Assembly: GCA_913774715.1 (NCBI GenBank)
Contig: CAJYHS010000005.1
Span: forward strand, 1 to 64,000
Direction: 5' to 3'
DNA length: 64,000 nucleotides
Source: an uncultured Siphonobacter sp.
GTDB taxonomy: Bacteria; Bacteroidota; Bacteroidia; Cytophagales; Spirosomataceae
Made by a program: the position numbers and the translations under genes. Below are positions 1 through 64,000 of the stretch, piece after piece. The notes below the pieces were generated by a model. The model saw only the letters and a program-made list of their open reading frames with translations. It was not told the origin of the DNA and searched no databases. The first letter of the stretch is position 1. The number at the start of each line of letters is the position of its first letter.

Positions 1-54
1 AAGCGTGAAAAAGGAGAACGTCACTTCTAGTTTTCTGCGACATAAATCATTACC

Positions 55-90
55 AAACCCCGTATCCACTCAGGTCTGCGGGGTTTTTCT
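55..90 (+). terminator. Rho-independent terminator of a gene upstream of the window
   Basis: An 8-bp stem (55-62 pairs with 79-86, AAACCCCG/CGGGGTTT) is followed by a T-rich run. It would end a plus-strand transcript entering from the left. Bases 1-30 are open in frame 1 up to a TAG at 28-30 and could be the last codons of that upstream gene, but this is too short to identify. Confidence 0.7.
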
Positions 91-185
91 TTTATTGCTC
101 GTTCCTTTTTCGGTTTTTTGCGATTCGATTAGTGGCTTACCCGTTTCAGCTTTTCCTGCAAACGCTAAACTCTCAACGAATACGA

Positions 186-1520
186 ATGAAATTGTGGCAA
201 AAAGAAGGCGTTTCGACTTCTGAAAAAATAGAAAAATTTACCGTCGGTCGGGATCGTGAAATGGATTTATACCTAGCTCCTTTCGACGTTTTGGGTAACC
301 TCGCTCACGCCCGCATGCTCACCTCCGTAGGTTTGCTGGAAGCAGCCGAACTGGGCGATCTGGAACGTGAACTGAAGGAAATCTATCAACAGATTCAGGC
401 AGGAAATTTCGAGATTGAAGACGGTATCGAAGACGTTCACTCACAAGTAGAACTGATGTTAACCCGCAAACTGGGCGACACTGGTAAGAAAATTCATTCC
501 GGCCGTAGTCGTAACGATCAGGTTTTGGTGGATCTCAAACTTTTTACCCGCGATCGGCTAGAGCAGATTACGGTGGAAACCAAACGCGTATTCGACACGC
601 TGCTGAAGCGTTCAGAACAGCATAAAAACGATTTATTACCCGGGTACACTCACCTGCAAATCGCCATGCCTTCGTCTTTCGGCTTGTGGTTTGGAGCTTA
701 CGCGGAATCGCTGGTGGATGACGTGGCTTTATTACAAACGGCTTACCACTTCGCCAATCGTAACCCACTGGGAAGCGGAGCGGGTTATGGCTCTTCCTTC
801 CCGCTGGATCGTCAGCAAACGACAGATTTACTGGGTTTTGAAGGATTACACTATAACGTCGTTTACGCCCAGATGAGCCGGGGTAAGACGGAATGGATGG
901 CTTTAACGGCCATTGCCAACCTCGCCCAAACGCTTTCGCGACTGGCGATGGATGTTTGTCTATATAACTCCCAAAATTTCGCCTTCCTGACTCTTCCTGA
1001 CGGATTAACGACGGGTAGCAGCATCATGCCGCATAAGAAAAACCCAGATGTGGCAGAGTTATTACGCGGTAAAACCAACCGTCTGAAAGCTCTGCCGATG
1101 GAGGTAACGCTGGTGCTGAGTAACCTGCCTTCGGGGTATCACCGCGACATGCAGTTACTGAAAGAAATCCTGATGCCCGCCATCGAAGAAATCTTGGATT
1201 GTCTGGACATTACGGCTTATATGCTGGAAAATATTCAGGTAAAAACGGAATTGCTAAAAGACGAAAAATACGATTTACTCTTCAGCGTCGAACGGGTGAA
1301 TGAGCTGGTGATTGAAGGTGTTCCTTTCCGGGATGCCTATCGTCAGGTAGGAAAAGAAATCGGCGATGGTACTTACACGGCTTCCCGCGATTTGAAACAT
1401 AACCATTTAGGAAGTATCGGTAACCCCGCTAACGAGCAAATTACAGAGCTAATGAATGCTCAATTGCAAGGCTTCGGCTTCGAGCAGGTGCATGCTGCGA
1501 TTGAAAAGCTATTAGCTTAA
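186..1520 (+). CDS. argH: Argininosuccinate lyase
   Basis: This enzyme cleaves argininosuccinate to arginine and fumarate, the last step of arginine biosynthesis, in the cytosol as a homotetramer. The 444-residue product is the usual length for the family. It carries the fumarase/aspartase-superfamily signature GSSIMPHKKN from residue 277, the flexible loop that holds the catalytic serine. It also has the N-terminal SGRSRNDQV motif. The ATG at 186 (MKLWQKE) is preferred. An in-frame start at 132 would add 18 residues that look nothing like the family. A stem-loop follows directly, so the gene is probably monocistronic. No other arg gene is adjacent. Confidence 0.96.
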   Translation: MKLWQKEGVSTSEKIEKFTVGRDREMDLYLAPFDVLGNLAHARMLTSVGLLEAAELGDLERELKEIYQQIQAGNFEIEDGIEDVHSQVELMLTRKLGDTGKKIHSGRSRNDQVLVDLKLFTRDRLEQITVETKRVFDTLLKRSEQHKNDLLPGYTHLQIAMPSSFGLWFGAYAESLVDDVALLQTAYHFANRNPLGSGAGYGSSFPLDRQQTTDLLGFEGLHYNVVYAQMSRGKTEWMALTAIANLAQTLSRLAMDVCLYNSQNFAFLTLPDGLTTGSSIMPHKKNPDVAELLRGKTNRLKALPMEVTLVLSNLPSGYHRDMQLLKEILMPAIEEILDCLDITAYMLENIQVKTELLKDEKYDLLFSVERVNELVIEGVPFRDAYRQVGKEIGDGTYTASRDLKHNHLGSIGNPANEQITELMNAQLQGFGFEQVHAAIEKLLA

Positions 1521-1540
1521 GTTATAATATAAGATTACCC

Positions 1541-1570
1541 GCTGCCAGCTTTTTGCTGGCAGCTTTGTTA
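1541..1570 (+). terminator. argH terminator, GCTGCCAGC stem
   Basis: A perfect 9-bp stem (1541-1549 with 1555-1563) closes a T-only loop and is followed by TTTGTTATT. It sits 20 bases after argH. The same stem sequence recurs near 39.25 and 39.32 kb. Confidence 0.75.
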
Positions 1571-1592
1571 TTCATTTCAATCCTTCATCACC

Positions 1593-2114
1593 ATGGCCTT
1601 AATCCTTCCCGTTCAGAGTCATACCCCCGAATTCGGGCAAAATTGCTGGTTAGCTCCTAATGCTACTATCGTTGGAGACGTAATTATGGGTGAGGACTGC
1701 ACTGTTTGGTTCAACGCCGTCATTCGCGGAGATGTGAATGCCATTCGAATCGGTAACCGCAGCAATATTCAGGACGGTGCCGTGATTCACTGCACGTATC
1801 AGAAAAGTCAGACCATTATTGGCGACTACGTCAGCATTGCCCATAATGCCGTCGTGCACGGCTGCACTATTGAAGATCGTGTGCTGGTAGGCATGGGAGC
1901 CATTATCATGGACGGAGCCGTCATTGGCACCGGAAGTATCATCGCCGCCGGAGCCATTGTTACTCAGAACACCATCGTTCCTCCCGGAAGTATCTACGCT
2001 GGTAACCCCGCCAAGCTGCTAAAACCGGTCTCCGAAGCCGCTGCCGAGGTTTTTGACCGTACCGCCAATAACTACGTCATGTACGCCGGATGGTTCAAAG
2101 AACAGGAATGGTAA
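1593..2114 (+). CDS. Gamma-carbonic anhydrase-like hexapeptide-repeat protein
   Basis: The 173-residue protein is built almost entirely of left-handed beta-helix hexapeptide repeats, for example IGNRSNIQDGAVIH, IGDYVSIAHNAVVHG and VLVGMGAIIMDGAVI. This is the fold of the PaaY/YrdA/gamma-carbonic-anhydrase group. Histidines in the IHC, IAHNAVVHG region match the usual metal-ligand positions. Members are trimeric and bind zinc or iron. Some hydrate CO2, while others have no proven activity, so the reaction is uncertain. The ATG at 1593 starts the conserved region. The gene stands alone between argH and the transaldolase-like gene. Confidence 0.88.
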   Translation: MALILPVQSHTPEFGQNCWLAPNATIVGDVIMGEDCTVWFNAVIRGDVNAIRIGNRSNIQDGAVIHCTYQKSQTIIGDYVSIAHNAVVHGCTIEDRVLVGMGAIIMDGAVIGTGSIIAAGAIVTQNTIVPPGSIYAGNPAKLLKPVSEAAAEVFDRTANNYVMYAGWFKEQEW

Positions 2115-2193
2115 GTCTATTTTCCGGGCGTTCTGGTCTTGTTACTCCATAAGAATAACGTCTTCTTAAAAACGAATCCCATTTCTCGTCAGA

Positions 2194-2218
2194 TTTTGCT
2201 TTAAAATCACCAACTTTG
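2194..2218 (+). promoter_or_regulatory. Possible promoter of the transaldolase-CBS gene
   Basis: TTTTG at 2194-2198 and AACTTTG at 2212-2218 resemble the Bacteroidota -33 TTTG and -7 TAnnTTTG elements. The spacing (13 bases) is shorter than the usual 17-21, so the assignment is tentative. The start codon is 130 bases further on. Confidence 0.3.
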
Positions 2219-2347
2219 CAGCCGCTTCTCTGGCGATTTACTTTGCCTGAAAACAAGTTTGATCCTATTCATTAAAAAGGTTTTCCTGTACACTCGGTTA
2301 TCCAAAGCGATCATCCGAATGGGAAACAACCTAATGCTACTACACAC

Positions 2348-3361
2348 ATGGAGTTGTATCTTGATTCTGCCGATTTAAAAGAAATTAAAGAGGCTTTTCA
2401 ACTCGGTTTCCTGACCGGCCTTACCACTACCCCTACTTTTATGCACCGCGAAGGTGTTCGTGATCTTGACGCGACCATCGTAGAGCTTTCCAAAATTGTT
2501 CCTGTTCTTCAAATCGAAGCTTTAGGAGAAACCGCCGAAGCCATCGTAGCCGATGCGGATCGCCAACTGGCCTTAGGTCTGGATCCTCAGCGTACGGTTT
2601 TCAAAATTCCAGTATCACTGGAAGGGGTGAAAGCCTGCCGCACGCTGGTAGATCGTGGTTTGAAAGTTAACGTTCACCTGGTTTATACCATTCAACAGGC
2701 ATACATGGCAGCCGTAGCCGGAGCAACGTACATCTGCGTACTGGCCGGACGGATGCAGGATCAGGGTTACGACGCTCTGACGCTGATCGGAGACGTAGTG
2801 GAACTGGTAGACGCGTATGGTTTCGATTCGAAAGTAATGTTCTCGTCAGTTCGTAACACCGAGCACGTTCGTAACGCCATTGATCTCGGATGTCACACCA
2901 TTACTGTGCCCTGGAAACTGATGAAAGCCCTGACCGAAAATAACTTCACGGCCATCGGAACGAACCAGTTCATCGAGCATACCCGTCTGATTACGGTGAC
3001 TGTAGGACAAGCTATTAATAGCATTAATCCTATCGTGACTGAAGATTTATCCGTAACGGAAGCCATCGTTAAAATGACGGAATTTGGTTTTGGTTGCGTA
3101 ACCGTAGTAGACGCCGCAGGTAACCTGAAAGGCGTATTTACGGATGGTGACCTTCGTCGGAAACTCGCTGAATTCGGTCGTGATATTCTTTCGAAAACCA
3201 TGGGTGATTTCGAATACGGAACACCGATTTCGATTGAAACCAACCAGTTACTGGATGCGGCGGCCGCCATTTTCAAGAAAACCAGCGTGGATACCATTCT
3301 GGTAACTGAAAACGGCAAGCCCGTAGGTATGCTGGATATTCAGGATTTGAAAAACGACTAA
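2348..3361 (+). CDS. Transaldolase/fructose-6-phosphate-aldolase-like protein fused to two CBS domains
   Basis: Residues 1-215 are a small (TalC/FSA-type) transaldolase barrel. The likely Schiff-base lysine is K86 in VFKIPVS, followed by the NVHLVYT and SVRN motifs of the family. Residues 228-275 and 285-337 form a tandem CBS pair. Its GVFTDGDLRR and GMLDIQDL stretches closely resemble the CBS tail of arabinose-5-phosphate isomerase (KdsD/KpsF). The classic small transaldolase is about 215-220 residues, so the CBS half is a true extension. The next gene on the same strand is kdsB, which suggests a link to Kdo or pentose/hexose phosphate metabolism. That link is inference, because a hairpin separates the two genes. 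Aldolase versus transaldolase activity cannot be decided from sequence alone. Confidence 0.85.
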   Translation: MELYLDSADLKEIKEAFQLGFLTGLTTTPTFMHREGVRDLDATIVELSKIVPVLQIEALGETAEAIVADADRQLALGLDPQRTVFKIPVSLEGVKACRTLVDRGLKVNVHLVYTIQQAYMAAVAGATYICVLAGRMQDQGYDALTLIGDVVELVDAYGFDSKVMFSSVRNTEHVRNAIDLGCHTITVPWKLMKALTENNFTAIGTNQFIEHTRLITVTVGQAINSINPIVTEDLSVTEAIVKMTEFGFGCVTVVDAAGNLKGVFTDGDLRRKLAEFGRDILSKTMGDFEYGTPISIETNQLLDAAAAIFKKTSVDTILVTENGKPVGMLDIQDLKND

Positions 3362-3384
3362 ATTTTTTGGATTTAGTAAACGCC

Positions 3385-3426
3385 TTGCCTCCTTTTTGGT
3401 CTCATCCGAAAAGGAGGCAATTTTGT
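3385..3426 (+). terminator. Terminator after the transaldolase-CBS gene
   Basis: A perfect 12-bp stem (3385-3396 with 3409-3420) is followed by TTTTG. It lies between the transaldolase-CBS gene and kdsB, so the two are probably separate or only partly coupled transcription units. Confidence 0.75.
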
Positions 3427-3458
3427 CATTACCTAATCCGTTACGACTTCCCAACACT

Positions 3459-4214
3459 ATGGTACTTGGAATTATCCCCGCCCGTTATGCCTCTACCCGC
3501 TTTCCGGGCAAACCCCTGATCGATATTCACGGGAAGAGCATGATTCAACGCGTCTATGAAGCTACCAAAGCCGCTAACTTCATTGATGTGATCGTGGCTA
3601 CTGACGATGTTCGCATCGCTGAACACGTGCAGGCTTTTGGCGGAAAGGCCGTCATCACCCGGGACGATCACGTCAGTGGTACCGATCGTTGTGCGGAAGC
3701 TTTAACGATTTATCTGGAAACCCACCATACGGGCGATACCGAGATTCAATACGTAGTTAATGTTCAGGGAGATGAGCCTTTCATTAGCCCCATTCAGATC
3801 AATGAACTGATTGCGGCTCTGGATGGCACCGTAGAATTAGGCACTCAGATGCTTAAAGTAACAACGGCGGAAGCTTTATTTGATCCGGGTGAAGCTAAAA
3901 TCGTATTAAATGCCAAAGGTGAAGTCATTCTGTTTAGCCGTCAGGCGATTCCTTACCTGAGAAACGTCGACCCTGCGGAGTGGCATTTACGTCATACATA
4001 TTACCGACACGTAGGCATGTACGCATATCGCAAAGATATTCTGGCGGAAATCACCAAGTTAGCTCCTTCATCACTCGAAAAAGCGGAATCGCTGGAGCAG
4101 CTCCGATGGCTGGAAGCAGGGTATAAAATTCAGGTCGTTGAAACCACTTACGATTCTCCCTGTATTGACACACCTGAGGATTTGAACAAGCTTACGCATC
4201 TGTTTAACTCCTAA
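3459..4214 (+). CDS. kdsB: 3-deoxy-manno-octulosonate cytidylyltransferase (CMP-Kdo synthetase)
   Basis: KdsB activates Kdo with CTP to give CMP-Kdo, the donor for the inner core of lipopolysaccharide, in the cytosol. The 251-residue protein begins with the nucleotidyltransferase motif IIPARYASTRFPGKPL. It also contains the VNVQGDEPF motif and the LEQLRWLEAGYKI and DTPEDL stretches of the family. The ATG at 3459 is chosen because it gives MVLGIIPARY, the normal N-terminus. The earlier in-frame start at 3396 lies inside the preceding terminator. No other Kdo gene is in the window. Confidence 0.95.
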   Translation: MVLGIIPARYASTRFPGKPLIDIHGKSMIQRVYEATKAANFIDVIVATDDVRIAEHVQAFGGKAVITRDDHVSGTDRCAEALTIYLETHHTGDTEIQYVVNVQGDEPFISPIQINELIAALDGTVELGTQMLKVTTAEALFDPGEAKIVLNAKGEVILFSRQAIPYLRNVDPAEWHLRHTYYRHVGMYAYRKDILAEITKLAPSSLEKAESLEQLRWLEAGYKIQVVETTYDSPCIDTPEDLNKLTHLFNS

Positions 4215-4272
4215 CCGGACAGTACCTTACAGGAAAAATTGTCCGAAAGCTTTCTGTTTTCAGGCTGTGTTG

Positions 4273-4280
4273 TACCTTTG
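4273..4280 (+). promoter_or_regulatory. -7 element of the adk promoter
   Basis: TACCTTTG is an exact TAnnTTTG match, the Bacteroidota primary-sigma -7 consensus. It is 43 bases upstream of the adk start codon. No clear -33 TTTG is visible at the standard distance. Confidence 0.5.
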
Positions 4281-4323
4281 CTGCCCTGAAAAAATCGTTT
4301 CATTCTGAATATCAACAAGTCTC

Positions 4324-4902
4324 ATGCTTAATTTGGTACTCTTTGGCCCTCCGGGAGCCGGGAAAGGAACCCAGAGCGAAAAATTGATTGACAAGTACAA
4401 GCTCGTCCATTTATCCACCGGCGATCTGCTTCGCTCTGAAATTAAAGCAGGTACCGAACTGGGTCTGAAGGCCAAATCACTGATGGATCAGGGATTACTC
4501 GTTCCTGACGAAGTCGTGATTGGAATGATCGACAACAAGCTTAAAGAGAACAAGGAAGCAGCTGGTTTCATTTTCGATGGTTTCCCCCGTACAGTGAAAC
4601 AGGCCGAAGCTTTAGATACTCTACTGGAAGAAAATGGCACGGCCATTTCAGCCATGGTAGCTCTGGAAGTAGAAGCGGAAGAATTAACCCGTCGCCTGCT
4701 GGAACGCGGGAAGACTTCTGGCCGTCCCGACGACCAGAATGAAGAACTGATCCGCAAGCGGGTTCAGGAGTATAACGATAAAACCCTGCCCGTAGCCAAC
4801 TACTACCAGAGTCAGGGCAAATACTCCTCCATCTACGGAATCGGGGCTATCGACGATATTTTTGGTAAAATCTGCACCGCAGTAGAGAAAGCTACCGTTT
4901 AG
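4324..4902 (+). CDS. adk: Adenylate kinase
   Basis: Adenylate kinase interconverts ATP + AMP with two ADP and is essential for adenylate balance. The 192-residue protein has the P-loop GPPGAGKGT at residues 8-16, the AMP-binding STGDLLRSEI and DGFPRT motifs, and the TSGRPDD segment of the lid region. It is shorter than the 214-residue enterobacterial enzyme because the lid is of the short type, without zinc cysteines, which is common in Bacteroidota. The gene has its own promoter-like element and a strong terminator behind it. Confidence 0.96.
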   Translation: MLNLVLFGPPGAGKGTQSEKLIDKYKLVHLSTGDLLRSEIKAGTELGLKAKSLMDQGLLVPDEVVIGMIDNKLKENKEAAGFIFDGFPRTVKQAEALDTLLEENGTAISAMVALEVEAEELTRRLLERGKTSGRPDDQNEELIRKRVQEYNDKTLPVANYYQSQGKYSSIYGIGAIDDIFGKICTAVEKATV

Positions 4903-4923
4903 ATTTTAGAAGACCAGAAAACC

Positions 4924-4970
4924 ATAGGCTGTTTTGGAAGAACGTCTTCCAAAACAGCCTATTTTCATTT
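4924..4970 (+). terminator. adk terminator with a long perfect stem
   Basis: A perfect 17-bp stem (4924-4940 with 4946-4962) closes a 5-base loop and is followed by TTTCATTT. It is the longest perfect terminator-like stem in this part of the window. Confidence 0.8.
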
Positions 4971-5089
4971 AAAACATTTTGCGAATGAGGGAAGTTTTTA
5001 CTGTGAAAACTTGCCGAACTACGCCTGACCGCCCTTGCAACAGAAACACAGCATGAAAAGCTACTCGTGGTAGCTGCGGGATATTCCTT

Positions 5090-5097
5090 TATCTTTG
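5090..5097 (+). promoter_or_regulatory. -7 element of the obgE promoter
   Basis: TATCTTTG matches TAnnTTTG exactly and is followed by a leader of about 70 bases before the GTG start of obgE. The -33 element is not clear. Confidence 0.5.
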
Positions 5098-5173
5098 TGC
5101 AAAATTTCATTGCAAGGCAACCATAATCATCATATCGGTGTCTGTTTACCAGATATGAGTACTTAACGAGGCT

Positions 5174-6178
5174 GTGACAACTAACTTTATTGATTACGTA
5201 AAAATCTGCTGCCGTTCAGGACCTGGAGGAGCGGGATCGTCCCACTTCCGCCGGGAAAAACACGTCCCTCTGGGCGGACCAGACGGCGGTGATGGTGGAC
5301 GAGGCGGGCATATCATTCTTCGTGGCACCACGCAGGTCTGGACTTTATTACACTTAAAATACCGCAAACACGTCATTGCTACCAAAGGCCAGCCCGGTGA
5401 AGGTGGTCGCCGCACGGGAGCACGTGGAGAAGATGTTATTTTGGAAGTACCCCTTGGAACGGTAGCGAAAGACGCAGAAACGGGTGAGATCCTTTTCGAA
5501 ATTACGGAAGATGGGCAGGAAATGGTCTTACTCGAAGGAGGCCGCGGTGGATTAGGAAACAGTCACTTCAAAACTTCTACCAACCAGGCTCCTCACACCT
5601 CGCAACCGGGCGAAGAGGGTCAGGAAGTATGGTTTATTCTGGAACTGAAAGTTCTGGCCGATGTAGGTCTGGTGGGCTTCCCAAATGCGGGTAAGTCAAC
5701 CTTGTTATCCGTTGTATCGGCAGCAAAGCCAGAAATTGCGGATTATCCTTTCACGACTATCGTGCCTAACCTAGGCGTTGTGCCTTATCGTGATTTCCGT
5801 TCGTTCGTTATGGCTGACATTCCAGGAATCATCGAAGGAGCTTCCCAGGGCAAAGGCCTTGGCTTACGCTTCTTACGGCATATCGAACGCAACTCGATTC
5901 TCTTATTCGTTATTCCTTCTACTTCTGAACACGTAGGCGAAGAATATGAAGTATTATTAAATGAATTAAGAGAATACAATTCGGAATTACTCGATAAACA
6001 ACGTCTATTAGCCATTTCAAAAATAGATTTAATCAGTGAGGAAGATAAAAAAACGATCGAGAAACAAATTCCCGCCGGTCTGCCTCATTTATATTTTTCA
6101 GCAGTAACTAGAGATGGATTAAGCCCTTTACTGGACTTAATCTGGAATACATTGAATTCATCTTCTGATACTGTTTAA
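5174..6178 (+). CDS. obgE: GTPase Obg (ribosome-assembly GTPase), GTG start
   Basis: ObgE is an essential GTPase that binds the 50S subunit and links ribosome maturation to nucleotide state. Residues 1-158 form the glycine-rich Obg fold ([12 protein letters not shown] near residue 34). The G domain follows, with the P-loop GFPNAGKST at 168-176, DIPGI (G3) and SKIDL (G4). At 334 residues it lacks the extra C-terminal OCT domain found in some relatives. The start is GTG at 5174, giving [10 protein letters not shown], which aligns with the usual N-terminus. The only nearby upstream ATG (5155) runs into a stop after three codons. Confidence 0.95.
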
Positions 6179-6256
6179 TATGAATTACGTTCTGATTAAT
6201 AAATTTTAATCAGAACGTAATTATCCGTTCACTTCAACACATTATACATTAGTAAA

Positions 6257-7978
6257 ATGCTTGCTATTTCAAAAGATAGTCATAGTTTTAAATGGGTCAT
6301 AGCATTAAGCATTATTCCTATCTTATTATTTTTTTATATTTTCTTTACTTATAGTAGTAATATTCCTTTTCAGGACGATTACGATGCTTTATTAGAACCA
6401 GTTACTAAATTTAAAAATCTCTCTTCTTTTTCCTGGAAAGAGTTCATAAATATCATCTGGACTCAGGATGACGAACGAAGAATTGTATTAGACCGGATAA
6501 TAGCTATTCTCATTTATACTTTCAATGGAACGCTGGATCTAAGGATTCAAATGTTTATAGGATTATTATCTATTATAGGGCTATTATATTTTTTCTATTC
6601 TATTATTAAAGAATCTCAATTACCTTCTATTCTATTTCTTTCCTGTGCTTTATTATTGTTTCATATTCAGTATTATGAAGCTATCTACTGGGGGATGATT
6701 CCTCTACAACACATTATCATCTATTTTTTTGCAATAGCTGCATTTTATAACCTTTTTGCCCCAACTCCGGCCAAGATAACCCTTGCGGCGTTATTAGGAG
6801 TTTTATCCATTTGCAGTGATGTAAGCGGCACTTTTGTCTTACCCGTTGGCATTGCTCTCCTCATTCTCCAGAAACAGTGGAAATACACATTAATATGGAT
6901 TGCAGTGATTGGATCTATGATATTGCTTTATTACCATAACCTAGAAGTACCGGCCTATCGACCCAAGTTATCTGACAACTTTGCTCATCCTAAATTAATC
7001 ATTTATAACTTCCTAGCCTTCAGTGGTATTTCTGCTGATACCAATACTTTAGTAAATCATACCAATCGCGTTACGCTCATATTATTTGCGGGCATGATTC
7101 TTTGGGGAATTATATTTTATCAAATCTTTTTATTGATTAGAAATAGCTTCTTTTCACAGGATGTATACGTTCTTCCACGTTGGAAAATCACGTTATGGGG
7201 AGGAATCTTTCATATTGGAATAACCATATTGGCCTTTGCTATCGGCAGGGCTATGGATGGGCCCGAAGCTGTTTTAATCAGTCGCTATAAACACATTGGA
7301 TTTATATGGTTAATTCTCATTTCTATCCTGGTTTTCACTCAGCTCAAACCTATCCACACAGCGTTATTCAGTAAAATATGGCTGGGCTTAAGTTTGGGTA
7401 TTTTTGGCTTTAGTTACTTTGAATATGTAGCTCCTTTAGATTATTATTTTAAAGAAAGGAATACTGATATGTATGGCTGGCAACGGAATCGGTCGCTTCC
7501 TAGTTCTCCTATTTACGTCAGTTTAAAAGGCCCGGTAGATACTATTACGGAACAGGCTATTGATGCAGGTATTTATCAACCACCCCATCCTTATTTCTTT
7601 GATCAGCCCTATCAAGTTAACCCTGGATACTTTCCATTGAAAGTTAATTATAAAAAAGAAATTGTTTCATTTGAGAACGAAACGTTCATCCGAAAAACCA
7701 AAAAAAATGATGGAGCTTATATTATTTTAAAGAGCCTAAATCAGAATCATATCCTCCCTAGTCGACACAAACGTTTCTCATTAAAATCATACCTTTTCTC
7801 AGTCGGCAATGCCTATTATGCTAATGGGTTTACGGCCAGCTTTCCAGCTGCCTACCTTTTGCCGAATGCTGTTTATGAGGTTTCGATCGTTACAATTGAG
7901 GGAACTAAGAAGGTAATCTATCCAACAAAATATCGGATCTCAAACATTAATAGTGAAATCAGCGTTAAAGAGATTTAG
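6257..7978 (+). CDS. Multispanning membrane protein, GT-C glycosyltransferase-like
   Basis: The 573-residue protein has about ten hydrophobic segments in its first 400 residues and then a soluble tail. An acidic pair in the first exposed loop (PFQDDYDAL, about residue 36) and the DDERR stretch after it look like the catalytic-loop arrangement of GT-C lipid-phosphate-sugar glycosyltransferases. It is a clear but diverged paralogue of the gene at 32632-34296. The two share the DD loop, the motif xLD(L/F)R after the second segment, the FFD start of the tail and the tail ending before the stop. The sugar and acceptor cannot be predicted. Its codon use is more AT-rich than that of obgE just upstream. 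Confidence 0.7.
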   Translation: MLAISKDSHSFKWVIALSIIPILLFFYIFFTYSSNIPFQDDYDALLEPVTKFKNLSSFSWKEFINIIWTQDDERRIVLDRIIAILIYTFNGTLDLRIQMFIGLLSIIGLLYFFYSIIKESQLPSILFLSCALLLFHIQYYEAIYWGMIPLQHIIIYFFAIAAFYNLFAPTPAKITLAALLGVLSICSDVSGTFVLPVGIALLILQKQWKYTLIWIAVIGSMILLYYHNLEVPAYRPKLSDNFAHPKLIIYNFLAFSGISADTNTLVNHTNRVTLILFAGMILWGIIFYQIFLLIRNSFFSQDVYVLPRWKITLWGGIFHIGITILAFAIGRAMDGPEAVLISRYKHIGFIWLILISILVFTQLKPIHTALFSKIWLGLSLGIFGFSYFEYVAPLDYYFKERNTDMYGWQRNRSLPSSPIYVSLKGPVDTITEQAIDAGIYQPPHPYFFDQPYQVNPGYFPLKVNYKKEIVSFENETFIRKTKKNDGAYIILKSLNQNHILPSRHKRFSLKSYLFSVGNAYYANGFTASFPAAYLLPNAVYEVSIVTIEGTKKVIYPTKYRISNINSEISVKEI

Positions 7979-8168
7979 AAAGCTCATATATTTTGGCGTT
8001 TCTCAATCTATTGATCTCTTTTATTCGTTTATACCCATTAGTGCCCGTTATAAACGATAAGTAAAGGCTAGCTATCAAGCGGATTGCATTTTCGAATCAG
8101 TTATATATAATTTTATTAATGAGGGCTAGGACAGTCGATTACCCTTATTGTTTGAAAACCTTTAACTC

Positions 8169-11015
8169 ATGAGGTCTTTTTTCCATAATTTTATTTTTCT
8201 TCTGGGTTACTTCTTTATTTCCTTCGCTGCTGAAGCTCAGGTTTCTATTACCTTTCCCGTAGAGCGTATCGTTTTCCAACGAGACAATTCCAACAGAGCT
8301 ACGGTACAGATTTCAGGAAACTATTATCAGTCCGTTGACCGCATTGAAGCGAAACTTACTCCTGTTAACGGAGGAAACACTGTTGACTGGACTACGATGT
8401 CTCAGGTGTCAAATGGATTTTTTTCCGGTTCGGTTTCCGTTACTGGCGGATGGTATAAACTTGAAGTCCGGGGAGTTAGTGGCAATACGGTAGTAAATGC
8501 TCAATCCGTTGAGCGAGTGGGCGTAGGAGAAGTTTTTGTTATTGCAGGACAATCGAATGCTCAGGGGATTACGGACTCCCGGGTTACCCCCTCTGATCCC
8601 AACGATGATCGTGTAAGCATTGCCGATGCTTCTGGATACGTAGACGGCAGTAGAAGTAATGAGCCGAATTTCTATTTATACAATAGTAATTCTTCAGCTT
8701 CTTCCAGCTTCCCTCTGATCCCTAGCTATAAAAAACTATCAGCAAACGATCGCGTGGCTCCTGTAGGGCTCACAGCCTGGTACTGGGGTCGAGTGGGTGA
8801 ATTATTAGCTCAACGACTCAATGTCCCTATTCTTTTCTATAATGCTGCCTTCGCTTCGACTACAGTGAAGAACTGGAGGGAGTCATCCGAAGGTAATCGT
8901 ACGCAAAACCGCTATTGTACTACCTGTGGCGATGCTGGCTATTTTCCAACGGGTTATCCCTATAATAACCTGAAGAATACGCTGAATTATTACGTTTCAC
9001 TAACTGGTGTCAGAACAGTCCTTTGGCACCAGGGAGAAGCTGATGACTTCACTTATCAGACTTCAACTGCTTCCTACGTTAGCGATCTTACTACTGTTAT
9101 TCAGAAAAGCCGACAAGATCTTGGGTATAATCAGCTTAGCTGGGTAGTAGCACGAGTAAGTTATAACTCTCAAAAAACCTGGCAGCCTACCATTGACGGC
9201 CAAAATCAGGTTATTTCTTCGGTTGCTAATGTATATGCAGGTCCAAACACCGATAACATTGACATTCCCCGTTTGGGCCCTCCTACGGATGTTCATTTTA
9301 CAACCAATGGATTATCCAGTGCAGCTGAAGCCTGGTTTAACTCCATTGTTCAATCCAATGTCATTACCAGTTCTACCCCTAAGCAAGCCCTTTCTCTAGT
9401 TAATATCACGGCTACTTGTGCCTCTAATAATTCATTAACCTTAAGTGTTCCTAATCAGACTCCTTATGGCTGGAGTAATGGCCAGGCTAGTGCTACTATA
9501 ACTGTTGGGCAGGGAAATGCGTACATGGCGAAGATTAAAAGCGGCAATAATACCATCTTTTCATTCCCTTATAAAGTTCCTGATCGTCCTGCCATTGGAG
9601 GAAATATTCTACAGGATCAATCCGGTAGCGTTTACTATTGTGAAGGAGTCACTCCTACCCTTCAATCTAATTATAACGAAGGAAATACGTGGAGCACCGG
9701 AGCAAATACCCCAAGTATCACGGGAACAACCGGAGGAACGTACTCTCTGAGTTATAAAGATGTTTTAGGGTGTACCTATACTTCTGAATCCATTACTCTT
9801 GGCCAGCGTTCAAGACCTGCTCAGCCTACGATCACTTCCGACGGAGCCGCTAGTTTTTGTGCCGGAACGGATCGTACATTAACTACAAATCAGGACGCCG
9901 CCGGGTACATCTGGAGTAATGGTGAGAATACTAAAAGTATAAAACCACAAACCAGCAGTACCTATTCTGTGCAGGTAATCGATGGAAATCAATGTCGTTC
10001 GGTTGCTTCTACTGGTATTCAAATTACAGTAAACCCAATTCCAGCTAAGCCTACAATCCAGGCTAACCGTACTATTGACGGAAGTCGTGCTGTAACGATT
10101 TGTGCGAATGAATCAGTTGAGTTGACTTCCAGCTCATCCGAAGGCTCTTATTTGTGGAATACGAATAATGCTTCAACGAGCAGCATTTCTACCAGTACAG
10201 CAGGATCGTATCAGGTTCAGACCATAAGTACTGCGAACTGTTTTTCTCCTATCTCTGACCCCGTTCTGGTAAAAGTTAATGCTCTACCTGCGAAACCAAC
10301 CACTACGGTTGTCACAGGAAAGCTTGCTTTCTGCGAAGGAGGAACTGTTACCTTACGTGCAAATACAAATCAAACTCCTTCCTGGATATTAGCGGAGCAA
10401 ACGGTTTCTGCTACCTCTCTGGTTACGGCCCGAATCAGTGGTGACTACTATGCTCAGGCAACGGATGCCAATGGCTGTAAAAACCGATCAGATAAGGTAA
10501 CCGTTTCGGTTCGTCCGAATCCTGAGACTCCTAAAATTGTACAAGTGGGGCCTTACACGCTACAGGCACAGGCGACCATTCCTGGAACGCGTAACTCATG
10601 GATTACTGGCTCGGATACTAGCACATTCAATTCCGTTTTCTTCAAACCTTTGAAAGAAGGATCCTATCGCGTTAAAAGTGTTATTGAATATAACATTGCT
10701 CCTGTGGGTAAATTTGAATGTACCTCTCCCACATCTGCTTCATTCAATTACGCTTACGACGCTAATCAGGATGGCTTTGTAGTATATCCTAATCCAAGCC
10801 CAACTGGAGCTTTTACCCTGGAAACAAAGGAGAACTGGCAGGGAGCTGAATTAAGCATCACTACTACTTCAGGAACGGTGATTTATACGGGACGGATTAA
10901 TGAGTTCAATGAACGTAAATTCATCGATTTAGGCAGGTTACCAGGAATATTCATTATCCGCTTGAAGGCCGATGGCTTTGAGAGAAGCAGACGACTAACC
11001 GTAGTTCCTCAGTAG
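8169..11015 (+). CDS. Secreted SGNH/sialate-O-acetylesterase-like protein with Ig-like repeats and T9SS sorting domain
   Basis: A signal peptide (residues 1-24) precedes an SGNH-type esterase domain. The domain has the nucleophile motif VIAGQSNAQG near residue 122, the block WHQGEAD near 285 and a putative catalytic DVH near 374, as in the SASA family of carbohydrate acetylesterases. Residues about 400-790 carry five related repeats of some 80 residues, each with a cysteine near its start and a W-S-N/T-G or W-N-T core, like Ig-like modules of secreted Bacteroidota proteins. The last 75 residues (from VYPNPSPTG, about 873) are a type A T9SS sorting domain, so the protein is probably exported and anchored at the cell surface. 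The likely substrate is an acetylated glycan. Confidence 0.88.
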   Translation: MRSFFHNFIFLLGYFFISFAAEAQVSITFPVERIVFQRDNSNRATVQISGNYYQSVDRIEAKLTPVNGGNTVDWTTMSQVSNGFFSGSVSVTGGWYKLEVRGVSGNTVVNAQSVERVGVGEVFVIAGQSNAQGITDSRVTPSDPNDDRVSIADASGYVDGSRSNEPNFYLYNSNSSASSSFPLIPSYKKLSANDRVAPVGLTAWYWGRVGELLAQRLNVPILFYNAAFASTTVKNWRESSEGNRTQNRYCTTCGDAGYFPTGYPYNNLKNTLNYYVSLTGVRTVLWHQGEADDFTYQTSTASYVSDLTTVIQKSRQDLGYNQLSWVVARVSYNSQKTWQPTIDGQNQVISSVANVYAGPNTDNIDIPRLGPPTDVHFTTNGLSSAAEAWFNSIVQSNVITSSTPKQALSLVNITATCASNNSLTLSVPNQTPYGWSNGQASATITVGQGNAYMAKIKSGNNTIFSFPYKVPDRPAIGGNILQDQSGSVYYCEGVTPTLQSNYNEGNTWSTGANTPSITGTTGGTYSLSYKDVLGCTYTSESITLGQRSRPAQPTITSDGAASFCAGTDRTLTTNQDAAGYIWSNGENTKSIKPQTSSTYSVQVIDGNQCRSVASTGIQITVNPIPAKPTIQANRTIDGSRAVTICANESVELTSSSSEGSYLWNTNNASTSSISTSTAGSYQVQTISTANCFSPISDPVLVKVNALPAKPTTTVVTGKLAFCEGGTVTLRANTNQTPSWILAEQTVSATSLVTARISGDYYAQATDANGCKNRSDKVTVSVRPNPETPKIVQVGPYTLQAQATIPGTRNSWITGSDTSTFNSVFFKPLKEGSYRVKSVIEYNIAPVGKFECTSPTSASFNYAYDANQDGFVVYPNPSPTGAFTLETKENWQGAELSITTTSGTVIYTGRINEFNERKFIDLGRLPGIFIIRLKADGFERSRRLTVVPQ

Positions 11016-11033
11016 ACCACACAATAATGACAT

Positions 11034-11068
11034 AAAAAAACCGGAGACTACTTATCTCCGGTTTTTTT
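11034..11068. terminator. Bidirectional terminator after the esterase gene
   Basis: A 14-bp stem (11034-11047 with 11055-11068) has seven A on one side and seven T on the other, so it could work in both directions. It ends the esterase gene on the plus strand. Confidence 0.85.
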
Positions 11069-11260
11069 ATGCTCCGTTGACTCTAACCTGGATAAAGCTA
11101 AGTATTAACATGTACATTTCTCAATATCAAACTCCCATATTGAGTCCACCCATTAGGTCTTATGTTGATCAATGATTGCTCTAGCTCCCTTATTGGCTTT
11201 AGACAATAGGTCGATCTCTTATTACAATTGATTGTACTATACCTTTCATGCTCCAGCACT

Positions 11261-11298
11261 AAAAAGAAATGCGGCCTATCGAAAGATAGGCCGCATTT
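11261..11298 (-). terminator. Terminator of the TPR-protein gene
   Basis: A perfect 14-bp stem (11267-11280 with 11285-11298) closes a four-base loop. On the minus strand it is followed by CTTTTT. It sits 28 bases beyond the TPR gene stop. Confidence 0.85.
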
Positions 11299-11325
11299 GA
11301 AGAGCCAAGATTTCTGTAACTAGAA

Positions 11326-13116
11326 TTAGCCTTTCTTAGCTCCAGTTTTGGGCTTCGCCGCTGGTGTTTTAGCCTTATTAGCCGCAGCTGTAAGAGCAGT
11401 CATCAGACGATTAGCTTCCGCATTTTCTGGATCTACATCAAGCATTTTCTGTACATACTCTTTACCTTTCTCGTTGTCTTTCAACACCGAAATTTGGTAA
11501 ATAGCTTCGTAGTAATATGCTTCGTAAAGCTCTTTTTTATTCTCTGTTGTATCAGCTACAGAAATAAACTCATCATAGAAAGGTAGAGCAGCAGCACGGT
11601 CAGAAAGTCCGCGATGTAAACGTGCTTTCCAAAGAGGAGTTTTAATCACGATCTGATTAAGAGCATCTTTTTGCTCGTCGGTCAAGGCAGTATTAGCTTT
11701 AACTGTACTATCTGCCATCTGACCTGTTTTACCAAACAAAGCAACTGCCTGTGGAATAACCGTACTATCTTTTGCTGTACTTACATAGTAGTAATAAGCT
11801 AGAGACTGACGGTAGTAATCCGCATAGGTAGGCTTACGATCTGGACGTGCATCTTTCCATAAAATGGATTTGCCGAAAGAATTAGCGGCATCAAGATACT
11901 TCTTATTAGCTTGTTGTAATTTACCAATCTCTTCATAGTTATTAAAAACAGTATCGCCTAAGGCAGCTGCTTTCTCGAAGTTCATGATCGCTAATGAATC
12001 TTGCTTCAACTCACGATAATCAATACCTAAATACCGATAATCATCAGGATAAATCTTCTTAGGATTAGATTTCAGAAGAGTCTCTAAGTTATTAGCTCCT
12101 TCCTGGTATTGTCCAAGCTCCGTCAAAGACCAGCCTTTAATACGTGGCAGATCAGGATCGTTTACTTTACCCTCGATTTTTGTCAAAGCATCAACTACTT
12201 TCTGATACTGCTGAGCAAGGAAGGCAAACTTCACATAACGCAGAGTTACATCTGGTGACTCTTCCGAATACTGAATATACTTATCTAAGTTTTCAGCAGC
12301 ATTCTTGTAGTTACCAGCGAACAACCAAAGTTCAGCAAACTCCCAATATACAGGAGCGAATTTTTCGTCTGCTTTGATCGCATCATTAAAGGAGGTTTGG
12401 GTGTTCGCGTAATTCTTACCACGTTTCCAAACACGTCCCATCCGTGTATTAGCCATAGCGGCCATCTGCGTATCCGTTTGTAAACGGAGAGCTTCTTCGA
12501 AAGCAGAAATAGCAGGACCTCCTTCGTTTTTAATCAGGAAGGCATCACCTTTCACGATTTGATACTCAGGACGATCTTTATGCTTCTTTAAGGCAGCAAT
12601 TTGATCAATGTAAGTTACAGCTTTACCAGGGTCATTTGCCTGTCCTTTTTTAGTGAACAGAGTATATACCTCAGCAGCACGCCACAGCACATCTTCATCA
12701 CGACTTTTTGTATCAGCTAATACCTGATCAATAAGAGCCGTAGCTTCTGGCAATTTACCCTGACCTAATAAAACGCCAGCTTGTCCTACCTTGTTAAGTG
12801 CAAACTTGCCCTTTGGATCATCCGCTACACCTTTGTCAAAAGCAGCTTTAGCCTTATCTAAGTATTCAGCGATTTTAGCACTGCCTTCGTCTTCGGCACT
12901 AGCCAGTCTTAAATAGTAATAGCCTAAATAAAACTGATTTTCAGCAGAGGGAGAAGAAGTCGCCGCCTTTTCAAGAGCCTCACGGGCTGAACCAAGACGG
13001 TCTCCTTCTAGTGCTTTTAGAGCCCCTGCAACTTCGGGAGATTGGGCAAAGGAGCTCGTTACACCCAAGGCCAGCATCCCGGCTACCAGGAACAGCGATT
13101 TGAATTTCACTCTCAT
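11326..13116 (-). CDS. Secreted tetratricopeptide-repeat protein
   Basis: The 596-residue product starts with a signal peptide (MRVKFKSLFLVAGM... ending SSFAQ). It continues as a string of about ten TPR-like helical pairs, such as ENQFYLGYYYLRLA, EDVLWRAAEVYTLF and PVYWEFAELWLFAGNY. It ends in a lysine/alanine-rich tail. The ATG at 13116 is used because it puts the signal peptide at the N-terminus. An in-frame start 48 bases upstream adds a non-hydrophobic leader. TPR arrays mediate protein-protein contacts, and the position after the tonB operon and a PstS-like gene suggests a periplasmic partner of that set. No specific function is known to me. Confidence 0.85.
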   Translation of the reverse strand: MRVKFKSLFLVAGMLALGVTSSFAQSPEVAGALKALEGDRLGSAREALEKAATSSPSAENQFYLGYYYLRLASAEDEGSAKIAEYLDKAKAAFDKGVADDPKGKFALNKVGQAGVLLGQGKLPEATALIDQVLADTKSRDEDVLWRAAEVYTLFTKKGQANDPGKAVTYIDQIAALKKHKDRPEYQIVKGDAFLIKNEGGPAISAFEEALRLQTDTQMAAMANTRMGRVWKRGKNYANTQTSFNDAIKADEKFAPVYWEFAELWLFAGNYKNAAENLDKYIQYSEESPDVTLRYVKFAFLAQQYQKVVDALTKIEGKVNDPDLPRIKGWSLTELGQYQEGANNLETLLKSNPKKIYPDDYRYLGIDYRELKQDSLAIMNFEKAAALGDTVFNNYEEIGKLQQANKKYLDAANSFGKSILWKDARPDRKPTYADYYRQSLAYYYYVSTAKDSTVIPQAVALFGKTGQMADSTVKANTALTDEQKDALNQIVIKTPLWKARLHRGLSDRAAALPFYDEFISVADTTENKKELYEAYYYEAIYQISVLKDNEKGKEYVQKMLDVDPENAEANRLMTALTAAANKAKTPAAKPKTGAKKG

Positions 13117-13252
13117 CGTAGAAGAAAATTGGGTTTTGGGAAGGTGATACCTTACGTTAAACAATTAAAATTAAACTAGTCGAAATTACTGCAATATACA
13201 GTGATTCTCAATAAAACTAAACAATTATCTTAGTTACAGTAGTTGCGTTGTC

Positions 13253-13300
13253 AAATGTAACTATTATTTAAACGAATAAACTAAACAAATAGTTACATTT
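13253..13300. repeat. 13-bp perfect inverted repeat upstream of the TPR gene
   Basis: AAATGTAACTATT (13253-13265) is repeated in inverted orientation at 13288-13300, 22 bases apart. An extra TAGTTACA half-site lies at 13231-13238. It could be an operator for the minus-strand TPR gene, or a weak plus-strand-facing hairpin followed by T's. Confidence 0.6.
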
Positions 13301-13357
13301 TTTATCGAAAAAAAATAATTTTCGACCGCAAACAGCCCTCTATAAAGCCTTACTTTA

Positions 13358-14305
13358 CTAGAAATTGCGAGTTTCAATTAATCTAATCACTTGGGTTGCA
13401 GGCAGAAGCCCACTCTTTAATACAATTCGTTGGCCCGGGTCCGATAATACATAATTAATAAACCCTGTACCTAGTCCCCGCTTCGCTTCCTTAGTGATCA
13501 TATAAATATTTCTACTCAAAGGATACTTCTTCAAAGCAATCGCGTACTGGTAAGGCTGTATATAGTCTTCCTGATTAGCTGAATACTTGGGAGCCACTCC
13601 CATTACCTTAATTCCTTTGGTAAATGCCGGGTGCTCAGGATCATCAATATCGCTAATCCAGTTTACTCCGATTACCCCAATTGTCCCTGGGGTTTTCTGC
13701 ACGTATTCAATCACTTCTTTATTGGATTTTACGGCAAATAAAGGCGATTGTTTCTTATCTGAAACTTGCAGAGTATCAAGTAAGTACTGAAGGTTGCTTG
13801 AGTTATCATTATCTAGAACTAATGTAATTTTATTAGCACTTTTAGCATACTTAAGCTGATTCCACTGGATAATCTTTCCCTGCATCACACTTTTCAGTTC
13901 ATCCACTGAGATCAAAGTGTCTTTTGATGAGCCGTTGGTAATAAATGCTATGGCGTCCGTTGCCATATGTAAAGCTCTATATTTCAGGTTTTGTTTGGTA
14001 AAAACCTCTTTCTCTTCTGGTTTTAAGTGTCGAGTTACTACTGCTAATCTGGTGGAGTCCTGTAACATCAGTTGAATTGCAGCTAGCTCTGGCACATAAA
14101 CGGTATTGACTTTTGCATACTTTGTCTTTACCTCAAAAGCTTCTTTTTCAGCTTCAACAATAGGTTTTAATGACTCATCCACCGAAATGGTAATTTCACC
14201 CCTGGAAACCGTTTCTTCTGATTGTTTGTCTCCAGACTGACAAGATGCCAAAGCCACTGTTATTAATAATAGGCTTTGAACAAAATATGATTTCACAGTT
14301 TTCAT
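13358..14305 (-). CDS. PstS-like phosphate-binding lipoprotein
   Basis: The 315-residue protein has a lipobox (LASC, cysteine at residue 22) and then a type 2 periplasmic binding-protein fold. Features matching the PstS/SphX family are the opening GEITISVDESLKP, a TDAIAFI segment and the C-terminal GTGFINYVLSDPGQ motif. No pst permease or ATPase genes are nearby. It instead lies downstream of exbB-exbD-exbD-tonB, a context seen in Bacteroidota, so it may serve the TonB system or phosphate sensing rather than a local ABC importer. The ligand is inferred from family only. Confidence 0.8.
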   Translation of the reverse strand: MKTVKSYFVQSLLLITVALASCQSGDKQSEETVSRGEITISVDESLKPIVEAEKEAFEVKTKYAKVNTVYVPELAAIQLMLQDSTRLAVVTRHLKPEEKEVFTKQNLKYRALHMATDAIAFITNGSSKDTLISVDELKSVMQGKIIQWNQLKYAKSANKITLVLDNDNSSNLQYLLDTLQVSDKKQSPLFAVKSNKEVIEYVQKTPGTIGVIGVNWISDIDDPEHPAFTKGIKVMGVAPKYSANQEDYIQPYQYAIALKKYPLSRNIYMITKEAKRGLGTGFINYVLSDPGQRIVLKSGLLPATQVIRLIETRNF

Positions 14306-14318
14306 GACGATAACTATT

Positions 14319-14546
14319 CTATTGTTCCTTTTGATTTCTTAGCCAACGACGATATGCCCAATAAATCTTTAAAAGGCTATACCCAATAAATAATCCTCCT
14401 AAAAGCTTGGCGATTGATTCCGATAAAATTCCACTGGCTGCAAAAGTTGGTGCCGAATCAATGAGATAGAACCCCATTGCACCGTATCCTAGTGGAATAA
14501 TGAAGCTAATCAAATCATTAATCTGTTCATTAACTGGTCTAGGCAT
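14319..14546 (-). CDS. Small membrane protein of unknown function
   Basis: The 75-residue product (MPRPVNEQ...) has two hydrophobic segments, roughly residues 12-30 and 42-60, and a basic tail (YRRWLRNQKEQ). An ATG 45 bases further upstream (14591) is rejected as start because it lies in the second arm of the tonB terminator hairpin. The 14546 start leaves the hairpin intact. It is 13 bases from the PstS-like gene, with which it is probably cotranscribed. I do not recognise a family. Confidence 0.65.
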   Translation of the reverse strand: MPRPVNEQINDLISFIIPLGYGAMGFYLIDSAPTFAASGILSESIAKLLGGLFIGYSLLKIYWAYRRWLRNQKEQ

Positions 14547-14555
14547 CGCTTTGTA

Positions 14556-14592
14556 GAAAAAATGGGTCAGATCCAAAAGATTCTGACCCATT
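14556..14592 (-). terminator. Terminator after tonB
   Basis: A perfect 11-bp stem (14561-14571 with 14582-14592) is followed on the minus strand by TTTTC. It separates the tonB operon from the small membrane protein and the PstS-like gene, either fully or as an attenuator. Confidence 0.75.
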
Positions 14593-14617
14593 AATATACT
14601 AATGTAATTGTTGTCTA

Positions 14618-15457
14618 CTATTCAAGTACGAATGAAATCGGCAGGTTAAAGCGAGATTTCACAGCACGACCTGATTGACGACCTGGTTTCCAGCGAGGCA
14701 TAGATTTAACTACACGCATAGCTTCCTCATCGCAACCAAAGCCTAAGCCTTTTTGTACCTGGATGTCAGAGATACTACCATCAGGAGAAACGATGAAGCT
14801 CAAGAACACTTTACCCTGAACGTTAGCACGCTGAGCGGCTGCAGGATACTTAATGTTTTTACTCAAGAACTTATACATTTCAGCTTCTCCGCCAGGGAAT
14901 TGAGCTTGTTGCTCTACTACTGTAAAGACTTCTTCTTTAACAGCGGGCTTCACCTCAATTACTTCTTCTTTCTTCTTACCAGTACCTTCCTCGATAGCTA
15001 CGATTTCTACAGCATTAGGATCTCCTACTACTGTTTCCTTACCAGCTTGAGCATCAATCAATTCAGTTTGCTTGGGAGGCTCAACATCGGGTGGAACTTC
15101 GGTATCCTCCTTAATTTCTGGAGGCAAGAAGGCCGTTGTGCTCATCACCGGTACCTCTGGTGGTGGTGGTGGTGGCGGTGGTGGTGGTGGTGGCTGATTT
15201 GGTTGTTCTGGCGGAGGGGGAAGCTCTGACATTGCAGCCAGCTTCACTTCTACCTCTTTTTCTTCATCCCCAATCGTCGCAGCAAGCAGACGAGCAGCAA
15301 GGAAGGCCACAACAATCAAAATAGCAATACCAGTAGCGATTAGGGCATTACGAGACGTCCGGCGACGGAGGTCGTATGCACCATACTCCTTATTACGATC
15401 TGCGAAAATCAGATCTTCTAAGGTGGTATCGTTGGTGATTTTGATTATTTCTGCCAT
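14618..15457 (-). CDS. tonB: TonB energy transducer
   Basis: TonB carries energy from the ExbB/ExbD proton channel to outer-membrane TonB-dependent receptors. The 279-residue protein has an N-terminal cytoplasmic stretch (FADRNKEYGAYDLRR, typical of the Bacteroidota form) and one membrane helix at about 39-58. A proline-rich spacer follows, including a run of 12 prolines near 88-99. The C-terminal TonB domain spans about 190-279 (YPAAAQRANVQGKVFLSFIV... MPRWKPGRQSGRAV). It is the last gene of the exbB-exbD-exbD-tonB operon and has its own terminator. The proline run is encoded by a near-perfect triplet repeat. Confidence 0.94.
   Translation of the reverse strand: MAEIIKITNDTTLEDLIFADRNKEYGAYDLRRRTSRNALIATGIAILIVVAFLAARLLAATIGDEEKEVEVKLAAMSELPPPPEQPNQPPPPPPPPPPPPEVPVMSTTAFLPPEIKEDTEVPPDVEPPKQTELIDAQAGKETVVGDPNAVEIVAIEEGTGKKKEEVIEVKPAVKEEVFTVVEQQAQFPGGEAEMYKFLSKNIKYPAAAQRANVQGKVFLSFIVSPDGSISDIQVQKGLGFGCDEEAMRVVKSMPRWKPGRQSGRAVKSRFNLPISFVLE
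15158..15193. repeat. TGG/CCA triplet repeat inside tonB
   Basis: Twelve consecutive TGG-type triplets on the plus strand, one of them CGG, encode the polyproline spacer of TonB on the minus strand. Such tracts can change length by slippage, and changes in units of three keep the frame. Confidence 0.8.
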
Positions 15458-15552
15458 GATAATATAGGCAACTTGTTTAAAGTTCTAAGATATTGATTCA
15501 AAGTTAAAACTAAAAAACTAGTTTTACAACTATTTATTTAGTTTTATTTTGA

Positions 15553-16098
15553 TTACTTACCTTCTGCTTTGTCGATAATTTTATTATCGTTCAAATTGAT
15601 GTCAGTAATACCGTACTTATCGATTTCAGTGATGGCCATTTCATCTAGTACATCCACTAAAGACTTGTACGAAGCGTCATCTTTAGCCTTGATTACTACG
15701 AAAAACTTATCACCAATTTCCTGTTTCTTACGGCGAAGAACATCACGGAGACCTCCGCTAGCAGCAAATGATGTTTTTTCAACCTGAGTCGAAGCTACAT
15801 CTTTGCCCGTTCCCTGATACCAGTAGAGTGCATCTTCACCATCTTTCTTACCTAACAATACAGTGATTGCTTCGGATTCTTTGATAGGAGAAGTTTCTAT
15901 TTGTGTTTTGTCCTTATCCTTAGCCGGCATACCCAAGAACATGGTAACCGGTTTTTGTAAGGTAGTAGTCAGTAGGAAGAAAGTAATCAATAAAAAGCCC
16001 AAATCTACCATGGGCGTCATATCTACACGGGTAGATACCTTTTTACTGCGGACTTTACCACCTTTGTCATTCCCACCACCTTGTGCTATCTCTGCCAT
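15553..16098 (-). CDS. exbD: ExbD-like proton-channel subunit (second copy)
   Basis: ExbD pairs with ExbB to form the proton-driven motor for TonB. The 181-residue protein has a cytoplasmic N-terminus, one membrane helix containing the conserved aspartate (D32 in MTPMVDLGFLL) and a periplasmic domain ending in TDINLNDNKII. It lies 42 bases after the first exbD and 95 bases before tonB. Two different ExbD proteins in one operon are normal in Bacteroidota. Confidence 0.92.
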   Translation of the reverse strand: MAEIAQGGGNDKGGKVRSKKVSTRVDMTPMVDLGFLLITFFLLTTTLQKPVTMFLGMPAKDKDKTQIETSPIKESEAITVLLGKKDGEDALYWYQGTGKDVASTQVEKTSFAASGGLRDVLRRKKQEIGDKFFVVIKAKDDASYKSLVDVLDEMAITEIDKYGITDINLNDNKIIDKAEGK

Positions 16099-16140
16099 TG
16101 CGTTGTTAGTTTAAAGAATTTGAAAGCGAACTTTCAAGTT

Positions 16141-16761
16141 CTACATGGAAGTGGGTTTAGTTTCCTGACCAGTGATCAAATTAAAGTTGTTCACATCCTG
16201 CTCCTGCATGGTAGCAATCACTTGCTTCACCACTTTGTAAGGAGCGTTCTGATCCGCTTTAATCAACACTTTATACTTGGCACCTTGGCTACCGAAATAC
16301 TGACGAGCGGTTGCTACCCAATAAAACAATTCGTTACGAACTGAATCACTAGGAATGCCTGGCTGTACGCCGGGCTTATTACGCTCAGCAGGATCCATCT
16401 CTAAGATTTGTTTCATGTTGGCCATTGGAGCACCGAAGTTTTCAGATAAGCGGAACGCTTCTTTTTCGGGATCCGTAAAGGCAACATTATAACGCTTAGA
16501 CATTTGTTCCAGCATGCCAAGACGTACCTGGTGGTTATCAACCCCCATGAAAATCTTTCCATCAGCCGAAACCAGAACCGTAATCACATCGACTGCGGCT
16601 AAGGGCTCCTGGGCTACGGAGTTAGGAGTAGTAACCTGAACAGCCTCCTGAGGACGCATCTTCGCTGTTAAGATGAAGAATGTTAACAGCAAGAAAGCTA
16701 CGTCGCACATGGCAGTCATGTCCATCGATACTCCATGACGTTTTACTTTAACCTTTGCCAT
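16141..16761 (-). CDS. exbD: ExbD-like proton-channel subunit (first copy)
   Basis: The 206-residue ExbD-family protein has the key membrane aspartate at D20 (MTAMCDVAFLLLTFF). It is followed by a periplasmic region that is longer than in the second copy, with an insertion at about 60-140. The C-terminal YKVLIKADQNAPYKVVKQVI matches the ExbD/TolR fold. It probably forms a mixed complex with the neighbouring ExbD and ExbB. It belongs to the exbB-exbD-exbD-tonB operon. Confidence 0.92.
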   Translation of the reverse strand: MAKVKVKRHGVSMDMTAMCDVAFLLLTFFILTAKMRPQEAVQVTTPNSVAQEPLAAVDVITVLVSADGKIFMGVDNHQVRLGMLEQMSKRYNVAFTDPEKEAFRLSENFGAPMANMKQILEMDPAERNKPGVQPGIPSDSVRNELFYWVATARQYFGSQGAKYKVLIKADQNAPYKVVKQVIATMQEQDVNNFNLITGQETKPTSM

Positions 16762-16878
16762 CGCTACACTGTTTTTATTTTATAACTAAACGTTTCGTTG
16801 ATCAAAATTATTAGTTCTTCTGAGAAAAATTTCATAACCCTGACAATTTTTAAAGAAGCTTTCCTTCTTTAGCAACGC

Positions 16879-17718
16879 CTAGTAATGAGCAGCGTAGTTG
16901 TTAGTGATGCTCAGACCAATTTCATCGATGTTGTAAGTGATACCGTCGATGATGCTGGTGAAGTAGTTATAAGCGATCAAGCAGATAGCAGAAGTACCGA
17001 TACCTAAGGCCGTGTTTACAAGTGCCTCAGAGATACCAGCAGCAAGAGCAGCTGAATCCGCACTACCTGACTGACCCATGGCAGCAAATGAACGAAGCAT
17101 ACCTAATACCGTTCCGAGCAGACCGATCAGCGTTGCTACCGAAGCAAGCGTTGCGATGATCGTCAGGTTTTTCTCTAAAGAAGGCATTTCTAAGCTCGTA
17201 GCTTCTTCGATTTCTTTGCTCAGAGCAACCAGTTTTTGTTCTTTGTCTAATTCAGTGTCAGTAGTCAGTTGCTGATATTTTTTCAGAGCAGCGTTTACTA
17301 CGTTACCGATAGAACCTTTTTGTTTGTCACACTCTTTCAATGCTCCGTTGATGTCATTTTGGTTCAACAGAACTTGTACTTTACGAACGAACTCATCGAT
17401 GCTGCTAGTTCCTTTAGCTTTACCAAGCGTGAAAAGACGCTCAATTGTGAAAGTTAAAGAAGTTAAGAAACAAGTAAACAGAATTGGTACGATAAAACCC
17501 CCTTTGTAAACGATACCGAAGAAATCGCCTGGCAGTGGCTCATTGTTATGATCTCCTCCTTCAAAGTGGCTACCATCGCCTAAGTACAGGTGATAGAAAG
17601 CTTCAGCAACAATAAACAGAATCAGGATAATTAAACCAGACGAAATGCCCCCCGACTTCTTCTTCGGAGCAGCAGCAGGCTTGGCAGCGGGAGTAGGGGT
17701 CTTGGTAGTGTTACTCAT
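16879..17718 (-). CDS. exbB: ExbB/MotA/TolQ-family proton channel
   Basis: ExbB is the pentameric inner-membrane part of the TonB motor. The 279-residue protein starts with an alanine/proline/lysine-rich tail of about 24 residues. A membrane segment (27-43), an extra loop with the GGFIVPILFT helix, and the conserved pair of C-terminal helices follow (LIGLLGTVLGMLRSF and GISEALVNTALGIGTSAI). It is the first gene of the operon and has a good promoter candidate upstream. The gap of 117 bases to the first exbD carries no obvious terminator. Confidence 0.94.
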   Translation of the reverse strand: MSNTTKTPTPAAKPAAAPKKKSGGISSGLIILILFIVAEAFYHLYLGDGSHFEGGDHNNEPLPGDFFGIVYKGGFIVPILFTCFLTSLTFTIERLFTLGKAKGTSSIDEFVRKVQVLLNQNDINGALKECDKQKGSIGNVVNAALKKYQQLTTDTELDKEQKLVALSKEIEEATSLEMPSLEKNLTIIATLASVATLIGLLGTVLGMLRSFAAMGQSGSADSAALAAGISEALVNTALGIGTSAICLIAYNYFTSIIDGITYNIDEIGLSITNNYAAHY

Positions 17719-17799
17719 TAGTTTGGTAATTTTAGGGTTTAGTGAAACTTTGGTTTGTTGGTGTAAAGAAAAATAAAATTTGATGTTCTACGCAACTAC

Positions 17800-17830
17800 G
17801 AAAGATAATTTTGTTTTTGTTCCTCAAAAC
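17800..17830 (-). promoter_or_regulatory. Promoter of the exbB-exbD-exbD-tonB operon
   Basis: On the minus strand GTTTTG (17830-17825) and TATCTTTC (17807-17800) are separated by 17 bases. This is the spacing of the Bacteroidota -33 TTTG / -7 TAnnTTTG promoter, with one mismatch in the -7. The exbB start is about 80 bases downstream. Confidence 0.5.
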
Positions 17831-17935
17831 CGAGTAAAGATTCAGCAAATCTACTGCATTTTTTCTCAATCCCGACGTTAAGGTTTTGTGAAAAATTTTA
17901 TGAGTTTTTAATAAAATTGTATTAATTAAAGAATA

Positions 17936-18577
17936 TCACGAAGATAAATCGACCAAATCAGTATTTTTCTGAGACAACAAAACCTGTGAGTTTAACACAT
18001 TTTTTACGGGACCAAACGTCTTTCGGTGCCAATCGGTCACTCCGAACTCGCTTAAAGCCTTTAAATGCCTCGGTGTTGGATATCCCACGTTCTGCTCCCA
18101 GCCGTACATTGGATACTGCAAAGACAGCTTTTCCATAAACTCATCCCGATACGTTTTAGCTAACACAGAAGCTGCTGCGATGGACGCATAGATTCCGTCT
18201 CCTTTAACAATACAGGTATGAGGAATCATAGGATAAGGTGTGAATCGGTTTCCATCAACCAGTAGATGCTCAGGAAGGGCTTTAAGTTGCTCCACTGCCC
18301 GATGCATGGCTAAATAACTTGCTTTAGCAATATTAAACCGATCAATTTCAGCGACGCTTGCTTCCGCAATCACCCATGCTATCGCTTCTTTTTCAATTTC
18401 CAACCGTAGCTGATCACGTTGTGATCGTTTTAGCTGCTTGGAATCGTTTAAAAACTCATTACTATAATCTTTTGGTAGAATTACCGCAGCTGCCACTACT
18501 GGGCCTGCCAGACATCCCCTACCTACTTCATCAAGCCCTGCTTCAACGCTTGCCCAATGATAGAATGACTTTAACAT
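17936..18577 (-). CDS. rnhB: Ribonuclease HII
   Basis: RNase HII cuts RNA-DNA hybrids and removes single ribonucleotides misincorporated in DNA. The 213-residue protein has the active-site motif GLDEVGRG with D16 and E17, the LLVDGN aspartate near residue 108 and the [14 protein letters not shown] block with the remaining acidic residue. It also has the [11 protein letters not shown] segment that precedes the C-terminal helix. The gene appears to be single, with gaps of about 210 bases on both sides. Confidence 0.95.
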
Positions 18578-18789
18578 GAATTCTATACGTTGGTTCGAAA
18601 AGTGGGTCTAAAACTAATGTATAAACAGCTAAATATTCAACAATACTATCATAAACTTCACAATTGTAATACAATTTTTTACTAAAAATGTTATTTTTTC
18701 TTCCAACAAACTGAATTTCAGCAGTTCATTCTTTTCCAAAAAAACAATGATAAAAGCGAATAAAGCAGGATTATTTGAATTTTACTATA

Positions 18790-19809
18790 TCAATCTTCCA
18801 AGATATTTCCAACAAAGGTACATTTTGCTAGTAACCCCAGCAGTAAACAGGTAATTGCCCACTTTAAATAAATATGATAAAAGTCTTTAATATCCTGATA
18901 ATAAGAGGACTTAATGTCTACTTTCTCTAATCGATTGATCTGTCTAAAAACTTTTCTCAGAGCTTCTGCATCTTCTACCTGAAAAAACTGTCCCTTACTT
19001 TGATTAGCAATTTCCTTCAGCACATCAATGTCCAAGGTTTCCATGGACATCCCCGTCGTGTCCTGTGCAATGGTTGCGTTCTCTTTTCCGATGCCTATTG
19101 TATAAACCCGAATCCCGTAGGCGTTGGCTAACTGAGCCGCCGTAACCGGATCGAGGTTCCCCGCTGTATTATCGCCGTCACTTAACAAAATAGCCACCTT
19201 ACTTTTAGCTTCGGTGTCCCGCATCAGGTTGATGCTATTGGCCAGAGCCGAACCAATTGCCGTCCCAGCTGTAGTGATGATATCGGGCTTAATGGAAGCA
19301 ATTTGTTGTTTTACCAATTCATAATCCGTAGTAAGTGGACAAAGGAAAAAGGATTGTCCGGCAAATACCACTACCCCAATCTTATCTCTAAATCGCCCCT
19401 CGACAAATTCGGTAGCCACTTTCTTCGCCGACTCCATTCGATTAGGCAGTAGATCTTTCATGAGCATTGAATCAGAGACATCCAGAGCCAGGACAATTTC
19501 AATCCCTTCCGCAAGTCGTTCTTCCGTTTCAGTAATGATCTGCGGACGAGCTAATGAAAGCAAAATAAAGCCAATACCTAACCCAATAAATACCCCAGGT
19601 AGGTGCCTTAAATATTGTATCCAGCTAGTCTTTACTTCTTTGGGTAAGAAGGCTACATTGAGTCTTTGACGGGCTTTTCCATGAAATATCCGACGCAACA
19701 GGAAAAGGATGGGTATGGCCAATAGTCCATATAAGAAATAAGGCTCTGCCCAGTGAAAACTGGTTAGAGTATTGATTGAAAGCCACTTAAATGCATACCA
19801 ATTATCCAT
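18790..19809 (-). CDS. batA: VWA-domain membrane protein, BatA-like
   Basis: The 339-residue protein has two N-terminal membrane helices (about 22-40 and 70-88) and a von Willebrand A domain at about 100-300. The metal-ion-dependent adhesion site is complete: DVSDS, the TTAGTA threonine and LSDGDN. A last membrane helix ends the protein. This is the BatA architecture of the Bacteroides aerotolerance operon, whose molecular role is unsettled. It is the third gene of a minus-strand run with a DUF58 protein and a hypothetical membrane protein. BatB and the MoxR ATPase usually found with it are absent here. Confidence 0.88.
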   Translation of the reverse strand: MDNWYAFKWLSINTLTSFHWAEPYFLYGLLAIPILFLLRRIFHGKARQRLNVAFLPKEVKTSWIQYLRHLPGVFIGLGIGFILLSLARPQIITETEERLAEGIEIVLALDVSDSMLMKDLLPNRMESAKKVATEFVEGRFRDKIGVVVFAGQSFFLCPLTTDYELVKQQIASIKPDIITTAGTAIGSALANSINLMRDTEAKSKVAILLSDGDNTAGNLDPVTAAQLANAYGIRVYTIGIGKENATIAQDTTGMSMETLDIDVLKEIANQSKGQFFQVEDAEALRKVFRQINRLEKVDIKSSYYQDIKDFYHIYLKWAITCLLLGLLAKCTFVGNILED

Positions 19810-19846
19810 ATACTACTAAAGCCCCATGCTTCATTGAAAACTTGGG

Positions 19847-20743
19847 TTACATTTTATTTTCCAAGATTACCTCTCTCTGCTTAATATAGGTACGTACTGC
19901 CAGGTCACGCAGGATCCGTAACGATTCCTGCGTCTGGGGTGAGATAACTCCCCCATATACGACCGCATCGGTTTCTCTTAATGCCTGTTCGAGTTGACGA
20001 GATTGGGAAAATTGCTCAACGGTTTCTTTAGTCGTAAAAGTTGTGTAAGGTTTTCCTTCGAGGCGTTCCAGGTATCGTTTCCAAAGGAAAACGGCTCTTT
20101 CAACATTAGCGACAGCCTGCTTGGAATCCGTAGCTCCCCGCAAGTGCCTTTGAAAATTTCCGCGAAATTCTAAATGGCGTCGCCAGAGTTGAAACTGCCG
20201 CAATCTTCGACGAAGGGATTCTCCAAACAGCCAGTAAATGAGACCACCTATAATGCCCGCAATAATGACGATAATAAAATAAAGCGGGTAATTAATTTGA
20301 TCCTCCAGTAATACAAGTGTCGTGTTGGACTGGAGACCTGACTGCTTTGATTTTGCATTCAGTAAAGATCGTAAACGAATGGATTGTAAGGCTGAGTAAA
20401 TGGCGGTACAGTCTTTATGATTCATTACATACACCGGTAGTTTCAAGTGCTGCAAGGAGTCCACTTCAAAAGATACCAATGTATATACTACACTATCCAG
20501 GCTGCCCGCAGCATTCGTCTGCGTTGAGTAATAGTCTCTTTTTAAAAATTTGAAGGGGGTAAAGTCGTACGTAGAATCAGGGAAAAACACATCCTGAGCC
20601 GGGTTATGCAGAAAACTTAGCGAATACTGCACGGGCCGGCCTACTTTGAATTCTCTGGATAGAAATGTCCCTTTCGGCTGAGCGAAAACCGGATAAGTAA
20701 CATATATATATAGGAATAAAATAAAAGTCAGCCCCTTTCTCAC
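19847..20743 (-). CDS. Bat-operon membrane protein of unknown function
   Basis: The 298-residue protein has a signal peptide (ending PVFAQ) and an extracytoplasmic domain of about 140 residues. One membrane helix near 155-172 (YFIIVIIAGIIGGLIYWLFG) and an arginine-rich cytoplasmic helical tail follow. It sits between DUF58 and BatA genes with gaps of 15 and 37 bases. That is the position of the linking membrane protein in Bat/MoxR operons, often with DUF4381-like or BatD-like organisation. I cannot name the family with confidence. Confidence 0.7.
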   Translation of the reverse strand: MRKGLTFILFLYIYVTYPVFAQPKGTFLSREFKVGRPVQYSLSFLHNPAQDVFFPDSTYDFTPFKFLKRDYYSTQTNAAGSLDSVVYTLVSFEVDSLQHLKLPVYVMNHKDCTAIYSALQSIRLRSLLNAKSKQSGLQSNTTLVLLEDQINYPLYFIIVIIAGIIGGLIYWLFGESLRRRLRQFQLWRRHLEFRGNFQRHLRGATDSKQAVANVERAVFLWKRYLERLEGKPYTTFTTKETVEQFSQSRQLEQALRETDAVVYGGVISPQTQESLRILRDLAVRTYIKQREVILENKM

Positions 20744-20758
20744 GATAGTAATGGATAG

Positions 20759-21616
20759 TTACTTTACTCGAAATAGTTTGATGAGTTTAGGAATGTAGTC
20801 TTCCTGCGTATCGACAGATAAATAATTGGCTTTGTACTGCTTGCAAAGTTTTTCCAGCCGTTGCTGATTTTCTTCAAAAACTACTCGCGTTGTTTTCCGA
20901 AACTGAGCCGACGACGTATTTACCCACATCATGCGACGGCTTTCTTTATCGTAAACCGGAATAATCCCCAGTTTGGGCATGTTAACTTCCCGATCATCAT
21001 ACAAGTGAATTACGACCAGATCATGCTTTTTTGCCAAAGCTTTCAGGTTCTGTTCATAGTCGGTATCAATGAAGTCGGAAATCAAGATGACCACACTCTT
21101 ACGACGCAGGATATTTAACGCAAAGAGAATGGCATCTGACAGGTTAGTTTTCAAAGATTCCGGTTTCAGACGAAATAATTCCAGGATCATCTGATACCCA
21201 TGTTTCATACTATTTGCCGGACGAATGTATTTCTCTTTCTGATCCGAAAAACAATATAACCCAACGTGGCTGGCCTCGTGCATAGCCGAAAGAGCCAAGA
21301 CGCCGCAAATTTCCTTGGTAGTATCAAGCTTCGATCTCTCTTCCCTACCAATGTCCTGCGAGGCACTTACATCCACCATAAAAAACACCGTCTGTTCTTT
21401 TTCTTCCTTAAATATTTTTAAAAACAGACCATGACCTTTCGAAGAGGCGTTCCAGTCAATGAGTCGAATATCATCGCCGTACTGATATTGTCGTAAATCC
21501 GTAAACTCTAGCCCCGAGCCTTTAAATACCGACTTAAAGTTGCCGTGCATCTGCGAATCGACCGCTTTTCGGATTCGGATTTCGTAATTCCGAAGTTTTG
21601 AAAGGAGCTCGTTCAT
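20759..21616 (-). CDS. DUF58 domain protein
   Basis: The 285-residue protein shows the DUF58 signature: the block GSGLEFTDLRQYQYGDD-RLIDWNASS at about 34-58 and then a VWA-like core beginning MVDVSAS. DUF58 proteins travel with MoxR ATPases and VWA proteins, and they are thought to take part in chaperone-like assembly of envelope or enzyme complexes. It is the first gene of the local operon, with the gene order DUF58, hypothetical, BatA. No moxR gene precedes it; the divergent DUF4296 lipoprotein starts 87 bases away. Confidence 0.9.
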   Translation of the reverse strand: MNELLSKLRNYEIRIRKAVDSQMHGNFKSVFKGSGLEFTDLRQYQYGDDIRLIDWNASSKGHGLFLKIFKEEKEQTVFFMVDVSASQDIGREERSKLDTTKEICGVLALSAMHEASHVGLYCFSDQKEKYIRPANSMKHGYQMILELFRLKPESLKTNLSDAILFALNILRRKSVVILISDFIDTDYEQNLKALAKKHDLVVIHLYDDREVNMPKLGIIPVYDKESRRMMWVNTSSAQFRKTTRVVFEENQQRLEKLCKQYKANYLSVDTQEDYIPKLIKLFRVK

Positions 21617-21703
21617 TCTGATTTTTTGGTAAATAAACCGGATTGCAAACGCTCAAGCCCTTGCCTTCCGCCAAAACTACCTAACTTTACCCAACTATTA
21701 AAC

Positions 21704-22111
21704 ATGAAAACGCGTCTACTTCTCCCTTTATTGGCTCTGCTCATGGCCTGTTCGAATGCTCCTTCTCCGCCGGAGAACCTCATTCCGCAGGATAAGATGG
21801 TACAAATTCTCAAAGACGTACACCTGGCAGAACAACGAATCATACGTTTACGTCTCGGTTCGCAGGATTCTTCTATGATCGCTTATCAGGTGTTGGAAAA
21901 GGATATTCTGAAAAAATATCAGGCGGATACGGGCACGTACCGAGCCAGTTACCGCTATTACATTGCTCAGCCTGATAAGTTTAAAGACATTTACAAAGGA
22001 GTAGTAGACAGCCTTACCGCTCTGGAAGAACGAGAGAAGAAAGTAGCCCGTGCCGATTCCAGCCAATCGGCTAAAGCCCGCCCTGACACGACGAAGTTAC
22101 AAGTTCAATAA
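21704..22111 (+). CDS. DUF4296-type lipoprotein
   Basis: The 135-residue protein has a lipobox (LLMAC, cysteine at residue 16) and a DUF4296-like core, IPQDKMVQILKDVHLAEQRI and YRYYIAQPDKFKDIYKGVVDSL. This family is confined to Bacteroidota and its function is unknown. The ATG at 21704 is chosen because the longer reading frame from 21626 would bury the signal peptide. TAACTTTA at 21682-21689 is a possible -7 element. It is 12 bases ahead of nuoA and may be cotranscribed with it. Confidence 0.82.
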   Translation: MKTRLLLPLLALLMACSNAPSPPENLIPQDKMVQILKDVHLAEQRIIRLRLGSQDSSMIAYQVLEKDILKKYQADTGTYRASYRYYIAQPDKFKDIYKGVVDSLTALEEREKKVARADSSQSAKARPDTTKLQVQ

Positions 22112-22123
22112 TCCTCATTGCAT

Positions 22124-22588
22124 ATGATTACTGATTTTGGTTCTATCCTTCTGTTTTTTATAACGGGTGTTCTTTTCCTGGTTGTCATGCTGGGCATTGC
22201 CCGCCTGATTCGCCCGAATCGTCCAAACCCGGAAAAGCTTAGTACTTATGAATCAGGGGAAGAGCCCGAAGGGAATGCGAACATTCAGTTTAATATTCGT
22301 TTCTACATTGTTGCCCTGATCTTTTTACTTTTTGACGTTGAATTAGTCTTTCTCTTTCCCTGGGCAACAGTTTTCGGACAGGAATCTCTGATTCAGGAAA
22401 CGAATGGCCGCTGGGGCGTGTTTGCTTTATCGGAAATGTTTGTTTTCGTAGGAATCCTTACCTTAGGTCTGGCCTATGCCTGGCGAAAAGGATATCTTGA
22501 TTGGGTACGACCACAGGCTAAAGTTTCTGATTTTCAGTCTAAAGTACCGATGGATCTTTACGGAAAAGTAAATAAGAAGTATCAATGA
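22124..22588 (+). CDS. nuoA: NADH-quinone oxidoreductase subunit A
   Basis: NuoA is a small membrane subunit of complex I at the junction with the peripheral arm. The 154-residue protein has three membrane helices and the family motifs [20 protein letters not shown] and [14 protein letters not shown]. The ATG at 22124 is preferred to an in-frame TTG six bases earlier. Its stop overlaps the nuoB start (ATGA), which implies translational coupling. Confidence 0.95.
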
Positions 22589-23127
22589 ATAGTTTTCTTG
22601 ATAGCCGATTTAAAACCGGCGAAGGCGGCCTGATTCTAACCACTGCGGAAGATTTGCTCAATTGGGCTCGTCTGAACTCGCTTTGGCCTATGGGTTTTGG
22701 GTTGGCCTGTTGTGCTATCGAAATGATGCAAACCTTTGCGTCTAGCTATGACTTGGAACGGTTCGGGATTTTTCCTCGCCCTTCTCCCCGTCAGTCAGAC
22801 GTCATGATTGTCTCCGGAACGGTAACTTTTAAAATGTCCGACCGGATTCGCCGCTTATACGAACAAATGGCTGAACCTCGTTATGTTATCTCGATGGGCA
22901 GTTGTTCGAACTGCGGTGGCCCTTATTGGGAACACGGCTACCACGTGGTAAAAGGTGTTGATCGCATTATTCCGGTAGATGTGTACGTGCCGGGGTGCCC
23001 TCCTCGCCCTGAAGCTCTGATTGGTGCCATTATGAAATTACAGGACAAGATCAGAGGCGAAAGTGTTCAGGAACCTGCCGCTGCGTTATCCCTCATTGAA
23101 AAATTTGAAAAACCAACATTTGCATGA
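22585..23127 (+). CDS. nuoB: NADH-quinone oxidoreductase subunit B
   Basis: NuoB carries the N2 [4Fe-4S] cluster of complex I, the last electron carrier before quinone. The 180-residue protein has the cysteine ligands in the standard places: the tandem pair in LACCAIEMM, the GSCSNCGG loop and VPGCPPRPE. It overlaps nuoA by four bases and nuoC by four bases. Confidence 0.96.
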
Positions 23128-23618
23128 CTTTCTCAGAACTAAAATCCTTGCTCACTCATGAGTTTGGGACGGAAGCTTTGGTTGGCGAAGAAGAGTTGGT
23201 ACTTATGCCTAACTTAACAGTTCGCCCTGAATCATTAGTATCTATTTGCGAGTTTCTACGAAATGATGAACGAACGTATTTCGATTCATTGTCTTGTTTA
23301 ACCGCACTCGATAACGGAACGGATACCTTTGAAGTTGCCTACAACTTGTTTTCTATTCCTTACGAACACGCTATTTGCCTGAAAGTAAAACTGCCCCGGC
23401 AGGAAGGTACACAACCTTCCGTGAATAGTGTCAGCGAAATCTGGCGGACGGCCAACTGGCACGAACGTGAAGCTTATGACCTGATGGGCATTCATTTCGA
23501 AGGACACCCGGATCTACGCCGGATTCTGCTTCCCGAAGATTGGGAAGGCCATCCTTTACGCAAAGATTATACGGAACAGGAACGGTATCACGGTATTACC
23601 GTTAAGTACGAAGCTTAA
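23124..23618 (+). CDS. nuoC: NADH-quinone oxidoreductase subunit C
   Basis: NuoC is a peripheral-arm subunit that helps form the quinone site region. The 164-residue protein has the 30-kDa-subunit signature [20 protein letters not shown] followed by [17 protein letters not shown]. It is not fused to NuoD. A terminator stands right after it and the next gene is on the opposite strand, so nuoD-N must be encoded elsewhere. Confidence 0.95.
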
Positions 23619-23625
23619 ATTCACC

Positions 23626-23655
23626 AAGAGCATGCTTTCAAGCATGCTCTTTTCT
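23626..23655 (+). terminator. Terminator after nuoC
   Basis: A perfect 12-bp stem (23626-23637 with 23640-23651) has a very short loop and is followed by TTCTGTT. It lies between the convergent nuoC and helicase genes. Confidence 0.75.
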
Positions 23656-23656
23656 G

Positions 23657-26600
23657 TTAGTGATGAGCTCTTCTGTTTTTCCACCATTCGCGGCTCCAGA
23701 TCCTTCGGTAAGGCCAGCCTTTTCGTTGTAAACTGATGGGGAAATACGCGTGTGCTTCTTTCGAACTCAAGCTCTGGTAATACAGGTCATCATCGGTTAA
23801 TATCAAACCTTGGTAAACGGTCCTTTCTTTTTCAACCAAATCCGAAAAGGGTAACTCTTTAACCCAGGAAGAATGTGTTTTCTCAAGCTGATCTTTTAAC
23901 AACTGACTCGATTTCAAATCTTTAGTGAGCAGCGGCTTCGGAAGATAATGTCCAGCAGATACGTTACGGGCAAAATTTAAATAGGCTTTTAAAAGACGAG
24001 GGCCTTCATTTACAGCTTCTTCTACCTTCAGTTGTTCGGGCCACAAACTGGTAACTACATATATTCGTTGTCGAGCCCGGGTAATGGCCACATTCAGGCG
24101 GTTCTCCCCTCCTACTTGATTCAAAGAACCAAAGTGTGCTGAAACCTTGCCCTCTTCATTAGGAGCGTAACCGATAGAGAAAATAATTACATCCCGTTCG
24201 TCTCCCTGTACATTCTCAAGGTTTTTAATAAATAGCGGCTCCGCTTTATCTGAAATACTATCCAGTTTATCTTCCAATAACCGCTGTTGAGGAGAATTAA
24301 AGGTAACAATTCCCACCGAGAGCTCAGGTTCCTGCTGAGTTAAAGTCTGAATCAGGTTAACTACGGTATCTGCTTCGGGCTCATTTCGTTGTTCTTTCCA
24401 GGCTCCTTCTACTTTTATGTAATGAATGGCTCCTGCATTCCTATTCATTTCCCGGAAATCAGGCAATAACTGTAAACGATTCTCATAAAAGTGCTGATTG
24501 GAAAACTCAATCAACTCAAGGGAGCGACTACGGTAATGCCCCTGTAAAAGCACCTGCGGTAAATACCGGGCCATCAAATCAAGCAAACTGGTTACCTCTA
24601 ATTCAGGAATATCATCGGTTTCTTCTTCGAAACGGACACGATATAAATCAGAGGGCTGTAACTGCTTGCTATCTCCGGCAATAACTACCTGCTTTCCCCG
24701 AAACATGGCAGGTAAGCCCTGCTCGGCAAAACATTGGGAAGCTTCATCGAAAATAACCAGATCAAATAGCGGTTGATTGGTTAATGGAAAGATCGCTGAA
24801 ACGGTTTCGGGCGAGGCTAACCAACAAGGTACCAGCGTTAAGATTTCATCCGTAAAATGACTGAATACCTGCCTAACGGGCCAGATCAGTCGTTTTTTTG
24901 TAACCTGATGTTTCAAGTCTCGATACGTAGTCACGTTTCCCAATCGATTCATTTCGAGAGATTGGTAGGTTTGCTCCCGTAGCTGTTTTCGACCGATCTC
25001 TCCGGCTAATTCCTGCTTTCGAATCACGGCCTGCTGTAACTCTTCTTCCATCTGCTGCATTTTCATGCCGGACACGCTTCGCAACAGAGGTGACTTTAAT
25101 TCTAAATGTTCAATCCAGGCTAGTTTCAGTGAGTTAATAAATGTTTCCTGTAATGGATTCCCCGTTCCTCTTTTGATTACCTGCTTTTCGGCTAAAGTCA
25201 GTTGACTCTGAAGCGTATCAAATTCCTGAAGTAATTCAAAATCAGTAGATAAGAAATCTAACAGTACTTTCAACTGGTGAGGAGAGGAATGAATAATATA
25301 ATCAATCTGCGTATGCGTCAGGTATTTTTTCCAGACCTCCTGTTTTTGGTTAAGTCGATGGAATTGCTGCAACATTTGATGCACTTTATCGGCAAAACCG
25401 ATCTGATTTGTTTCGGCATGAAATCGATATACCTCCCCAATTAAAGAATGAGATGTACGAATGTGCTCATACTGGATGGAAGCTTCTTTCACCTTTGAGC
25501 TAACCTGTTCCCACTGCTGCAACGTTTGCGACCATTCTTCCTGTTTAATCTTTATTTGTAATGGTTCAGCCCATTGCTCCATGAGCCATTCGACTTCGAG
25601 TCGATTTAAGATCAGCTTTCTGAATTTCTGTAAATCTTCTAAACTCAGTGTTAATCCGTATGCTTCAGCCTGCCTTTGGAGACTTTCTTTATTCTGAAAG
25701 AATAACCACTTGAATAACGACGCCCTGGCCTGAATTGCACTTTCAAGCTTCTCCAGAAAAGGACGTAGTTCTGAGCTGTTGAAACTTCTGTGAGCCAATC
25801 CCTCATTCTGCAGCTTTTCAATTTGGAGACGCACGGGCCAGTCCTTCCAGTCGGCAATCTGGCGATAGTGAAGCCTTCGAACCCAGATTTCCTGCTCAGC
25901 AGTCAAAACCTTAACCAGGTAATTCAGCTCTTTCTCTTGACTTTGCAGCGTTTGTACTTCTACCCAGCTCACATTCCTTCCTAACCAGGGTTGAAAACTC
26001 TGCGTAATCTGCTCAAGGGTTTCGGGAATTTCGAGTATGACCGATTTAAAAGCAGCCACATCCTGAAACGTAAATGCACTAAAATCCTTTCGATCCTGCC
26101 AGGGGTGATCCTGATGAATTCGGAGCTGATATTCCTCGTATCGCTTGAATTTCTGCGTTGTTTCTTCGAGCTTGTGAAAATGAAAATACTGGTATAAGTC
26201 CTGAAGCTCAATCCGGGGGTTTTCCAGATCTGAAGTCAGGTAAAGTTCTTTGGGAGATAGTCCGCATTCACTAGCGTCAAAAAGGGCCTTTTTGAAATCA
26301 TCCAATTCCTGCTGGATGCGGTCGATCTGATTAGAATGCTGCGTAAATTCTCGTTCTAAGAGTATAGCATCCAAACTCGTATTCAATCGTTTGTATTCCT
26401 CAATGCGATCAATCTGATTCGTAATCTGAGTATACAAACTTTTGCGATCATGCTGAAAATCGTGCAGGTTAGCAGCGAAATCCTGCCAGTTTACCCGTGA
26501 TAATCGGTCATAAACAGTGTCTAAGGCCGCCCTTTTCTGACTCACTACCAATACTCGTTTCCCCTGAGCGGTAAAATCTGCAATAAGGTTACAAATCAGT

Positions 26601-27562
26601 TGTGACTTACCCGTGCCTGGAGGTCCCTGTACGACCAGTGATTCCCCCTTTTTCACCCTCCGAAAAGCGGCTTCCTGCGAAGCATCCATTGGAAAAGGGG
26701 TTAATATATCCGCCTCGCGTATTTTAGCCGAAAGCCGGTCTTGGGACTCAAGTTGAAACGGTGCAAAATCTTCCTCCTCCAGTTGTTGAAGTAAATTTTC
26801 ATAATCCCGAACGAGATAAGAGCCCGCCTGAGGAAAAATTCCTAAGATGGCATGGGGTAATAACCGTAATTCGCCGGGCTGCTCCGTTCGTTCCAGGTCA
26901 CTTTTCAGTAATTTTTGAAAAAACTGAAGCTGATCTTCAAATAAGTCTGAGTTATAGTTCAGCTTTAAGGGCGTGGTTTTCAACCATTCGTATAGTTCCG
27001 TTCGAAAAGACAGGGATTCTTTGGGAAAATCCTCAAAGTCTTTTTCCAAAACCTCTTCTACGACCTTTAACCCATTAAAATGGGCATAGGCCATGACTAA
27101 AGAACGATTAAGAACCAGAGGCTCATCGCGACGATCCAACACCCACTGATTCTGAGGATTGACTCGTAACCCTACGGGCCAGAAAAGTAAAGGAGCCCGA
27201 ACGACGGTCCCATCCGAAAATTTACCCTGTACCAGAGGCCAGCCGAGGTATAAATCTTCCGTTCCCCGCTCTGCCTCGATGAAATGGGCTGTTCGGGCAA
27301 TTTGCCGGAGACGACGGGATACGTCATTAACTTTTTGGTGACGCGGGTCCAGTACCTCACAGAGGGGCAAATTACTTTTACCCGCCATGCACCCTTTGAT
27401 AAGCTCGAAAGAAGAAAATCCCGAAAGAAAATCCAGTTCATGAATATCCAGAAACTGCTCCTTAGGTAAGGATAAAAGCACCAGGGAACGGTTTCTCGGA
27501 CTTAAATTAACCAGCCGCCTCTGAAAAATTCGTAAGCTATTTTTCGACCAGAAAGAATTCAT
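23657..27562 (-). CDS. DUF4011/superfamily 1 helicase with a Vsr-like C-terminal remnant (candidate defence protein)
   Basis: The 1301-residue protein opens with a DUF4011-like region (RLVNLSPRNRSLVLL, residues 16-30). It has a Walker A motif GPPGTGKS at 313-320, a Walker B/DEAD-type IFDEASQ near 937, GDSKQLQP just after it, and the late SF1 motifs near 1137-1170 (NVQGDERDVI, NVAITRARQR). About 600 mostly helical, glutamine-rich residues lie between the Walker motifs. The end (D1257-Y1262 and RIWSREWW at 1287-1294) resembles the last part of Vsr/MTES_1575-type PD-(D/E)XK nucleases, but the nuclease core is poorly kept. From memory, DUF4011-helicase-Vsr proteins form a single-gene anti-phage system (Hhe). 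The match here is inference, and general RNA/DNA helicase work remains possible. Confidence 0.75.
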   Translation of the reverse strand: MNSFWSKNSLRIFQRRLVNLSPRNRSLVLLSLPKEQFLDIHELDFLSGFSSFELIKGCMAGKSNLPLCEVLDPRHQKVNDVSRRLRQIARTAHFIEAERGTEDLYLGWPLVQGKFSDGTVVRAPLLFWPVGLRVNPQNQWVLDRRDEPLVLNRSLVMAYAHFNGLKVVEEVLEKDFEDFPKESLSFRTELYEWLKTTPLKLNYNSDLFEDQLQFFQKLLKSDLERTEQPGELRLLPHAILGIFPQAGSYLVRDYENLLQQLEEEDFAPFQLESQDRLSAKIREADILTPFPMDASQEAAFRRVKKGESLVVQGPPGTGKSQLICNLIADFTAQGKRVLVVSQKRAALDTVYDRLSRVNWQDFAANLHDFQHDRKSLYTQITNQIDRIEEYKRLNTSLDAILLEREFTQHSNQIDRIQQELDDFKKALFDASECGLSPKELYLTSDLENPRIELQDLYQYFHFHKLEETTQKFKRYEEYQLRIHQDHPWQDRKDFSAFTFQDVAAFKSVILEIPETLEQITQSFQPWLGRNVSWVEVQTLQSQEKELNYLVKVLTAEQEIWVRRLHYRQIADWKDWPVRLQIEKLQNEGLAHRSFNSSELRPFLEKLESAIQARASLFKWLFFQNKESLQRQAEAYGLTLSLEDLQKFRKLILNRLEVEWLMEQWAEPLQIKIKQEEWSQTLQQWEQVSSKVKEASIQYEHIRTSHSLIGEVYRFHAETNQIGFADKVHQMLQQFHRLNQKQEVWKKYLTHTQIDYIIHSSPHQLKVLLDFLSTDFELLQEFDTLQSQLTLAEKQVIKRGTGNPLQETFINSLKLAWIEHLELKSPLLRSVSGMKMQQMEEELQQAVIRKQELAGEIGRKQLREQTYQSLEMNRLGNVTTYRDLKHQVTKKRLIWPVRQVFSHFTDEILTLVPCWLASPETVSAIFPLTNQPLFDLVIFDEASQCFAEQGLPAMFRGKQVVIAGDSKQLQPSDLYRVRFEEETDDIPELEVTSLLDLMARYLPQVLLQGHYRSRSLELIEFSNQHFYENRLQLLPDFREMNRNAGAIHYIKVEGAWKEQRNEPEADTVVNLIQTLTQQEPELSVGIVTFNSPQQRLLEDKLDSISDKAEPLFIKNLENVQGDERDVIIFSIGYAPNEEGKVSAHFGSLNQVGGENRLNVAITRARQRIYVVTSLWPEQLKVEEAVNEGPRLLKAYLNFARNVSAGHYLPKPLLTKDLKSSQLLKDQLEKTHSSWVKELPFSDLVEKERTVYQGLILTDDDLYYQSLSSKEAHAYFPISLQRKGWPYRRIWSREWWKNRRAHH

Positions 27563-27890
27563 GAAGGAACGATTCTAGAGTAAAGTATTCAATTGATGGG
27601 TTGGGAGTAAATGAATCATCATCCCTAAATAAAAACAAATCTTTGAGGGCTTCTTTCCGTTTTCATTATTTAATAACAAAATATAAACACAGGAAATAAT
27701 TAACTAATAATCAACTAATTATCTATTTATTAAAAACCCTATTGTCCTTTCTGAGGTTTCATAAAATAATGCAAATGTAGGCTCTTCCGAAATTGGTGTG
27801 TAATTTTAAGGTTTGAAACCATCTTTGCGACCCACTGTTTACCAAATTCAGCCTTGATTTGAGACCTGTCATTAGTGTCTTTTTCACCTT
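27563..27890. other. AT-rich intergenic region between divergent genes
   Basis: This 328-base AT-rich spacer separates the divergent helicase and GT2 genes. It should carry the promoters of both. CATCTTTG at 27820-27827 is close to a -7 element for the GT2 gene. I see no open frame or repeat of note. Confidence 0.5.
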
Positions 27891-28631
27891 ATGTACAACA
27901 ATAAAAAAGTAATCGTTGTCATGCCCGCGTATCGGGCCGCCCTTACCGTAGAACGTACGTATCGAGAAATTCCCTTCGATTTAGTAGATGAAGTGGTTTT
28001 AGTAGATGACCACAGCCCTGACAATACCGTCGAAGTGGCACGTGCACTAGGTATTAAGCATGTTATCCGACATGATGTCAACAAAGGCTACGGCGGAAAT
28101 CAGAAAACCTGTTACAAAAAGGCTCTGGAGTTAGGTGGTGACATTGTCATTATGCTTCACCCCGATTACCAGTACACGCCTTTGTTATTAACAGCGATGA
28201 TCTCGATTATTGGTAACGATCTGTATCCAGTGGTTTTTGGTTCTCGAATCTTAGGAAAAGGAGCGTTGAAAGGTGGCATGCCCATGTATAAGTACATTGC
28301 CAACCGCTTTCTGACTTTTACTCAGAATGTCCTGTTAAATCAGAAACTATCTGAATATCATACAGGTTACCGGGCTTTCTCACGCGAAGTACTTCAAACC
28401 GTACCCTTTGACAAATGTGATGATGACTTCGTTTTTGATAATGAAATGATCGCTCAGATTTTCTGGAAAGGTTTTGAAATCGCAGAAGTAACCTGCCCTA
28501 CCAAATATTTCGACGAAGCATCTTCGATTAACTTCATGCGTAGTTCCAAATACGGCTTAGGAGTATTGAGAACGTCATTACTGTACCGCTTCTCGAAGTG
28601 GGGCTTAGGTAAATGGAAGATTCTGGATTAA
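27891..28631 (+). CDS. Family 2 glycosyltransferase
   Basis: The 246-residue GT-A-fold protein starts VIVVMPAYRAALTVE and has the nucleotide-binding DDHSPDNT motif at about 40-47. In place of the usual DxD it has HPDYQYTP near residue 95, a variant seen in a subgroup of dolichol-phosphate-mannose-synthase-like enzymes. It has no membrane anchor. Enzymes of this kind transfer a sugar from a nucleotide donor to a lipid phosphate or glycan acceptor. Context (other GT2 genes, GT-C-like proteins, an acyltransferase) points to surface glycan assembly. Donor and acceptor are unknown. Confidence 0.85.
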   Translation: MYNNKKVIVVMPAYRAALTVERTYREIPFDLVDEVVLVDDHSPDNTVEVARALGIKHVIRHDVNKGYGGNQKTCYKKALELGGDIVIMLHPDYQYTPLLLTAMISIIGNDLYPVVFGSRILGKGALKGGMPMYKYIANRFLTFTQNVLLNQKLSEYHTGYRAFSREVLQTVPFDKCDDDFVFDNEMIAQIFWKGFEIAEVTCPTKYFDEASSINFMRSSKYGLGVLRTSLLYRFSKWGLGKWKILD

Positions 28632-28649
28632 TCATAGATTAGTATCATA

Positions 28650-28688
28650 AAAACGGCGAGCCATTTCTATAATGACTCGCCGTTTTTT
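28650..28688. terminator. Bidirectional terminator between two GT2 genes
   Basis: A perfect 11-bp stem (28650-28660 with 28676-28686) is followed by T's on the plus strand and by A's mirrored on the other. It serves the convergent GT2 genes on both sides. Confidence 0.8.
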
Positions 28689-28706
28689 ATATTCAGTATA
28701 CACACC

Positions 28707-29471
28707 TTATTGCTCCACCCGTACTACTTCGCGGTTGTAACGCTTGAAAAAACTGTCAACTTTCAGTTGTACCACGCCCAGAAAAGCTTCCTTGAAAATC
28801 TTCGATGACATTTTGGAAGTACCTTTCGTACGATCCGTAAAAATGATGGGCACTTCTTTCAGCTTAAAACCAAACTTCCAGGATGTAAACTTCATCTCAA
28901 TCTGGAAGGCATAGCCCACAAATTTAATTTTGTCCAGATCAATGGTTTCCAGAACGGTTCGGTGGTAGCATTTAAAACCAGCCGTAGCATCCATAATAGG
29001 CATTCCGGTAATAAACCGAACGTAAACGCCAGCAAAATAGGACATCAATACGCGTCCCATCGGCCAGTTGACTACGTTAACTCCCTGAATGTACCGAGAA
29101 CCAATCGCTACATGATTTCCCTCCATGGCACAGGCCTGCCACAAACGAACCAGATCATCCGGGTTGTGCGATAAGTCGGCATCCATTTCAAAAATATACT
29201 CATATCCACAGGAAAGGGCGTATTTAAACCCGGCAATATAGGCTGTTCCCAACCCCAGCTTTCCTCGTCGCTCCAGTAAATGAATTCGGTTATCGCCAAA
29301 TTCATCCTGTAACTGGCGAACTTTCAGAGCCGTACCATCGGGAGATCCGTCGTCAACGATTAAAAGATCAAAACCGGGATCCAGGCTCATTACCCGACGA
29401 ATCACCGTTTCAATGTTTTCAATTTCGTTGTACGTAGGAATTACTACCATCCGACCTTTTGAATGATTCAT
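28707..29471 (-). CDS. Polyprenol-phosphate-mannose synthase-like family 2 glycosyltransferase
   Basis: The 254-residue protein has MVVIPTYNE, DDGSPDGT and the metal-binding MDADLSHNPDDL. It also has the DPM1-type acceptor-side block ATAGFKCYHR and GYAFQIEMKFTSWKFGFKLKEVPI. These enzymes make polyprenyl-phosphate-mannose (or -glucose) at the inner membrane for use by GT-C enzymes. The start at 29471 is the likely one by family comparison; an ATG at 29516 would add 15 residues. No membrane helix is present. Confidence 0.88.
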   Translation of the reverse strand: MNHSKGRMVVIPTYNEIENIETVIRRVMSLDPGFDLLIVDDGSPDGTALKVRQLQDEFGDNRIHLLERRGKLGLGTAYIAGFKYALSCGYEYIFEMDADLSHNPDDLVRLWQACAMEGNHVAIGSRYIQGVNVVNWPMGRVLMSYFAGVYVRFITGMPIMDATAGFKCYHRTVLETIDLDKIKFVGYAFQIEMKFTSWKFGFKLKEVPIIFTDRTKGTSKMSSKIFKEAFLGVVQLKVDSFFKRYNREVVRVEQ

Positions 29472-30015
29472 GGTCAGACATGCAGAAGTACCTGTTAGGA
29501 CAGAGACTGTTTCCATGTATTAATGGTTAGGAAATGGATATAATTTTTCAGCAACGCTGAAGGGTTTTTGCGACAACTTCATTACTAACGAACGTCGAAA
29601 CCTAAATCATTCATTAGATGTCTTAAAAACCTTTAAGTCAAAAAGGATAATGATGCAATTTCGACTAATTTTCTTAATAAAACTAACTCATTCTCAACCC
29701 CCTTCCTTGCCTTTCTTTCTTTACTCCGGCAAAAACAGGAATATTAACAAAGAAAATATTTTGAGGCTTTATCGAAGAACTTTAAGAAATTAGCTCCTGG
29801 TTTTGCTCCACCATTCCTTAACAAGGTCTTGATTAAGAAGACTTAAGTGAGAAATACGAGCCTGAAAAGTTTCGGTCATTACGGAAATAATACTCGCAGC
29901 CGGGTTTATTTGCCAACTTACCGGCTCTTTTTAAAGTTATATTCAGATGACAGGCCGTCTCTAGCTTTTTCAACCTGAGTCATGAGTTCGGTTTGCTTCA
30001 AATCATGCATTAGAA
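29472..30015. other. Intergenic region between divergent glycan genes
   Basis: This gap of about 500 bases separates the minus-strand GT2 gene and the plus-strand acyltransferase gene. I see no convincing open frame, RNA gene or repeat in it. It must contain promoters for both sides, but no clean TAnnTTTG stands out. Confidence 0.5.
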
Positions 30016-31152
30016 ATGTCAACAACGCCCATACATTTGCAGGAAATAGCTAAAAAACAGGAAACCTATTTTAAGCAGTTAGATGGAATCCGATTCTTAG
30101 CCGTTTTTCTGGTTTTATATGATCACCTGCTGGCGGGTTTTAATACACTTCCCATTGGTCCCATCGGGGTTACCATTTTTTTTGTACTTAGTGGTTTTCT
30201 CATTACCCGCATTCTCGTTGAAAGCAAGAATCAGTACAAACCACGCGAAGATGGATTTAAAACCTACCTGAAAAAGTTTTACATCCGCCGGACTATTCGG
30301 ATTTTCCCGATTTACTACCTGACTATTTTTCTGCTCGTGGTATTCAACGTGCCGCCCGCCCGTGAGAAATTCTGGTGGCTGGTCACGTATACCTCTAATA
30401 TTTACATTGCTCATAATGAACACTGGCTGGGCGTAGTGGATCATTTCTGGTCACTGGCCGTTGAAGAACAGTTTTATATCTTCTTCCCCTTCATTGTCTT
30501 TTTCATTCCCAATCGGCATTTGCCTAAGTTGCTCGTTGGTTTTATCGTGGGTAGCGTATTGCTACGGTTGTATTATTTCCTAACCGGAGCTCCCTGGTTT
30601 GTCTCCTATGTGTTAATGCCTACCAGTCTGGATGCCTTCGGCCTGGGCGGAATTATGGCTTACATGTATATCTACCACCGTAGCCTTTTCGATTCGACGT
30701 TTCAACGAGGAAGTCTCGTCTGGCTGGGTTTGGCTATTTTGGGTGCAAGTCTGTTATGGTATCACCTTTCTCCGGATCCTCACCTTTCGGTTAATTCCGT
30801 TTTTGAGCGACTGGCCGGTTCTATCTTTGCCTTTTTCCTGATCGGTAAAGCAATCACTGGGTACGGCGGAGTGATGAAATGGGTACTCGAAAATCCCGTC
30901 AGTGTTTTTCTGGGTCGCATCAGCTATGGACTGTATCTCTACCATAACTTCGTCTTTAACCACTACCACATTACCCCTACGCATCCGGTTTACCGTTTTA
31001 TGCACCGGATTTACCGTTCTTTTCCTTCACTGGAAGAAAATCTGGTTTTCAATTTTTCCATGTATGTTCTACTAACCGTCTTTGTAGCGACGCTTTCCTG
31101 GTACATCATTGAGAAACCTATTAACAACCTGAAAAACCGATTCAAGTATTAA
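30016..31152 (+). CDS. Acyltransferase 3 (OafA/YrhL-type) membrane protein
   Basis: The 378-residue protein has about ten membrane helices and the acyltransferase-3 signatures: LDGIRFLAVFLVLYDH with the likely catalytic histidine (about residue 36), FFVLSGFLIT, YIRRTIRIFPIYYL, and the histidine-containing VDHFWSLAVEEQFY. These enzymes O-acetylate surface sugars or lipids in the inner membrane. It starts a four-gene same-strand run with two GT-C-like proteins and a GT2 (gaps 36, 24 and 51 bases), suggesting modification of a surface glycan. Confidence 0.9.
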   Translation: MSTTPIHLQEIAKKQETYFKQLDGIRFLAVFLVLYDHLLAGFNTLPIGPIGVTIFFVLSGFLITRILVESKNQYKPREDGFKTYLKKFYIRRTIRIFPIYYLTIFLLVVFNVPPAREKFWWLVTYTSNIYIAHNEHWLGVVDHFWSLAVEEQFYIFFPFIVFFIPNRHLPKLLVGFIVGSVLLRLYYFLTGAPWFVSYVLMPTSLDAFGLGGIMAYMYIYHRSLFDSTFQRGSLVWLGLAILGASLLWYHLSPDPHLSVNSVFERLAGSIFAFFLIGKAITGYGGVMKWVLENPVSVFLGRISYGLYLYHNFVFNHYHITPTHPVYRFMHRIYRSFPSLEENLVFNFSMYVLLTVFVATLSWYIIEKPINNLKNRFKY

Positions 31153-31188
31153 TCCTTCCCTATTGCTTTAATCCTTCTACTCTAGTTT

Positions 31189-32607
31189 ATGTCTGGTTTT
31201 ATACAGCAGCGATATTGGACGAACCTGGGCTGGGCGTTTCTGGTGGCCCTGACCATCGTTCCCATGTTTGTGCTCAGTTTCTTTAATCATCCCTCTGCCG
31301 CTGACGATTTTTGTTTCGCATACATGGCCCGGGATTATGGAATCCTGTGGTCTACCAAGTTTTATTATGATCAATGGACCGGGCGGTATTTTGCCTGTCT
31401 GCTTTTCCATTCGACGCCCTTGTTCAAAGGCTGGTACTGGTATTATCAGGTTTTACCCATTGTTTACATGCTTTCAACCATGGGTAGTGTGTATCTGTTG
31501 CTGGGTGAACTTATTGAGCTTCCTCGCTATCAGAAATGGTTAATCAGCGTTGGCTTTCTGGTATTATATATCCTTCAGCTTGATAGCATTGTGGAGAGCT
31601 TTTTCTGGGTAACGGGTTCGTATACCTATGCTCTGCCTCAAATCCTGACCTTGCTGTTTTGGGTCGCTCTGATCCGTTCTTATAAAGCAGAAAATCAACG
31701 TATTAAATACGGATTAATCGTCTGGGCGGGCTTTTTGGTTTTTGCCATGATTGGCCTCTGCGAAATGTTCCTCTTGCTCACTACGGGCATGTTACTCTGC
31801 TTTGCAGGCTATCGACTTCTGTTTCAACGAAAACTGGACTGGGTATTAGTAATCCTATTCCTTGAAGCTGTGATTTGCTGTTATCTGGTACTCGAATCAC
31901 CCGGCTCGAAAATTCGTCAGGGAAGTAATCCCTTAGGTGGTAATCTTTCTTTTTCGATTGTTACTTCCATAAAAACGGCGATAGCATTTGGGGTAAAGTG
32001 GCTTCCTCTAACGCTGGTTTTCGCCGTATTCTGGATCAACTGGCTGAGTAATAAAATGACTAATGCTTCTCTTTTCAGTGCTTACGTTCGCATTCCTGTG
32101 TGGGTGGGCTGGCTGGTCTGGGCAGTAGTTGTACCAATTTTATACTTCCCTATTTTTTACGGAGTGGGTATCGAAAGCGTTTCCCCCCGGATTAACAATT
32201 CGGTTTACTTCTTCTACCTGATCGGGTTTTATTACAATATTCTGGTGACCATGCTCTGGATTCAGGAGAAGTGGAATCTTGGGTTTCTGAGCCCAGGAAT
32301 TGTTCGGGTATTAACGATTTTGTCCATCCTCATTTTACCCTTATTCATCTGGAAAAATACGAACGTTCGGATGATGGTAAGTGACTTAAAAAATGGAACG
32401 GCATCGGCTTATAGCCGCGAATTATACGAACGATACGAAACCATTCGACAGGCTCCTGCTCAAACGACGGTGGTTATCCAGCCGCTCAAACATGTTCCCA
32501 AATCACTTTTCCTGGAAGATATCAAAGACAATGAAAAGCATCCCTGGAATGACTGTGAAACCAAGTTTTTCCAGAAAAAAGCTCTCGTATTAGCTCCAGC
32601 CCCTTAA
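31189..32607 (+). CDS. DUF6056-like multispanning membrane protein
   Basis: The 472-residue protein has about eleven membrane helices. The first exposed loop has the acidic pair SAADDFCFA (about residue 41) and then WTGRYF, the layout of the DUF6056 family and more generally of GT-C glycosyltransferases. A short soluble tail with a small domain ends it. Function by family is not established. The context fits a polyprenyl-phosphate-sugar-dependent glycosyltransferase. It is part of the run with the acyltransferase and the GT-C-like gene that follows. Confidence 0.75.
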   Translation: MSGFIQQRYWTNLGWAFLVALTIVPMFVLSFFNHPSAADDFCFAYMARDYGILWSTKFYYDQWTGRYFACLLFHSTPLFKGWYWYYQVLPIVYMLSTMGSVYLLLGELIELPRYQKWLISVGFLVLYILQLDSIVESFFWVTGSYTYALPQILTLLFWVALIRSYKAENQRIKYGLIVWAGFLVFAMIGLCEMFLLLTTGMLLCFAGYRLLFQRKLDWVLVILFLEAVICCYLVLESPGSKIRQGSNPLGGNLSFSIVTSIKTAIAFGVKWLPLTLVFAVFWINWLSNKMTNASLFSAYVRIPVWVGWLVWAVVVPILYFPIFYGVGIESVSPRINNSVYFFYLIGFYYNILVTMLWIQEKWNLGFLSPGIVRVLTILSILILPLFIWKNTNVRMMVSDLKNGTASAYSRELYERYETIRQAPAQTTVVIQPLKHVPKSLFLEDIKDNEKHPWNDCETKFFQKKALVLAPAP

Positions 32608-32631
32608 ACTTTGCCTTACTGATAGTCTTTC

Positions 32632-34296
32632 ATGAAAACCAGCCGTCTTTTACCACTTCTGGTCAATACGATTCCAATCGTTGGTTTCGCCCTATTCTTT
32701 TTATTATACGTAGTTAACATTCCCTGGTTCGATGATTTCGAGGCTTTATCAGGCTTCTTTCTGGAATTTCTGAAAGCCGAAACCTGGGCTGAAAAATGGC
32801 ACTGGCTGATTGTACCCAATAATGAACACCGCATGGCAACGGGTAAGCTAATTACGGTGCTGGTGTATTACCTCACGGGCTTTCTCGATTTCCGCTGGAT
32901 TCAGGGATTTGCCAATCTTTCGGTAGTCATTATCTGGGGCTTGTTATTACTTACATTCCGTCGATTCAAGCTTTCGTACTGGTATTTTTTGCCGTTGACG
33001 CTTATTCTGTTTCAACCTCAATATTACCTTCTTTCGTTCTGGTCGATCACGGGCTTACAGCATGAGCCTTTGCTGGCTCTGGTGTTGATTACCCTGTATG
33101 TGCTGGCCTTACGCACGCGGTTTTCTTTTCCGCTGGCTTTATTGTTAGGTTTGATCACCACCTTTACGATGAGCAACGGAATGTTCGTATGGCTAGCGGG
33201 ACTAGGCATTCTACTACTCCGCAGGCGATTTCGGGAAGTATTTCTCTGGGCTTTTGGAATGGCCGTGGGTATTGCCGGGTATTACTATAACTTCCCCTAT
33301 TCGGGTAATGAGCGAAGCTTCAGCCGTTTCCTGCAAATGCCACACCTATCCCTCAGTGGCTTCTTTACCTACATGGGTGGTCCTTTCGACTTTTTTCCTT
33401 CCATGGCCGAACCCTGGCGTTTTATGCTACCGACACTGGCAGGCGTGGTCATTATGTGGATCGCCATTCGCTGGTTTATTCAGCACTACTGGTCGCTCGT
33501 TCGTTATTATTTCCAACCCTCTATAGCTCCGCAGGAATCTACAATCGTTGAGGATTTTCTGCTGGGTGGCATGTTCTTTCTTTTAATCAATGCAGGAATC
33601 ATCGCCATTCTGAGGCCTCATTTCGGGTATTTTGTGATGTTAATCAGTAACTATCGTCTATACCCTCTGCTCTTTTTATGTTTATTGTATTTAGCCTGGC
33701 TGCAGGGCCAGAAACGCGTTGCTATTAGCCCCACTCCCCTGATTATTTTCGGATTGATCTTTAGTCTGTTATCCTATTTTAACTATTACCCGCTCGTAGT
33801 CGAACGCCGGAAATTACTTTTAACCAACGCGTTTAATCAGTACCGCAGCGATATTGGGTTAGCCGCTACCCGTGGTACTATTCTGGAGCCTTACATTGTA
33901 TGGTCGTTTAAAGAACCCATTCAAATGGGCGTTTTTAAGCCGCCCGTTCATTTTTTCGATGAAGCTTTGAAGAAAAGTCTGGAACCTGAAAACATTTCAC
34001 TCGTTCCAACTATTTCTTCTAAGGAAGTTAGTGTCGTGCAGTCGAATTTCCCTGTTCCACGCAGTCGCAATGGAATGGTGTTACTTCATCTAAAGTCAAC
34101 TTTCAATTCAGATGAGTACCTGGTGCCCTTTGGAGGTGTTCCAAATACGGGTAAAAATCCATTTGTACCGGGCGTTGGAGGAAGAGCCAGCTTTCCTATT
34201 GATCTCCTAAAACCAGGCTCGTATGAAATGGAAGTTATTCAAATGGACGATCAACAGGCAAAACGCTACCCTTCTGCAACGAAATTGACAATTTGA
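32632..34296 (+). CDS. GT-C glycosyltransferase-like membrane protein, paralogue of the 6.3-kb gene
   Basis: The 554-residue protein has about eleven membrane helices. Its first loop carries the acidic pair PWFDDFEAL (about residue 35) and NEHRM, then the GFLDFRWIQ motif. The soluble tail begins HFFDEAL and contains the PGSYEMEV segment. The gene at 6257-7978 has the same plan with limited identity, so the two are old duplicates. GT-C enzymes move sugars from polyprenyl phosphate onto surface glycans on the periplasmic side. The GT2 just downstream may make the donor. Confidence 0.75.
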   Translation: MKTSRLLPLLVNTIPIVGFALFFLLYVVNIPWFDDFEALSGFFLEFLKAETWAEKWHWLIVPNNEHRMATGKLITVLVYYLTGFLDFRWIQGFANLSVVIIWGLLLLTFRRFKLSYWYFLPLTLILFQPQYYLLSFWSITGLQHEPLLALVLITLYVLALRTRFSFPLALLLGLITTFTMSNGMFVWLAGLGILLLRRRFREVFLWAFGMAVGIAGYYYNFPYSGNERSFSRFLQMPHLSLSGFFTYMGGPFDFFPSMAEPWRFMLPTLAGVVIMWIAIRWFIQHYWSLVRYYFQPSIAPQESTIVEDFLLGGMFFLLINAGIIAILRPHFGYFVMLISNYRLYPLLFLCLLYLAWLQGQKRVAISPTPLIIFGLIFSLLSYFNYYPLVVERRKLLLTNAFNQYRSDIGLAATRGTILEPYIVWSFKEPIQMGVFKPPVHFFDEALKKSLEPENISLVPTISSKEVSVVQSNFPVPRSRNGMVLLHLKSTFNSDEYLVPFGGVPNTGKNPFVPGVGGRASFPIDLLKPGSYEMEVIQMDDQQAKRYPSATKLTI

Positions 34297-34299
34297 CAT

Positions 34300-34307
34300 T
34301 ACTTTTG
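34300..34307 (+). promoter_or_regulatory. -7 element upstream of the GtrB-like GT2 gene
   Basis: TACTTTTG matches TAnnTTTG exactly and lies just after the GT-C-like stop codon, 41 bases before the TTG start. TTGACA occurs 10-15 bases further upstream, closer than the usual -33. Confidence 0.35.
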
Positions 34308-34347
34308 CCCCTTATTCTGATTCGACAACCTTCTTATTACTCTCCCA

Positions 34348-35298
34348 TTGGATAATCCACAGCTATCAATTGTTGCTCCTCTTTACAATGAAAGTGAGAC
34401 GTTCCCTCACCTGGTAGAGCGGTTAAATGCATTGATGAATAAACTGCCCCAAAGCATCGAGGTTGTTCTGATTGATGATGGCAGCAAGGATAATACCGCT
34501 ACCTTAATGCAGGCTCTGGCTTTGTCAGATCCTCGCTATCACTGCGTTTTTCTGGCTCGTAACCACGGCCACCAGTTGGCTCTGACGGCGGGCATGAACG
34601 AGGCTCGCGGTACGGAAGCCATCATGGTCATTGACGGCGATTTGCAGGATCCCCCGGAACTACTCGAAAGTTTCTACGCCAAGTATAAAGAAGGCTACGA
34701 CGTGGTGTATGCCGTCCGCCGCAAGCGGAAAGAAGGCTTCATCAAGAAAATGGCCTATCATAGTTTTTACCGGATTTTGCGTTCGATTTCTTACATTGAC
34801 ATTCCCCTGGACAGTGGCGACTTCGCTCTGGTTTCGCGTCGGGTAGTCGATGTTATGAAAAATATGCCCGAAGAAAGCCGTTACCTGCGGGGCATGCGTA
34901 CCTGGGTAGGCTTTAAGCAGATCGGAGTCGAGTACGAACGGGACGAACGCATTGCTGGAGAGTCCAAGTATTCCTTTGCTCTGCTTTTTAAACTGGCCTA
35001 CAACGGCATTTTCAATTTCAGTGAGTTTCCCATCAAGTTATTAACTCGACTGGGATCGACGGCCATTGTCTTTGCCATGCTGTATTTTATCTATAACCTG
35101 ATCAAGAAATTTGTATTGGGTATGGATGTTCCAGCGGGTTTTCCGGCAACCTTGTTCACCATCATTTTCTTTGGCGGGCTGAATCTGTTTGGCCTCGGGA
35201 TTATTGGCGAATACGTACTGCGGATTTTCTTCCAGTCGAAAGGACGGCCTTTGTTCATTATTAAATCGAAAATTATCAATAAGCAGTGGGAAAACTAA
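34348..35298 (+). CDS. GtrB-like polyprenyl-phosphate glycosyltransferase, TTG start
   Basis: The 316-residue protein has an N-terminal GT2 domain with LSIVAPLYNE, DDGSKDNT and DGDLQDPP. Two membrane helices near 232-250 and 268-290 follow. This is the layout of GtrB/ArnC-type enzymes, which load a sugar onto undecaprenyl phosphate. The start codon is TTG (MDNPQLSIV); no in-frame ATG exists before the conserved motif. It closes the acyltransferase/GT-C run and most likely supplies a lipid-linked sugar to the GT-C-like partners. Confidence 0.9.
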   Translation: MDNPQLSIVAPLYNESETFPHLVERLNALMNKLPQSIEVVLIDDGSKDNTATLMQALALSDPRYHCVFLARNHGHQLALTAGMNEARGTEAIMVIDGDLQDPPELLESFYAKYKEGYDVVYAVRRKRKEGFIKKMAYHSFYRILRSISYIDIPLDSGDFALVSRRVVDVMKNMPEESRYLRGMRTWVGFKQIGVEYERDERIAGESKYSFALLFKLAYNGIFNFSEFPIKLLTRLGSTAIVFAMLYFIYNLIKKFVLGMDVPAGFPATLFTIIFFGGLNLFGLGIIGEYVLRIFFQSKGRPLFIIKSKIINKQWEN

Positions 35299-35334
35299 GG
35301 CAACAGTTCTCTCCTCTTTTCCACTCATCAGGCC

Positions 35335-35366
35335 ATAGCCGGACTCTCGATCCGGCTATCTTCATT
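35335..35366 (+). terminator. Terminator of the glycan cassette
   Basis: A perfect 9-bp stem (35335-35343 with 35351-35359) is followed by CTTCATTT, 36 bases beyond the GtrB-like gene. Confidence 0.55.
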
Positions 35367-35403
35367 TCATCCTAATTTACTGTCTTCAACGTTCAGAAAA
35401 CTT

Positions 35404-35411
35404 TAGCTTTG
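35404..35411 (+). promoter_or_regulatory. -7 element of the lemA promoter
   Basis: TAGCTTTG matches TAnnTTTG exactly and is 49 bases before the LemA start codon. Confidence 0.5.
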
Positions 35412-35460
35412 GCCCATAATTTTATAATAACTTCTCACACAGATTTAAACTTCAACAAAT

Positions 35461-36042
35461 ATGTCACGCGGAATTATTGCTACGATTGCCATTATAGTGC
35501 TGATTGTCATCATGGGCGGCTGCTCATACAACGGTTTGGTTCAGCAGGATGAAAGTGTTAAGACAGCCTGGAGTAAAGTACAATCCGATTACCAGCGTAG
35601 GGCCGATCTGATTCCAAACCTGGTTAATACCGTAAAAGGAGCTGCTGAATTCGAAAAATCGACGCTCACTGAGGTTACGAACGCCCGGGCTAATGCCACG
35701 TCCATCAAGTTTACAGCGGATGAACTGACTCCTGAAAACATCAAAAAATTCCAGGATGCTCAGTCTCAACTGAACGGATCTTTATCACGATTACTAGCTG
35801 TTGCTGAAAATTACCCTCAGCTGAAAGCCAATGAAAACTTCCGTGATTTACAGGCTCAGCTGGAAGGCACCGAAAATCGCATCAAAGTAGCTCGTAACGA
35901 TTTTAACGAGGCTGTTCAGGGGTATAATAATAAGGTTCGTTCCTTCCCTACTAATGTCATGGCGGGTATGTTTGGATTCTCTGCCAAAGGTTATTTCGAA
36001 GCAGATGCGGGAGCTGAAAAAGCCCCTACGGTTAAATTCTAA
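35461..36042 (+). CDS. lemA: LemA family protein
   Basis: The 193-residue protein has one N-terminal membrane segment (about residues 5-20) followed by the LemA helical bundle, beginning YNGLVQQDESVKTAWSKVQSDYQRRADLIPNL. LemA proteins are of unknown exact role. They are often encoded with TPM-domain proteins, as here: two such genes follow. A GGC in the N-terminus could be a lipobox-like site but the fit is weak. A strong terminator separates it from the next gene. Confidence 0.93.
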   Translation: MSRGIIATIAIIVLIVIMGGCSYNGLVQQDESVKTAWSKVQSDYQRRADLIPNLVNTVKGAAEFEKSTLTEVTNARANATSIKFTADELTPENIKKFQDAQSQLNGSLSRLLAVAENYPQLKANENFRDLQAQLEGTENRIKVARNDFNEAVQGYNNKVRSFPTNVMAGMFGFSAKGYFEADAGAEKAPTVKF

Positions 36043-36048
36043 TTTCTT

Positions 36049-36086
36049 GCAGGTCTTTGCTTTACCAAGTGAAGACCTGCTTTTTT
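36049..36086 (+). terminator. Terminator or attenuator after lemA
   Basis: A perfect 9-bp stem (36049-36057 with 36072-36080) is followed by six T's. It is 14 bases before the first TPM-domain gene, so downstream expression may depend on readthrough. Confidence 0.8.
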
Positions 36087-36099
36087 CTCCAGAACGGCT

Positions 36100-36525
36100 A
36101 TGCTTACGGAAGATCAGCAACAGGAAATTATTCAGCACATCAAGGAGGCCGAATGGCAAACTTCGGGCGAAATCCGGATTCATATTGAGGAAAAAACTCA
36201 ATCCGATCTGGATCCGCTGGAACGGGCTCAGCAAATTTTCATGAAGCTGAATATGCACCAGACGGCTCAACGCAATGGCGTGCTGTTTTACGTGGCAATC
36301 GAAGCCCGGAAATTTGCTATTTGCGGCGATAAAGGCATTAATGCCGTCGTTCCAGCGGACTTCTGGAATAGCACTCGCGACGCCATGCGGGAACATTTTC
36401 GTCAAAATGATCTAGTCAAAGGTTTATGCACGGGCATTGAGATGGCAGGCATTCAGCTCAAAACCTATTTCCCTCGCCAGTCTGACGATCAGAACGAATT
36501 ACCCGACGAAATTTCTTTTAGCTAA
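36100..36525 (+). CDS. TPM-domain protein (cytoplasmic form)
   Basis: The 141-residue protein is a lone TPM domain (TLP18.3/Psb32/MOLO-1 type). It begins LTEDQQQEIIQHIKEAEWQTSGEIRIHIE and includes QRNGVLFYVAIEARKFAICGDKGI. It has no signal peptide or membrane helix, unlike its neighbour. TPM domains are found in proteins tied to membrane-protein maintenance and phosphatase-like activity, but the bacterial role is open. It lies between LemA and a membrane-bound TPM protein. Confidence 0.85.
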   Translation: MLTEDQQQEIIQHIKEAEWQTSGEIRIHIEEKTQSDLDPLERAQQIFMKLNMHQTAQRNGVLFYVAIEARKFAICGDKGINAVVPADFWNSTRDAMREHFRQNDLVKGLCTGIEMAGIQLKTYFPRQSDDQNELPDEISFS

Positions 36526-36586
36526 TCGAACTATTGATTTAGACGCTTGGTCACCCAAACGCTAAAACAAAAACACTAAACATTCA

Positions 36587-37381
36587 ATGGTCACAATTCC
36601 CGCTCCATTTTTCAAGTACCTACGGAAGGGACTCTGGCTGTTCTTCTCCATACTTAGTATTGTTCACATCTACGCTCAGGACATTCCTGAACGGCCCGTA
36701 CCTGCCCGACTGGTGAACGATTACGTGGGCATGCTCTCCGGTAACGAAAAAGCTCAGCTTGAACGCAAGTTGAAGGGTTACATGGATTCCACCTCTACTC
36801 AGATTGTTATTCTCGTTGTTAAAACCACGGGTGATTATCCTCCCGGCGATTATGCTTTTGAAGTGGGCCGTCGTTGGGGCATTGGGCAAAAGGGAAAAAA
36901 TAATGGGTTAATTATCCTCTGGGCAACGGAAACCAGAAAGTTATACATTGCCACGGGGTATGGTATGGAAGGCTCCATCCCTGACGCTGTAGCGAAACGA
37001 ATTATTTCGAATACATTAACGCCCGCTTTTCGGGAACAGCAGTATTATAAGGGTCTGGATCAGTCCACTACCGAGATTATTCAACGGGCCAGCGGAGAGT
37101 ATAAGAGTGAAGGTAATTCTGACGAAGGATTTTCTACCGGCGGGGTACTTATCTTCCTGCTTATTGCCGTAGTCGTCTTCATTTTTATTGCGAAGACGAT
37201 GGGTAACGGCTGTCGGAATTCCGGCGGACCTGGAGCTGGATTACCCTGGTTCGGTCCTTATACCACCATGGGAGGCTGGGGCAGTTCTTCGGGCAGCTGG
37301 GGCGGCGGAAGCGGCGGCGGTGGTGGATTTGACTTCGGCGGTGGAAGCTTCGGCGGTGGCGGTGCTGGCGGTGATTATTAA
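36587..37381 (+). CDS. YgcG-type TPM-domain membrane protein with glycine-rich tail
   Basis: The 264-residue protein has a signal peptide (about 1-28) and a TPM domain (RLVNDYVGMLSGNEKAQLERKL ... IATGYGMEGSIPDAVAKRII). A membrane helix near 185-205 and a tail of about 45 residues made mostly of glycine and serine, ending GGGGAGGDY, follow. This is the classic YgcG layout that accompanies LemA. The stop codon adjoins the shared terminator with the M56 gene. Confidence 0.9.
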   Translation: MVTIPAPFFKYLRKGLWLFFSILSIVHIYAQDIPERPVPARLVNDYVGMLSGNEKAQLERKLKGYMDSTSTQIVILVVKTTGDYPPGDYAFEVGRRWGIGQKGKNNGLIILWATETRKLYIATGYGMEGSIPDAVAKRIISNTLTPAFREQQYYKGLDQSTTEIIQRASGEYKSEGNSDEGFSTGGVLIFLLIAVVVFIFIAKTMGNGCRNSGGPGAGLPWFGPYTTMGGWGSSSGSWGGGSGGGGGFDFGGGSFGGGGAGGDY

Positions 37382-37417
37382 TACAAAAAAGACCTCTATG
37401 CGAGGTCTTTTTTGTAT
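37381..37417. terminator. Shared bidirectional terminator overlapping two stop codons
   Basis: A perfect 16-bp stem (37381-37396 with 37402-37417) has six A's on the left arm and six T's on the right. Its outermost bases are part of the TAA of the TPM gene and the TGA of the convergent M56 gene. Confidence 0.9.
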
Positions 37418-38778
37418 CAGTCTTTAGGATTGGTAATAACTAAAACTACCCCATTTTTTGCCTTCGTACCGTACTGTTCAATAGCTGAATTCCCTTTTAA
37501 TACGTGTATTTCTTTAATGTCTTCGGGCTCAATACCGGTCAGATCGGCTATCTCCTTTCCATCAACGATATATATGGGCGTTTTGACGGTTGACTGGCCT
37601 GCCTCTCCTGATTCGATACTCCTGTTTCTCAACGAAATCTTTACTTTATCAACGCCGTTTACTTGACCGGAGGGGGCCTTTACCACATCCACCGATTGGA
37701 TCTCGTCGGTGTTTACTTTTTCTATTGCTTTCTTACTTACTTTTTCATCGTTAAGGTAATATTCTGTTTTTGCCTCTTCTTCAAGGGAAATCGCTTTGCG
37801 TTTCGGCGTAATTTTACTTTTATCAGCAGTTTTTTTCTGAGTAACCACGCTATCTACCTGAAAGGACTTTCCGGATACTTTTACTGGTGCTGCACCGATA
37901 GTGTTAATCGTAATTTCTTCTAATACCTGCCGGGGCGTAAAGGCCATTACCCAGAAAGCTAATAAGGGAAAAATGAGCAGCAGCTTAGCACTTTTCCAGG
38001 GAGCTGATGAAGGCGTATTAATCTGACGAATCCGATTTTTGAGTTCTGACACATTGAAGTACGTCCGAACAGGCACCGCCAGTCCACTTTGTCGCAAAAG
38101 ATGATATTGATAATGGCGAGCATTCAACCCATGAGTTAACACACCTTTGTCCGCCAAATATTCCAGGTTCTGACGAATGACCTTTACCCACCAGTTCACC
38201 AACGGATTAAACCAGAACACTACCTGAAGCACTTCTCCCATCATCACATCCCAGGAATGCCCCTGCTCGGCGTGCACCTGTTCGTGCAGTAATACTTCTG
38301 TCAATTCATGCGAAGTAAACTGAGCGGGATTCATGAAAATCCACCGAAAGAACGAAAAGGGAGCCGTTTCCTGAGAAGGAATTAAAATTGGCTGTTCGTT
38401 GATGGACGAAAGTCTGGAATCCTTATAAAGCTGGTATACGCCGATAAACTGGCCCGTTAACCGAAAACTCATCACCAGCATTCCAATTATCCAGATTCCC
38501 AGAAGAATAACCTCAATCGAAGGATAACGGGATTGGGTTTGCTGAAGAGCTTCGTAGTGAAAACTTAGATCGGGTACGTAAGTCGTTACCTGCTGGAGCG
38601 TTTCTTCCTGAGATAACCACTCGTTCCAGGCGGGAATGGCCAACGAGGCTATTCCTGCCATCCAGAAAAACCAGCGATTCCAGCGGTAGTAGGTTTCTTT
38701 CTGTAAGAGTAAAGCGTATAAGCCCGCAAAACCAGCCAGACTCAAACTCGCTTGTACCAGATAAATCAGGATTTCCAT
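37417..38778 (-). CDS. BlaR1-like M56 metalloprotease with TonB-plug-like tail
   Basis: The 453-residue protein has three or four N-terminal membrane helices and the zinc-protease motif HEQVH (about residue 163) of the M56/BlaR1 family. Another membrane helix lies near 270-285, and the tail contains two domains resembling TonB-dependent-receptor plugs (EYYLNDEKVS..., PIYIVDGKEIADLTGIEPEDIKEIHVLKG). It is encoded just after a BlaI/MecI repressor, with which it probably forms a sensor-repressor pair. It has no penicillin-binding sensor domain, so beta-lactams are not implied. The ATG at 38778, 2 bases after the BlaI stop, is preferred to one 18 bases upstream. Confidence 0.88.
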   Translation of the reverse strand: MEILIYLVQASLSLAGFAGLYALLLQKETYYRWNRWFFWMAGIASLAIPAWNEWLSQEETLQQVTTYVPDLSFHYEALQQTQSRYPSIEVILLGIWIIGMLVMSFRLTGQFIGVYQLYKDSRLSSINEQPILIPSQETAPFSFFRWIFMNPAQFTSHELTEVLLHEQVHAEQGHSWDVMMGEVLQVVFWFNPLVNWWVKVIRQNLEYLADKGVLTHGLNARHYQYHLLRQSGLAVPVRTYFNVSELKNRIRQINTPSSAPWKSAKLLLIFPLLAFWVMAFTPRQVLEEITINTIGAAPVKVSGKSFQVDSVVTQKKTADKSKITPKRKAISLEEEAKTEYYLNDEKVSKKAIEKVNTDEIQSVDVVKAPSGQVNGVDKVKISLRNRSIESGEAGQSTVKTPIYIVDGKEIADLTGIEPEDIKEIHVLKGNSAIEQYGTKAKNGVVLVITNPKD

Positions 38779-38779
38779 G

Positions 38780-39130
38780 CTATTGGCCTTTTTCAATCAT
38801 GGATAAAATCTCCCGCAGCTCGTCTGCTGAGATTTTCTGCTCTTTGGCAAAATGGGTTACCAGGTTTTTATAGGAGTCGTCGAAGTAATCTTTCACTACT
38901 TGTCCAGCCATAGCCTCCCGTTCGACGCCTGGGTAATACTCATACACATTACCGTAGCGACGGAATTTTACGTAGCCTTTCTTTTCAAGGTTTTTAAAGG
39001 TTGAAGCCAGTGTATTATAATGCGGCTTGGGTTCTGGCATGGCTTCCAAAATTACACCTAAGGTACCACGCTCCAATCGCCAGAGCGTTAGCATGGCGGC
39101 ATCTTCCGCCGGAGTTAGCTTTTCCATCAT
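38780..39130 (-). CDS. BlaI/MecI/CopY-family transcriptional repressor
   Basis: The 116-residue protein is a winged-helix repressor (LTPAEDAAMLTLWRLERGTLGVILEAM, then YNTLASTFKNLEKKGYVKFRRYGNVYEYYPGV). It is inactivated by proteolysis when its M56 partner is triggered. It starts a two-gene operon with the M56 gene, and autoregulation is likely because the intergenic DNA upstream contains inverted repeats. Confidence 0.93.
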   Translation of the reverse strand: MMEKLTPAEDAAMLTLWRLERGTLGVILEAMPEPKPHYNTLASTFKNLEKKGYVKFRRYGNVYEYYPGVEREAMAGQVVKDYFDDSYKNLVTHFAKEQKISADELREILSMIEKGQ

Positions 39131-39453
39131 CAGTTATATCCGAAAATTTCGGAAATCTACGTAATAAATAATGAACTACAGACTTTTAGTGTATAGATTA
39201 TCAAACCTGGGAAGTATTTGTAATCATTGTCACTGCTACCTTATCTACTGCCCGCTTTTCGCTGGCAGCATTCAATTTCAATTATGTAGACATATATGAA
39301 CCTTTCAACGTTTTGCTGCCAGCTTTTCTGCTGGCAGCGGTTATTTTTAGTTGGTTCCTTTCGGATGGGAAGTCAAAAGTAGCTTTGAACTCACAGCGGA
39401 TTATAATTCCAAAGTATAGTTGTGAACTACTGACAGAATGGCCCGAATCCTCT
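39131..39453. other. Intergenic region with two GCTGGCAGC stem-loops
   Basis: This 323-base gap between blaI and the dehydrogenase 3' end holds two hairpins. One is imperfect (about 39248-39269) and one perfect (39315-39322 with 39331-39338), both using the stem word CTGGCAGC that is also in the argH terminator. No open frame is convincing. Confidence 0.6.
39248..39338. repeat. Pair of related stem-loops (GCTGCCAG/CTGGCAGC)
   Basis: The first copy reads CTGCCCGCTTTTCGCTGGCAG with one mismatched pair. The second pairs GCTGCCAG with CTGGCAGC over an 8-base loop. A third copy is at 1541-1563. They may be terminators or a short dispersed palindrome. Confidence 0.55.
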
Positions 39454-40410
39454 TTAATTCACCACATTAACCGGCGTTCCATTCAAAAAAGCTTTGATGT
39501 TATCTGCCGTCATTTGCAGTAATCGACGGCGTGCTTCAAAGGCTACCCAGGCTACGTGTGGAGTAATTACACAATTTTTAGCTTCCTGCAATGGATTATC
39601 CGCTGAAGGTGGCTCTACAGAGAGGACATCCAGACCCGCTCCGGCAATTTTTCCCTGATTTAAAGCATCAGCTAAATCCTGCTCGACTATCAGTGGACCA
39701 CGTCCCGTATTGATGAGGTAAGACGTGGGCTTCATCCACTCTAACCGCTCGGCATTAATGATGCCTTTGGTTTCTTCCGTAAGTGGGCAATGCAGTGATA
39801 AGACGTCACTTTCCCGAAAAATGGTTTCCAGAGACATCATTTCCACGAACTCAAAACCAGTCGCTGGCTTGCCGCTCCGACGATGAGCGATTACCCGCAT
39901 CCCAAAGGCCTGACCAATTTTAGCTACTTCCTTCGCAATACTTCCGAAACCAATCAAACCTAATGTCTTACCGGAAAGCTCCGTCAAAGGACTGAATGAG
40001 TAACAAAAATCAGGGCTATTTGCCCATTGCTTCTGCCGAACGGATTCCGCTAGTCGGGCTACGTCGTTGGTGAAGTGAAGTAGTAATGAAAAGGTATGCT
40101 GAGCCACGGCCCGTGAACTGTAATCACTGACATTGGTAACCGGAATATTCCGCTGGCGGGCCGCTTCTGTATCTACAATATTATAACCTGTAGCCGTTAC
40201 GCCGATATATTTGACATCAGGTAATTGCTCCAGCACCTCAGCCGTTAACTTTGATTTATTGGTTAAAAGAATGTCTGCATCCTTGGCCTTCTCGACGATC
40301 TCTTCCGGCTTCACGCGGTCATATACCACAAACTCGCCGATCTCCTGCAAGGGTGCCCAATCCAAGTCTCCGGGATTAAGTGTATAGCCATCCAGTAGTA
40401 CAATTTTCAT
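39454..40410 (-). CDS. D-2-hydroxyacid dehydrogenase (glycerate dehydrogenase-like)
   Basis: The 318-residue protein is an NAD(P)-dependent D-2-hydroxyacid dehydrogenase. It has the nucleotide-binding motif LGLIGFGSIAKEVAKIGQAFGM near residue 150 and the catalytic set of an arginine (NTGRGPLI), a glutamate (DVLSVEPP) and a histidine (ITPHVAW). The typical length is 310-330. The GATA-like GVTATGYN substrate loop is like that of hydroxypyruvate/glyoxylate reductases. The exact substrate is not certain. It is monocistronic here, with a terminator-like gap on either side. Confidence 0.88.
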   Translation of the reverse strand: MKIVLLDGYTLNPGDLDWAPLQEIGEFVVYDRVKPEEIVEKAKDADILLTNKSKLTAEVLEQLPDVKYIGVTATGYNIVDTEAARQRNIPVTNVSDYSSRAVAQHTFSLLLHFTNDVARLAESVRQKQWANSPDFCYSFSPLTELSGKTLGLIGFGSIAKEVAKIGQAFGMRVIAHRRSGKPATGFEFVEMMSLETIFRESDVLSLHCPLTEETKGIINAERLEWMKPTSYLINTGRGPLIVEQDLADALNQGKIAGAGLDVLSVEPPSADNPLQEAKNCVITPHVAWVAFEARRRLLQMTADNIKAFLNGTPVNVVN

Positions 40411-40473
40411 AGGTCTGGTTTTAGATTGTAAAGATGTTAGCTGATTACAGCTCCTGTGTCAGAATAGTAATTT

Positions 40474-40504
40474 TAGAAAAAAAGACGCGAAAAATCGCGT
40501 CTTT
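40474..40504 (-). terminator. Terminator of the SGNH hydrolase gene
   Basis: A perfect 10-bp stem (40481-40490 with 40495-40504) with an AAAA loop is followed on the minus strand by a long T run. Confidence 0.85.
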
Positions 40505-40528
40505 GTCATTGTGCTGGAGCTGTTTTTA

Positions 40529-41182
40529 TTAATCTACCAATAATGGCTTAATTACTTCAACCCAACGACGATACCCTTCAGGCGTCATGTGCAGACTGTC
40601 TGATTTATATAAAATCGGTTCTGGACGAAGCTCTGCATTGAGCATGACAGGCCATACATCGAGATAGTCTGCATCTTCTTCACCATCCAGAAATGAACTC
40701 ACCAAACGATTAAATTCCTGCATTTCCGCTCGCTTGTTCCAACGCGAAGGAGCGGGTTTTGCAGAAATAAAAAGTACGGGTACCCGAGGCATATCCTTCC
40801 GGATTTTCGCATAAAGCTTAAAAAACTCCATGTACGCATCCTTGGGCGACTTACCCCCTGCGATGTCATTTTCTCCACAGTAAATAACAATCTGCTTAGG
40901 TTTATAAACGGGAATGATGCGTTGGTAGAAATAAGATACATCGGTTAACGTTGATCCACCAAAAGCCCGATTCAGTACGGGTTTATCAGGAAAAGCTTCT
41001 TTAATATTATCCCATAATCGCAAGGAAGAACTACCCACAAAGAGAATGGGATCTTTCACCGGAGGCGTGGTTTTGTCCTGTTCTTCGTAAGCTTTAATAT
41101 CTCCTTCGTACTTGTTTTGAGCGTAGGATGAGAAGTGGAAGAGAAAGAGGGTAACGAAGGCAAAAAGAAATCGGTTTTTCAT
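40529..41182 (-). CDS. Secreted SGNH/GDSL hydrolase
   Basis: The 217-residue protein has a signal peptide (ending SSYAQ). The SGNH blocks follow: DPILFVGSSSLRLW with the nucleophilic serine, NRAFGGSTL, IYCGENDIAGG, and SLHMTPEGY with the catalytic histidine near the end. It is an esterase/lipase of unknown substrate, probably periplasmic. It is a single gene with its own terminator. Confidence 0.9.
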   Translation of the reverse strand: MKNRFLFAFVTLFLFHFSSYAQNKYEGDIKAYEEQDKTTPPVKDPILFVGSSSLRLWDNIKEAFPDKPVLNRAFGGSTLTDVSYFYQRIIPVYKPKQIVIYCGENDIAGGKSPKDAYMEFFKLYAKIRKDMPRVPVLFISAKPAPSRWNKRAEMQEFNRLVSSFLDGEEDADYLDVWPVMLNAELRPEPILYKSDSLHMTPEGYRRWVEVIKPLLVD

Positions 41183-41273
41183 AAAACTGTATTTATTTGG
41201 TTTGAGGCCTTACCTAATAACGAAATCCAGGTCGTAGTGTTACCAGACGGTATCCAAATCTCAAACGGTTTCC

Positions 41274-41305
41274 AATAATAAAGGCGAATGGAAATTCCAT
41301 TCGCC
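41274..41305 (-). terminator. Terminator of the MFS gene
   Basis: A 10-bp stem (41283-41292 with 41296-41305) is followed on the minus strand by CTTTATTATT. Confidence 0.75.
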
Positions 41306-41334
41306 CTCAAAGAAAGTCTGAAATCTCTCTAAAC

Positions 41335-42666
41335 TCAAAGTTTTACTTCTTCCATTTTAGGAGCGAAGATATGCATCGCACCCCAGGCCAGCAGATAAGC
41401 AAAGCCGCAAATGATGAATACCAGGTTATAACCCGCCACGATATTACCCTCAGCTTTATAGGTATCCAGGATAGAACCAATCAGAATCGGGAATAACATC
41501 CCACCAATTGAACCAGCCATACCACCCATACCTACGACTGAGCTTACCGCCCGTTTCGGGAACATATCCGAAGCCGTAGTGAAGATGTTGGCACTCCAAG
41601 CCTGGTGAGCAGCGGCCGCTAACCCAATCAGAGCAACGGCTACCCAGATATCATTGATGTACTTGGCACTAATGATCGGAACTACGGCCAGGGCAAAAAT
41701 CAACATTGCCATTTTACGGGCTTTAAAAACGGGCATACCACGTTTGATGAAGTAACCCGACAAATACCCGCCACCAATACTTCCGATGGTGGTTGCGGTA
41801 TAGACGATAATCAGTGGTAAGCTTGGTTTCTTTAAATCCAGCTGGAAACGCTCGGCAAAGTAAGAAGGTAACCAGAACAGGAAAAACCACCAGATGGGAT
41901 CGGTCAGCATTTTACCGAAAATGAATGCCCAAGTCTGCTTGATTCCAATCAGGCGTCCCCAGGAAATGGAACCACCTTCCGTTTCAGCTGTAGCAGCTGC
42001 CAGGTCACTATCGCTGTGAATGTGGGCGTATTCTACGGGATCCATGTTCTTTTTTCTGGATGGAATTTCATACATCACTAACCAGAAAATAAGCCAGATA
42101 AAACCAATGGCTCCGGTAATGATGAAGGCCGCTTCCCAGCCATAAACGCCCAGGATCCAGGGGACCATGATGGGTGCTACAACAGCACCGATGTTGGCTC
42201 CTGAGTTAAAAATACCCGTGGCTAAAGCTCTTTCTTTTTTAGGAAACCATTCCGCAACTGATTTGATAGCTGTCGGGAAGTTACCCGCTTCACCTAAGCC
42301 AAGTAATACCCGAACGGTAATGAAACCCATAGTACTACTTACGATCGCGTGTAACATAGCCGCAATGCTCCAGAATACAATGGAAATGGTATACCCCATT
42401 TTGGTGCCGACTTTATCAACAATCCGACCAAAAAGTAATAACCCGATGGCATACGCTGCCGAAAAGAACGTTACGATACGGCTATAGTCGGATTCGGTCC
42501 AATTAAATTCTTTTTCCAGGGTAGGTTTAAGCAGGCCGATGATCTGACGATCGACATAGTTGATCGTCGTGGCGAAGAAAAGTAACATAACCACTGTCCA
42601 GCGATAATTGCCCATTTTCGTTGGAGTTGACAGTGATTCGCCTACCTGCGGAGGATTAATATTCAT
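41335..42666 (-). CDS. MFS transporter, hexuronate/ExuT type
   Basis: The 443-residue protein has twelve membrane helices and the ACS/ExuT-family pattern: NYVDRQIIG in helix 1, GRIVDKVGTKMG in the first loop and GEAGNFPTAIKSVAEWFPKKERALATGIFNSGANIGA in helix 4-5. Such carriers import hexuronates or other organic acid anions with protons. No uronate-degrading gene is adjacent, so the substrate is open. The ATG at 42666 fits the family N-terminus. Confidence 0.88.
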   Translation of the reverse strand: MNINPPQVGESLSTPTKMGNYRWTVVMLLFFATTINYVDRQIIGLLKPTLEKEFNWTESDYSRIVTFFSAAYAIGLLLFGRIVDKVGTKMGYTISIVFWSIAAMLHAIVSSTMGFITVRVLLGLGEAGNFPTAIKSVAEWFPKKERALATGIFNSGANIGAVVAPIMVPWILGVYGWEAAFIITGAIGFIWLIFWLVMYEIPSRKKNMDPVEYAHIHSDSDLAAATAETEGGSISWGRLIGIKQTWAFIFGKMLTDPIWWFFLFWLPSYFAERFQLDLKKPSLPLIIVYTATTIGSIGGGYLSGYFIKRGMPVFKARKMAMLIFALAVVPIISAKYINDIWVAVALIGLAAAAHQAWSANIFTTASDMFPKRAVSSVVGMGGMAGSIGGMLFPILIGSILDTYKAEGNIVAGYNLVFIICGFAYLLAWGAMHIFAPKMEEVKL

Positions 42667-42763
42667 AGCAGTTGGGTACGTAAAGAGGTAATTGGGCTAA
42701 AAACAACCCGGTCTATGCGGAATAGACGTTTTCAGCCTGCTTCTACCCTCATTCACCAAAAAA

Positions 42764-42806
42764 TAAAGAGCCGAATGACCAGATTTCTCCGACCATCCGG
42801 CTCTTT
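42764..42806 (-). terminator. Terminator of the M16 protease gene
   Basis: A stem of nine perfect pairs (AAAGAGCCG with CGGCTCTTT) with an interrupted extension spans 42765-42805. On the minus strand it is followed by ATTTTTTGG. Confidence 0.7.
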
Positions 42807-42901
42807 AGCTTTAAAGTTTGAAAACGTTGGACCAGCTAGTTACACGAAAATCTAAAACTTAATCAAACGGTCTCTAACATTCCAACTTTTACTCAAAATC
42901 A

Positions 42902-45697
42902 CTATTTCTTCTCTGGCATCAGCTTCACCTGAATCAGATTGGGGCCAAATACTTTAGCGGCCAAGGCTTTTACGGAAGCTACCGTTACCTTATCAACCAG
43001 ACTCATTTCCTTGAGAATATCCTTAGGATCTTCGCCATTTTCGTAGCTGGATAATAATTCACCCAGCCAATACCGGTTTTCCTTTAGTTGCACTTCCAGC
43101 TGACGTTTGGTTTCAATTTTGAATTTATCCACGTCGGTTTGCGAAGGGCCATTTTTCTTAAGATCCTCCAGCAGAGCAATCGTTTTTGTTCCTAATTCAT
43201 CCACACGACTGGGGTTCGTTCCGTAGGCCAGTAAAAGCGTATACCGAGGTTTGGGTAGCTTTTCGGCACTGGCCTGTGCACCGATGTAATACACACCACT
43301 TTCTTTCTCGCGAATTTCTTCAATCAGTTTGATATTCAGAATTTCCTCGATGGCACTCAGGTTGGTAACGTTTTCAGGCGTGTACACAAAGTCGCCGGAA
43401 TAGACCAGACGAGCCGCCGACTTATCGTCGATTCCCCGGTATACCGTCTTGTTCACTTTTCCTTTCAGCGGATGAATATTCAGATCTTTATACGTTTCCT
43501 TTTTACCCGTTGATGGCAATCCACCGAGATACTTTTCCAGTAAGGGCTTCAGCTCCTCTACTTTGAAGTTCCCTACGAAGAAATAGGTAAAGTCAGCGGC
43601 ATTGCCGAAGCGTTCTTTGTAGATATTAAACGCTTTATCCACGTTAATTTTATCAACGTCGGCAGGTTTCATAGGCATGCGACGAGGATTGTAACTGCTC
43701 AGAGCGGCGGTAAGTGTATCTCTAAACACGGCCTCCGGATTGGGCGTATCGAAGCTCTGCTGCAATTCGTCTTTCAGGTTAGCCAGGTAACCCTTAATTA
43801 CTTCGGGGTCTTTACGCGGAGCGGTAATATTGGCGTAGATTAACTGGAAAGCCGTTTCAGCATCTTTAGGCGAGAACGATCCTGCTAAGCCTTCCGTTGT
43901 TTCGCCTACATAAGTCGATACGTTGGCTACTTTACCCGTCAGGTATTTCTTAAGCTGAATGGCAGAGAAATCTGCTACCCCACCCTGAGCGGCGATTACG
44001 TTCGACTGATCAGCATTCAGATTTTCGGCTAAAGGATACAGCGAGGTTCCCCCGAAACTGTACGAGCGGAACAGAATTTCATCGTTTTTGAAAGTGGTAG
44101 GTTTCAGGACTACTTTCACGCCGTTCGACAAGGTCAGTTCCGTTATACCAATCTCTGGAATCTGCTTTTCAGCGGTTACTTTACCCGCCTTAGGCTGACT
44201 GGCTAATAAGGGTTTCGAAACCACTTCGTCCACGTAAGCCGTTACGTTTTGTCCGGCATTATCAATCCATTCCAGCAACTGCGATTCTTTAGGCAGAGTT
44301 GCTTTGTCCTTTTCGGGAGCCATAACAATAACCGCCCGGTTTTCCTTTGAAATCAGTTGTTTGGGTAACGCGTTAATTTCTTCGAGTTTAATTCCGGGTA
44401 ACTCTTCCTTCACGAAAGCTGCATAACGTTCCGTTCCCATCGAAGGCACGTCATTAATGAAGTCGTTCATGTACTCCATTGCGAAGGCTTCCGACTTGGT
44501 TTTATCCTTTTCTTTGAGACGTTTCTCCGTGGAAGTCATCAGGTTTTGCTTGGCTCGTTCCAGCTCAGTAGCCGTAAAACCAAATTTGGCTACCCGGGCG
44601 TTTTCGTCCAGAACGGCTTTCAATCCTTTTTCAATACCTCCCGTTTTAGCTACGACACCGCTCACGTACGAATCGTAGTTACCCAGGAAGCTGCTCGTGG
44701 AACTAAATCCGTACTGAAATGGAGGATCGGCCTTCTGTGTTAACTCCTGCAAACGGTTATTCAGCATTTGGTTGAACAAAGCCCGTTTGATTTTCTCGCG
44801 AGTATCAGCAAAGGTTTTTTCCTTTAATTCGGGTAACCGCGTCAGAATCTGGACGATGGTGTAAGGCTGTTCCTTATCCGTCACAATCGCCACTTTGGTT
44901 TCTTTGTTATCGGGAATCGGAAATACGCCCACGGGCTTGGGATTCGTAGCCGCAGGAATTGCTCCAAATTTATCCTGAATGATTTTCTCGACCTGAGCTA
45001 CGTCAAAATCGCCCACCGCAATGATGGCCTGATTCTGGGGTTGATACCAGGTTTTATAAAAGTTACGAATCGTTTCGGGCTTGAAATTTTTCAGAATTTC
45101 TTCCGTTCCGATCACGTTCCGCTGGCCCCATTTTGAGCCGTTCATAATCACAGGAAAATAGGCATCCCGCATGCGTTGCTGAGCCCCTTTGCCACCCCGA
45201 AGCTCTTCCAGAATAACGCCGCGTTCTTTATTAATCTCGGACTCATCCATGGTCAGATCGTGTGACCAATCTTCCAGAATATCGAAAGCCCGCAGGAACA
45301 CCTTCATGGAATCCGTCGGCACGGGCAGGAAATAGACCGTCTGTTCGAAGCTGGTGAAGGCATTCAGGTCGTCTCCGAATTTAATCCCGTTGGATTGCAA
45401 AAAGCTAACCAATTCGTTTTTGGGAAAACTCTTCGTTCCGTTGAAGGCCATGTGCTCCGTAAAGTGAGCCAGACCGTTTTCCTGATCTTCTTCCTGAATG
45501 GAACCTACCTTTACCGCCAGCATCAGATGAGCCCGATTTTGGGGTTCGGCATTTTTACGGATGTAATACGTCAGGCCGTTGGGTAGTTTTCCTACTTTGG
45601 TTTGGGGGTCAAACGGAATGGGCTGATTCAGGTTCTGAGCCACCGCATTCACGGCTATCATTACCATTCCAATCAATAAACTGGATCGAACTCTCAT
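42902..45697 (-). CDS. M16 family zinc protease (PqqL-like), secreted
   Basis: The 931-residue protein has a signal peptide (1-21). The N-terminal M16 domain has the inverted zinc motif HFTEH at residues 78-82 and the distal glutamate in ESEINKERGVILEE. The C-terminal half holds the inactive M16C-type domains. Full-length two-half enzymes of this kind (pitrilysin/PqqL class) degrade peptides in the periplasm or at the surface. It is monocistronic; the lipoprotein gene upstream on the same strand is 104 bases away. Confidence 0.93.
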   Translation of the reverse strand: MRVRSSLLIGMVMIAVNAVAQNLNQPIPFDPQTKVGKLPNGLTYYIRKNAEPQNRAHLMLAVKVGSIQEEDQENGLAHFTEHMAFNGTKSFPKNELVSFLQSNGIKFGDDLNAFTSFEQTVYFLPVPTDSMKVFLRAFDILEDWSHDLTMDESEINKERGVILEELRGGKGAQQRMRDAYFPVIMNGSKWGQRNVIGTEEILKNFKPETIRNFYKTWYQPQNQAIIAVGDFDVAQVEKIIQDKFGAIPAATNPKPVGVFPIPDNKETKVAIVTDKEQPYTIVQILTRLPELKEKTFADTREKIKRALFNQMLNNRLQELTQKADPPFQYGFSSTSSFLGNYDSYVSGVVAKTGGIEKGLKAVLDENARVAKFGFTATELERAKQNLMTSTEKRLKEKDKTKSEAFAMEYMNDFINDVPSMGTERYAAFVKEELPGIKLEEINALPKQLISKENRAVIVMAPEKDKATLPKESQLLEWIDNAGQNVTAYVDEVVSKPLLASQPKAGKVTAEKQIPEIGITELTLSNGVKVVLKPTTFKNDEILFRSYSFGGTSLYPLAENLNADQSNVIAAQGGVADFSAIQLKKYLTGKVANVSTYVGETTEGLAGSFSPKDAETAFQLIYANITAPRKDPEVIKGYLANLKDELQQSFDTPNPEAVFRDTLTAALSSYNPRRMPMKPADVDKINVDKAFNIYKERFGNAADFTYFFVGNFKVEELKPLLEKYLGGLPSTGKKETYKDLNIHPLKGKVNKTVYRGIDDKSAARLVYSGDFVYTPENVTNLSAIEEILNIKLIEEIREKESGVYYIGAQASAEKLPKPRYTLLLAYGTNPSRVDELGTKTIALLEDLKKNGPSQTDVDKFKIETKRQLEVQLKENRYWLGELLSSYENGEDPKDILKEMSLVDKVTVASVKALAAKVFGPNLIQVKLMPEKK

Positions 45698-45801
45698 GCA
45701 GAGTATAATGTTTAGTTTGCTAAGTAATGCAAGAAACGAAAGTTTTAGGTAAGAATACCAACATGAATTTGTAAGTGGAAAAAGGCTTCGGCTGAACGGT
45801 A

Positions 45802-46596
45802 TTATTCTTTGAAAGTCTCTGACATCTTACTGAACGAACGACGTAAACCTTTTAACATATCTTTTTCCGGAGGTAATGACCGTAAGCTTCGAAATGCGGC
45901 TTCGTAGTACTTGAGGGCTTTTCTGGCTTCAGTATCATCATAAAAGAGTCGTCGCCATTCGGGCTTCGTACCTTCGAAGGCCGGCACGCCAATAGCTCCT
46001 TGATAGAACCGGGAAGGAAGATTCAGAAACCGAGGCTCAAAATACTTCTGCTCCCGCTTGATTACCACATCGAAGTAATCCGCAACGTATTGAATATGTT
46101 GGCCTACCTTAGCCTTCAATTCAGCCTCGGAGAGGCGATGATCGGACTTTAGACGCCAGTTGTTATGCTTGGGGTCAAGTAAATCGTAATCTTCATACGT
46201 AAAGACCGTAGTGTATTTAAAAAGCCGGACACTGTCCAGACCAGGCAACTTTGCCGACCAGTAATTCGGAAAAACGGTGTGGACCTTTAATTGCAGATTA
46301 GGTAAGGCCAGAGCCTGCCGCTTAAGATAGATAGTCTGCTCGTCAGCGGAAAGCTCCCAGTCAAACATCCGGTAATTTCCCTGTCGCGTATAGCACACGA
46401 CACGGCCACCCCGGTAGAAATTCAGGTAAGATTCGGCAGGTAAACCATCAATCGTGTCCGTGGGTAACCCCGAAACCGTCTCTATGTCAATGTCCGTAGT
46501 TTTCCAGCTTTTCACAAACTGATCGCCCGGCTGAGAACAGGATACCAGACCTGCCACGGAAAGCATTAGTACTACAAGCGTCTGAATTCGCTTCAT
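45802..46596 (-). CDS. Lipoprotein of unknown function
   Basis: The 264-residue protein has a lipobox (LVSC, cysteine at residue 20). It then has a mixed beta region of about 100 residues resembling lipocalin-type stress/quality domains (KSWKTTDIDIE, RGGRVVCYTRQGNYRMFDWELS), and a charged helical C-terminus. I do not recognise the family. It precedes the M16 protease gene on the same strand and may be cotranscribed with it. Confidence 0.7.
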   Translation of the reverse strand: MKRIQTLVVLMLSVAGLVSCSQPGDQFVKSWKTTDIDIETVSGLPTDTIDGLPAESYLNFYRGGRVVCYTRQGNYRMFDWELSADEQTIYLKRQALALPNLQLKVHTVFPNYWSAKLPGLDSVRLFKYTTVFTYEDYDLLDPKHNNWRLKSDHRLSEAELKAKVGQHIQYVADYFDVVIKREQKYFEPRFLNLPSRFYQGAIGVPAFEGTKPEWRRLFYDDTEARKALKYYEAAFRSLRSLPPEKDMLKGLRRSFSKMSETFKE

Positions 46597-46855
46597 CGCA
46601 TTTTACTCTTTAAAGGTTTAGGTGGGATACTCTTTTCAAACTACTTCAACGTACAAATTAAATCCAATTCAAAACTAAATCGCGTACGTTCCGTTAGGTA
46701 GCTGGAGCAATAACGCGAAAGTTTTTTTTGATTGCGTACCTGAATGGCTTTTAGAAAAGTATTTTCGCATTGAGATCCAACTTTATACAAGGAATAAGTA
46801 CCTGTTTTCGTATTTAACAAAGAACTGATAACCTACCAATTTGATTTCCGTACGC

Positions 46856-47548
46856 ATGCTGCTACAGACTCTCTCCGTGACTCCTGATTCCACTGCTGCT
46901 ACTCCTGTAGCGGCGGGTGCTGAACAATCTATTAGTGTTCTTGATCTGCTTGCCGCTGGTGGCTGGATTATGATTCCCATTGCGGTACTGCTTTTTGTTA
47001 CGATTTATCTTTTCGTGGAACGTTGGCTATACCTCAAAAAAGCGACGGCTCTGGGAGCATCTTTCGAAGCCAGTTTCTGGGGACTTGTACAGTCGGGTAA
47101 CCTGAATGCGGCCCGGCAACTTTGCCGGAGCGATAGTTCAGCGGTTTCCCGGGTGCTGGAAAAAGGACTATCCCGCATTGGTACACCTATCCCACAAATT
47201 GAGCAGGCTATGGGGAACACGGCTCAGCTGGAGCTTTCTTACATGGAAAAAAATCTGGGTTTATTAGGTACCGTAGCCGCCATTGCTCCCATGTTCGGTT
47301 TCCTAGGAACCGTAGCCGGGATGATTCGGGCCTTCCACGATATTTCTGTTTCCAATAACCTGAGTATCGGTACAATTTCAGGTGGTATCTATGAGAAAAT
47401 GATCACGTCAGCTTCGGGTCTGGCCGTTGGTATTTTAGCATACATTCTACTGACGATCCTGAATGGTATGGTAGACCGGGCCGTTGCTCGTCTGCAAGCC
47501 GCCACGAATCAATTCCTAGACGTTCTTTATCAACCGGTTTCGGCTTAG
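46856..47548 (+). CDS. exbB: ExbB/MotA/TolQ-family proton channel (second locus)
   Basis: The 230-residue protein has three membrane helices, with the first near 32-55 (GGWIMIPIAVLLFVTIYLFVE). It also has the conserved pair GLLGTVAAIAPMFGFLGTVAGMIRAF and GIYEKMITSASGLAVGILAYI. The ATG at 46856 is chosen over an in-frame TTG 15 bases upstream. It forms an exbB-exbD pair with the gene 76 bases downstream and is independent of the 15-17 kb TonB operon. No tonB gene is adjacent, so it may energise a TonB made elsewhere or a Tol-like system. Confidence 0.92.
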   Translation: MLLQTLSVTPDSTAATPVAAGAEQSISVLDLLAAGGWIMIPIAVLLFVTIYLFVERWLYLKKATALGASFEASFWGLVQSGNLNAARQLCRSDSSAVSRVLEKGLSRIGTPIPQIEQAMGNTAQLELSYMEKNLGLLGTVAAIAPMFGFLGTVAGMIRAFHDISVSNNLSIGTISGGIYEKMITSASGLAVGILAYILLTILNGMVDRAVARLQAATNQFLDVLYQPVSA

Positions 47549-47580
47549 TTTTCAGTTGTTAGTTTTCAGTTGTCAGTTAT
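47547..47580 (+). repeat. 14-bp direct repeat in the exbB-exbD gap
   Basis: The unit AGTTTTCAGTTGT(T/C) occurs at 47547-47560 and 47561-47574, with a partial third copy. Such CAGTT-rich runs are found in many genomes and often reflect slippage. Confidence 0.6.
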
Positions 47581-47624
47581 TTGGCTACTGAAACCAGTAA
47601 ATAGAAAACTGTAAACTCATTCTC

Positions 47625-48041
47625 ATGAAAATACAACGTCGTAACCGACATAAAGGGCATATTGAGGCTGCTTCGCTGTCGGATATCTTATTTTTTCTAT
47701 TGATTTTCTTTCTGATGATTGCGACGCTGGCCAGTCCATCGGCCATGCAGATGTTATTGCCGCAATCATCCACGGCTCCTTCTACGCCTTCGAAGGTTAT
47801 TAACTTGTCGGTTTTACCCGATCAACAGTATAATGTGGAAGGCCAGATGGTCGGAGCTGCCGAACTGGAAAGTGCCTTGTTAAGCCGCATTGAAGGGCAG
47901 GAAGCTCCCGTCGTGTTAGTACGTATCGAGAAAACCAGCTCCGTTCAGGATCTGGTTGATGTGGCTGACGTTACGGCTAAAGTGGGGGCCAAACTGGTCT
48001 TAGCTACTTCTGCAAAACCCGCCGCGACGAGTTCGAAGTAA
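47625..48041 (+). CDS. exbD: ExbD-family proton-channel subunit (second locus)
   Basis: The 138-residue ExbD/TolR protein has one membrane helix with the essential aspartate at D20 (ASLSDILFFLLIFFLM) and a small periplasmic domain. It is shorter than both ExbDs at 15-17 kb. It forms an ExbB-ExbD pair with the gene just upstream and has a strong terminator. The tail (SAKPAATSSK) is low-complexity. Confidence 0.92.
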   Translation: MKIQRRNRHKGHIEAASLSDILFFLLIFFLMIATLASPSAMQMLLPQSSTAPSTPSKVINLSVLPDQQYNVEGQMVGAAELESALLSRIEGQEAPVVLVRIEKTSSVQDLVDVADVTAKVGAKLVLATSAKPAATSSK

Positions 48042-48059
48042 GGAATAGAAACGTCATTT

Positions 48060-48095
48060 AAAGACCCCGAAAGCTTAGCTTTCGGGGTCTTTTTG
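48060..48095 (+). terminator. Terminator of the second exbB-exbD pair
   Basis: A perfect stem of at least 15 bp (48060-48074 with 48078-48092) is followed by TTTTG. Confidence 0.9.
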
Positions 48096-48110
48096 TTTAG
48101 TACTAACCAC

Positions 48111-48148
48111 GCTGTGTGCCCCCGGATTATCATCCGGGGGCACACAGC
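48111..48148. repeat. Strong GC-rich hairpin without T run
   Basis: A perfect 17-bp stem (48111-48127 with 48132-48148), mostly G-C, closes a 4-base loop. It is not followed by T's on either strand, so it does not look like an ordinary terminator. Confidence 0.75.
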
Positions 48149-48171
48149 AATCTTCCTAACTTCTTGCCTCT

Positions 48172-48210
48172 AAATACCTGAACTACTTCATCGAATGGGT
48201 TCAGGTATTT
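48172..48210. repeat. 12-bp inverted repeat
   Basis: AAATACCTGAAC (48172-48183) pairs with GTTCAGGTATTT (48199-48210) across 15 bases. On the plus strand it is followed by GCAGTCTTATTAATTT. Confidence 0.6.
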
Positions 48211-48256
48211 GCAGTCTTATTAATTTCTTGCATTTCGTTCGAAAAGACAAATAACT

Positions 48257-48288
48257 CAAGAGCCTCAGGCTTACACCCAAGGCTCTTG
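48257..48288 (-). terminator. Putative terminator of the propeller-protein gene
   Basis: CAAGAGCCT (48257-48265) pairs with AGGCTCTTG (48280-48288), 31 bases beyond the propeller gene stop. On the minus strand it is followed by AGTTATTT. Confidence 0.5.
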
Positions 48289-48318
48289 GTACTAATCATC
48301 AATAAAAACCTAACAACG

Positions 48319-49809
48319 CTATTTTAAGTGATTCAATGTATAACAAACCCAGCGACTCAGCAGCGGTTCGCCCGTTTTAGCTTTTAAATCGCCAAGGCGG
48401 AATTCGTAGATAAAGCCCGGTTGCAGGTCTTCCAGCTCAATCGAAATCTTTTTTCCATCGGCTGACTGTCTGACCTGTTTTACGGCTACGGGCGTTTCGT
48501 CAAATTTCTTTGAACCGTATTGTTTGTGGTATTCGTAATAAAAACGCTTTACGGCGTATTGACTGATTTCTGTGGCAGTATTGGCATCGACAGGTTTGGT
48601 AAACGTCAGATCAAAACCGGTTTTGGTTAACTTGAAATCCATGATATCCAGCGGCGTTTTTCCATTCCAGTGAATCCGCTGAATGCCTTCGCTACCGACC
48701 CAGCCGCGATCCGTCTGTCCTACCCAGAGGCTGCCGTCAGGAGCAAAAGCAAAGCGGTTATTCCCTACTCTCATGCCCTGAATATGCACAGGCAGGCAGG
48801 CTCCCTGCGTTTCTCCGCCGACTTCTTCCAGCAAGACTCGCATCAAATACCGATGATCCATATCGCCAACGAACGTCTGATTCAGGAAAGGTCCAAATTT
48901 CCCCTGAGTTCGATCCACGATAGGCTGCGTTACGGAGTTAGCTACATAGCCATGCGGGAACGCTACGGACTCCCGGGTTCGCATGGAATCAAGCGTTTCC
49001 ACGGTTAAGGTTAATGGATCAATCTTTGGAAAATCTTTTTTCCAAACCAGACTGGAGGGGTGACCATAAAATTTCCCGGGCTTTACCACATACATCTTAC
49101 TGGTTCCCAGCCAATCGCCCTGGTTATCGTTCACTAACAAACGGCCCGCAGCATCGAATGCCAGTGTATTAGGGGAGCGAAAACCTAAAGCATAGGGATG
49201 CAATTTGCCATCCTTCGTTAGCTTCATCACCCAACCCCGATACGGCACACAGGAATACATCCGACCGGGACGACCCAGCGGATTATACTCGCCGCGTACT
49301 TCTGGACGGATACCCGCTCCGTTGGAGGCCGTGTTGAGAGCAATGTAAATGTTCCCCTCTTTATCTTTCACCGGACCAAAATTGAATTCGTGGTAATTAC
49401 CAGATATGCCAAAGTCATCCGTCACCGTGCTAAAGTCATCGGCTTTCCCGTCTCCGTCCGTATCCCGGATTCGGGTTAACTCGGCCCGTTGCAATACCAG
49501 CACTTCTTTCGAAGAAATGGCCATCAAGCCCAGAGCATCGTGAATTCCTTCGGCAAAGAGTTTCCATTCTTTGGTTTTGGGAGTATAGAAGTACAATTCT
49601 CCGCGGTGGAAAGTAGCGACCAGGCGGCCGTCAGGCAGAAAGTCAATCGCTCCTACTTCGCCTTTCAACCCAGTCGGAAGTGGAATATTTTCAGCTACGT
49701 ACACGGTATCCCCCGGAGCAGCGGGGCTGGTCATGTGGTGACTGTGATCCTGAGCCATTGCTTTCGTTACTAAACCCATACTAATGGCGAGGGTAATGAG
49801 ATGTCGCAT
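48319..49809 (-). CDS. Secreted beta-propeller protein, sorbosone-dehydrogenase-like
   Basis: The 496-residue protein has a signal peptide (ending AMAQ) and a histidine-rich start of the mature part. A six- or seven-bladed propeller of the PQQ/sugar-dehydrogenase (L-sorbosone/NHL) type follows. It contains VGAIDFLPDGRLVAT, TRIRDTDGDGKADD with a calcium-binding-like loop, ALGFRSPNTLAFDAAGRLLVNDNQGD, and FAPDGSLWVGQTDRGW. The last 100 residues are a separate beta domain. It starts 2 bases after the cupredoxin gene, with which it must be cotranscribed. A redox role with the copper protein is plausible, but the cofactor is unproven. Confidence 0.82.
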   Translation of the reverse strand: MRHLITLAISMGLVTKAMAQDHSHHMTSPAAPGDTVYVAENIPLPTGLKGEVGAIDFLPDGRLVATFHRGELYFYTPKTKEWKLFAEGIHDALGLMAISSKEVLVLQRAELTRIRDTDGDGKADDFSTVTDDFGISGNYHEFNFGPVKDKEGNIYIALNTASNGAGIRPEVRGEYNPLGRPGRMYSCVPYRGWVMKLTKDGKLHPYALGFRSPNTLAFDAAGRLLVNDNQGDWLGTSKMYVVKPGKFYGHPSSLVWKKDFPKIDPLTLTVETLDSMRTRESVAFPHGYVANSVTQPIVDRTQGKFGPFLNQTFVGDMDHRYLMRVLLEEVGGETQGACLPVHIQGMRVGNNRFAFAPDGSLWVGQTDRGWVGSEGIQRIHWNGKTPLDIMDFKLTKTGFDLTFTKPVDANTATEISQYAVKRFYYEYHKQYGSKKFDETPVAVKQVRQSADGKKISIELEDLQPGFIYEFRLGDLKAKTGEPLLSRWVCYTLNHLK

Positions 49810-49811
49810 GG

Positions 49812-50879
49812 TTAAGAGTTGGGTTTAATAGTAATGGAAAACTTGGTGTTGCCGGGATTCATAACATAAGTCTCCCGATTAACAGGATCTGCCTTTAAAA
49901 ACTTCGGCTGGTATGTTGTTCGACTGTATGTCCCGGCTTTGTAATAAATCTTCTTCTGAGTTGGGTTTTTCAGAACCTGAAAATCGCGGGTAATCCCTAT
50001 TTCGCCGGGTACTATGCGTAGCGTTTCGTGAATCTCAATTCCATCCACCAGGTAACGAAACGTGGGTAATCGATCCTTCAGCTTATATCCCAGGAATTTC
50101 ACTACTGGAATATGTTCAGGCGTGCCTATCCTGATGGGATAATTCAACGAATCTTCCTTCCAATAAACATCGCCGATAATTTTGGTGTACTTATCTCCCT
50201 TCGAATACCACTGATCGGAGTTATCAACAAATCCGCCCGTCCAGGCGTACCGCAGGCGGCACTGCCCCGCATCCCAGCAATAAGAGCTATTTCCATCAAA
50301 ACTCACGACAATAGCGGCGGGGCTGGCACCAGGAACCCAGGTGCGGTATAATAAAGGATACTCCAGCGGAAACGCGTGCGGCCCTACCTGCTGACCGGCC
50401 ACTTTATCTTTCACAATCTGAGCCACGTGGGGATCCAGTTCAAGAGGTGGCAGCTTTGCATTCAAGGCATATAAGGCTCCATACATCACAAACCCATGGC
50501 CGGGATAGGTACAGACGTACGAGTAAATACCCTCTTCGACCGTGAAAGAAATTTTTTCGGAGTTACCAGGGGCTACAATCTTGGTTGCCGCGAGCACCAT
50601 CGGCGTTTCGGGAACGTAATTCTTTTCAGAAGGGACTTTCAAAGCCTGCTCTACCACCGTTTTTCGCATACCAGCTTTGGTAATAACCAGATTGTGAGCC
50701 ATGTCGTCGTAATTCTCCAGAATGAGTGTTACGCGGGTATTGGGCCGGAGTTGAATTCGGGGGGGATCATACTGCAGGCCTGCAATGGCCTTAACAATAA
50801 GGGTAGTATCCGACTGAGCCCAAGTCAGTGAAGTAATGCATAACAGCATTAGTATAAGTTTAATACGTCTTAGAGGCAT
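49812..50879 (-). CDS. Secreted cupredoxin (azurin-like) with C-terminal beta domain
   Basis: The 355-residue protein has a signal peptide (1-21) and a cupredoxin domain (about 22-145). Its type 1 copper ligands are visible: H62, C123, H128 and M132 in the order H...C-x4-H-x3-M. A second domain of about 200 residues (from 160) carries CWDAGQCRL and is of unknown fold. It is the first gene of a pair with the propeller gene. The likely role is electron transfer in the periplasm. The fused second domain is not part of ordinary azurins. Confidence 0.85.
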   Translation of the reverse strand: MPLRRIKLILMLLCITSLTWAQSDTTLIVKAIAGLQYDPPRIQLRPNTRVTLILENYDDMAHNLVITKAGMRKTVVEQALKVPSEKNYVPETPMVLAATKIVAPGNSEKISFTVEEGIYSYVCTYPGHGFVMYGALYALNAKLPPLELDPHVAQIVKDKVAGQQVGPHAFPLEYPLLYRTWVPGASPAAIVVSFDGNSSYCWDAGQCRLRYAWTGGFVDNSDQWYSKGDKYTKIIGDVYWKEDSLNYPIRIGTPEHIPVVKFLGYKLKDRLPTFRYLVDGIEIHETLRIVPGEIGITRDFQVLKNPTQKKIYYKAGTYSRTTYQPKFLKADPVNRETYVMNPGNTKFSITIKPNS

Positions 50880-51395
50880 TGAATTTCAAAGTAATCAGAG
50901 ATGTATAAATCCAGACGGATTATTTGCACCGACCGGGTTGACAAAATTTTACTAAAAATGGATTTATTCACTAGAAAATCGACCAAGTGGGTCAACTTTT
51001 CGCTCAAGACTGAAATCTTACTCCTAACAGGACTCGGAAAAGACGAAAGGTAAAGCTTCCTTCTTTTCCTTCTACCCATTCTTGCTTTTTACCCAGCTTA
51101 CTCAGACTAAAGACCACTATTTCAGGAACAATCCCCGAAGAATCGGATAAACAGGTTGAGTATTCCATGATAATTCACCAATTTTGAACCCGGACTAAGT
51201 TTTATCCTTACCCCAGGAAAAGCTATTTAAAGTCAATATTTACTCAAAAAAAGGAAAATTTATACCTCTTTTTTGAGCTAGTGCCAAAGGAAATTCTTTT
51301 TAACAGATTGAGGATTCTATCCTTGAAAGCTGGAATTTTCGGGACGAAATCCTAACTTGCGGCCCTGGAAACTTGAACACTTGTATTCCGTACAC
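50880..51395. other. Intergenic region between divergent genes
   Basis: This 516-base spacer lies between the minus-strand cupredoxin gene and plus-strand pyk. It should contain the promoters of both. A TAACTTG at 51353-51359 is a possible -7 for pyk. I see no open frame or RNA gene. Confidence 0.5.
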
Positions 51396-52907
51396 ATGCC
51401 TTACCAGAAAAAAACCAAAATTGTCGCCACCGTTGGTCCGGCTTCCCAGTCCAAAGAAATGTTGCTGAAGCTCGCCCAGTCTGGTGCGAACATCTTTCGG
51501 CTTAACTTTTCCCACGGAACGCACGCTGACCACCTGAGTCGCATTCAGGCTATTCGCGAAATTAACGCCGAACATGGCTTAAACCTTACCATCCTTCAGG
51601 ATTTACAGGGACCTAAGATTCGTACCCAACTCGTAGAAAATAACGGTGTTGAACTCGTAGCAGGAAACCCACTGACTTTCGTTATGGACGAAAATCTGCT
51701 GGGAACTTCTGAACGCGTAGGTACGACTTATACTTCCATGTACCTGGACGTAAAACCCGGCGAACGCATCCTGATGGATGACGGTAACCTGGAGGTGCTG
51801 GTAGAATCTATCGATTACGATAAAAAAGAAGTACACACGAAAGTAGTATACGGTGGTATTCTGAAATCGAAAAAAGGCATTAACCTGCCCGGAACGAAAG
51901 TAGGCTTACCCGCTCTGACTGAAAAAGACGAAGAAGATCTGATTTTCGGTCTGGAGCACGACGTAGACTGGATCGCTCTTTCTTTCGTTCGCTCAGCTGA
52001 AGACATCTGGGCTGTGAAGGAAAAGATCAAAGCGAAAAATGGTCGTTCGAAAATCATCGCTAAAATCGAAAAACCCGAAGCCGTTGTTCCTGAAGTTCTT
52101 GATGCCATCATCGAAGCTACGGATGCAGTAATGGTTGCCCGGGGTGATTTAGGAGTTGAACTCGACGGTGCCATGGTTCCTGAGTTACAGAAAACCATGA
52201 TCCGCAAATGTATCAAGCAGGCGAAACCCGTGATCGTGGCCACGCAAATGCTCGAGTCCATGACGAGCTCTCCTCGTCCGACGCGTGCGGAGACTTCTGA
52301 CGTTGCCAATGCCGTTCTGGATGGTGCTTCGGCGACCATGCTTTCGGCGGAGTCTGCTTCAGGTCAATATCCTGTAGAAGCCGTTTCGACCATGGCTCAT
52401 ATTATTGAGGCCGTTGAAGAACAGCAGAATAATATTCCTATCGTTTATGGGGATGAATCAGCGATTTACTTCAAAAACCACATGCTGAAGGGAGAAGAAA
52501 ACTCTTCTACCATCCTGAACGACCGCGTAATTGCCGCGGCTTGCCGTCTGGCTCGTGACGTACAGGCGAAAGCCATTCTGTGCATCACGAACAGTGGCTA
52601 CACGGCGTACCGTCTGTCTTCACACCGTCCGAAAGCGGATATTTTCGTATTCTCGGCGGATGAAAACCTGATGACGCAAATGGGTCTGTTATGGGGATCA
52701 CGCGTATTCAATTACGACAGTGCGAACCTGAGCACCGAACAAATCTCACACGATATTGCGAAGATTCTGGTTAAACAGGGTCACCTGCAAAAAGGCGATG
52801 TATTCGTAACCTTACTGAGCGTACCTGCTCAACAGGATTTACGTACGAACACCGTGAAAATGGGTGTAATCGACAAAATCGCGGATGAAGTAGCTGCTGA
52901 ACAGTAG
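51396..52907 (+). CDS. pyk: Pyruvate kinase
   Basis: Pyruvate kinase makes ATP and pyruvate from phosphoenolpyruvate at the end of glycolysis. The 503-residue protein starts MPYQKKTKIVATVGPAS and has NFSHG, the catalytic-lysine block IIAKIEKPEAV, MVARGDLGVEL and TQMLESM. It has the normal C-terminal allosteric domain. The ATG at 51396 is used; a frame start at 51357 would add a poor leader. The terminator right after pyk shows it is monocistronic. Confidence 0.96.
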   Translation: MPYQKKTKIVATVGPASQSKEMLLKLAQSGANIFRLNFSHGTHADHLSRIQAIREINAEHGLNLTILQDLQGPKIRTQLVENNGVELVAGNPLTFVMDENLLGTSERVGTTYTSMYLDVKPGERILMDDGNLEVLVESIDYDKKEVHTKVVYGGILKSKKGINLPGTKVGLPALTEKDEEDLIFGLEHDVDWIALSFVRSAEDIWAVKEKIKAKNGRSKIIAKIEKPEAVVPEVLDAIIEATDAVMVARGDLGVELDGAMVPELQKTMIRKCIKQAKPVIVATQMLESMTSSPRPTRAETSDVANAVLDGASATMLSAESASGQYPVEAVSTMAHIIEAVEEQQNNIPIVYGDESAIYFKNHMLKGEENSSTILNDRVIAAACRLARDVQAKAILCITNSGYTAYRLSSHRPKADIFVFSADENLMTQMGLLWGSRVFNYDSANLSTEQISHDIAKILVKQGHLQKGDVFVTLLSVPAQQDLRTNTVKMGVIDKIADEVAAEQ

Positions 52908-52927
52908 TCTTTATTTGAACTATTACT

Positions 52928-52968
52928 AAAACCCCGTTACTTCGATTGTAAGTATCGGGGTTTTGTGT
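52928..52968 (+). terminator. Terminator of pyk
   Basis: A perfect 9-bp stem (52928-52936, AAAACCCCG, with 52956-52964) is followed by a T-rich run (GTGTTTG). Confidence 0.75.
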
Positions 52969-53022
52969 TTGTAAACCTTGAGACATTTGCAGCCCTAGCC
53001 GACTTTTTTTACCTTGCCAGCC

Positions 53023-53841
53023 ATGGACAACCAACCGAAAAAAACCTGGCAGGAGCAGCTTCAGGAAGTAATTTATGAGTCGAATACCAAAGCTGGGAAA
53101 GCCTTTGACGTTGCTTTATTAATTGCCATTTTTACGAGTATCCTAGTCGTAATGCTGGATAGCGTGGACCGATACCACCAGCAATACGGACACCTGTTTT
53201 TTGTGCTGGAGTGGACCTTTACTTTTTTGTTTACGCTTGAGTACATTCTTCGTCTTGTTTGTATACGCCAGCCTATTCGTTACGTTCTCAGCCCGTTGGG
53301 ATTGATTGATTTACTGGCCATTATTCCTTCCTATCTCAGTATTTTTTACGCGGGTGCTCAGTCTCTTCTGGTATTACGGGCCTTACGTCTATTACGGATT
53401 TTCCGAATTTTCAAGCTTACCCATTTCCTCACTGAAATGGAATTCCTAAGCGTGGCCATCCGGGCCAGTTTGAAGAAAATCAGCATTTTCATGCTTACCG
53501 TTATCATGCTGGTAACGATTCTGGGCTCGGTGATGTATCTGGTTGAAAATCATCAAAATGGGTTTTCCAGCATTCCTGAAAGTATTTACTAGGCTATTGT
53601 TACCATCACAACGGTAGGCTATGGGGATATCTCCCCGGTTACGCCAATGGGCAAATTCATTTCCAGTATCGTCATGTTGATTGGTTACGGAATCATCGCT
53701 GTTCCAACGGGTATTATTACCAATGAAATTGCGGCAGCCGCCCGAAAACAAAACCACAGCCGTGAAGCGTGCCCATCCTGCGGTCGCGAAGGCCATGATG
53801 CAGACGCTGTCTTCTGTAAATTTTGCGGAGCAAGACTCTAA
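53023..53841 (+). pseudogene. Voltage-gated potassium-channel gene interrupted by one in-frame TAG
   Basis: Codons 1-189 encode helices S1-S5 of a 6-helix ion-transport protein, including an arginine-rich S4 (LRALRLLRIFRIFKL). Codon 190 (53590-53592) is TAG where relatives have a tryptophan codon, TGG. The frame then continues unchanged through the selectivity filter TTVGYGD, helix S6 and a C-terminal zinc-ribbon (CPSC...CKFC), for 272 codons in all. A single G-to-A change explains it. The short product would lack the pore. It could be a recent natural mutation or a sequencing error; both halves are otherwise intact. ATG 53023 is preferred to the TTG nine bases upstream. Confidence 0.85.
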
Positions 53842-53989
53842 AAATGTTCGAGTTTGGTTTGATGATTTGACAGCGTTTGAATACGTTTGAAAATAATAAC
53901 TTATGATAAGTTCCCCTGCTCCCTCTTCCCTTACCGCAGGATTTATTTGTTGCGATAAAGTCCACTTTGCCGAAATTTAATTTTAATCC

Positions 53990-54030
53990 GTTTTTAAAGC
54001 TCCTTTAAAGCTCTTATAAGTTCCTGAAAG
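53990..54030 (+). repeat. Short direct repeat upstream of the efflux operon
   Basis: TTTAAAGCTC occurs twice in tandem (about 53993-54013), followed by a degenerate third copy, ahead of the TolC-like gene. It might be a regulator site for the metal-efflux operon. Confidence 0.35.
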
Positions 54031-54106
54031 AACCTTTGCTGACGTCAAGCACAGAAAGTACAGCTTATTTAATACCTGCTGATCCCACTTTTTAAACTAC
54101 AAGACA

Positions 54107-55396
54107 GTGAAGCTTATTCAATCATTCAGAGTAGTACTGAGCGTTTTTCTATTCGCTTCAGTTACTCCATCGTCCTTCTCCCAGACGGACACGCTTCGTC
54201 TGACCTTACCCCAGGCAGAAGAGCAGTTTTTGCAGAAAAACTTTGCTCTGATTGCCCAGAAATACAACATCAACCTATCGGAAGCCGCCGTTCAGCAAGC
54301 CAAACTCTGGGATAATCCCAACTTTGAATTTGAATTCAACGCCTTTAACCCCAACACTTCCAGAGTATTACCCCTTCGCAATACTTCAGGTGATTTACTA
54401 AACCCCACGGGTGGAGCGTACAGCTGGCAAATTCAGCAGGTCTTTAACCTGGCGGGTCGTCGGAGTAAATTAGTAGCTCTGAATGAAGCAAATACGGAGA
54501 TTCAGCAAGCCGTTTTTCAGGATGTGATGCGAAGTTTACGTTACCAGTTAGCTCAAACCTTTGGTAACCTAGCCACCGAACAGGCTCAATATGCCTTCAT
54601 TCGGGAAGAACGGATTCGGCTTTCCAGTTTGCTTGATGCCTTCCGGGCTCAATTAAAACTTGGGGTAATTTCAGAATATGAGGTAACTCGTCTGGAACTG
54701 GAACAACGCAATGCCGATGCTTCCATGAACGATTTACTCAATCAGATCAGTCAGGATGAGGCTACCTTACGTATACTTTTGGCCGATCAGGGTTCTACGT
54801 ATTACGTTCCTGACTTACCCACTACCAGTACAGCCACCCCCATTCTCAATCAGTTACTGGATCAGGCTACGGCCAATCGTCCTGATTTACAGGTAGCTCA
54901 GCGGCAAACGGCTTATGCCCAGAAAAATCTGACCTATCAGAAATCACTGGCAACCCCGCAGTTAACTGTAGGTGCCAACTACGAACGCTTCGGCGAAGCT
55001 TACCCCAATTATTACGGCTTACAGGTAGCGATGGATTTACCCTTCAAAAATCGGAATCAAGGTAATATACAGGCGGCTAAAATTGGCATTGAGCAGAATA
55101 ATCAAAGTATTAATCAGAGCCAGTTGCAGGTGAAGCAAGAAGTTATTTCGGCCTACGAACAATGGCTACACGCTCAGCAATTACAGGCTGGAACCAATGC
55201 GGATTACCGTCAACGCATTCAGGACATCAGCAAAAATGCGACCATTGACTACCAGAAACGCGTCATTGATCTGGTCAGTTTTATTGACAAAGTTCGCTCC
55301 TATAAAGATGCCCAATTGAATTTCATTAACCTGAGTAATCAACTATACCAGGCTCAGCAGCAAATCAATTTCGTTACTAACTCCAAGACTTTTTAA
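54107..55396 (+). CDS. TolC-family outer-membrane efflux protein (CzcC-like), GTG start
   Basis: The 429-residue protein has a signal peptide (ending SFSQ) and two TolC-type outer-membrane-factor repeats with long coiled-coil helices, for example LSEAAVQQAKLWDNPNFEFEF and NRPDLQVAQRQTAYAQKNLTYQ. The start is GTG at 54107. It heads a three-gene operon with a periplasmic adaptor (36 bases downstream) and an RND pump. It forms the outer channel of a tripartite metal exporter. Confidence 0.9.
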   Translation: MKLIQSFRVVLSVFLFASVTPSSFSQTDTLRLTLPQAEEQFLQKNFALIAQKYNINLSEAAVQQAKLWDNPNFEFEFNAFNPNTSRVLPLRNTSGDLLNPTGGAYSWQIQQVFNLAGRRSKLVALNEANTEIQQAVFQDVMRSLRYQLAQTFGNLATEQAQYAFIREERIRLSSLLDAFRAQLKLGVISEYEVTRLELEQRNADASMNDLLNQISQDEATLRILLADQGSTYYVPDLPTTSTATPILNQLLDQATANRPDLQVAQRQTAYAQKNLTYQKSLATPQLTVGANYERFGEAYPNYYGLQVAMDLPFKNRNQGNIQAAKIGIEQNNQSINQSQLQVKQEVISAYEQWLHAQQLQAGTNADYRQRIQDISKNATIDYQKRVIDLVSFIDKVRSYKDAQLNFINLSNQLYQAQQQINFVTNSKTF

Positions 55397-55432
55397 CTCC
55401 ACCTCAGGTTTTCATCCCTTTTCCCACTCTTT

Positions 55433-56515
55433 ATGAAAACGAACCTAAAGCCGTTTTTCTACCTGCTGAGTCTGCTGACTCTCGCGGCTTGTCAACAAAA
55501 TAAAACACCTCAGGAGGTTAATACGAAAGATACGGATTCGGCCTTTAAAACGGATACCGTTCGCGTTCGAAACTACGAGCAGGAGTTGCAGTTTACGGGG
55601 GAAGTGTCTTTCGACCAAAAACAGGTGGATCGTATTTTTCCCATCGTTAGCGGTAATGTACTGGAAGTCAACGCCGAACTTGGGGCCTATGTCAAACAGG
55701 GTCAGGTCTTAGCCAAACTGCAGAGTGCGGACGTGAGCCAGTACCAACGCGATTATAACCAGGCTAAAGCCAGCTTTGATATTGCCAAACGTAACGCAGA
55801 TAACGCCGAACAGCTTTATAAAAGCAAATTCTCCAGTGAATCAGATGTCATCAACGCCCGCAAACAGCTGGAAATCGCAACATCCGAACTGGACCGCTCA
55901 ACGCAGGTAATGAAAATGTACGGCGGCACGTCGTCCAACAATCAGCCCACATTCATGGTGAAAGCTCCCGTGAGCGGTTATGTGGTCGAACGCAACGTAA
56001 ACCCCAATACCCAGATTCGTTCGGATAATGGGAACAGTATGTTTACCATTTCAAACCTGTCGGATGTCTGGATCATGATTAACATTTATGAATCGGATAT
56101 TGAGGCCGTCAAAGTCGGTCAGCAGGTGAATATCACGACCATTGCGTATCCAGATAAGGTTTTTCAGGGAAAAATTGAAAACATCAGCCAGGTCATTGAT
56201 AACGACAGTAAGGTATTACAGGCCCGCGTGGTATTAGCTAATCCCGGCGGCTTACTGAAACCTCAGATGTTCTGCACGATCAAGCTGCACATCGAAAAAC
56301 CCGAACGCTTACTGGCCGTAAATCCGAAATCGGTCATTTTCAGCGAGGATAAATACTTCGTTATTAAAGATACGGGAAATGGGAAATACGCAGCAGTTCC
56401 TGTCGAGGTAATCCGCAGCACTTCCCGTTATAGTTACGTCAAGGGCGATTTGAAAGATGGTGACTTAATTGTTACCGAAGGTGCCTTATTGCTTTTCAAT
56501 GAATTAACGGACTAA
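55433..56515 (+). CDS. RND efflux periplasmic adaptor (CzcB-like), lipoprotein
   Basis: The 360-residue protein has a lipobox (TLAAC, cysteine at residue 20), a biotinyl-lipoyl-like hairpin (GNVLEVNAELGAYVKQGQVLAKL), a coiled-coil hairpin, and beta-barrel and membrane-proximal domains. It bridges the pump and the TolC-like channel. It lies between these two genes with gaps of 36 and 27 bases. No histidine-rich metal-binding stretch is evident. Confidence 0.92.
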   Translation: MKTNLKPFFYLLSLLTLAACQQNKTPQEVNTKDTDSAFKTDTVRVRNYEQELQFTGEVSFDQKQVDRIFPIVSGNVLEVNAELGAYVKQGQVLAKLQSADVSQYQRDYNQAKASFDIAKRNADNAEQLYKSKFSSESDVINARKQLEIATSELDRSTQVMKMYGGTSSNNQPTFMVKAPVSGYVVERNVNPNTQIRSDNGNSMFTISNLSDVWIMINIYESDIEAVKVGQQVNITTIAYPDKVFQGKIENISQVIDNDSKVLQARVVLANPGGLLKPQMFCTIKLHIEKPERLLAVNPKSVIFSEDKYFVIKDTGNGKYAAVPVEVIRSTSRYSYVKGDLKDGDLIVTEGALLLFNELTD

Positions 56516-56542
56516 CCCCACACTCCCTTCCCGGGTCCGATC

Positions 56543-59500
56543 ATGAATAAGTTCATTAAAAATATCATTGGTTTTTCCCTCAAACACAAAGGCATTGTGT
56601 TTCTGATGACCGGACTGGTGGTCATTGCGGGAGCCGTTAGTTTTTACAACACGCCGGTGGAAGCTTACCCCGACGTGACTAATACCGAAGTCGTTATCAT
56701 TACCCAGTGGCCGGGCCGCAGTGCGGAAGAAGTGGAACGTTTCATTTCCAGCCCGATTGAAACGGAAATGAATTCCATTTCCCACAAAACGGCGATTCGT
56801 TCCATTAACCTGTTCGGATTATCCTTCATCAAAATCGTTTTTGAAGATGGCGTAGACAATTTCAACGCCCGCATGGAGGCTAGTCAAAAATTGGCGAACG
56901 TGAACTTACCCGACGGCGTAGACGCTGAAATTCAGCCTCCTGCCGGCCCTACGGGTGAGATTTATCGCTATACGCTGACGTCTGACACCAAAAATACCAC
57001 GGAGTTAAAAACCATTCAGGACTGGACGGTAGAGAAAGCCATCAAGGCCGTTCCGGGGATTGCGGATGTCGTCAGTTTTGGTGGACATATCAAAACTTTC
57101 GAAGTAAGTATTAACCCGGCTTTACTGGCCAAATATGACCTGACGGCTCTGGATGTCTACAGTGCCTTGCAACGAGCTAACGTAAACGTGGGTGGTGACA
57201 TTCTCCGCGAAGGTCAGCAGGCGTTCGTCGTCCGGGGAATCGGGATAGTGAAAAACGTCTCTGATATTGAGAAGGTTATCGTAAAGAACGTAAAGGGCGT
57301 TCCCGTTCGGCTTTCGAATCTTGGAACAGTTCATGAATCCGCTTTACCTCAACTGGGCATTGTTGGTCGGGATAACCACGATGATGTGGTAGAAGGTATT
57401 GTCCTGATGCGAAAAGGTGAAAACCCCGGATTAGTGTTACCCCAACTCAAAGAAAAAATTGCATATCTGAATTCGGTCGTATTACCCTCAGATGTAAAAA
57501 TCAAGGTTTTCTATGACCGGACGGAGCTGAATAATCATACGCTGCACACGGTAGGTGAAAACGTGATCATGGGCATTACGCTGGTTACCATCATTCTGCT
57601 GATTTTCCTCGCCGACTGGCGGACGACCGTTACCGTAGCCATTGTTATTCCCCTGGCCTTACTCTTCGCCTTTATCCTGATGCGGATGAAAGGCATGTCG
57701 GCCAACCTGCTTTCCATCGGTGCCATTGACTTTGGGATTATTATCGACGGAGCAGTGGTGATGGTGGAAGGGCTCTTCGTGATGCTGGCTCACTGGGCCG
57801 AACATGAGGGCATGGAGAAGTTTAATAAACGAGCTAAAATGGGCCGGATTCTGAAAACTTCGGTGGAAATGGGTAAGTCCATTTTTACGTCCAAGCTGAT
57901 CATTATTACGGCTTTATTACCCATTTTCTCGTTCCAGAAGGTAGAAGGAAAGTTATTTAGTCCTCTGGCCTTTACGATGGGTTTTGCTTTGCTTGGTGCT
58001 TTGTTACTGGCCCTGACGCTGGTTCCGGTTCTCAGCAGCATCTTACTCAATAAAAACGTCCGCGAACGTCATAACCCCGTTATTGAATTCCTGAATCGGA
58101 ATTATGCTCCGTTATTAACGCGGGTCATGAACCACCCCAAACGAGCTATTCTGACAGCAGTTGTGTTCCTGGTCGGATCGCTCGCTTCCTTTCACTTTGT
58201 AGGGACAGAATTCCTGCCTCACTTGAACGAGGGTTCCATTTATGTGCGGGCCAGTATGCCTCTGAGTATAAGTCTGGAAGATTCCTATCACTATACCCGC
58301 AAATTCCGTCAGGTGTTTGAGCAGTATCCTGAGGTGCGTGGCGTGATTTCCCAAACGGGCCGTCCCAATGATGGAACGGATGCGACGGGCTTTTTCAATC
58401 AGGAATTCTTTGTGGATTTGTACCCTCAGGAAGAGTGGAAACGCGACATTAGCAAGGATGAGTTAATCGCCGAAATGCAGCAAAAACTGCATAAATACCG
58501 GGGCATTGACTTCAACTTTTCCCAACCCATTTCGGATAACGTCGAAGAAGCGGTATCCGGCGTAAAAGGCTCCATTGCCGTGAAAATTCAGGGTCGGGAT
58601 TTGAATGTGCTCGATAAAAAAGCCGATGAAGTCTACGCCATTCTGAAAAAAGTACCCGGTATTCAGGATTTAGGCGTGTTCCGTAACCTCGGGCAGCCGG
58701 AGTTAATCATTACCCTGAATCCTGATAAAATGGCTCAATACGGCGTAGATGCCGCCGACGCTAACGCGGTTATTGAAATGGCGATTGGTGGAAAAGCTGT
58801 AAGTCAGGTCTACGAAGAAGAACGCAAATTTGACCTGCGGTTACGCTATGATTTACCCTTCCGTTCGTCCATCGAGCAAATTGGAGCATTACAGGTACCC
58901 ACACTGAACGGCGGTAAAATTCCCCTCAAGGAAATCGCGAATATTGGTAACGTGGCGGGTCCGGCCTTCATTTATCGGGAAAACAATGCTCGTTTTATTG
59001 CCGTGAAATTCTCCGTTCGGGGTCGAGATTTAGGTAGTACAATTGAAGATGCCCAGGGCCGGGTAGCCAAAGCGGTGAAACTGGAAAAAGGATACGAAAT
59101 CAAATGGAACGGAGAGTTTGAGAATCAGCAGCGGGCTGAAAAACAGCTGGCGATTGTTGTTCCCATCAGTATTCTGCTGATTTTCTTTATCCTGTTCGCT
59201 TCGTTTGGTAATGCTCTTGATTCCACGCTGGTCTTATTAAACGTCCCCTTTGCCTTAATCGGTGGTATTCTGGCCTTGCTATTAACCGGTATGAATTTCA
59301 GCATCTCTGCCGGCGTAGGTTTCATCGCTCTGTTTGGGGTGGCCACACAGGATGGGGTTATCCTTGTCAATAAATTCCGACAGAACTTACACGAGAAAAT
59401 GCCGTTGGGCGAGGCGATTAAAGAAGGAGCAAAATCCCGTTTACGTCCAGTAGTAATGACGGCATTAATGGCTTCGCTGGGCTTACTACCCGCCGCGTTA

Positions 59501-59653
59501 TCCCACGGTATTGGTTCCGAAACGCAGAAACCACTGGCGATTGTAGTCATTGGTGGGTTAATGACGGCTTCGGTATTATCCTTACTGATCCTGCCTGCCG
59601 TGTACGAATGGGTTTACAGCGGTCGCGAACGCCGGAAGAAGTTAATGCAGTAA
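56543..59653 (+). CDS. Heavy-metal RND efflux pump (CzcA-like)
   Basis: The 1036-residue inner-membrane pump has twelve helices, two large periplasmic loops and the heavy-metal RND signature. Helix 4 reads DFGIIIDGAVVMVEG, with D396, D402 and E409, the arrangement of Zn/Co/Cd-type HME-RND pumps (CzcA D402/D408/E415). Copper/silver pumps such as CusA have a different motif here. So divalent cations, probably zinc, cobalt or cadmium, are the best guess. It closes the czcCBA-like operon, followed by a terminator. No sensor-kinase pair is in view. Confidence 0.94.
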   Translation: MNKFIKNIIGFSLKHKGIVFLMTGLVVIAGAVSFYNTPVEAYPDVTNTEVVIITQWPGRSAEEVERFISSPIETEMNSISHKTAIRSINLFGLSFIKIVFEDGVDNFNARMEASQKLANVNLPDGVDAEIQPPAGPTGEIYRYTLTSDTKNTTELKTIQDWTVEKAIKAVPGIADVVSFGGHIKTFEVSINPALLAKYDLTALDVYSALQRANVNVGGDILREGQQAFVVRGIGIVKNVSDIEKVIVKNVKGVPVRLSNLGTVHESALPQLGIVGRDNHDDVVEGIVLMRKGENPGLVLPQLKEKIAYLNSVVLPSDVKIKVFYDRTELNNHTLHTVGENVIMGITLVTIILLIFLADWRTTVTVAIVIPLALLFAFILMRMKGMSANLLSIGAIDFGIIIDGAVVMVEGLFVMLAHWAEHEGMEKFNKRAKMGRILKTSVEMGKSIFTSKLIIITALLPIFSFQKVEGKLFSPLAFTMGFALLGALLLALTLVPVLSSILLNKNVRERHNPVIEFLNRNYAPLLTRVMNHPKRAILTAVVFLVGSLASFHFVGTEFLPHLNEGSIYVRASMPLSISLEDSYHYTRKFRQVFEQYPEVRGVISQTGRPNDGTDATGFFNQEFFVDLYPQEEWKRDISKDELIAEMQQKLHKYRGIDFNFSQPISDNVEEAVSGVKGSIAVKIQGRDLNVLDKKADEVYAILKKVPGIQDLGVFRNLGQPELIITLNPDKMAQYGVDAADANAVIEMAIGGKAVSQVYEEERKFDLRLRYDLPFRSSIEQIGALQVPTLNGGKIPLKEIANIGNVAGPAFIYRENNARFIAVKFSVRGRDLGSTIEDAQGRVAKAVKLEKGYEIKWNGEFENQQRAEKQLAIVVPISILLIFFILFASFGNALDSTLVLLNVPFALIGGILALLLTGMNFSISAGVGFIALFGVATQDGVILVNKFRQNLHEKMPLGEAIKEGAKSRLRPVVMTALMASLGLLPAALSHGIGSETQKPLAIVVIGGLMTASVLSLLILPAVYEWVYSGRERRKKLMQ

Positions 59654-59675
59654 TAAGGTTGAATTGATGGGTTTG

Positions 59676-59713
59676 AAAGGGTTTGAGGAATGTATTTTCT
59701 CAAACCCTTTTTC
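59676..59713 (+). terminator. Terminator of the metal-efflux operon
   Basis: A perfect 12-bp stem (59676-59687 with 59699-59710) is followed by TTTCTC. Confidence 0.8.
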
Positions 59714-59841
59714 TCTTGGCTAGTCCGCTTTGGAAGTGTGGATTCCTGGAAATAGCCCCTACTCTATCCAAACCTTCTTCTTCATTTACAGTTTATTAGC
59801 TTAACTTCTCTATTAACCTGATACCTCTAGTACCGCTATCT

Positions 59842-60807
59842 ATGTCCTCCGCCTTTTTCCGGATTCTTTTGTTTGGGTTTAGCCTGCTTCTCCCCCATCT
59901 GATGGCAGCTCAGAGTCATGAGCTGCAAGTCATCTCTGAAAACGACGCGTACCTCTGGAATAAACACGATGGGTATTATACCAACGGCATTTTTTTGAAC
60001 TTTCATTACCTGCCCACCCGGCTCAATGCTCGCCTCGACAGCACCCATAAGGTTACCAAAATCACGTCCACATATCAGATTGGTCAGATGATTTACAACC
60101 CGGAAAACGTTTTTTTAGTAACCACTCACCAAATCGACCGTCCTTATACGGGCTATCTGTATGCTCAAAAAGGGTATTCGTTTTTTTACCGAAAAAATCG
60201 GGTTTTGAACGTCTGTGCTTCCTTCGGCTTCACGGGAAAAAATTCCTACGCTAAACAAATGCAAACGCTCATCCATAATACGTTTGATTTTATTCCGCCC
60301 GAAGGATGGGTTAATCAGTTGAATAGTGAGTTATCGTTTAATCTTCGCGGACGATACGTTCATGGGCTATTACCTCAACAACCGAAACGCTGGTTGGACG
60401 TCTTTGCTTCGGCTCAGCTTGAGTTAGGAACGCCTTTTACGAATGCTTCGGCGGGATTTTTAGTCCAGATTGGCTTATTCCAGAAAGCTTCAGAATCGTC
60501 ACTATTTAATGCTCGAATCAGTCGAAATTCTTCCCCACAAAAACCGGAAATCTATTTCTTCTTTCACCCTCAGCTGAAGTATCAGTTGTATAACTCCACC
60601 ATTCAGGGCGGACTCTTCATTCAGGATAAAGGCCCTGCTACCGGAGACATTACTCATTTGCTTTATCTGCACCAGCTAGGAGTTACTGCGGCATTTCAAC
60701 GGTTTACTATATCTTCCACCTTTTCCTATACGCAACGCGAAGCCCTTCGCATGCAGAAAAAATCGGAACAATACGGGGGTTTTGCCATCGCGTATCGATT
60801 CAATTAA
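59842..60807 (+). CDS. LpxR-like lipid A deacylase family protein
   Basis: The 321-residue protein has a signal peptide (ending LMAAQ) and a 12-strand outer-membrane-barrel pattern. It matches the LpxR/DUF2219 family: ISENDAYLW, DGYYTNGIF and DRPYTGYLY, the blocks that hold the active-site residues of Salmonella LpxR (which removes the 3'-acyl group from lipid A). The family assignment is firm; activity on this organism's lipid A is not shown. It is a single gene. Confidence 0.85.
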   Translation: MSSAFFRILLFGFSLLLPHLMAAQSHELQVISENDAYLWNKHDGYYTNGIFLNFHYLPTRLNARLDSTHKVTKITSTYQIGQMIYNPENVFLVTTHQIDRPYTGYLYAQKGYSFFYRKNRVLNVCASFGFTGKNSYAKQMQTLIHNTFDFIPPEGWVNQLNSELSFNLRGRYVHGLLPQQPKRWLDVFASAQLELGTPFTNASAGFLVQIGLFQKASESSLFNARISRNSSPQKPEIYFFFHPQLKYQLYNSTIQGGLFIQDKGPATGDITHLLYLHQLGVTAAFQRFTISSTFSYTQREALRMQKKSEQYGGFAIAYRFN

Positions 60808-61111
60808 AAAGGCCAAGTTAAACCTTTTAAAACCAAATTTTATTTGGCTCCTATTTAAATGAACCCCTTCATCCGTTTGCTGTTTAATAAATTCATCACT
60901 TTTTGATCAATCAATTGCAGACTTCTCAGAATTTGGTTGCTTTTCTTTCCTGAATCAAACCATTTCCCATATTTGTAAAATATTTTAAAAAAGAAGGATT
61001 CCTTTCATAAGCTCCTTAACTTCAACTCCTTTAATTTTATTTCCTCAAGGTCATAAACACTATTGATGAGTTCATACCAAGGCTCTTGCTGCCTTTGTAT
61101 TTTTTAATTTT
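60808..61111. other. Intergenic region upstream of the GH92 gene
   Basis: This AT-rich gap of 304 bases lies between the LpxR-like and GH92 genes on the same strand. It shows no open frame, no clear terminator for the LpxR-like gene and no clean TAnnTTTG. TGCCTTTG at 61090-61097 is a weak -7 candidate for the GH92 gene. Confidence 0.45.
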
Positions 61112-63403
61112 ATGAAAAAAGTAAGTATTCTGGCTTTAGCCCTGCTGGCTGCCGCCTGCGGCAAGCACAGCAAACCCCATACTTCCGCTGCAAAAGCGAA
61201 ACCGGGGCATTTTACTCAGTATGTGGATCCCCGCATTGGTACGGGTTTTCACGGTCACGTATTTTTAGGAGCCAACGTTCCCTTTGGGGCAATTCAGATT
61301 GGACCTACGCAGGCGAACCCCGGTAAGCTGGGCGACGGCTGGGACTGGTGCTCGGGGTATCACGTATCGGATTCGCTGATTGCCGGTTTCTCTCATACTC
61401 ACCTCAGCGGCACGGGTATTGGTGACCTAGGTGATGTACTGATGATTCCAACGACGGGTAAGGTTCGTCTGGAACGCAGCGTGGCGGGTAACTCCCCAAG
61501 TGGCTATATGTCGCGTTTCTCGCACGATGACGAAGTGGTTTTCCCGGGTTACTATGCCGTGAAGCTACAACGCTATGACATTGGTGTGGAGTTAACGGCT
61601 TCCGAGCGAGTGGGGATGCACCGCTATACTTTCCCTAAATCCGATGAATCGCACATTCTCATTGATCTGAAAGAAGGTATTGGCTGGGATCGGGCGACGG
61701 ATACGTATCTCGAACAAAAAGATGCAACGACCCTGACGGGTTACCGTTATTCAACGGGTTGGGCGAAAGATCAGCGATTATTCTTTGCCATCGTTTTTTC
61801 AAAACCCATCGAAAAATTCGATTTATATAACGCGACTAAAGCCATCTCCGGCAAATCTGCCAAAGGTGATCAGGTAAAAGGCGTGTTAAGCTTTGCTACG
61901 AAACAAGGGGATCAGGTTTTAGTGAAAGTGGGCATTTCTCCCGTGAGCGAAGCCAATGCCTTAGCTAACATTCAGGCCGAAGTTCCGGGCTGGGATTTTG
62001 ATCAGGTAGCGAAAAATGCTGATGAGTCCTGGAATAAGGAGCTGAGCAAAATTCAGGTACAGACTAAAGATCAGGATCGTCTGAAAGTGTTTTATACCGC
62101 ACTGTATCACACCATGATTGCTCCGTCTACGTTCAACGATCATAACGGTGATTACCGCGGAGCCGATCAGAAAGTATACACGAACGCGAAATTCAAAAAC
62201 CTGACGACTTTCTCGCTTTGGGATACGTACCGGGCAGCCAATCCGCTCTTGACCATTACGCAGGGTCAACGCGTGAATGACATTGTGAATACGATGCTGC
62301 ACATCTACCAGCAACAGGGTAAATTACCGATCTGGCATTTGGTAGGTAGCGAAACCAACACCATGCCTGGGAACAGTGCCTTACCTATCATCTCGGATGC
62401 CATTCTGAAAGGATTCGATGGGTTTGACGTAAATCTGGCTTTCGAGGCTATGAAGAAATCGGCTACGCTGGACGAACGCGGACTAAATTACATCAAAGCG
62501 AAAGGGTATATTCCTGCCGATACGCAGACGGAAAGTGTGGCGAAAAATATGGAATACAGCATCGACGACTGGGCAGTAGCTCAGGTGGCGAAGAAGCTGG
62601 GAAAAATGGAAGACTACGCTTACTTCAGCAAACGGGCGAAAAATTACCGGAATAACTTCGATGCCAGCACGCGTTTCATGCGGGGTCGCGTGTCGGATAC
62701 GGAATGGCGGACGCCTTTCAATCCCTTCGTTTCACGTCACGAAAAAGATGATTTTGCTGAAGGGAATGCCTGGCAATACACCTGGCTGGTGCCTCAGGAT
62801 GTGGAAGGTCTGATCGAGTTACTGGGTGGTGAAAAAGGATTCACTCAAAAACTGGATTCGCTGTTCATCATCAAGGGCGACATGGGTCAGGAAGCTTCTA
62901 ATGACATCTCAGGTCTGATTGGTCAGTATGCTCATGGCAATGAACCCAGTCACCATGTAACGTACCTGTACCCTTACGTAGGTCAACCCTGGAAAACGGC
63001 AGAAAAAGTTCGTTATATCCTTGATAACATGTACACAACGAAGCCCGACGGAATCATTGGTAATGAAGATGTCGGTCAAATGTCGGCCTGGTATATTCTG
63101 TCTTCGATGGGCTTTTACCCCGTAAACCCTGCCAATGGAGCTTACGTATTCGGTAGTCCGGTGTTTGACGAGGTAGACCTGAAATTGGGTAACGGAAAAA
63201 CCTTCCACCTGAAAACGGTAAATAACGGTCCCGAAAACAAATACATTCAGGGCATTAAGCTGAATGGCAAGCCTTATACCCGGTCTTACTTATTACACAA
63301 AGACCTGATGAATGGTGGTGAAATGGAAATTCAGATGGGTAAAGAACCCAGTAAAACGTTTGGCGTTAATCCCGCCGACCGTCCCCGTTCACTGAACGAT
63401 TAA
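61112..63403 (+). CDS. GH92 family alpha-1,2-mannosidase, lipoprotein
   Basis: The 763-residue protein has a lipobox (LAAAC, cysteine at residue 16). The GH92 fold follows, with an N-terminal beta-sandwich (YVDPRIGTGFHGHVFLGANVPFGAIQIGP) and an (alpha/alpha)6 domain. The conserved blocks SLWDTYRAANPLLT, GNEPSHHVTYLY and GNEDVGQMSAWYI hold the catalytic acids and calcium site. GH92 enzymes are exo-alpha-mannosidases, many of them acting on 1,2-linkages in N-glycans or mannans. A GH2 gene follows on the same strand, so the pair may take part in glycan breakdown. Confidence 0.95.
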   Translation: MKKVSILALALLAAACGKHSKPHTSAAKAKPGHFTQYVDPRIGTGFHGHVFLGANVPFGAIQIGPTQANPGKLGDGWDWCSGYHVSDSLIAGFSHTHLSGTGIGDLGDVLMIPTTGKVRLERSVAGNSPSGYMSRFSHDDEVVFPGYYAVKLQRYDIGVELTASERVGMHRYTFPKSDESHILIDLKEGIGWDRATDTYLEQKDATTLTGYRYSTGWAKDQRLFFAIVFSKPIEKFDLYNATKAISGKSAKGDQVKGVLSFATKQGDQVLVKVGISPVSEANALANIQAEVPGWDFDQVAKNADESWNKELSKIQVQTKDQDRLKVFYTALYHTMIAPSTFNDHNGDYRGADQKVYTNAKFKNLTTFSLWDTYRAANPLLTITQGQRVNDIVNTMLHIYQQQGKLPIWHLVGSETNTMPGNSALPIISDAILKGFDGFDVNLAFEAMKKSATLDERGLNYIKAKGYIPADTQTESVAKNMEYSIDDWAVAQVAKKLGKMEDYAYFSKRAKNYRNNFDASTRFMRGRVSDTEWRTPFNPFVSRHEKDDFAEGNAWQYTWLVPQDVEGLIELLGGEKGFTQKLDSLFIIKGDMGQEASNDISGLIGQYAHGNEPSHHVTYLYPYVGQPWKTAEKVRYILDNMYTTKPDGIIGNEDVGQMSAWYILSSMGFYPVNPANGAYVFGSPVFDEVDLKLGNGKTFHLKTVNNGPENKYIQGIKLNGKPYTRSYLLHKDLMNGGEMEIQMGKEPSKTFGVNPADRPRSLND

Positions 63404-63429
63404 TCATCGAGTCATTCTCGAATCTTAAG

Positions 63430-63484
63430 CCCTCCGATGAGTAATTGAAAGTCATCTTTCCATGAAATGCGGAGGGTTTCTTTA
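63430..63484 (+). terminator. Weak terminator after the GH92 gene
   Basis: CCCTCCG (63430-63436) pairs with CGGAGGG (63470-63476), followed by TTTCTTTAT. The loop is long (33 bases), so strength is uncertain. Confidence 0.5.
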
Positions 63485-63517
63485 TAACCGTGCATCACAC
63501 ACGCTTCCCTTAGCCCT

Positions 63518-64000
63518 ATGAAAAACACCATCCTTGCTTTGGCGGCCCTGTTTATTTCGACAGTGGGTTTCGCTCAGCAGCCTTACGAATTGAATTCGGG
63601 TTGGAAATGTGCTCCGATTTCCAAAGTCAAAGTAACGGGCAAAGAAATTTCCACGCCGGCCTTTAGTCTGGCCGATTGGCAGCCTGCCACCGTTCCCGGT
63701 ACCGTACTGACGACCCTGCTGGATAACAAACAGATTCCCGATCCTTTTTACGGAATGAATAACAAGCACATTCCAGACATTTACCATACGGGCCGGGATT
63801 ATTATACCTACTGGTTTGTCAAAGATTTCAAGGAAGAAGCTCAAACGGGTGAGCAGGTCTGGTTACAGTTTCGGGGGATTAACTACAGCTGTGACGTTTT
63901 CCTGAACGGAAAGAAATTAACCGACAAGCCCCATACGGGCATGTTCCTTCGGAAGACCTTCAATATCACTCCATACCTGAAAAAAGGTAGTTCAAATCGT
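63518..64000 (+). CDS. GH2-type glycosidase, N-terminal part (cut by the window end)
   Basis: The open frame runs off the window after 161 codons. It starts with a signal peptide (ending GFAQQ), and then has the sugar-binding jelly-roll domain typical of GH2 beta-mannosidases and exo-beta-glucosaminidases: LADWQPATVPGTVLTTLL, YTYWFVKDF, FRGINYSCDVFLNGKKL and HTGMFLRKTFNIT. The catalytic domain is not in the window. It follows the GH92 mannosidase by 114 bases on the same strand, consistent with a mannose-containing glycan-degrading pair. Confidence 0.85.
   Translation, partial: MKNTILALAALFISTVGFAQQPYELNSGWKCAPISKVKVTGKEISTPAFSLADWQPATVPGTVLTTLLDNKQIPDPFYGMNNKHIPDIYHTGRDYYTYWFVKDFKEEAQTGEQVWLQFRGINYSCDVFLNGKKLTDKPHTGMFLRKTFNITPYLKKGSSNR

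What the first reader, a model, noticed from the sequence alone, without database searches (positions are those of the whole stretch)
23657..27562. Stand-alone DUF4011-SF1 helicase with a Vsr-like C-terminal remnant: candidate anti-phage protein
Seen: an N-terminal DUF4011-like motif, intact Walker A (313-320) and DEAS Walker B, late SF1 motifs and a final segment with RIWSREWW that matches the tail of Vsr/MTES_1575-type nucleases. Known (from memory): proteins of DUF4011-helicase-Vsr build act as single-gene defence systems (Hhe). Inference: this gene, alone between housekeeping operons and flanked by an AT-rich spacer, is a member with a worn-down or altered nuclease. The DG-x-x-YH block seems changed to DDDLYY (1257-1262).
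Basis: partly seen in the sequence, partly recalled or inferred. Interest (0 to 1): 0.65.

Follow-up and report, generated by a model that had tools for sequence, protein, structure and literature searches.

The report
Core helicase with altered nuclease tail
A large helicase related to bacterial anti-phage proteins turns out to be a stable core gene in one group of bacteria, with an intact motor and a nuclease-like tail whose usual catalytic residues have been replaced by another strictly conserved motif, which suggests a permanent cellular role for a protein of defence kin.

Summary
In detail: 23657-27562(-) encodes a 1301-aa protein with a DUF4011 domain, an intact SF1 (Upf1/Sen1-like) helicase and a C-terminal segment related to the Vsr-like MTES_1575 nuclease. 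It is kin of the ProA/PDC-S37/Hhe anti-phage proteins, but not a patchy defence gene with a worn nuclease. Orthologues occur in 147 of 167 near-complete genomes of its family (the 20 absences lie in 4 genera) and in 195 of 292 of its order. In its genus it has one fixed locus in 6 of 6 genomes, and its divergence tracks that of its neighbours. In the same 167 genomes the long ProA/PDC-S37-type relatives reach threshold in only 12. The tail evolves as slowly as the motor. The canonical E-x-D-G pattern is L-T-D-D here: D-D in 112 of 112 distinct sequences, T in 111, E at the first position in none. Best reading: a single-copy core helicase of Cytophagales that shares ancestry with anti-phage helicase-nucleases and whose tail probably binds or senses nucleic acid rather than cutting it. 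An order-wide anti-phage role, or a rewired active site, is not excluded. No phenotype is known; the mechanism is inferred.

The parts
23657..27562 (-). 1301-aa DUF4011 / SF1 helicase / degenerate Vsr-like protein (P0001), stop codon included
27095..27328 (-). DUF4011 match (residues 79-156)
   Evidence: Pfam PF13195, E 6.3e-10
24050..26689 (-). SF1 helicase region (residues 292-1171; AAA_11 and AAA_12, with a helical stretch of about 370 residues between the two RecA parts)
   Evidence: Pfam; predicted structure and Foldseek matches to SETX, IGHMBP2, Sen1, UPF1, Aquarius, Dna2
26603..26626 (-). Walker A GPPGTGKS (residues 313-320)
   Evidence: GPPGTGKS in 91 and GPPGSGKS in 22 of 113 orthologues
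24734..24748 (-). Walker B DEASQ (residues 939-943)
   Evidence: DEASQ in 110, DESSQ in 3 of 113 orthologues
23672..23854 (-). C-terminal Vsr/MTES_1575-like domain with altered motif (residues 1237-1297)
   Evidence: sub-threshold MTES_1575; model pLDDT 90.5 for residues 1172-1301; conservation; low dN/dS
23789..23797 (-). T-D-D motif (residues 1256-1258) in place of canonical C-D-G
   Evidence: D1257 and D1258 in 112 of 112, T1256 in 111 of 112 distinct orthologues
23626..23651 (.). stem-loop between the two converging genes (11 pairs), possible shared terminator
   Evidence: six such sites were found in the region against 5.2 expected, so the site is suggestive only (it has the most pairs of the six)

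Best explanation
It is a single-copy core gene of one bacterial order (Cytophagales, judged from the names of the closest records), inherited vertically, encoding an SF1 helicase of the Upf1/Sen1/IGHMBP2 type with a DUF4011 head and a C-terminal domain of the Vsr-like MTES_1575 fold whose usual catalytic pattern has been replaced. Shown: wide and near-uniform presence, fixed locus in the genus, motor motifs intact throughout, tail conserved with a new T-D-D motif, kinship with anti-phage helicase-nucleases. Inferred: the ATP-driven motor moves along nucleic acid, and the tail clamps or recognises nucleic acid without cutting it, so that the protein works as a constitutive surveillance or clearing helicase (for example on R-loops, stalled transcription or incoming DNA) rather than as a restriction-like effector. 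Which substrate it acts on is a guess.
For: Presence: 147 of 167 genomes at least 95% complete in the family, 20 absences in four genera (g13 11 of 11, g22 7 of 8, g10 1 of 1, g30 1 of 1), 13 of the 20 in genomes of 2.5-3.2 Mb; 195 of 292 in the order. Contrast: long ProA/PDC-S37-type relatives in 12 of the same 167 and 27 of 292 in the order; in sister genus g43 the long form in 53 of 110 and the short one in 0 of 110. Vertical inheritance: same gene order in the genus (6 of 6; one contig ends early on one side), identity tracks that of 9 flanking genes over 15 genome pairs (Pearson 0.96), one clade with 100% SH-aLRT (51 rows). Motor. Tail: 0 of 112 with E at 1255, D1257 and D1258 112 of 112, W1283 and S1290 112 of 112; tail dN/dS 0.018 (G004/G001) and 0.030 (G002/G003) against 0.030 and 0.026 in the first RecA part, 0.057 and 0.055 in the second. 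Fold kin: helicase; tail. Precedent for a Vsr-like domain without nuclease activity that binds RNA: FASTKD4 (passages of PMC11879112).
Against: No experiment bears on function. D1241, D1257, D1258 and a K/R at 1268 are almost invariant, which a metal-binding, possibly catalytic site would also explain. The kin with names are anti-phage proteins, and a DUF4011 gene is reported as a core gene in every P. aeruginosa isolate beside a defence hotspot (passages of PMC10250203), so core status does not rule out defence. The gene is missing in 97 of 292 genomes of the order, so it is not indispensable. Family labels on the tree are not all single clades (Cyclobacteriaceae 5 changes, Flammeovirgaceae 5, f1 6), partly from MAG labels and long paralogues. 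The root is a midpoint, so descent from a defence protein is not shown. Foldseek gives the tail no significant PDB match (best E 1.5), and the VIA-align scores are under 8.
Confidence: 0.5

Rival explanations
1. It is an order-wide, constitutive anti-phage protein: kept in nearly all genomes because phage pressure is constant, acting by helicase-driven disruption of phage nucleic acid or by signalling, with or without cutting.
For: Closest named models are anti-phage. Long relatives above the ProA cut-off include one whose E is L and H is Y (L047 = P0004, 2216 bits against 1500), so loss of those residues occurs inside the named family too. A core DUF4011 gene is known in P. aeruginosa (passages). 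Sister genus g43 lacks the short form and often has the long one (53 of 110), and in the order 17 of 97 genomes without the short form have the long one against 10 of 195 with it (compared by hand), as if one could stand in for the other; but all 17 are in three genera of one family.
Against: Near-uniform presence, slow evolution and housekeeping neighbours are unlike the patchy long relatives in the same genomes. No recurrent defence partner next to it in 65 loci looked at (most neighbour clusters were not annotated).
Confidence: 0.3
2. The tail is an active nuclease with a rewired site: D1241, D1257 and D1258 (perhaps with H1271 and K/R1268) bind metal in place of the canonical residues.
For: D1241 110 of 112, D1257 and D1258 112 of 112, K or R at 1268 112 of 112, H at 1271 82 of 112; strong constraint on the tail.
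Against: Canonical E at 1255 (0 of 112) and the R-D pair are gone, the canonical H remains in only 23 of 112, and the domain lacks the first helix-and-hairpin part of MTES_1575: the match starts at profile position 35-36 of 96. No coordinates were at hand to see whether the acids form a pocket.
Confidence: 0.15
3. One reading: an accessory anti-phage gene with a decaying nuclease.
For: Family kinship; loss of canonical residues.
Against: Not accessory and not decaying.
Confidence: 0.05

Closest known systems
ProA / PDC-S37 (NCBIfam NF058533, PADLOC PDLC05009), DUF4011-SF1 helicase-MTES_1575-DUF3320 anti-phage proteins
   Same: DUF4011, SF1 helicase and Vsr-like order of domains; 493 bits (PDC-S37) and 529 bits (ProA) over residues 77/78-1299
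   Different: Scores far below the ProA cut-off (1500); no DUF3320; MTES_1575 below cutoff with changed motif; about 1300 aa against 1548-1951 aa in P0002 and P0004; core instead of patchy
Hhe (NCBIfam NF042953, PADLOC PDLC02194)
   Same: Helicase plus Vsr-like layout; 332 and 240 bits
   Different: Cut-off 2000 bits not met; shorter; nuclease motif changed
Short DUF4011 helicases of Bacillaceae such as Cytobacillus gottheilii (L119, P0003, 1282 aa)
   Same: Same length and layout, no DUF3320; 39% identity over the second helicase half and tail
   Different: Canonical nuclease kept: MTES_1575 121.5 bits; E-x-D-G and H in 6 of 6 Bacillaceae-type rows
Short DUF4011 helicases of uncultured Clostridia (e.g. 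L128, L129, L133)
   Same: Same layout; nuclease also departs from the canonical pattern
   Different: Different departure: E and the R-D kept, D at 1241 often S, G and H lost; T-D-D in 0 of 30 rows of that bin
RAP domain / FASTKD4 (Vsr-like RNA-binding domain)
   Same: Vsr-like fold; FASTKD4 keeps the D51 equivalent, has N in place of H69 and is reported to lack nuclease activity (passages of PMC11879112); Pfam RAP matched in 3 of 49 tail sequences, best E 0.0022
   Different: Eukaryotic organelle proteins without helicase; similarity here is weak and may be no more than a shared fold
Upf1 / Sen1-SETX / IGHMBP2 helicases
   Same: SF1 helicase core by sequence (best E 4.4e-19) and by predicted structure (best E 8.2e-12)
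   Different: No DUF4011 or Vsr-like domain named in those entries; bacterial

Membership tests
ProA (NCBIfam NF058533) | Whole-protein score at or above the curated cut-off (1500 bits) | tested here: not met
   529.4 bits; P0002 and P0004 of related genomes do meet it
ProA (NCBIfam NF058533) | DUF3320 (winged helix) after the nuclease, as in P0002 and P0004 | tested here: not met
   no DUF3320 in P0001 at E 0.001, present in P0002 and P0004
Hhe (NCBIfam NF042953) | Whole-protein score at or above the curated cut-off (2000 bits) | tested here: not met
   332.2 bits
MTES_1575 nuclease (Pfam PF18741) | Gathering score 38.2 bits | tested here: not met
   18.8 bits whole protein, 23.0 bits tail alone
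MTES_1575 nuclease (Pfam PF18741) | Canonical E-x-D-G..H block as in Bacillaceae relatives (catalytic role of these letters recalled, not tested) | tested here: not met
   E in 0 of 112, D in 112 of 112, G replaced by D in 112 of 112, H in 23 of 112
DUF4011 (Pfam PF13195) | Gathering score 22.2 bits | tested here: met
   39.7 bits
SF1 Upf1-like helicase | AAA_11 and AAA_12 with Walker A and B motifs | tested here: met
Accessory anti-phage defence gene | Patchy presence among close relatives | tested here: not met
   147 of 167 in the family, absences in four genera; long relatives 12 of 167
Anti-phage defence gene | Protection against phage | not testable with these tools
   needs plating assays
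PD-(D/E)XK / Vsr-like fold | Structural match of the tail to solved members | tested here: inconclusive
   Foldseek best E 1.5; VIA-align Z 6.9 to a T. gondii mitoribosomal chain, 5.0 and 4.8 to TnsA, 3.7 to BstEII, 3.1 to AvaII; Z under 8 may be a common arrangement

The most novel reading that the evidence does not exclude
A branch of the anti-phage DUF4011 helicase-nucleases has become a permanent housekeeping (or constitutive innate-immunity) gene of a whole bacterial order, with its Vsr nuclease turned into a conserved non-cutting T-D-D module that steers an Upf1/Sen1-like motor: a bacterial counterpart of a senataxin-type surveillance helicase with a RAP-like nucleic-acid grip.
Probability: 0.35. 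Interest if true: 0.75.

Novelty: new variant of a known kind. Interest (0 to 1): 0.55.

Why it matters
Defence-gene models such as PDC-S37 score this protein highly, yet it behaves like a core gene, so counts of defence systems in these bacteria could be inflated, or a constitutive layer of immunity is being overlooked. It offers a clean contrast, short core form against long patchy form in the same genomes, in which the change from nuclease to conserved pseudo-nuclease (or rewired nuclease) can be tested with one knock-out and two point mutants.

Tried and rejected
Decay of the nuclease: rejected on constraint and near-invariance. Mobile or plasmid-borne gene: tblastn against plasmids gave 335 records, only 1 covering 80% or more of the query (a 602-kb replicon of Bernardetia); against phages 1 record, 58% covered, 28.7% identity. 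Conserved operon partner: neighbours were compared in 68 loci, 3 of which (L102, L105, L196) gave no helicase call and were dropped; of 65, an HhH (HHH_3) gene lies directly upstream on the same strand in 18, a short-chain dehydrogenase in 10, a TerC gene in 7, and in the six genomes of the window's genus nuoC/glycosyltransferase: group-specific neighbours, no common partner.

The Bacteroidota promoter pattern (recalled) was found once in the window, away from this gene, with 1.5 expected by chance; sigma-70-like sites were fewer than in shuffles (4 against 7.5). Foldseek of the tail against PDB gave nothing significant. dN/dS of most pairs was unusable because synonymous sites were saturated; the estimates quoted come from G004/G001 (dS 0.25 over the whole gene) and G002/G003 (dS 1.77, less reliable), each on 61 tail codons. 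In one search, 2 of 174 sequences (L044, L045) were dropped because helicase motif VI was missing; the bin called 'long' there also holds two Cytophagales pieces (L105, L123) and L049, and bins were set by score, not taxonomy. In one search, rows that were partial or redundant were left out before the tree (86 rows used). In one search three matches are partial or split (G744, G763, G608).

Literature, all searches of the held library: DUF4011 gave 3 papers, PDC-S37 none, 'Hhe' with helicase and defence terms gave no paper on that system among the 15 of 81 listed, DUF3320/MTES1575/DUF559 18 papers, 15 listed, Cytophagales with core gene and helicase 5 papers, none on point from titles; some searches gave general listings. 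No description of this core form was seen in those listings; that is not proof that none exists. Read as passages only: PMC10250203, PMC11879112, PMC8190603, PMC3710099. The published tests behind the names Hhe and ProA were not seen.
Full report
What is there. The gene at 23657-27562 on the minus strand encodes 1301 aa. It carries DUF4011 (residues 79-156), the two halves of an SF1 helicase (AAA_11 from 292, AAA_12 to 1171) and a C-terminal stretch that resembles the MTES_1575 nuclease below Pfam's threshold. The gene faces nuoABC tail to tail, with a stem-loop in the 38-bp gap, and lies back to back with a glycosyltransferase gene. MTES_1575 was described as a novel Vsr-fold REase joined to an SF-I helicase and a wHTH that overlaps DUF3320 (passages of PMC3710099).

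What it resembles. PADLOC ranks PDC-S37 first (493 bits), then Hhe (240); NCBIfam ranks ProA (529 bits, cut-off 1500) and Hhe (332, cut-off 2000). Two long relatives from genomes of the same family, P0002 (1548 aa, G036) and P0004 (1951 aa, G005 of the window's own genus), meet the ProA cut-off and have full MTES_1575 and DUF3320 matches. The window protein has neither. By sequence profile and predicted structure (residues 1-1200, pLDDT 86.2, pTM 0.67; Foldseek) the motor is of the SETX/Sen1, IGHMBP2, UPF1, Aquarius, Dna2 type.

It is a core gene. With the profile of 43 orthologues, 147 of 167 genomes of the family that are at least 95% complete have it; second matches appear in 2 of these, one being a long relative (G740) and one the second piece of a split match (G608), so it is single-copy as far as that search shows. 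The 20 absences fall in four genera: 11 of 11, 7 of 8, 1 of 1 and 1 of 1. In the order 195 of 292 have a match at E <= 1e-100; 77 of the 97 genomes without it are not listed, so I cannot break all of them down by family. Among 395 genomes drawn from the phylum, the 12 that score above 1190 bits are all of the same order, and the best outside scores 471 bits with a 1937-aa frame. Named relatives of full length are Dyadobacter, Runella, Spirosoma, Pontibacter, Rufibacter, Adhaeribacter, Algoriphagus, Echinicola and others, hence my reading of the order as Cytophagales; group codes and names cannot be matched directly.

Control. A search with P0002 in the same 167 genomes finds the long type in 12, and in 27 of the 292 of the order; the search scores only a few candidates per genome, so these are lower bounds. 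In genus g43 of another family of the order the long type is in 53 of 110 and the short one in 0 of 110 at E <= 1e-100. Comparing by hand, 10 genomes have both, 185 only the short, 17 only the long (all in g43, g268 or g280 of one family) and 80 neither. The long type thus behaves like an accessory gene, the short one like a core gene; the partial exclusion could mean replacement but rests on one family.

Vertical inheritance. In the window's genus gene order around it is the same in 6 of 6 genomes (in G002 the contig ends one gene beyond on one side). Its pairwise identities follow those of 9 flanking genes (all on the nuo side) over 15 genome pairs, Pearson 0.96, Spearman 0.89 (pairs are not independent). 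On a tree of 86 rows all 51 short Cytophagales rows form one group (SH-aLRT 100, stem 0.48), with Hymenobacteraceae as one group inside it (8 rows, 100). Against a perfectly clean picture: Cyclobacteriaceae need 5 changes, Flammeovirgaceae 5 and f1 6, several through MAG labels and because f1 also holds the two long paralogues. The root is a midpoint, so whether the core form came from a defence form or the reverse is not settled.

Constraint and the altered tail. In the pair G004/G001 (dS 0.25) dN/dS is 0.115 for the gene, 0.030 and 0.057 for the two RecA parts, 0.24 for the middle, 0.18 for the linker and 0.018 for the tail (61 codons); in G002/G003 the tail gives 0.030. Over 112 distinct orthologues, position 1255, E in canonical relatives, is L in 95 and E in none; T1256 111, D1257 112, D1258 112 (canonical G), W1283 112, S1290 112, D1241 110, K or R at 1268 112; the canonical H is H in 23, Y in 43, F in 32. 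All 6 Bacillaceae-type rows have E-x-D-G and H; of the 30 rows in the Firmicutes/archaea bin 4 do, and none has T-D-D; in the bin of long proteins 9 of 24 have E-x-D-G and H, and the only T-D-D row there is a Cytophagales fragment (L105). Clostridial short forms keep E and R-D but often lose D1241, G and H, so the site has been altered more than once. Walker A is GPPGTGKS or GPPGSGKS in 113 of 113 and Walker B DEASQ or DESSQ in 113 of 113: the motor stays intact while the nuclease pattern does not.

Structure of the tail. Residues 1172-1301 are modelled with pLDDT 90.5, pTM 0.74, with a strand-strand-helix-strand-helix core. Foldseek finds nothing significant in the PDB. Among its own candidates VIA-align gives Z 6.9 for a T. 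gondii mitoribosomal protein, 5.0 and 4.8 for TnsA, 3.7 for BstEII, 3.1 for AvaII, most of them nucleases of the PD-(D/E)XK kind (class recalled), but below the level at which such scores are safe. Pfam matches MTES_1575 in 36 of 49 tail sequences and RAP in 3 of 49 at E <= 0.01; the 49 include 9 from outside the order. FASTKD4 shows that a Vsr-like RAP domain can lose nuclease activity and serve RNA binding (passages).

Function. I commit to a constitutive helicase with a non-cutting nucleic-acid-binding tail (0.5). Shown are the architecture, presence, constraint and the change of motif. Inferred are that the tail does not cut, that the role is not primarily antiviral, and the kind of substrate. 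Core immunity (0.3) and a rewired nuclease (0.15) remain open; the report of a DUF4011 core gene in every P. aeruginosa isolate (passages) shows that core status is not unique to this order.

Noticed in passing
L047 (G005:C6), L062-L064, L075: Long proteins of the ProA/PDC-S37 type also show a changed nuclease block (E to L/V/I, H to Y, D-G and D-R-E kept), so altered active sites recur within this defence family; L047 scores above the ProA cut-off.
   Followed up: partly
L125, L128-L131, L133-L140 (Clostridia): Short DUF4011 helicases of uncultured Clostridia have another altered form of the nuclease block (D1241 equivalent often S, G and H lost, E and R-D kept), apparently independent of the Cytophagales change.
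   Followed up: partly
genus g43: One genus lacks the short form in 110 of 110 genomes and has the long ProA/PDC-S37 type in 53 of 110, which may be replacement or chance.
   Followed up: partly
L085-L090, L092, L094, L098, L099, L103, L104, L106-L108, L110, L111, L113: In 18 of 65 loci a helix-hairpin-helix (HHH_3) protein gene lies directly upstream of the helicase on the same strand.
   Followed up: partly
17939-18577: An RNase HII gene lies in the block of genes conserved around the helicase in the genus, eight genes away; no functional link is shown.
   Followed up: no
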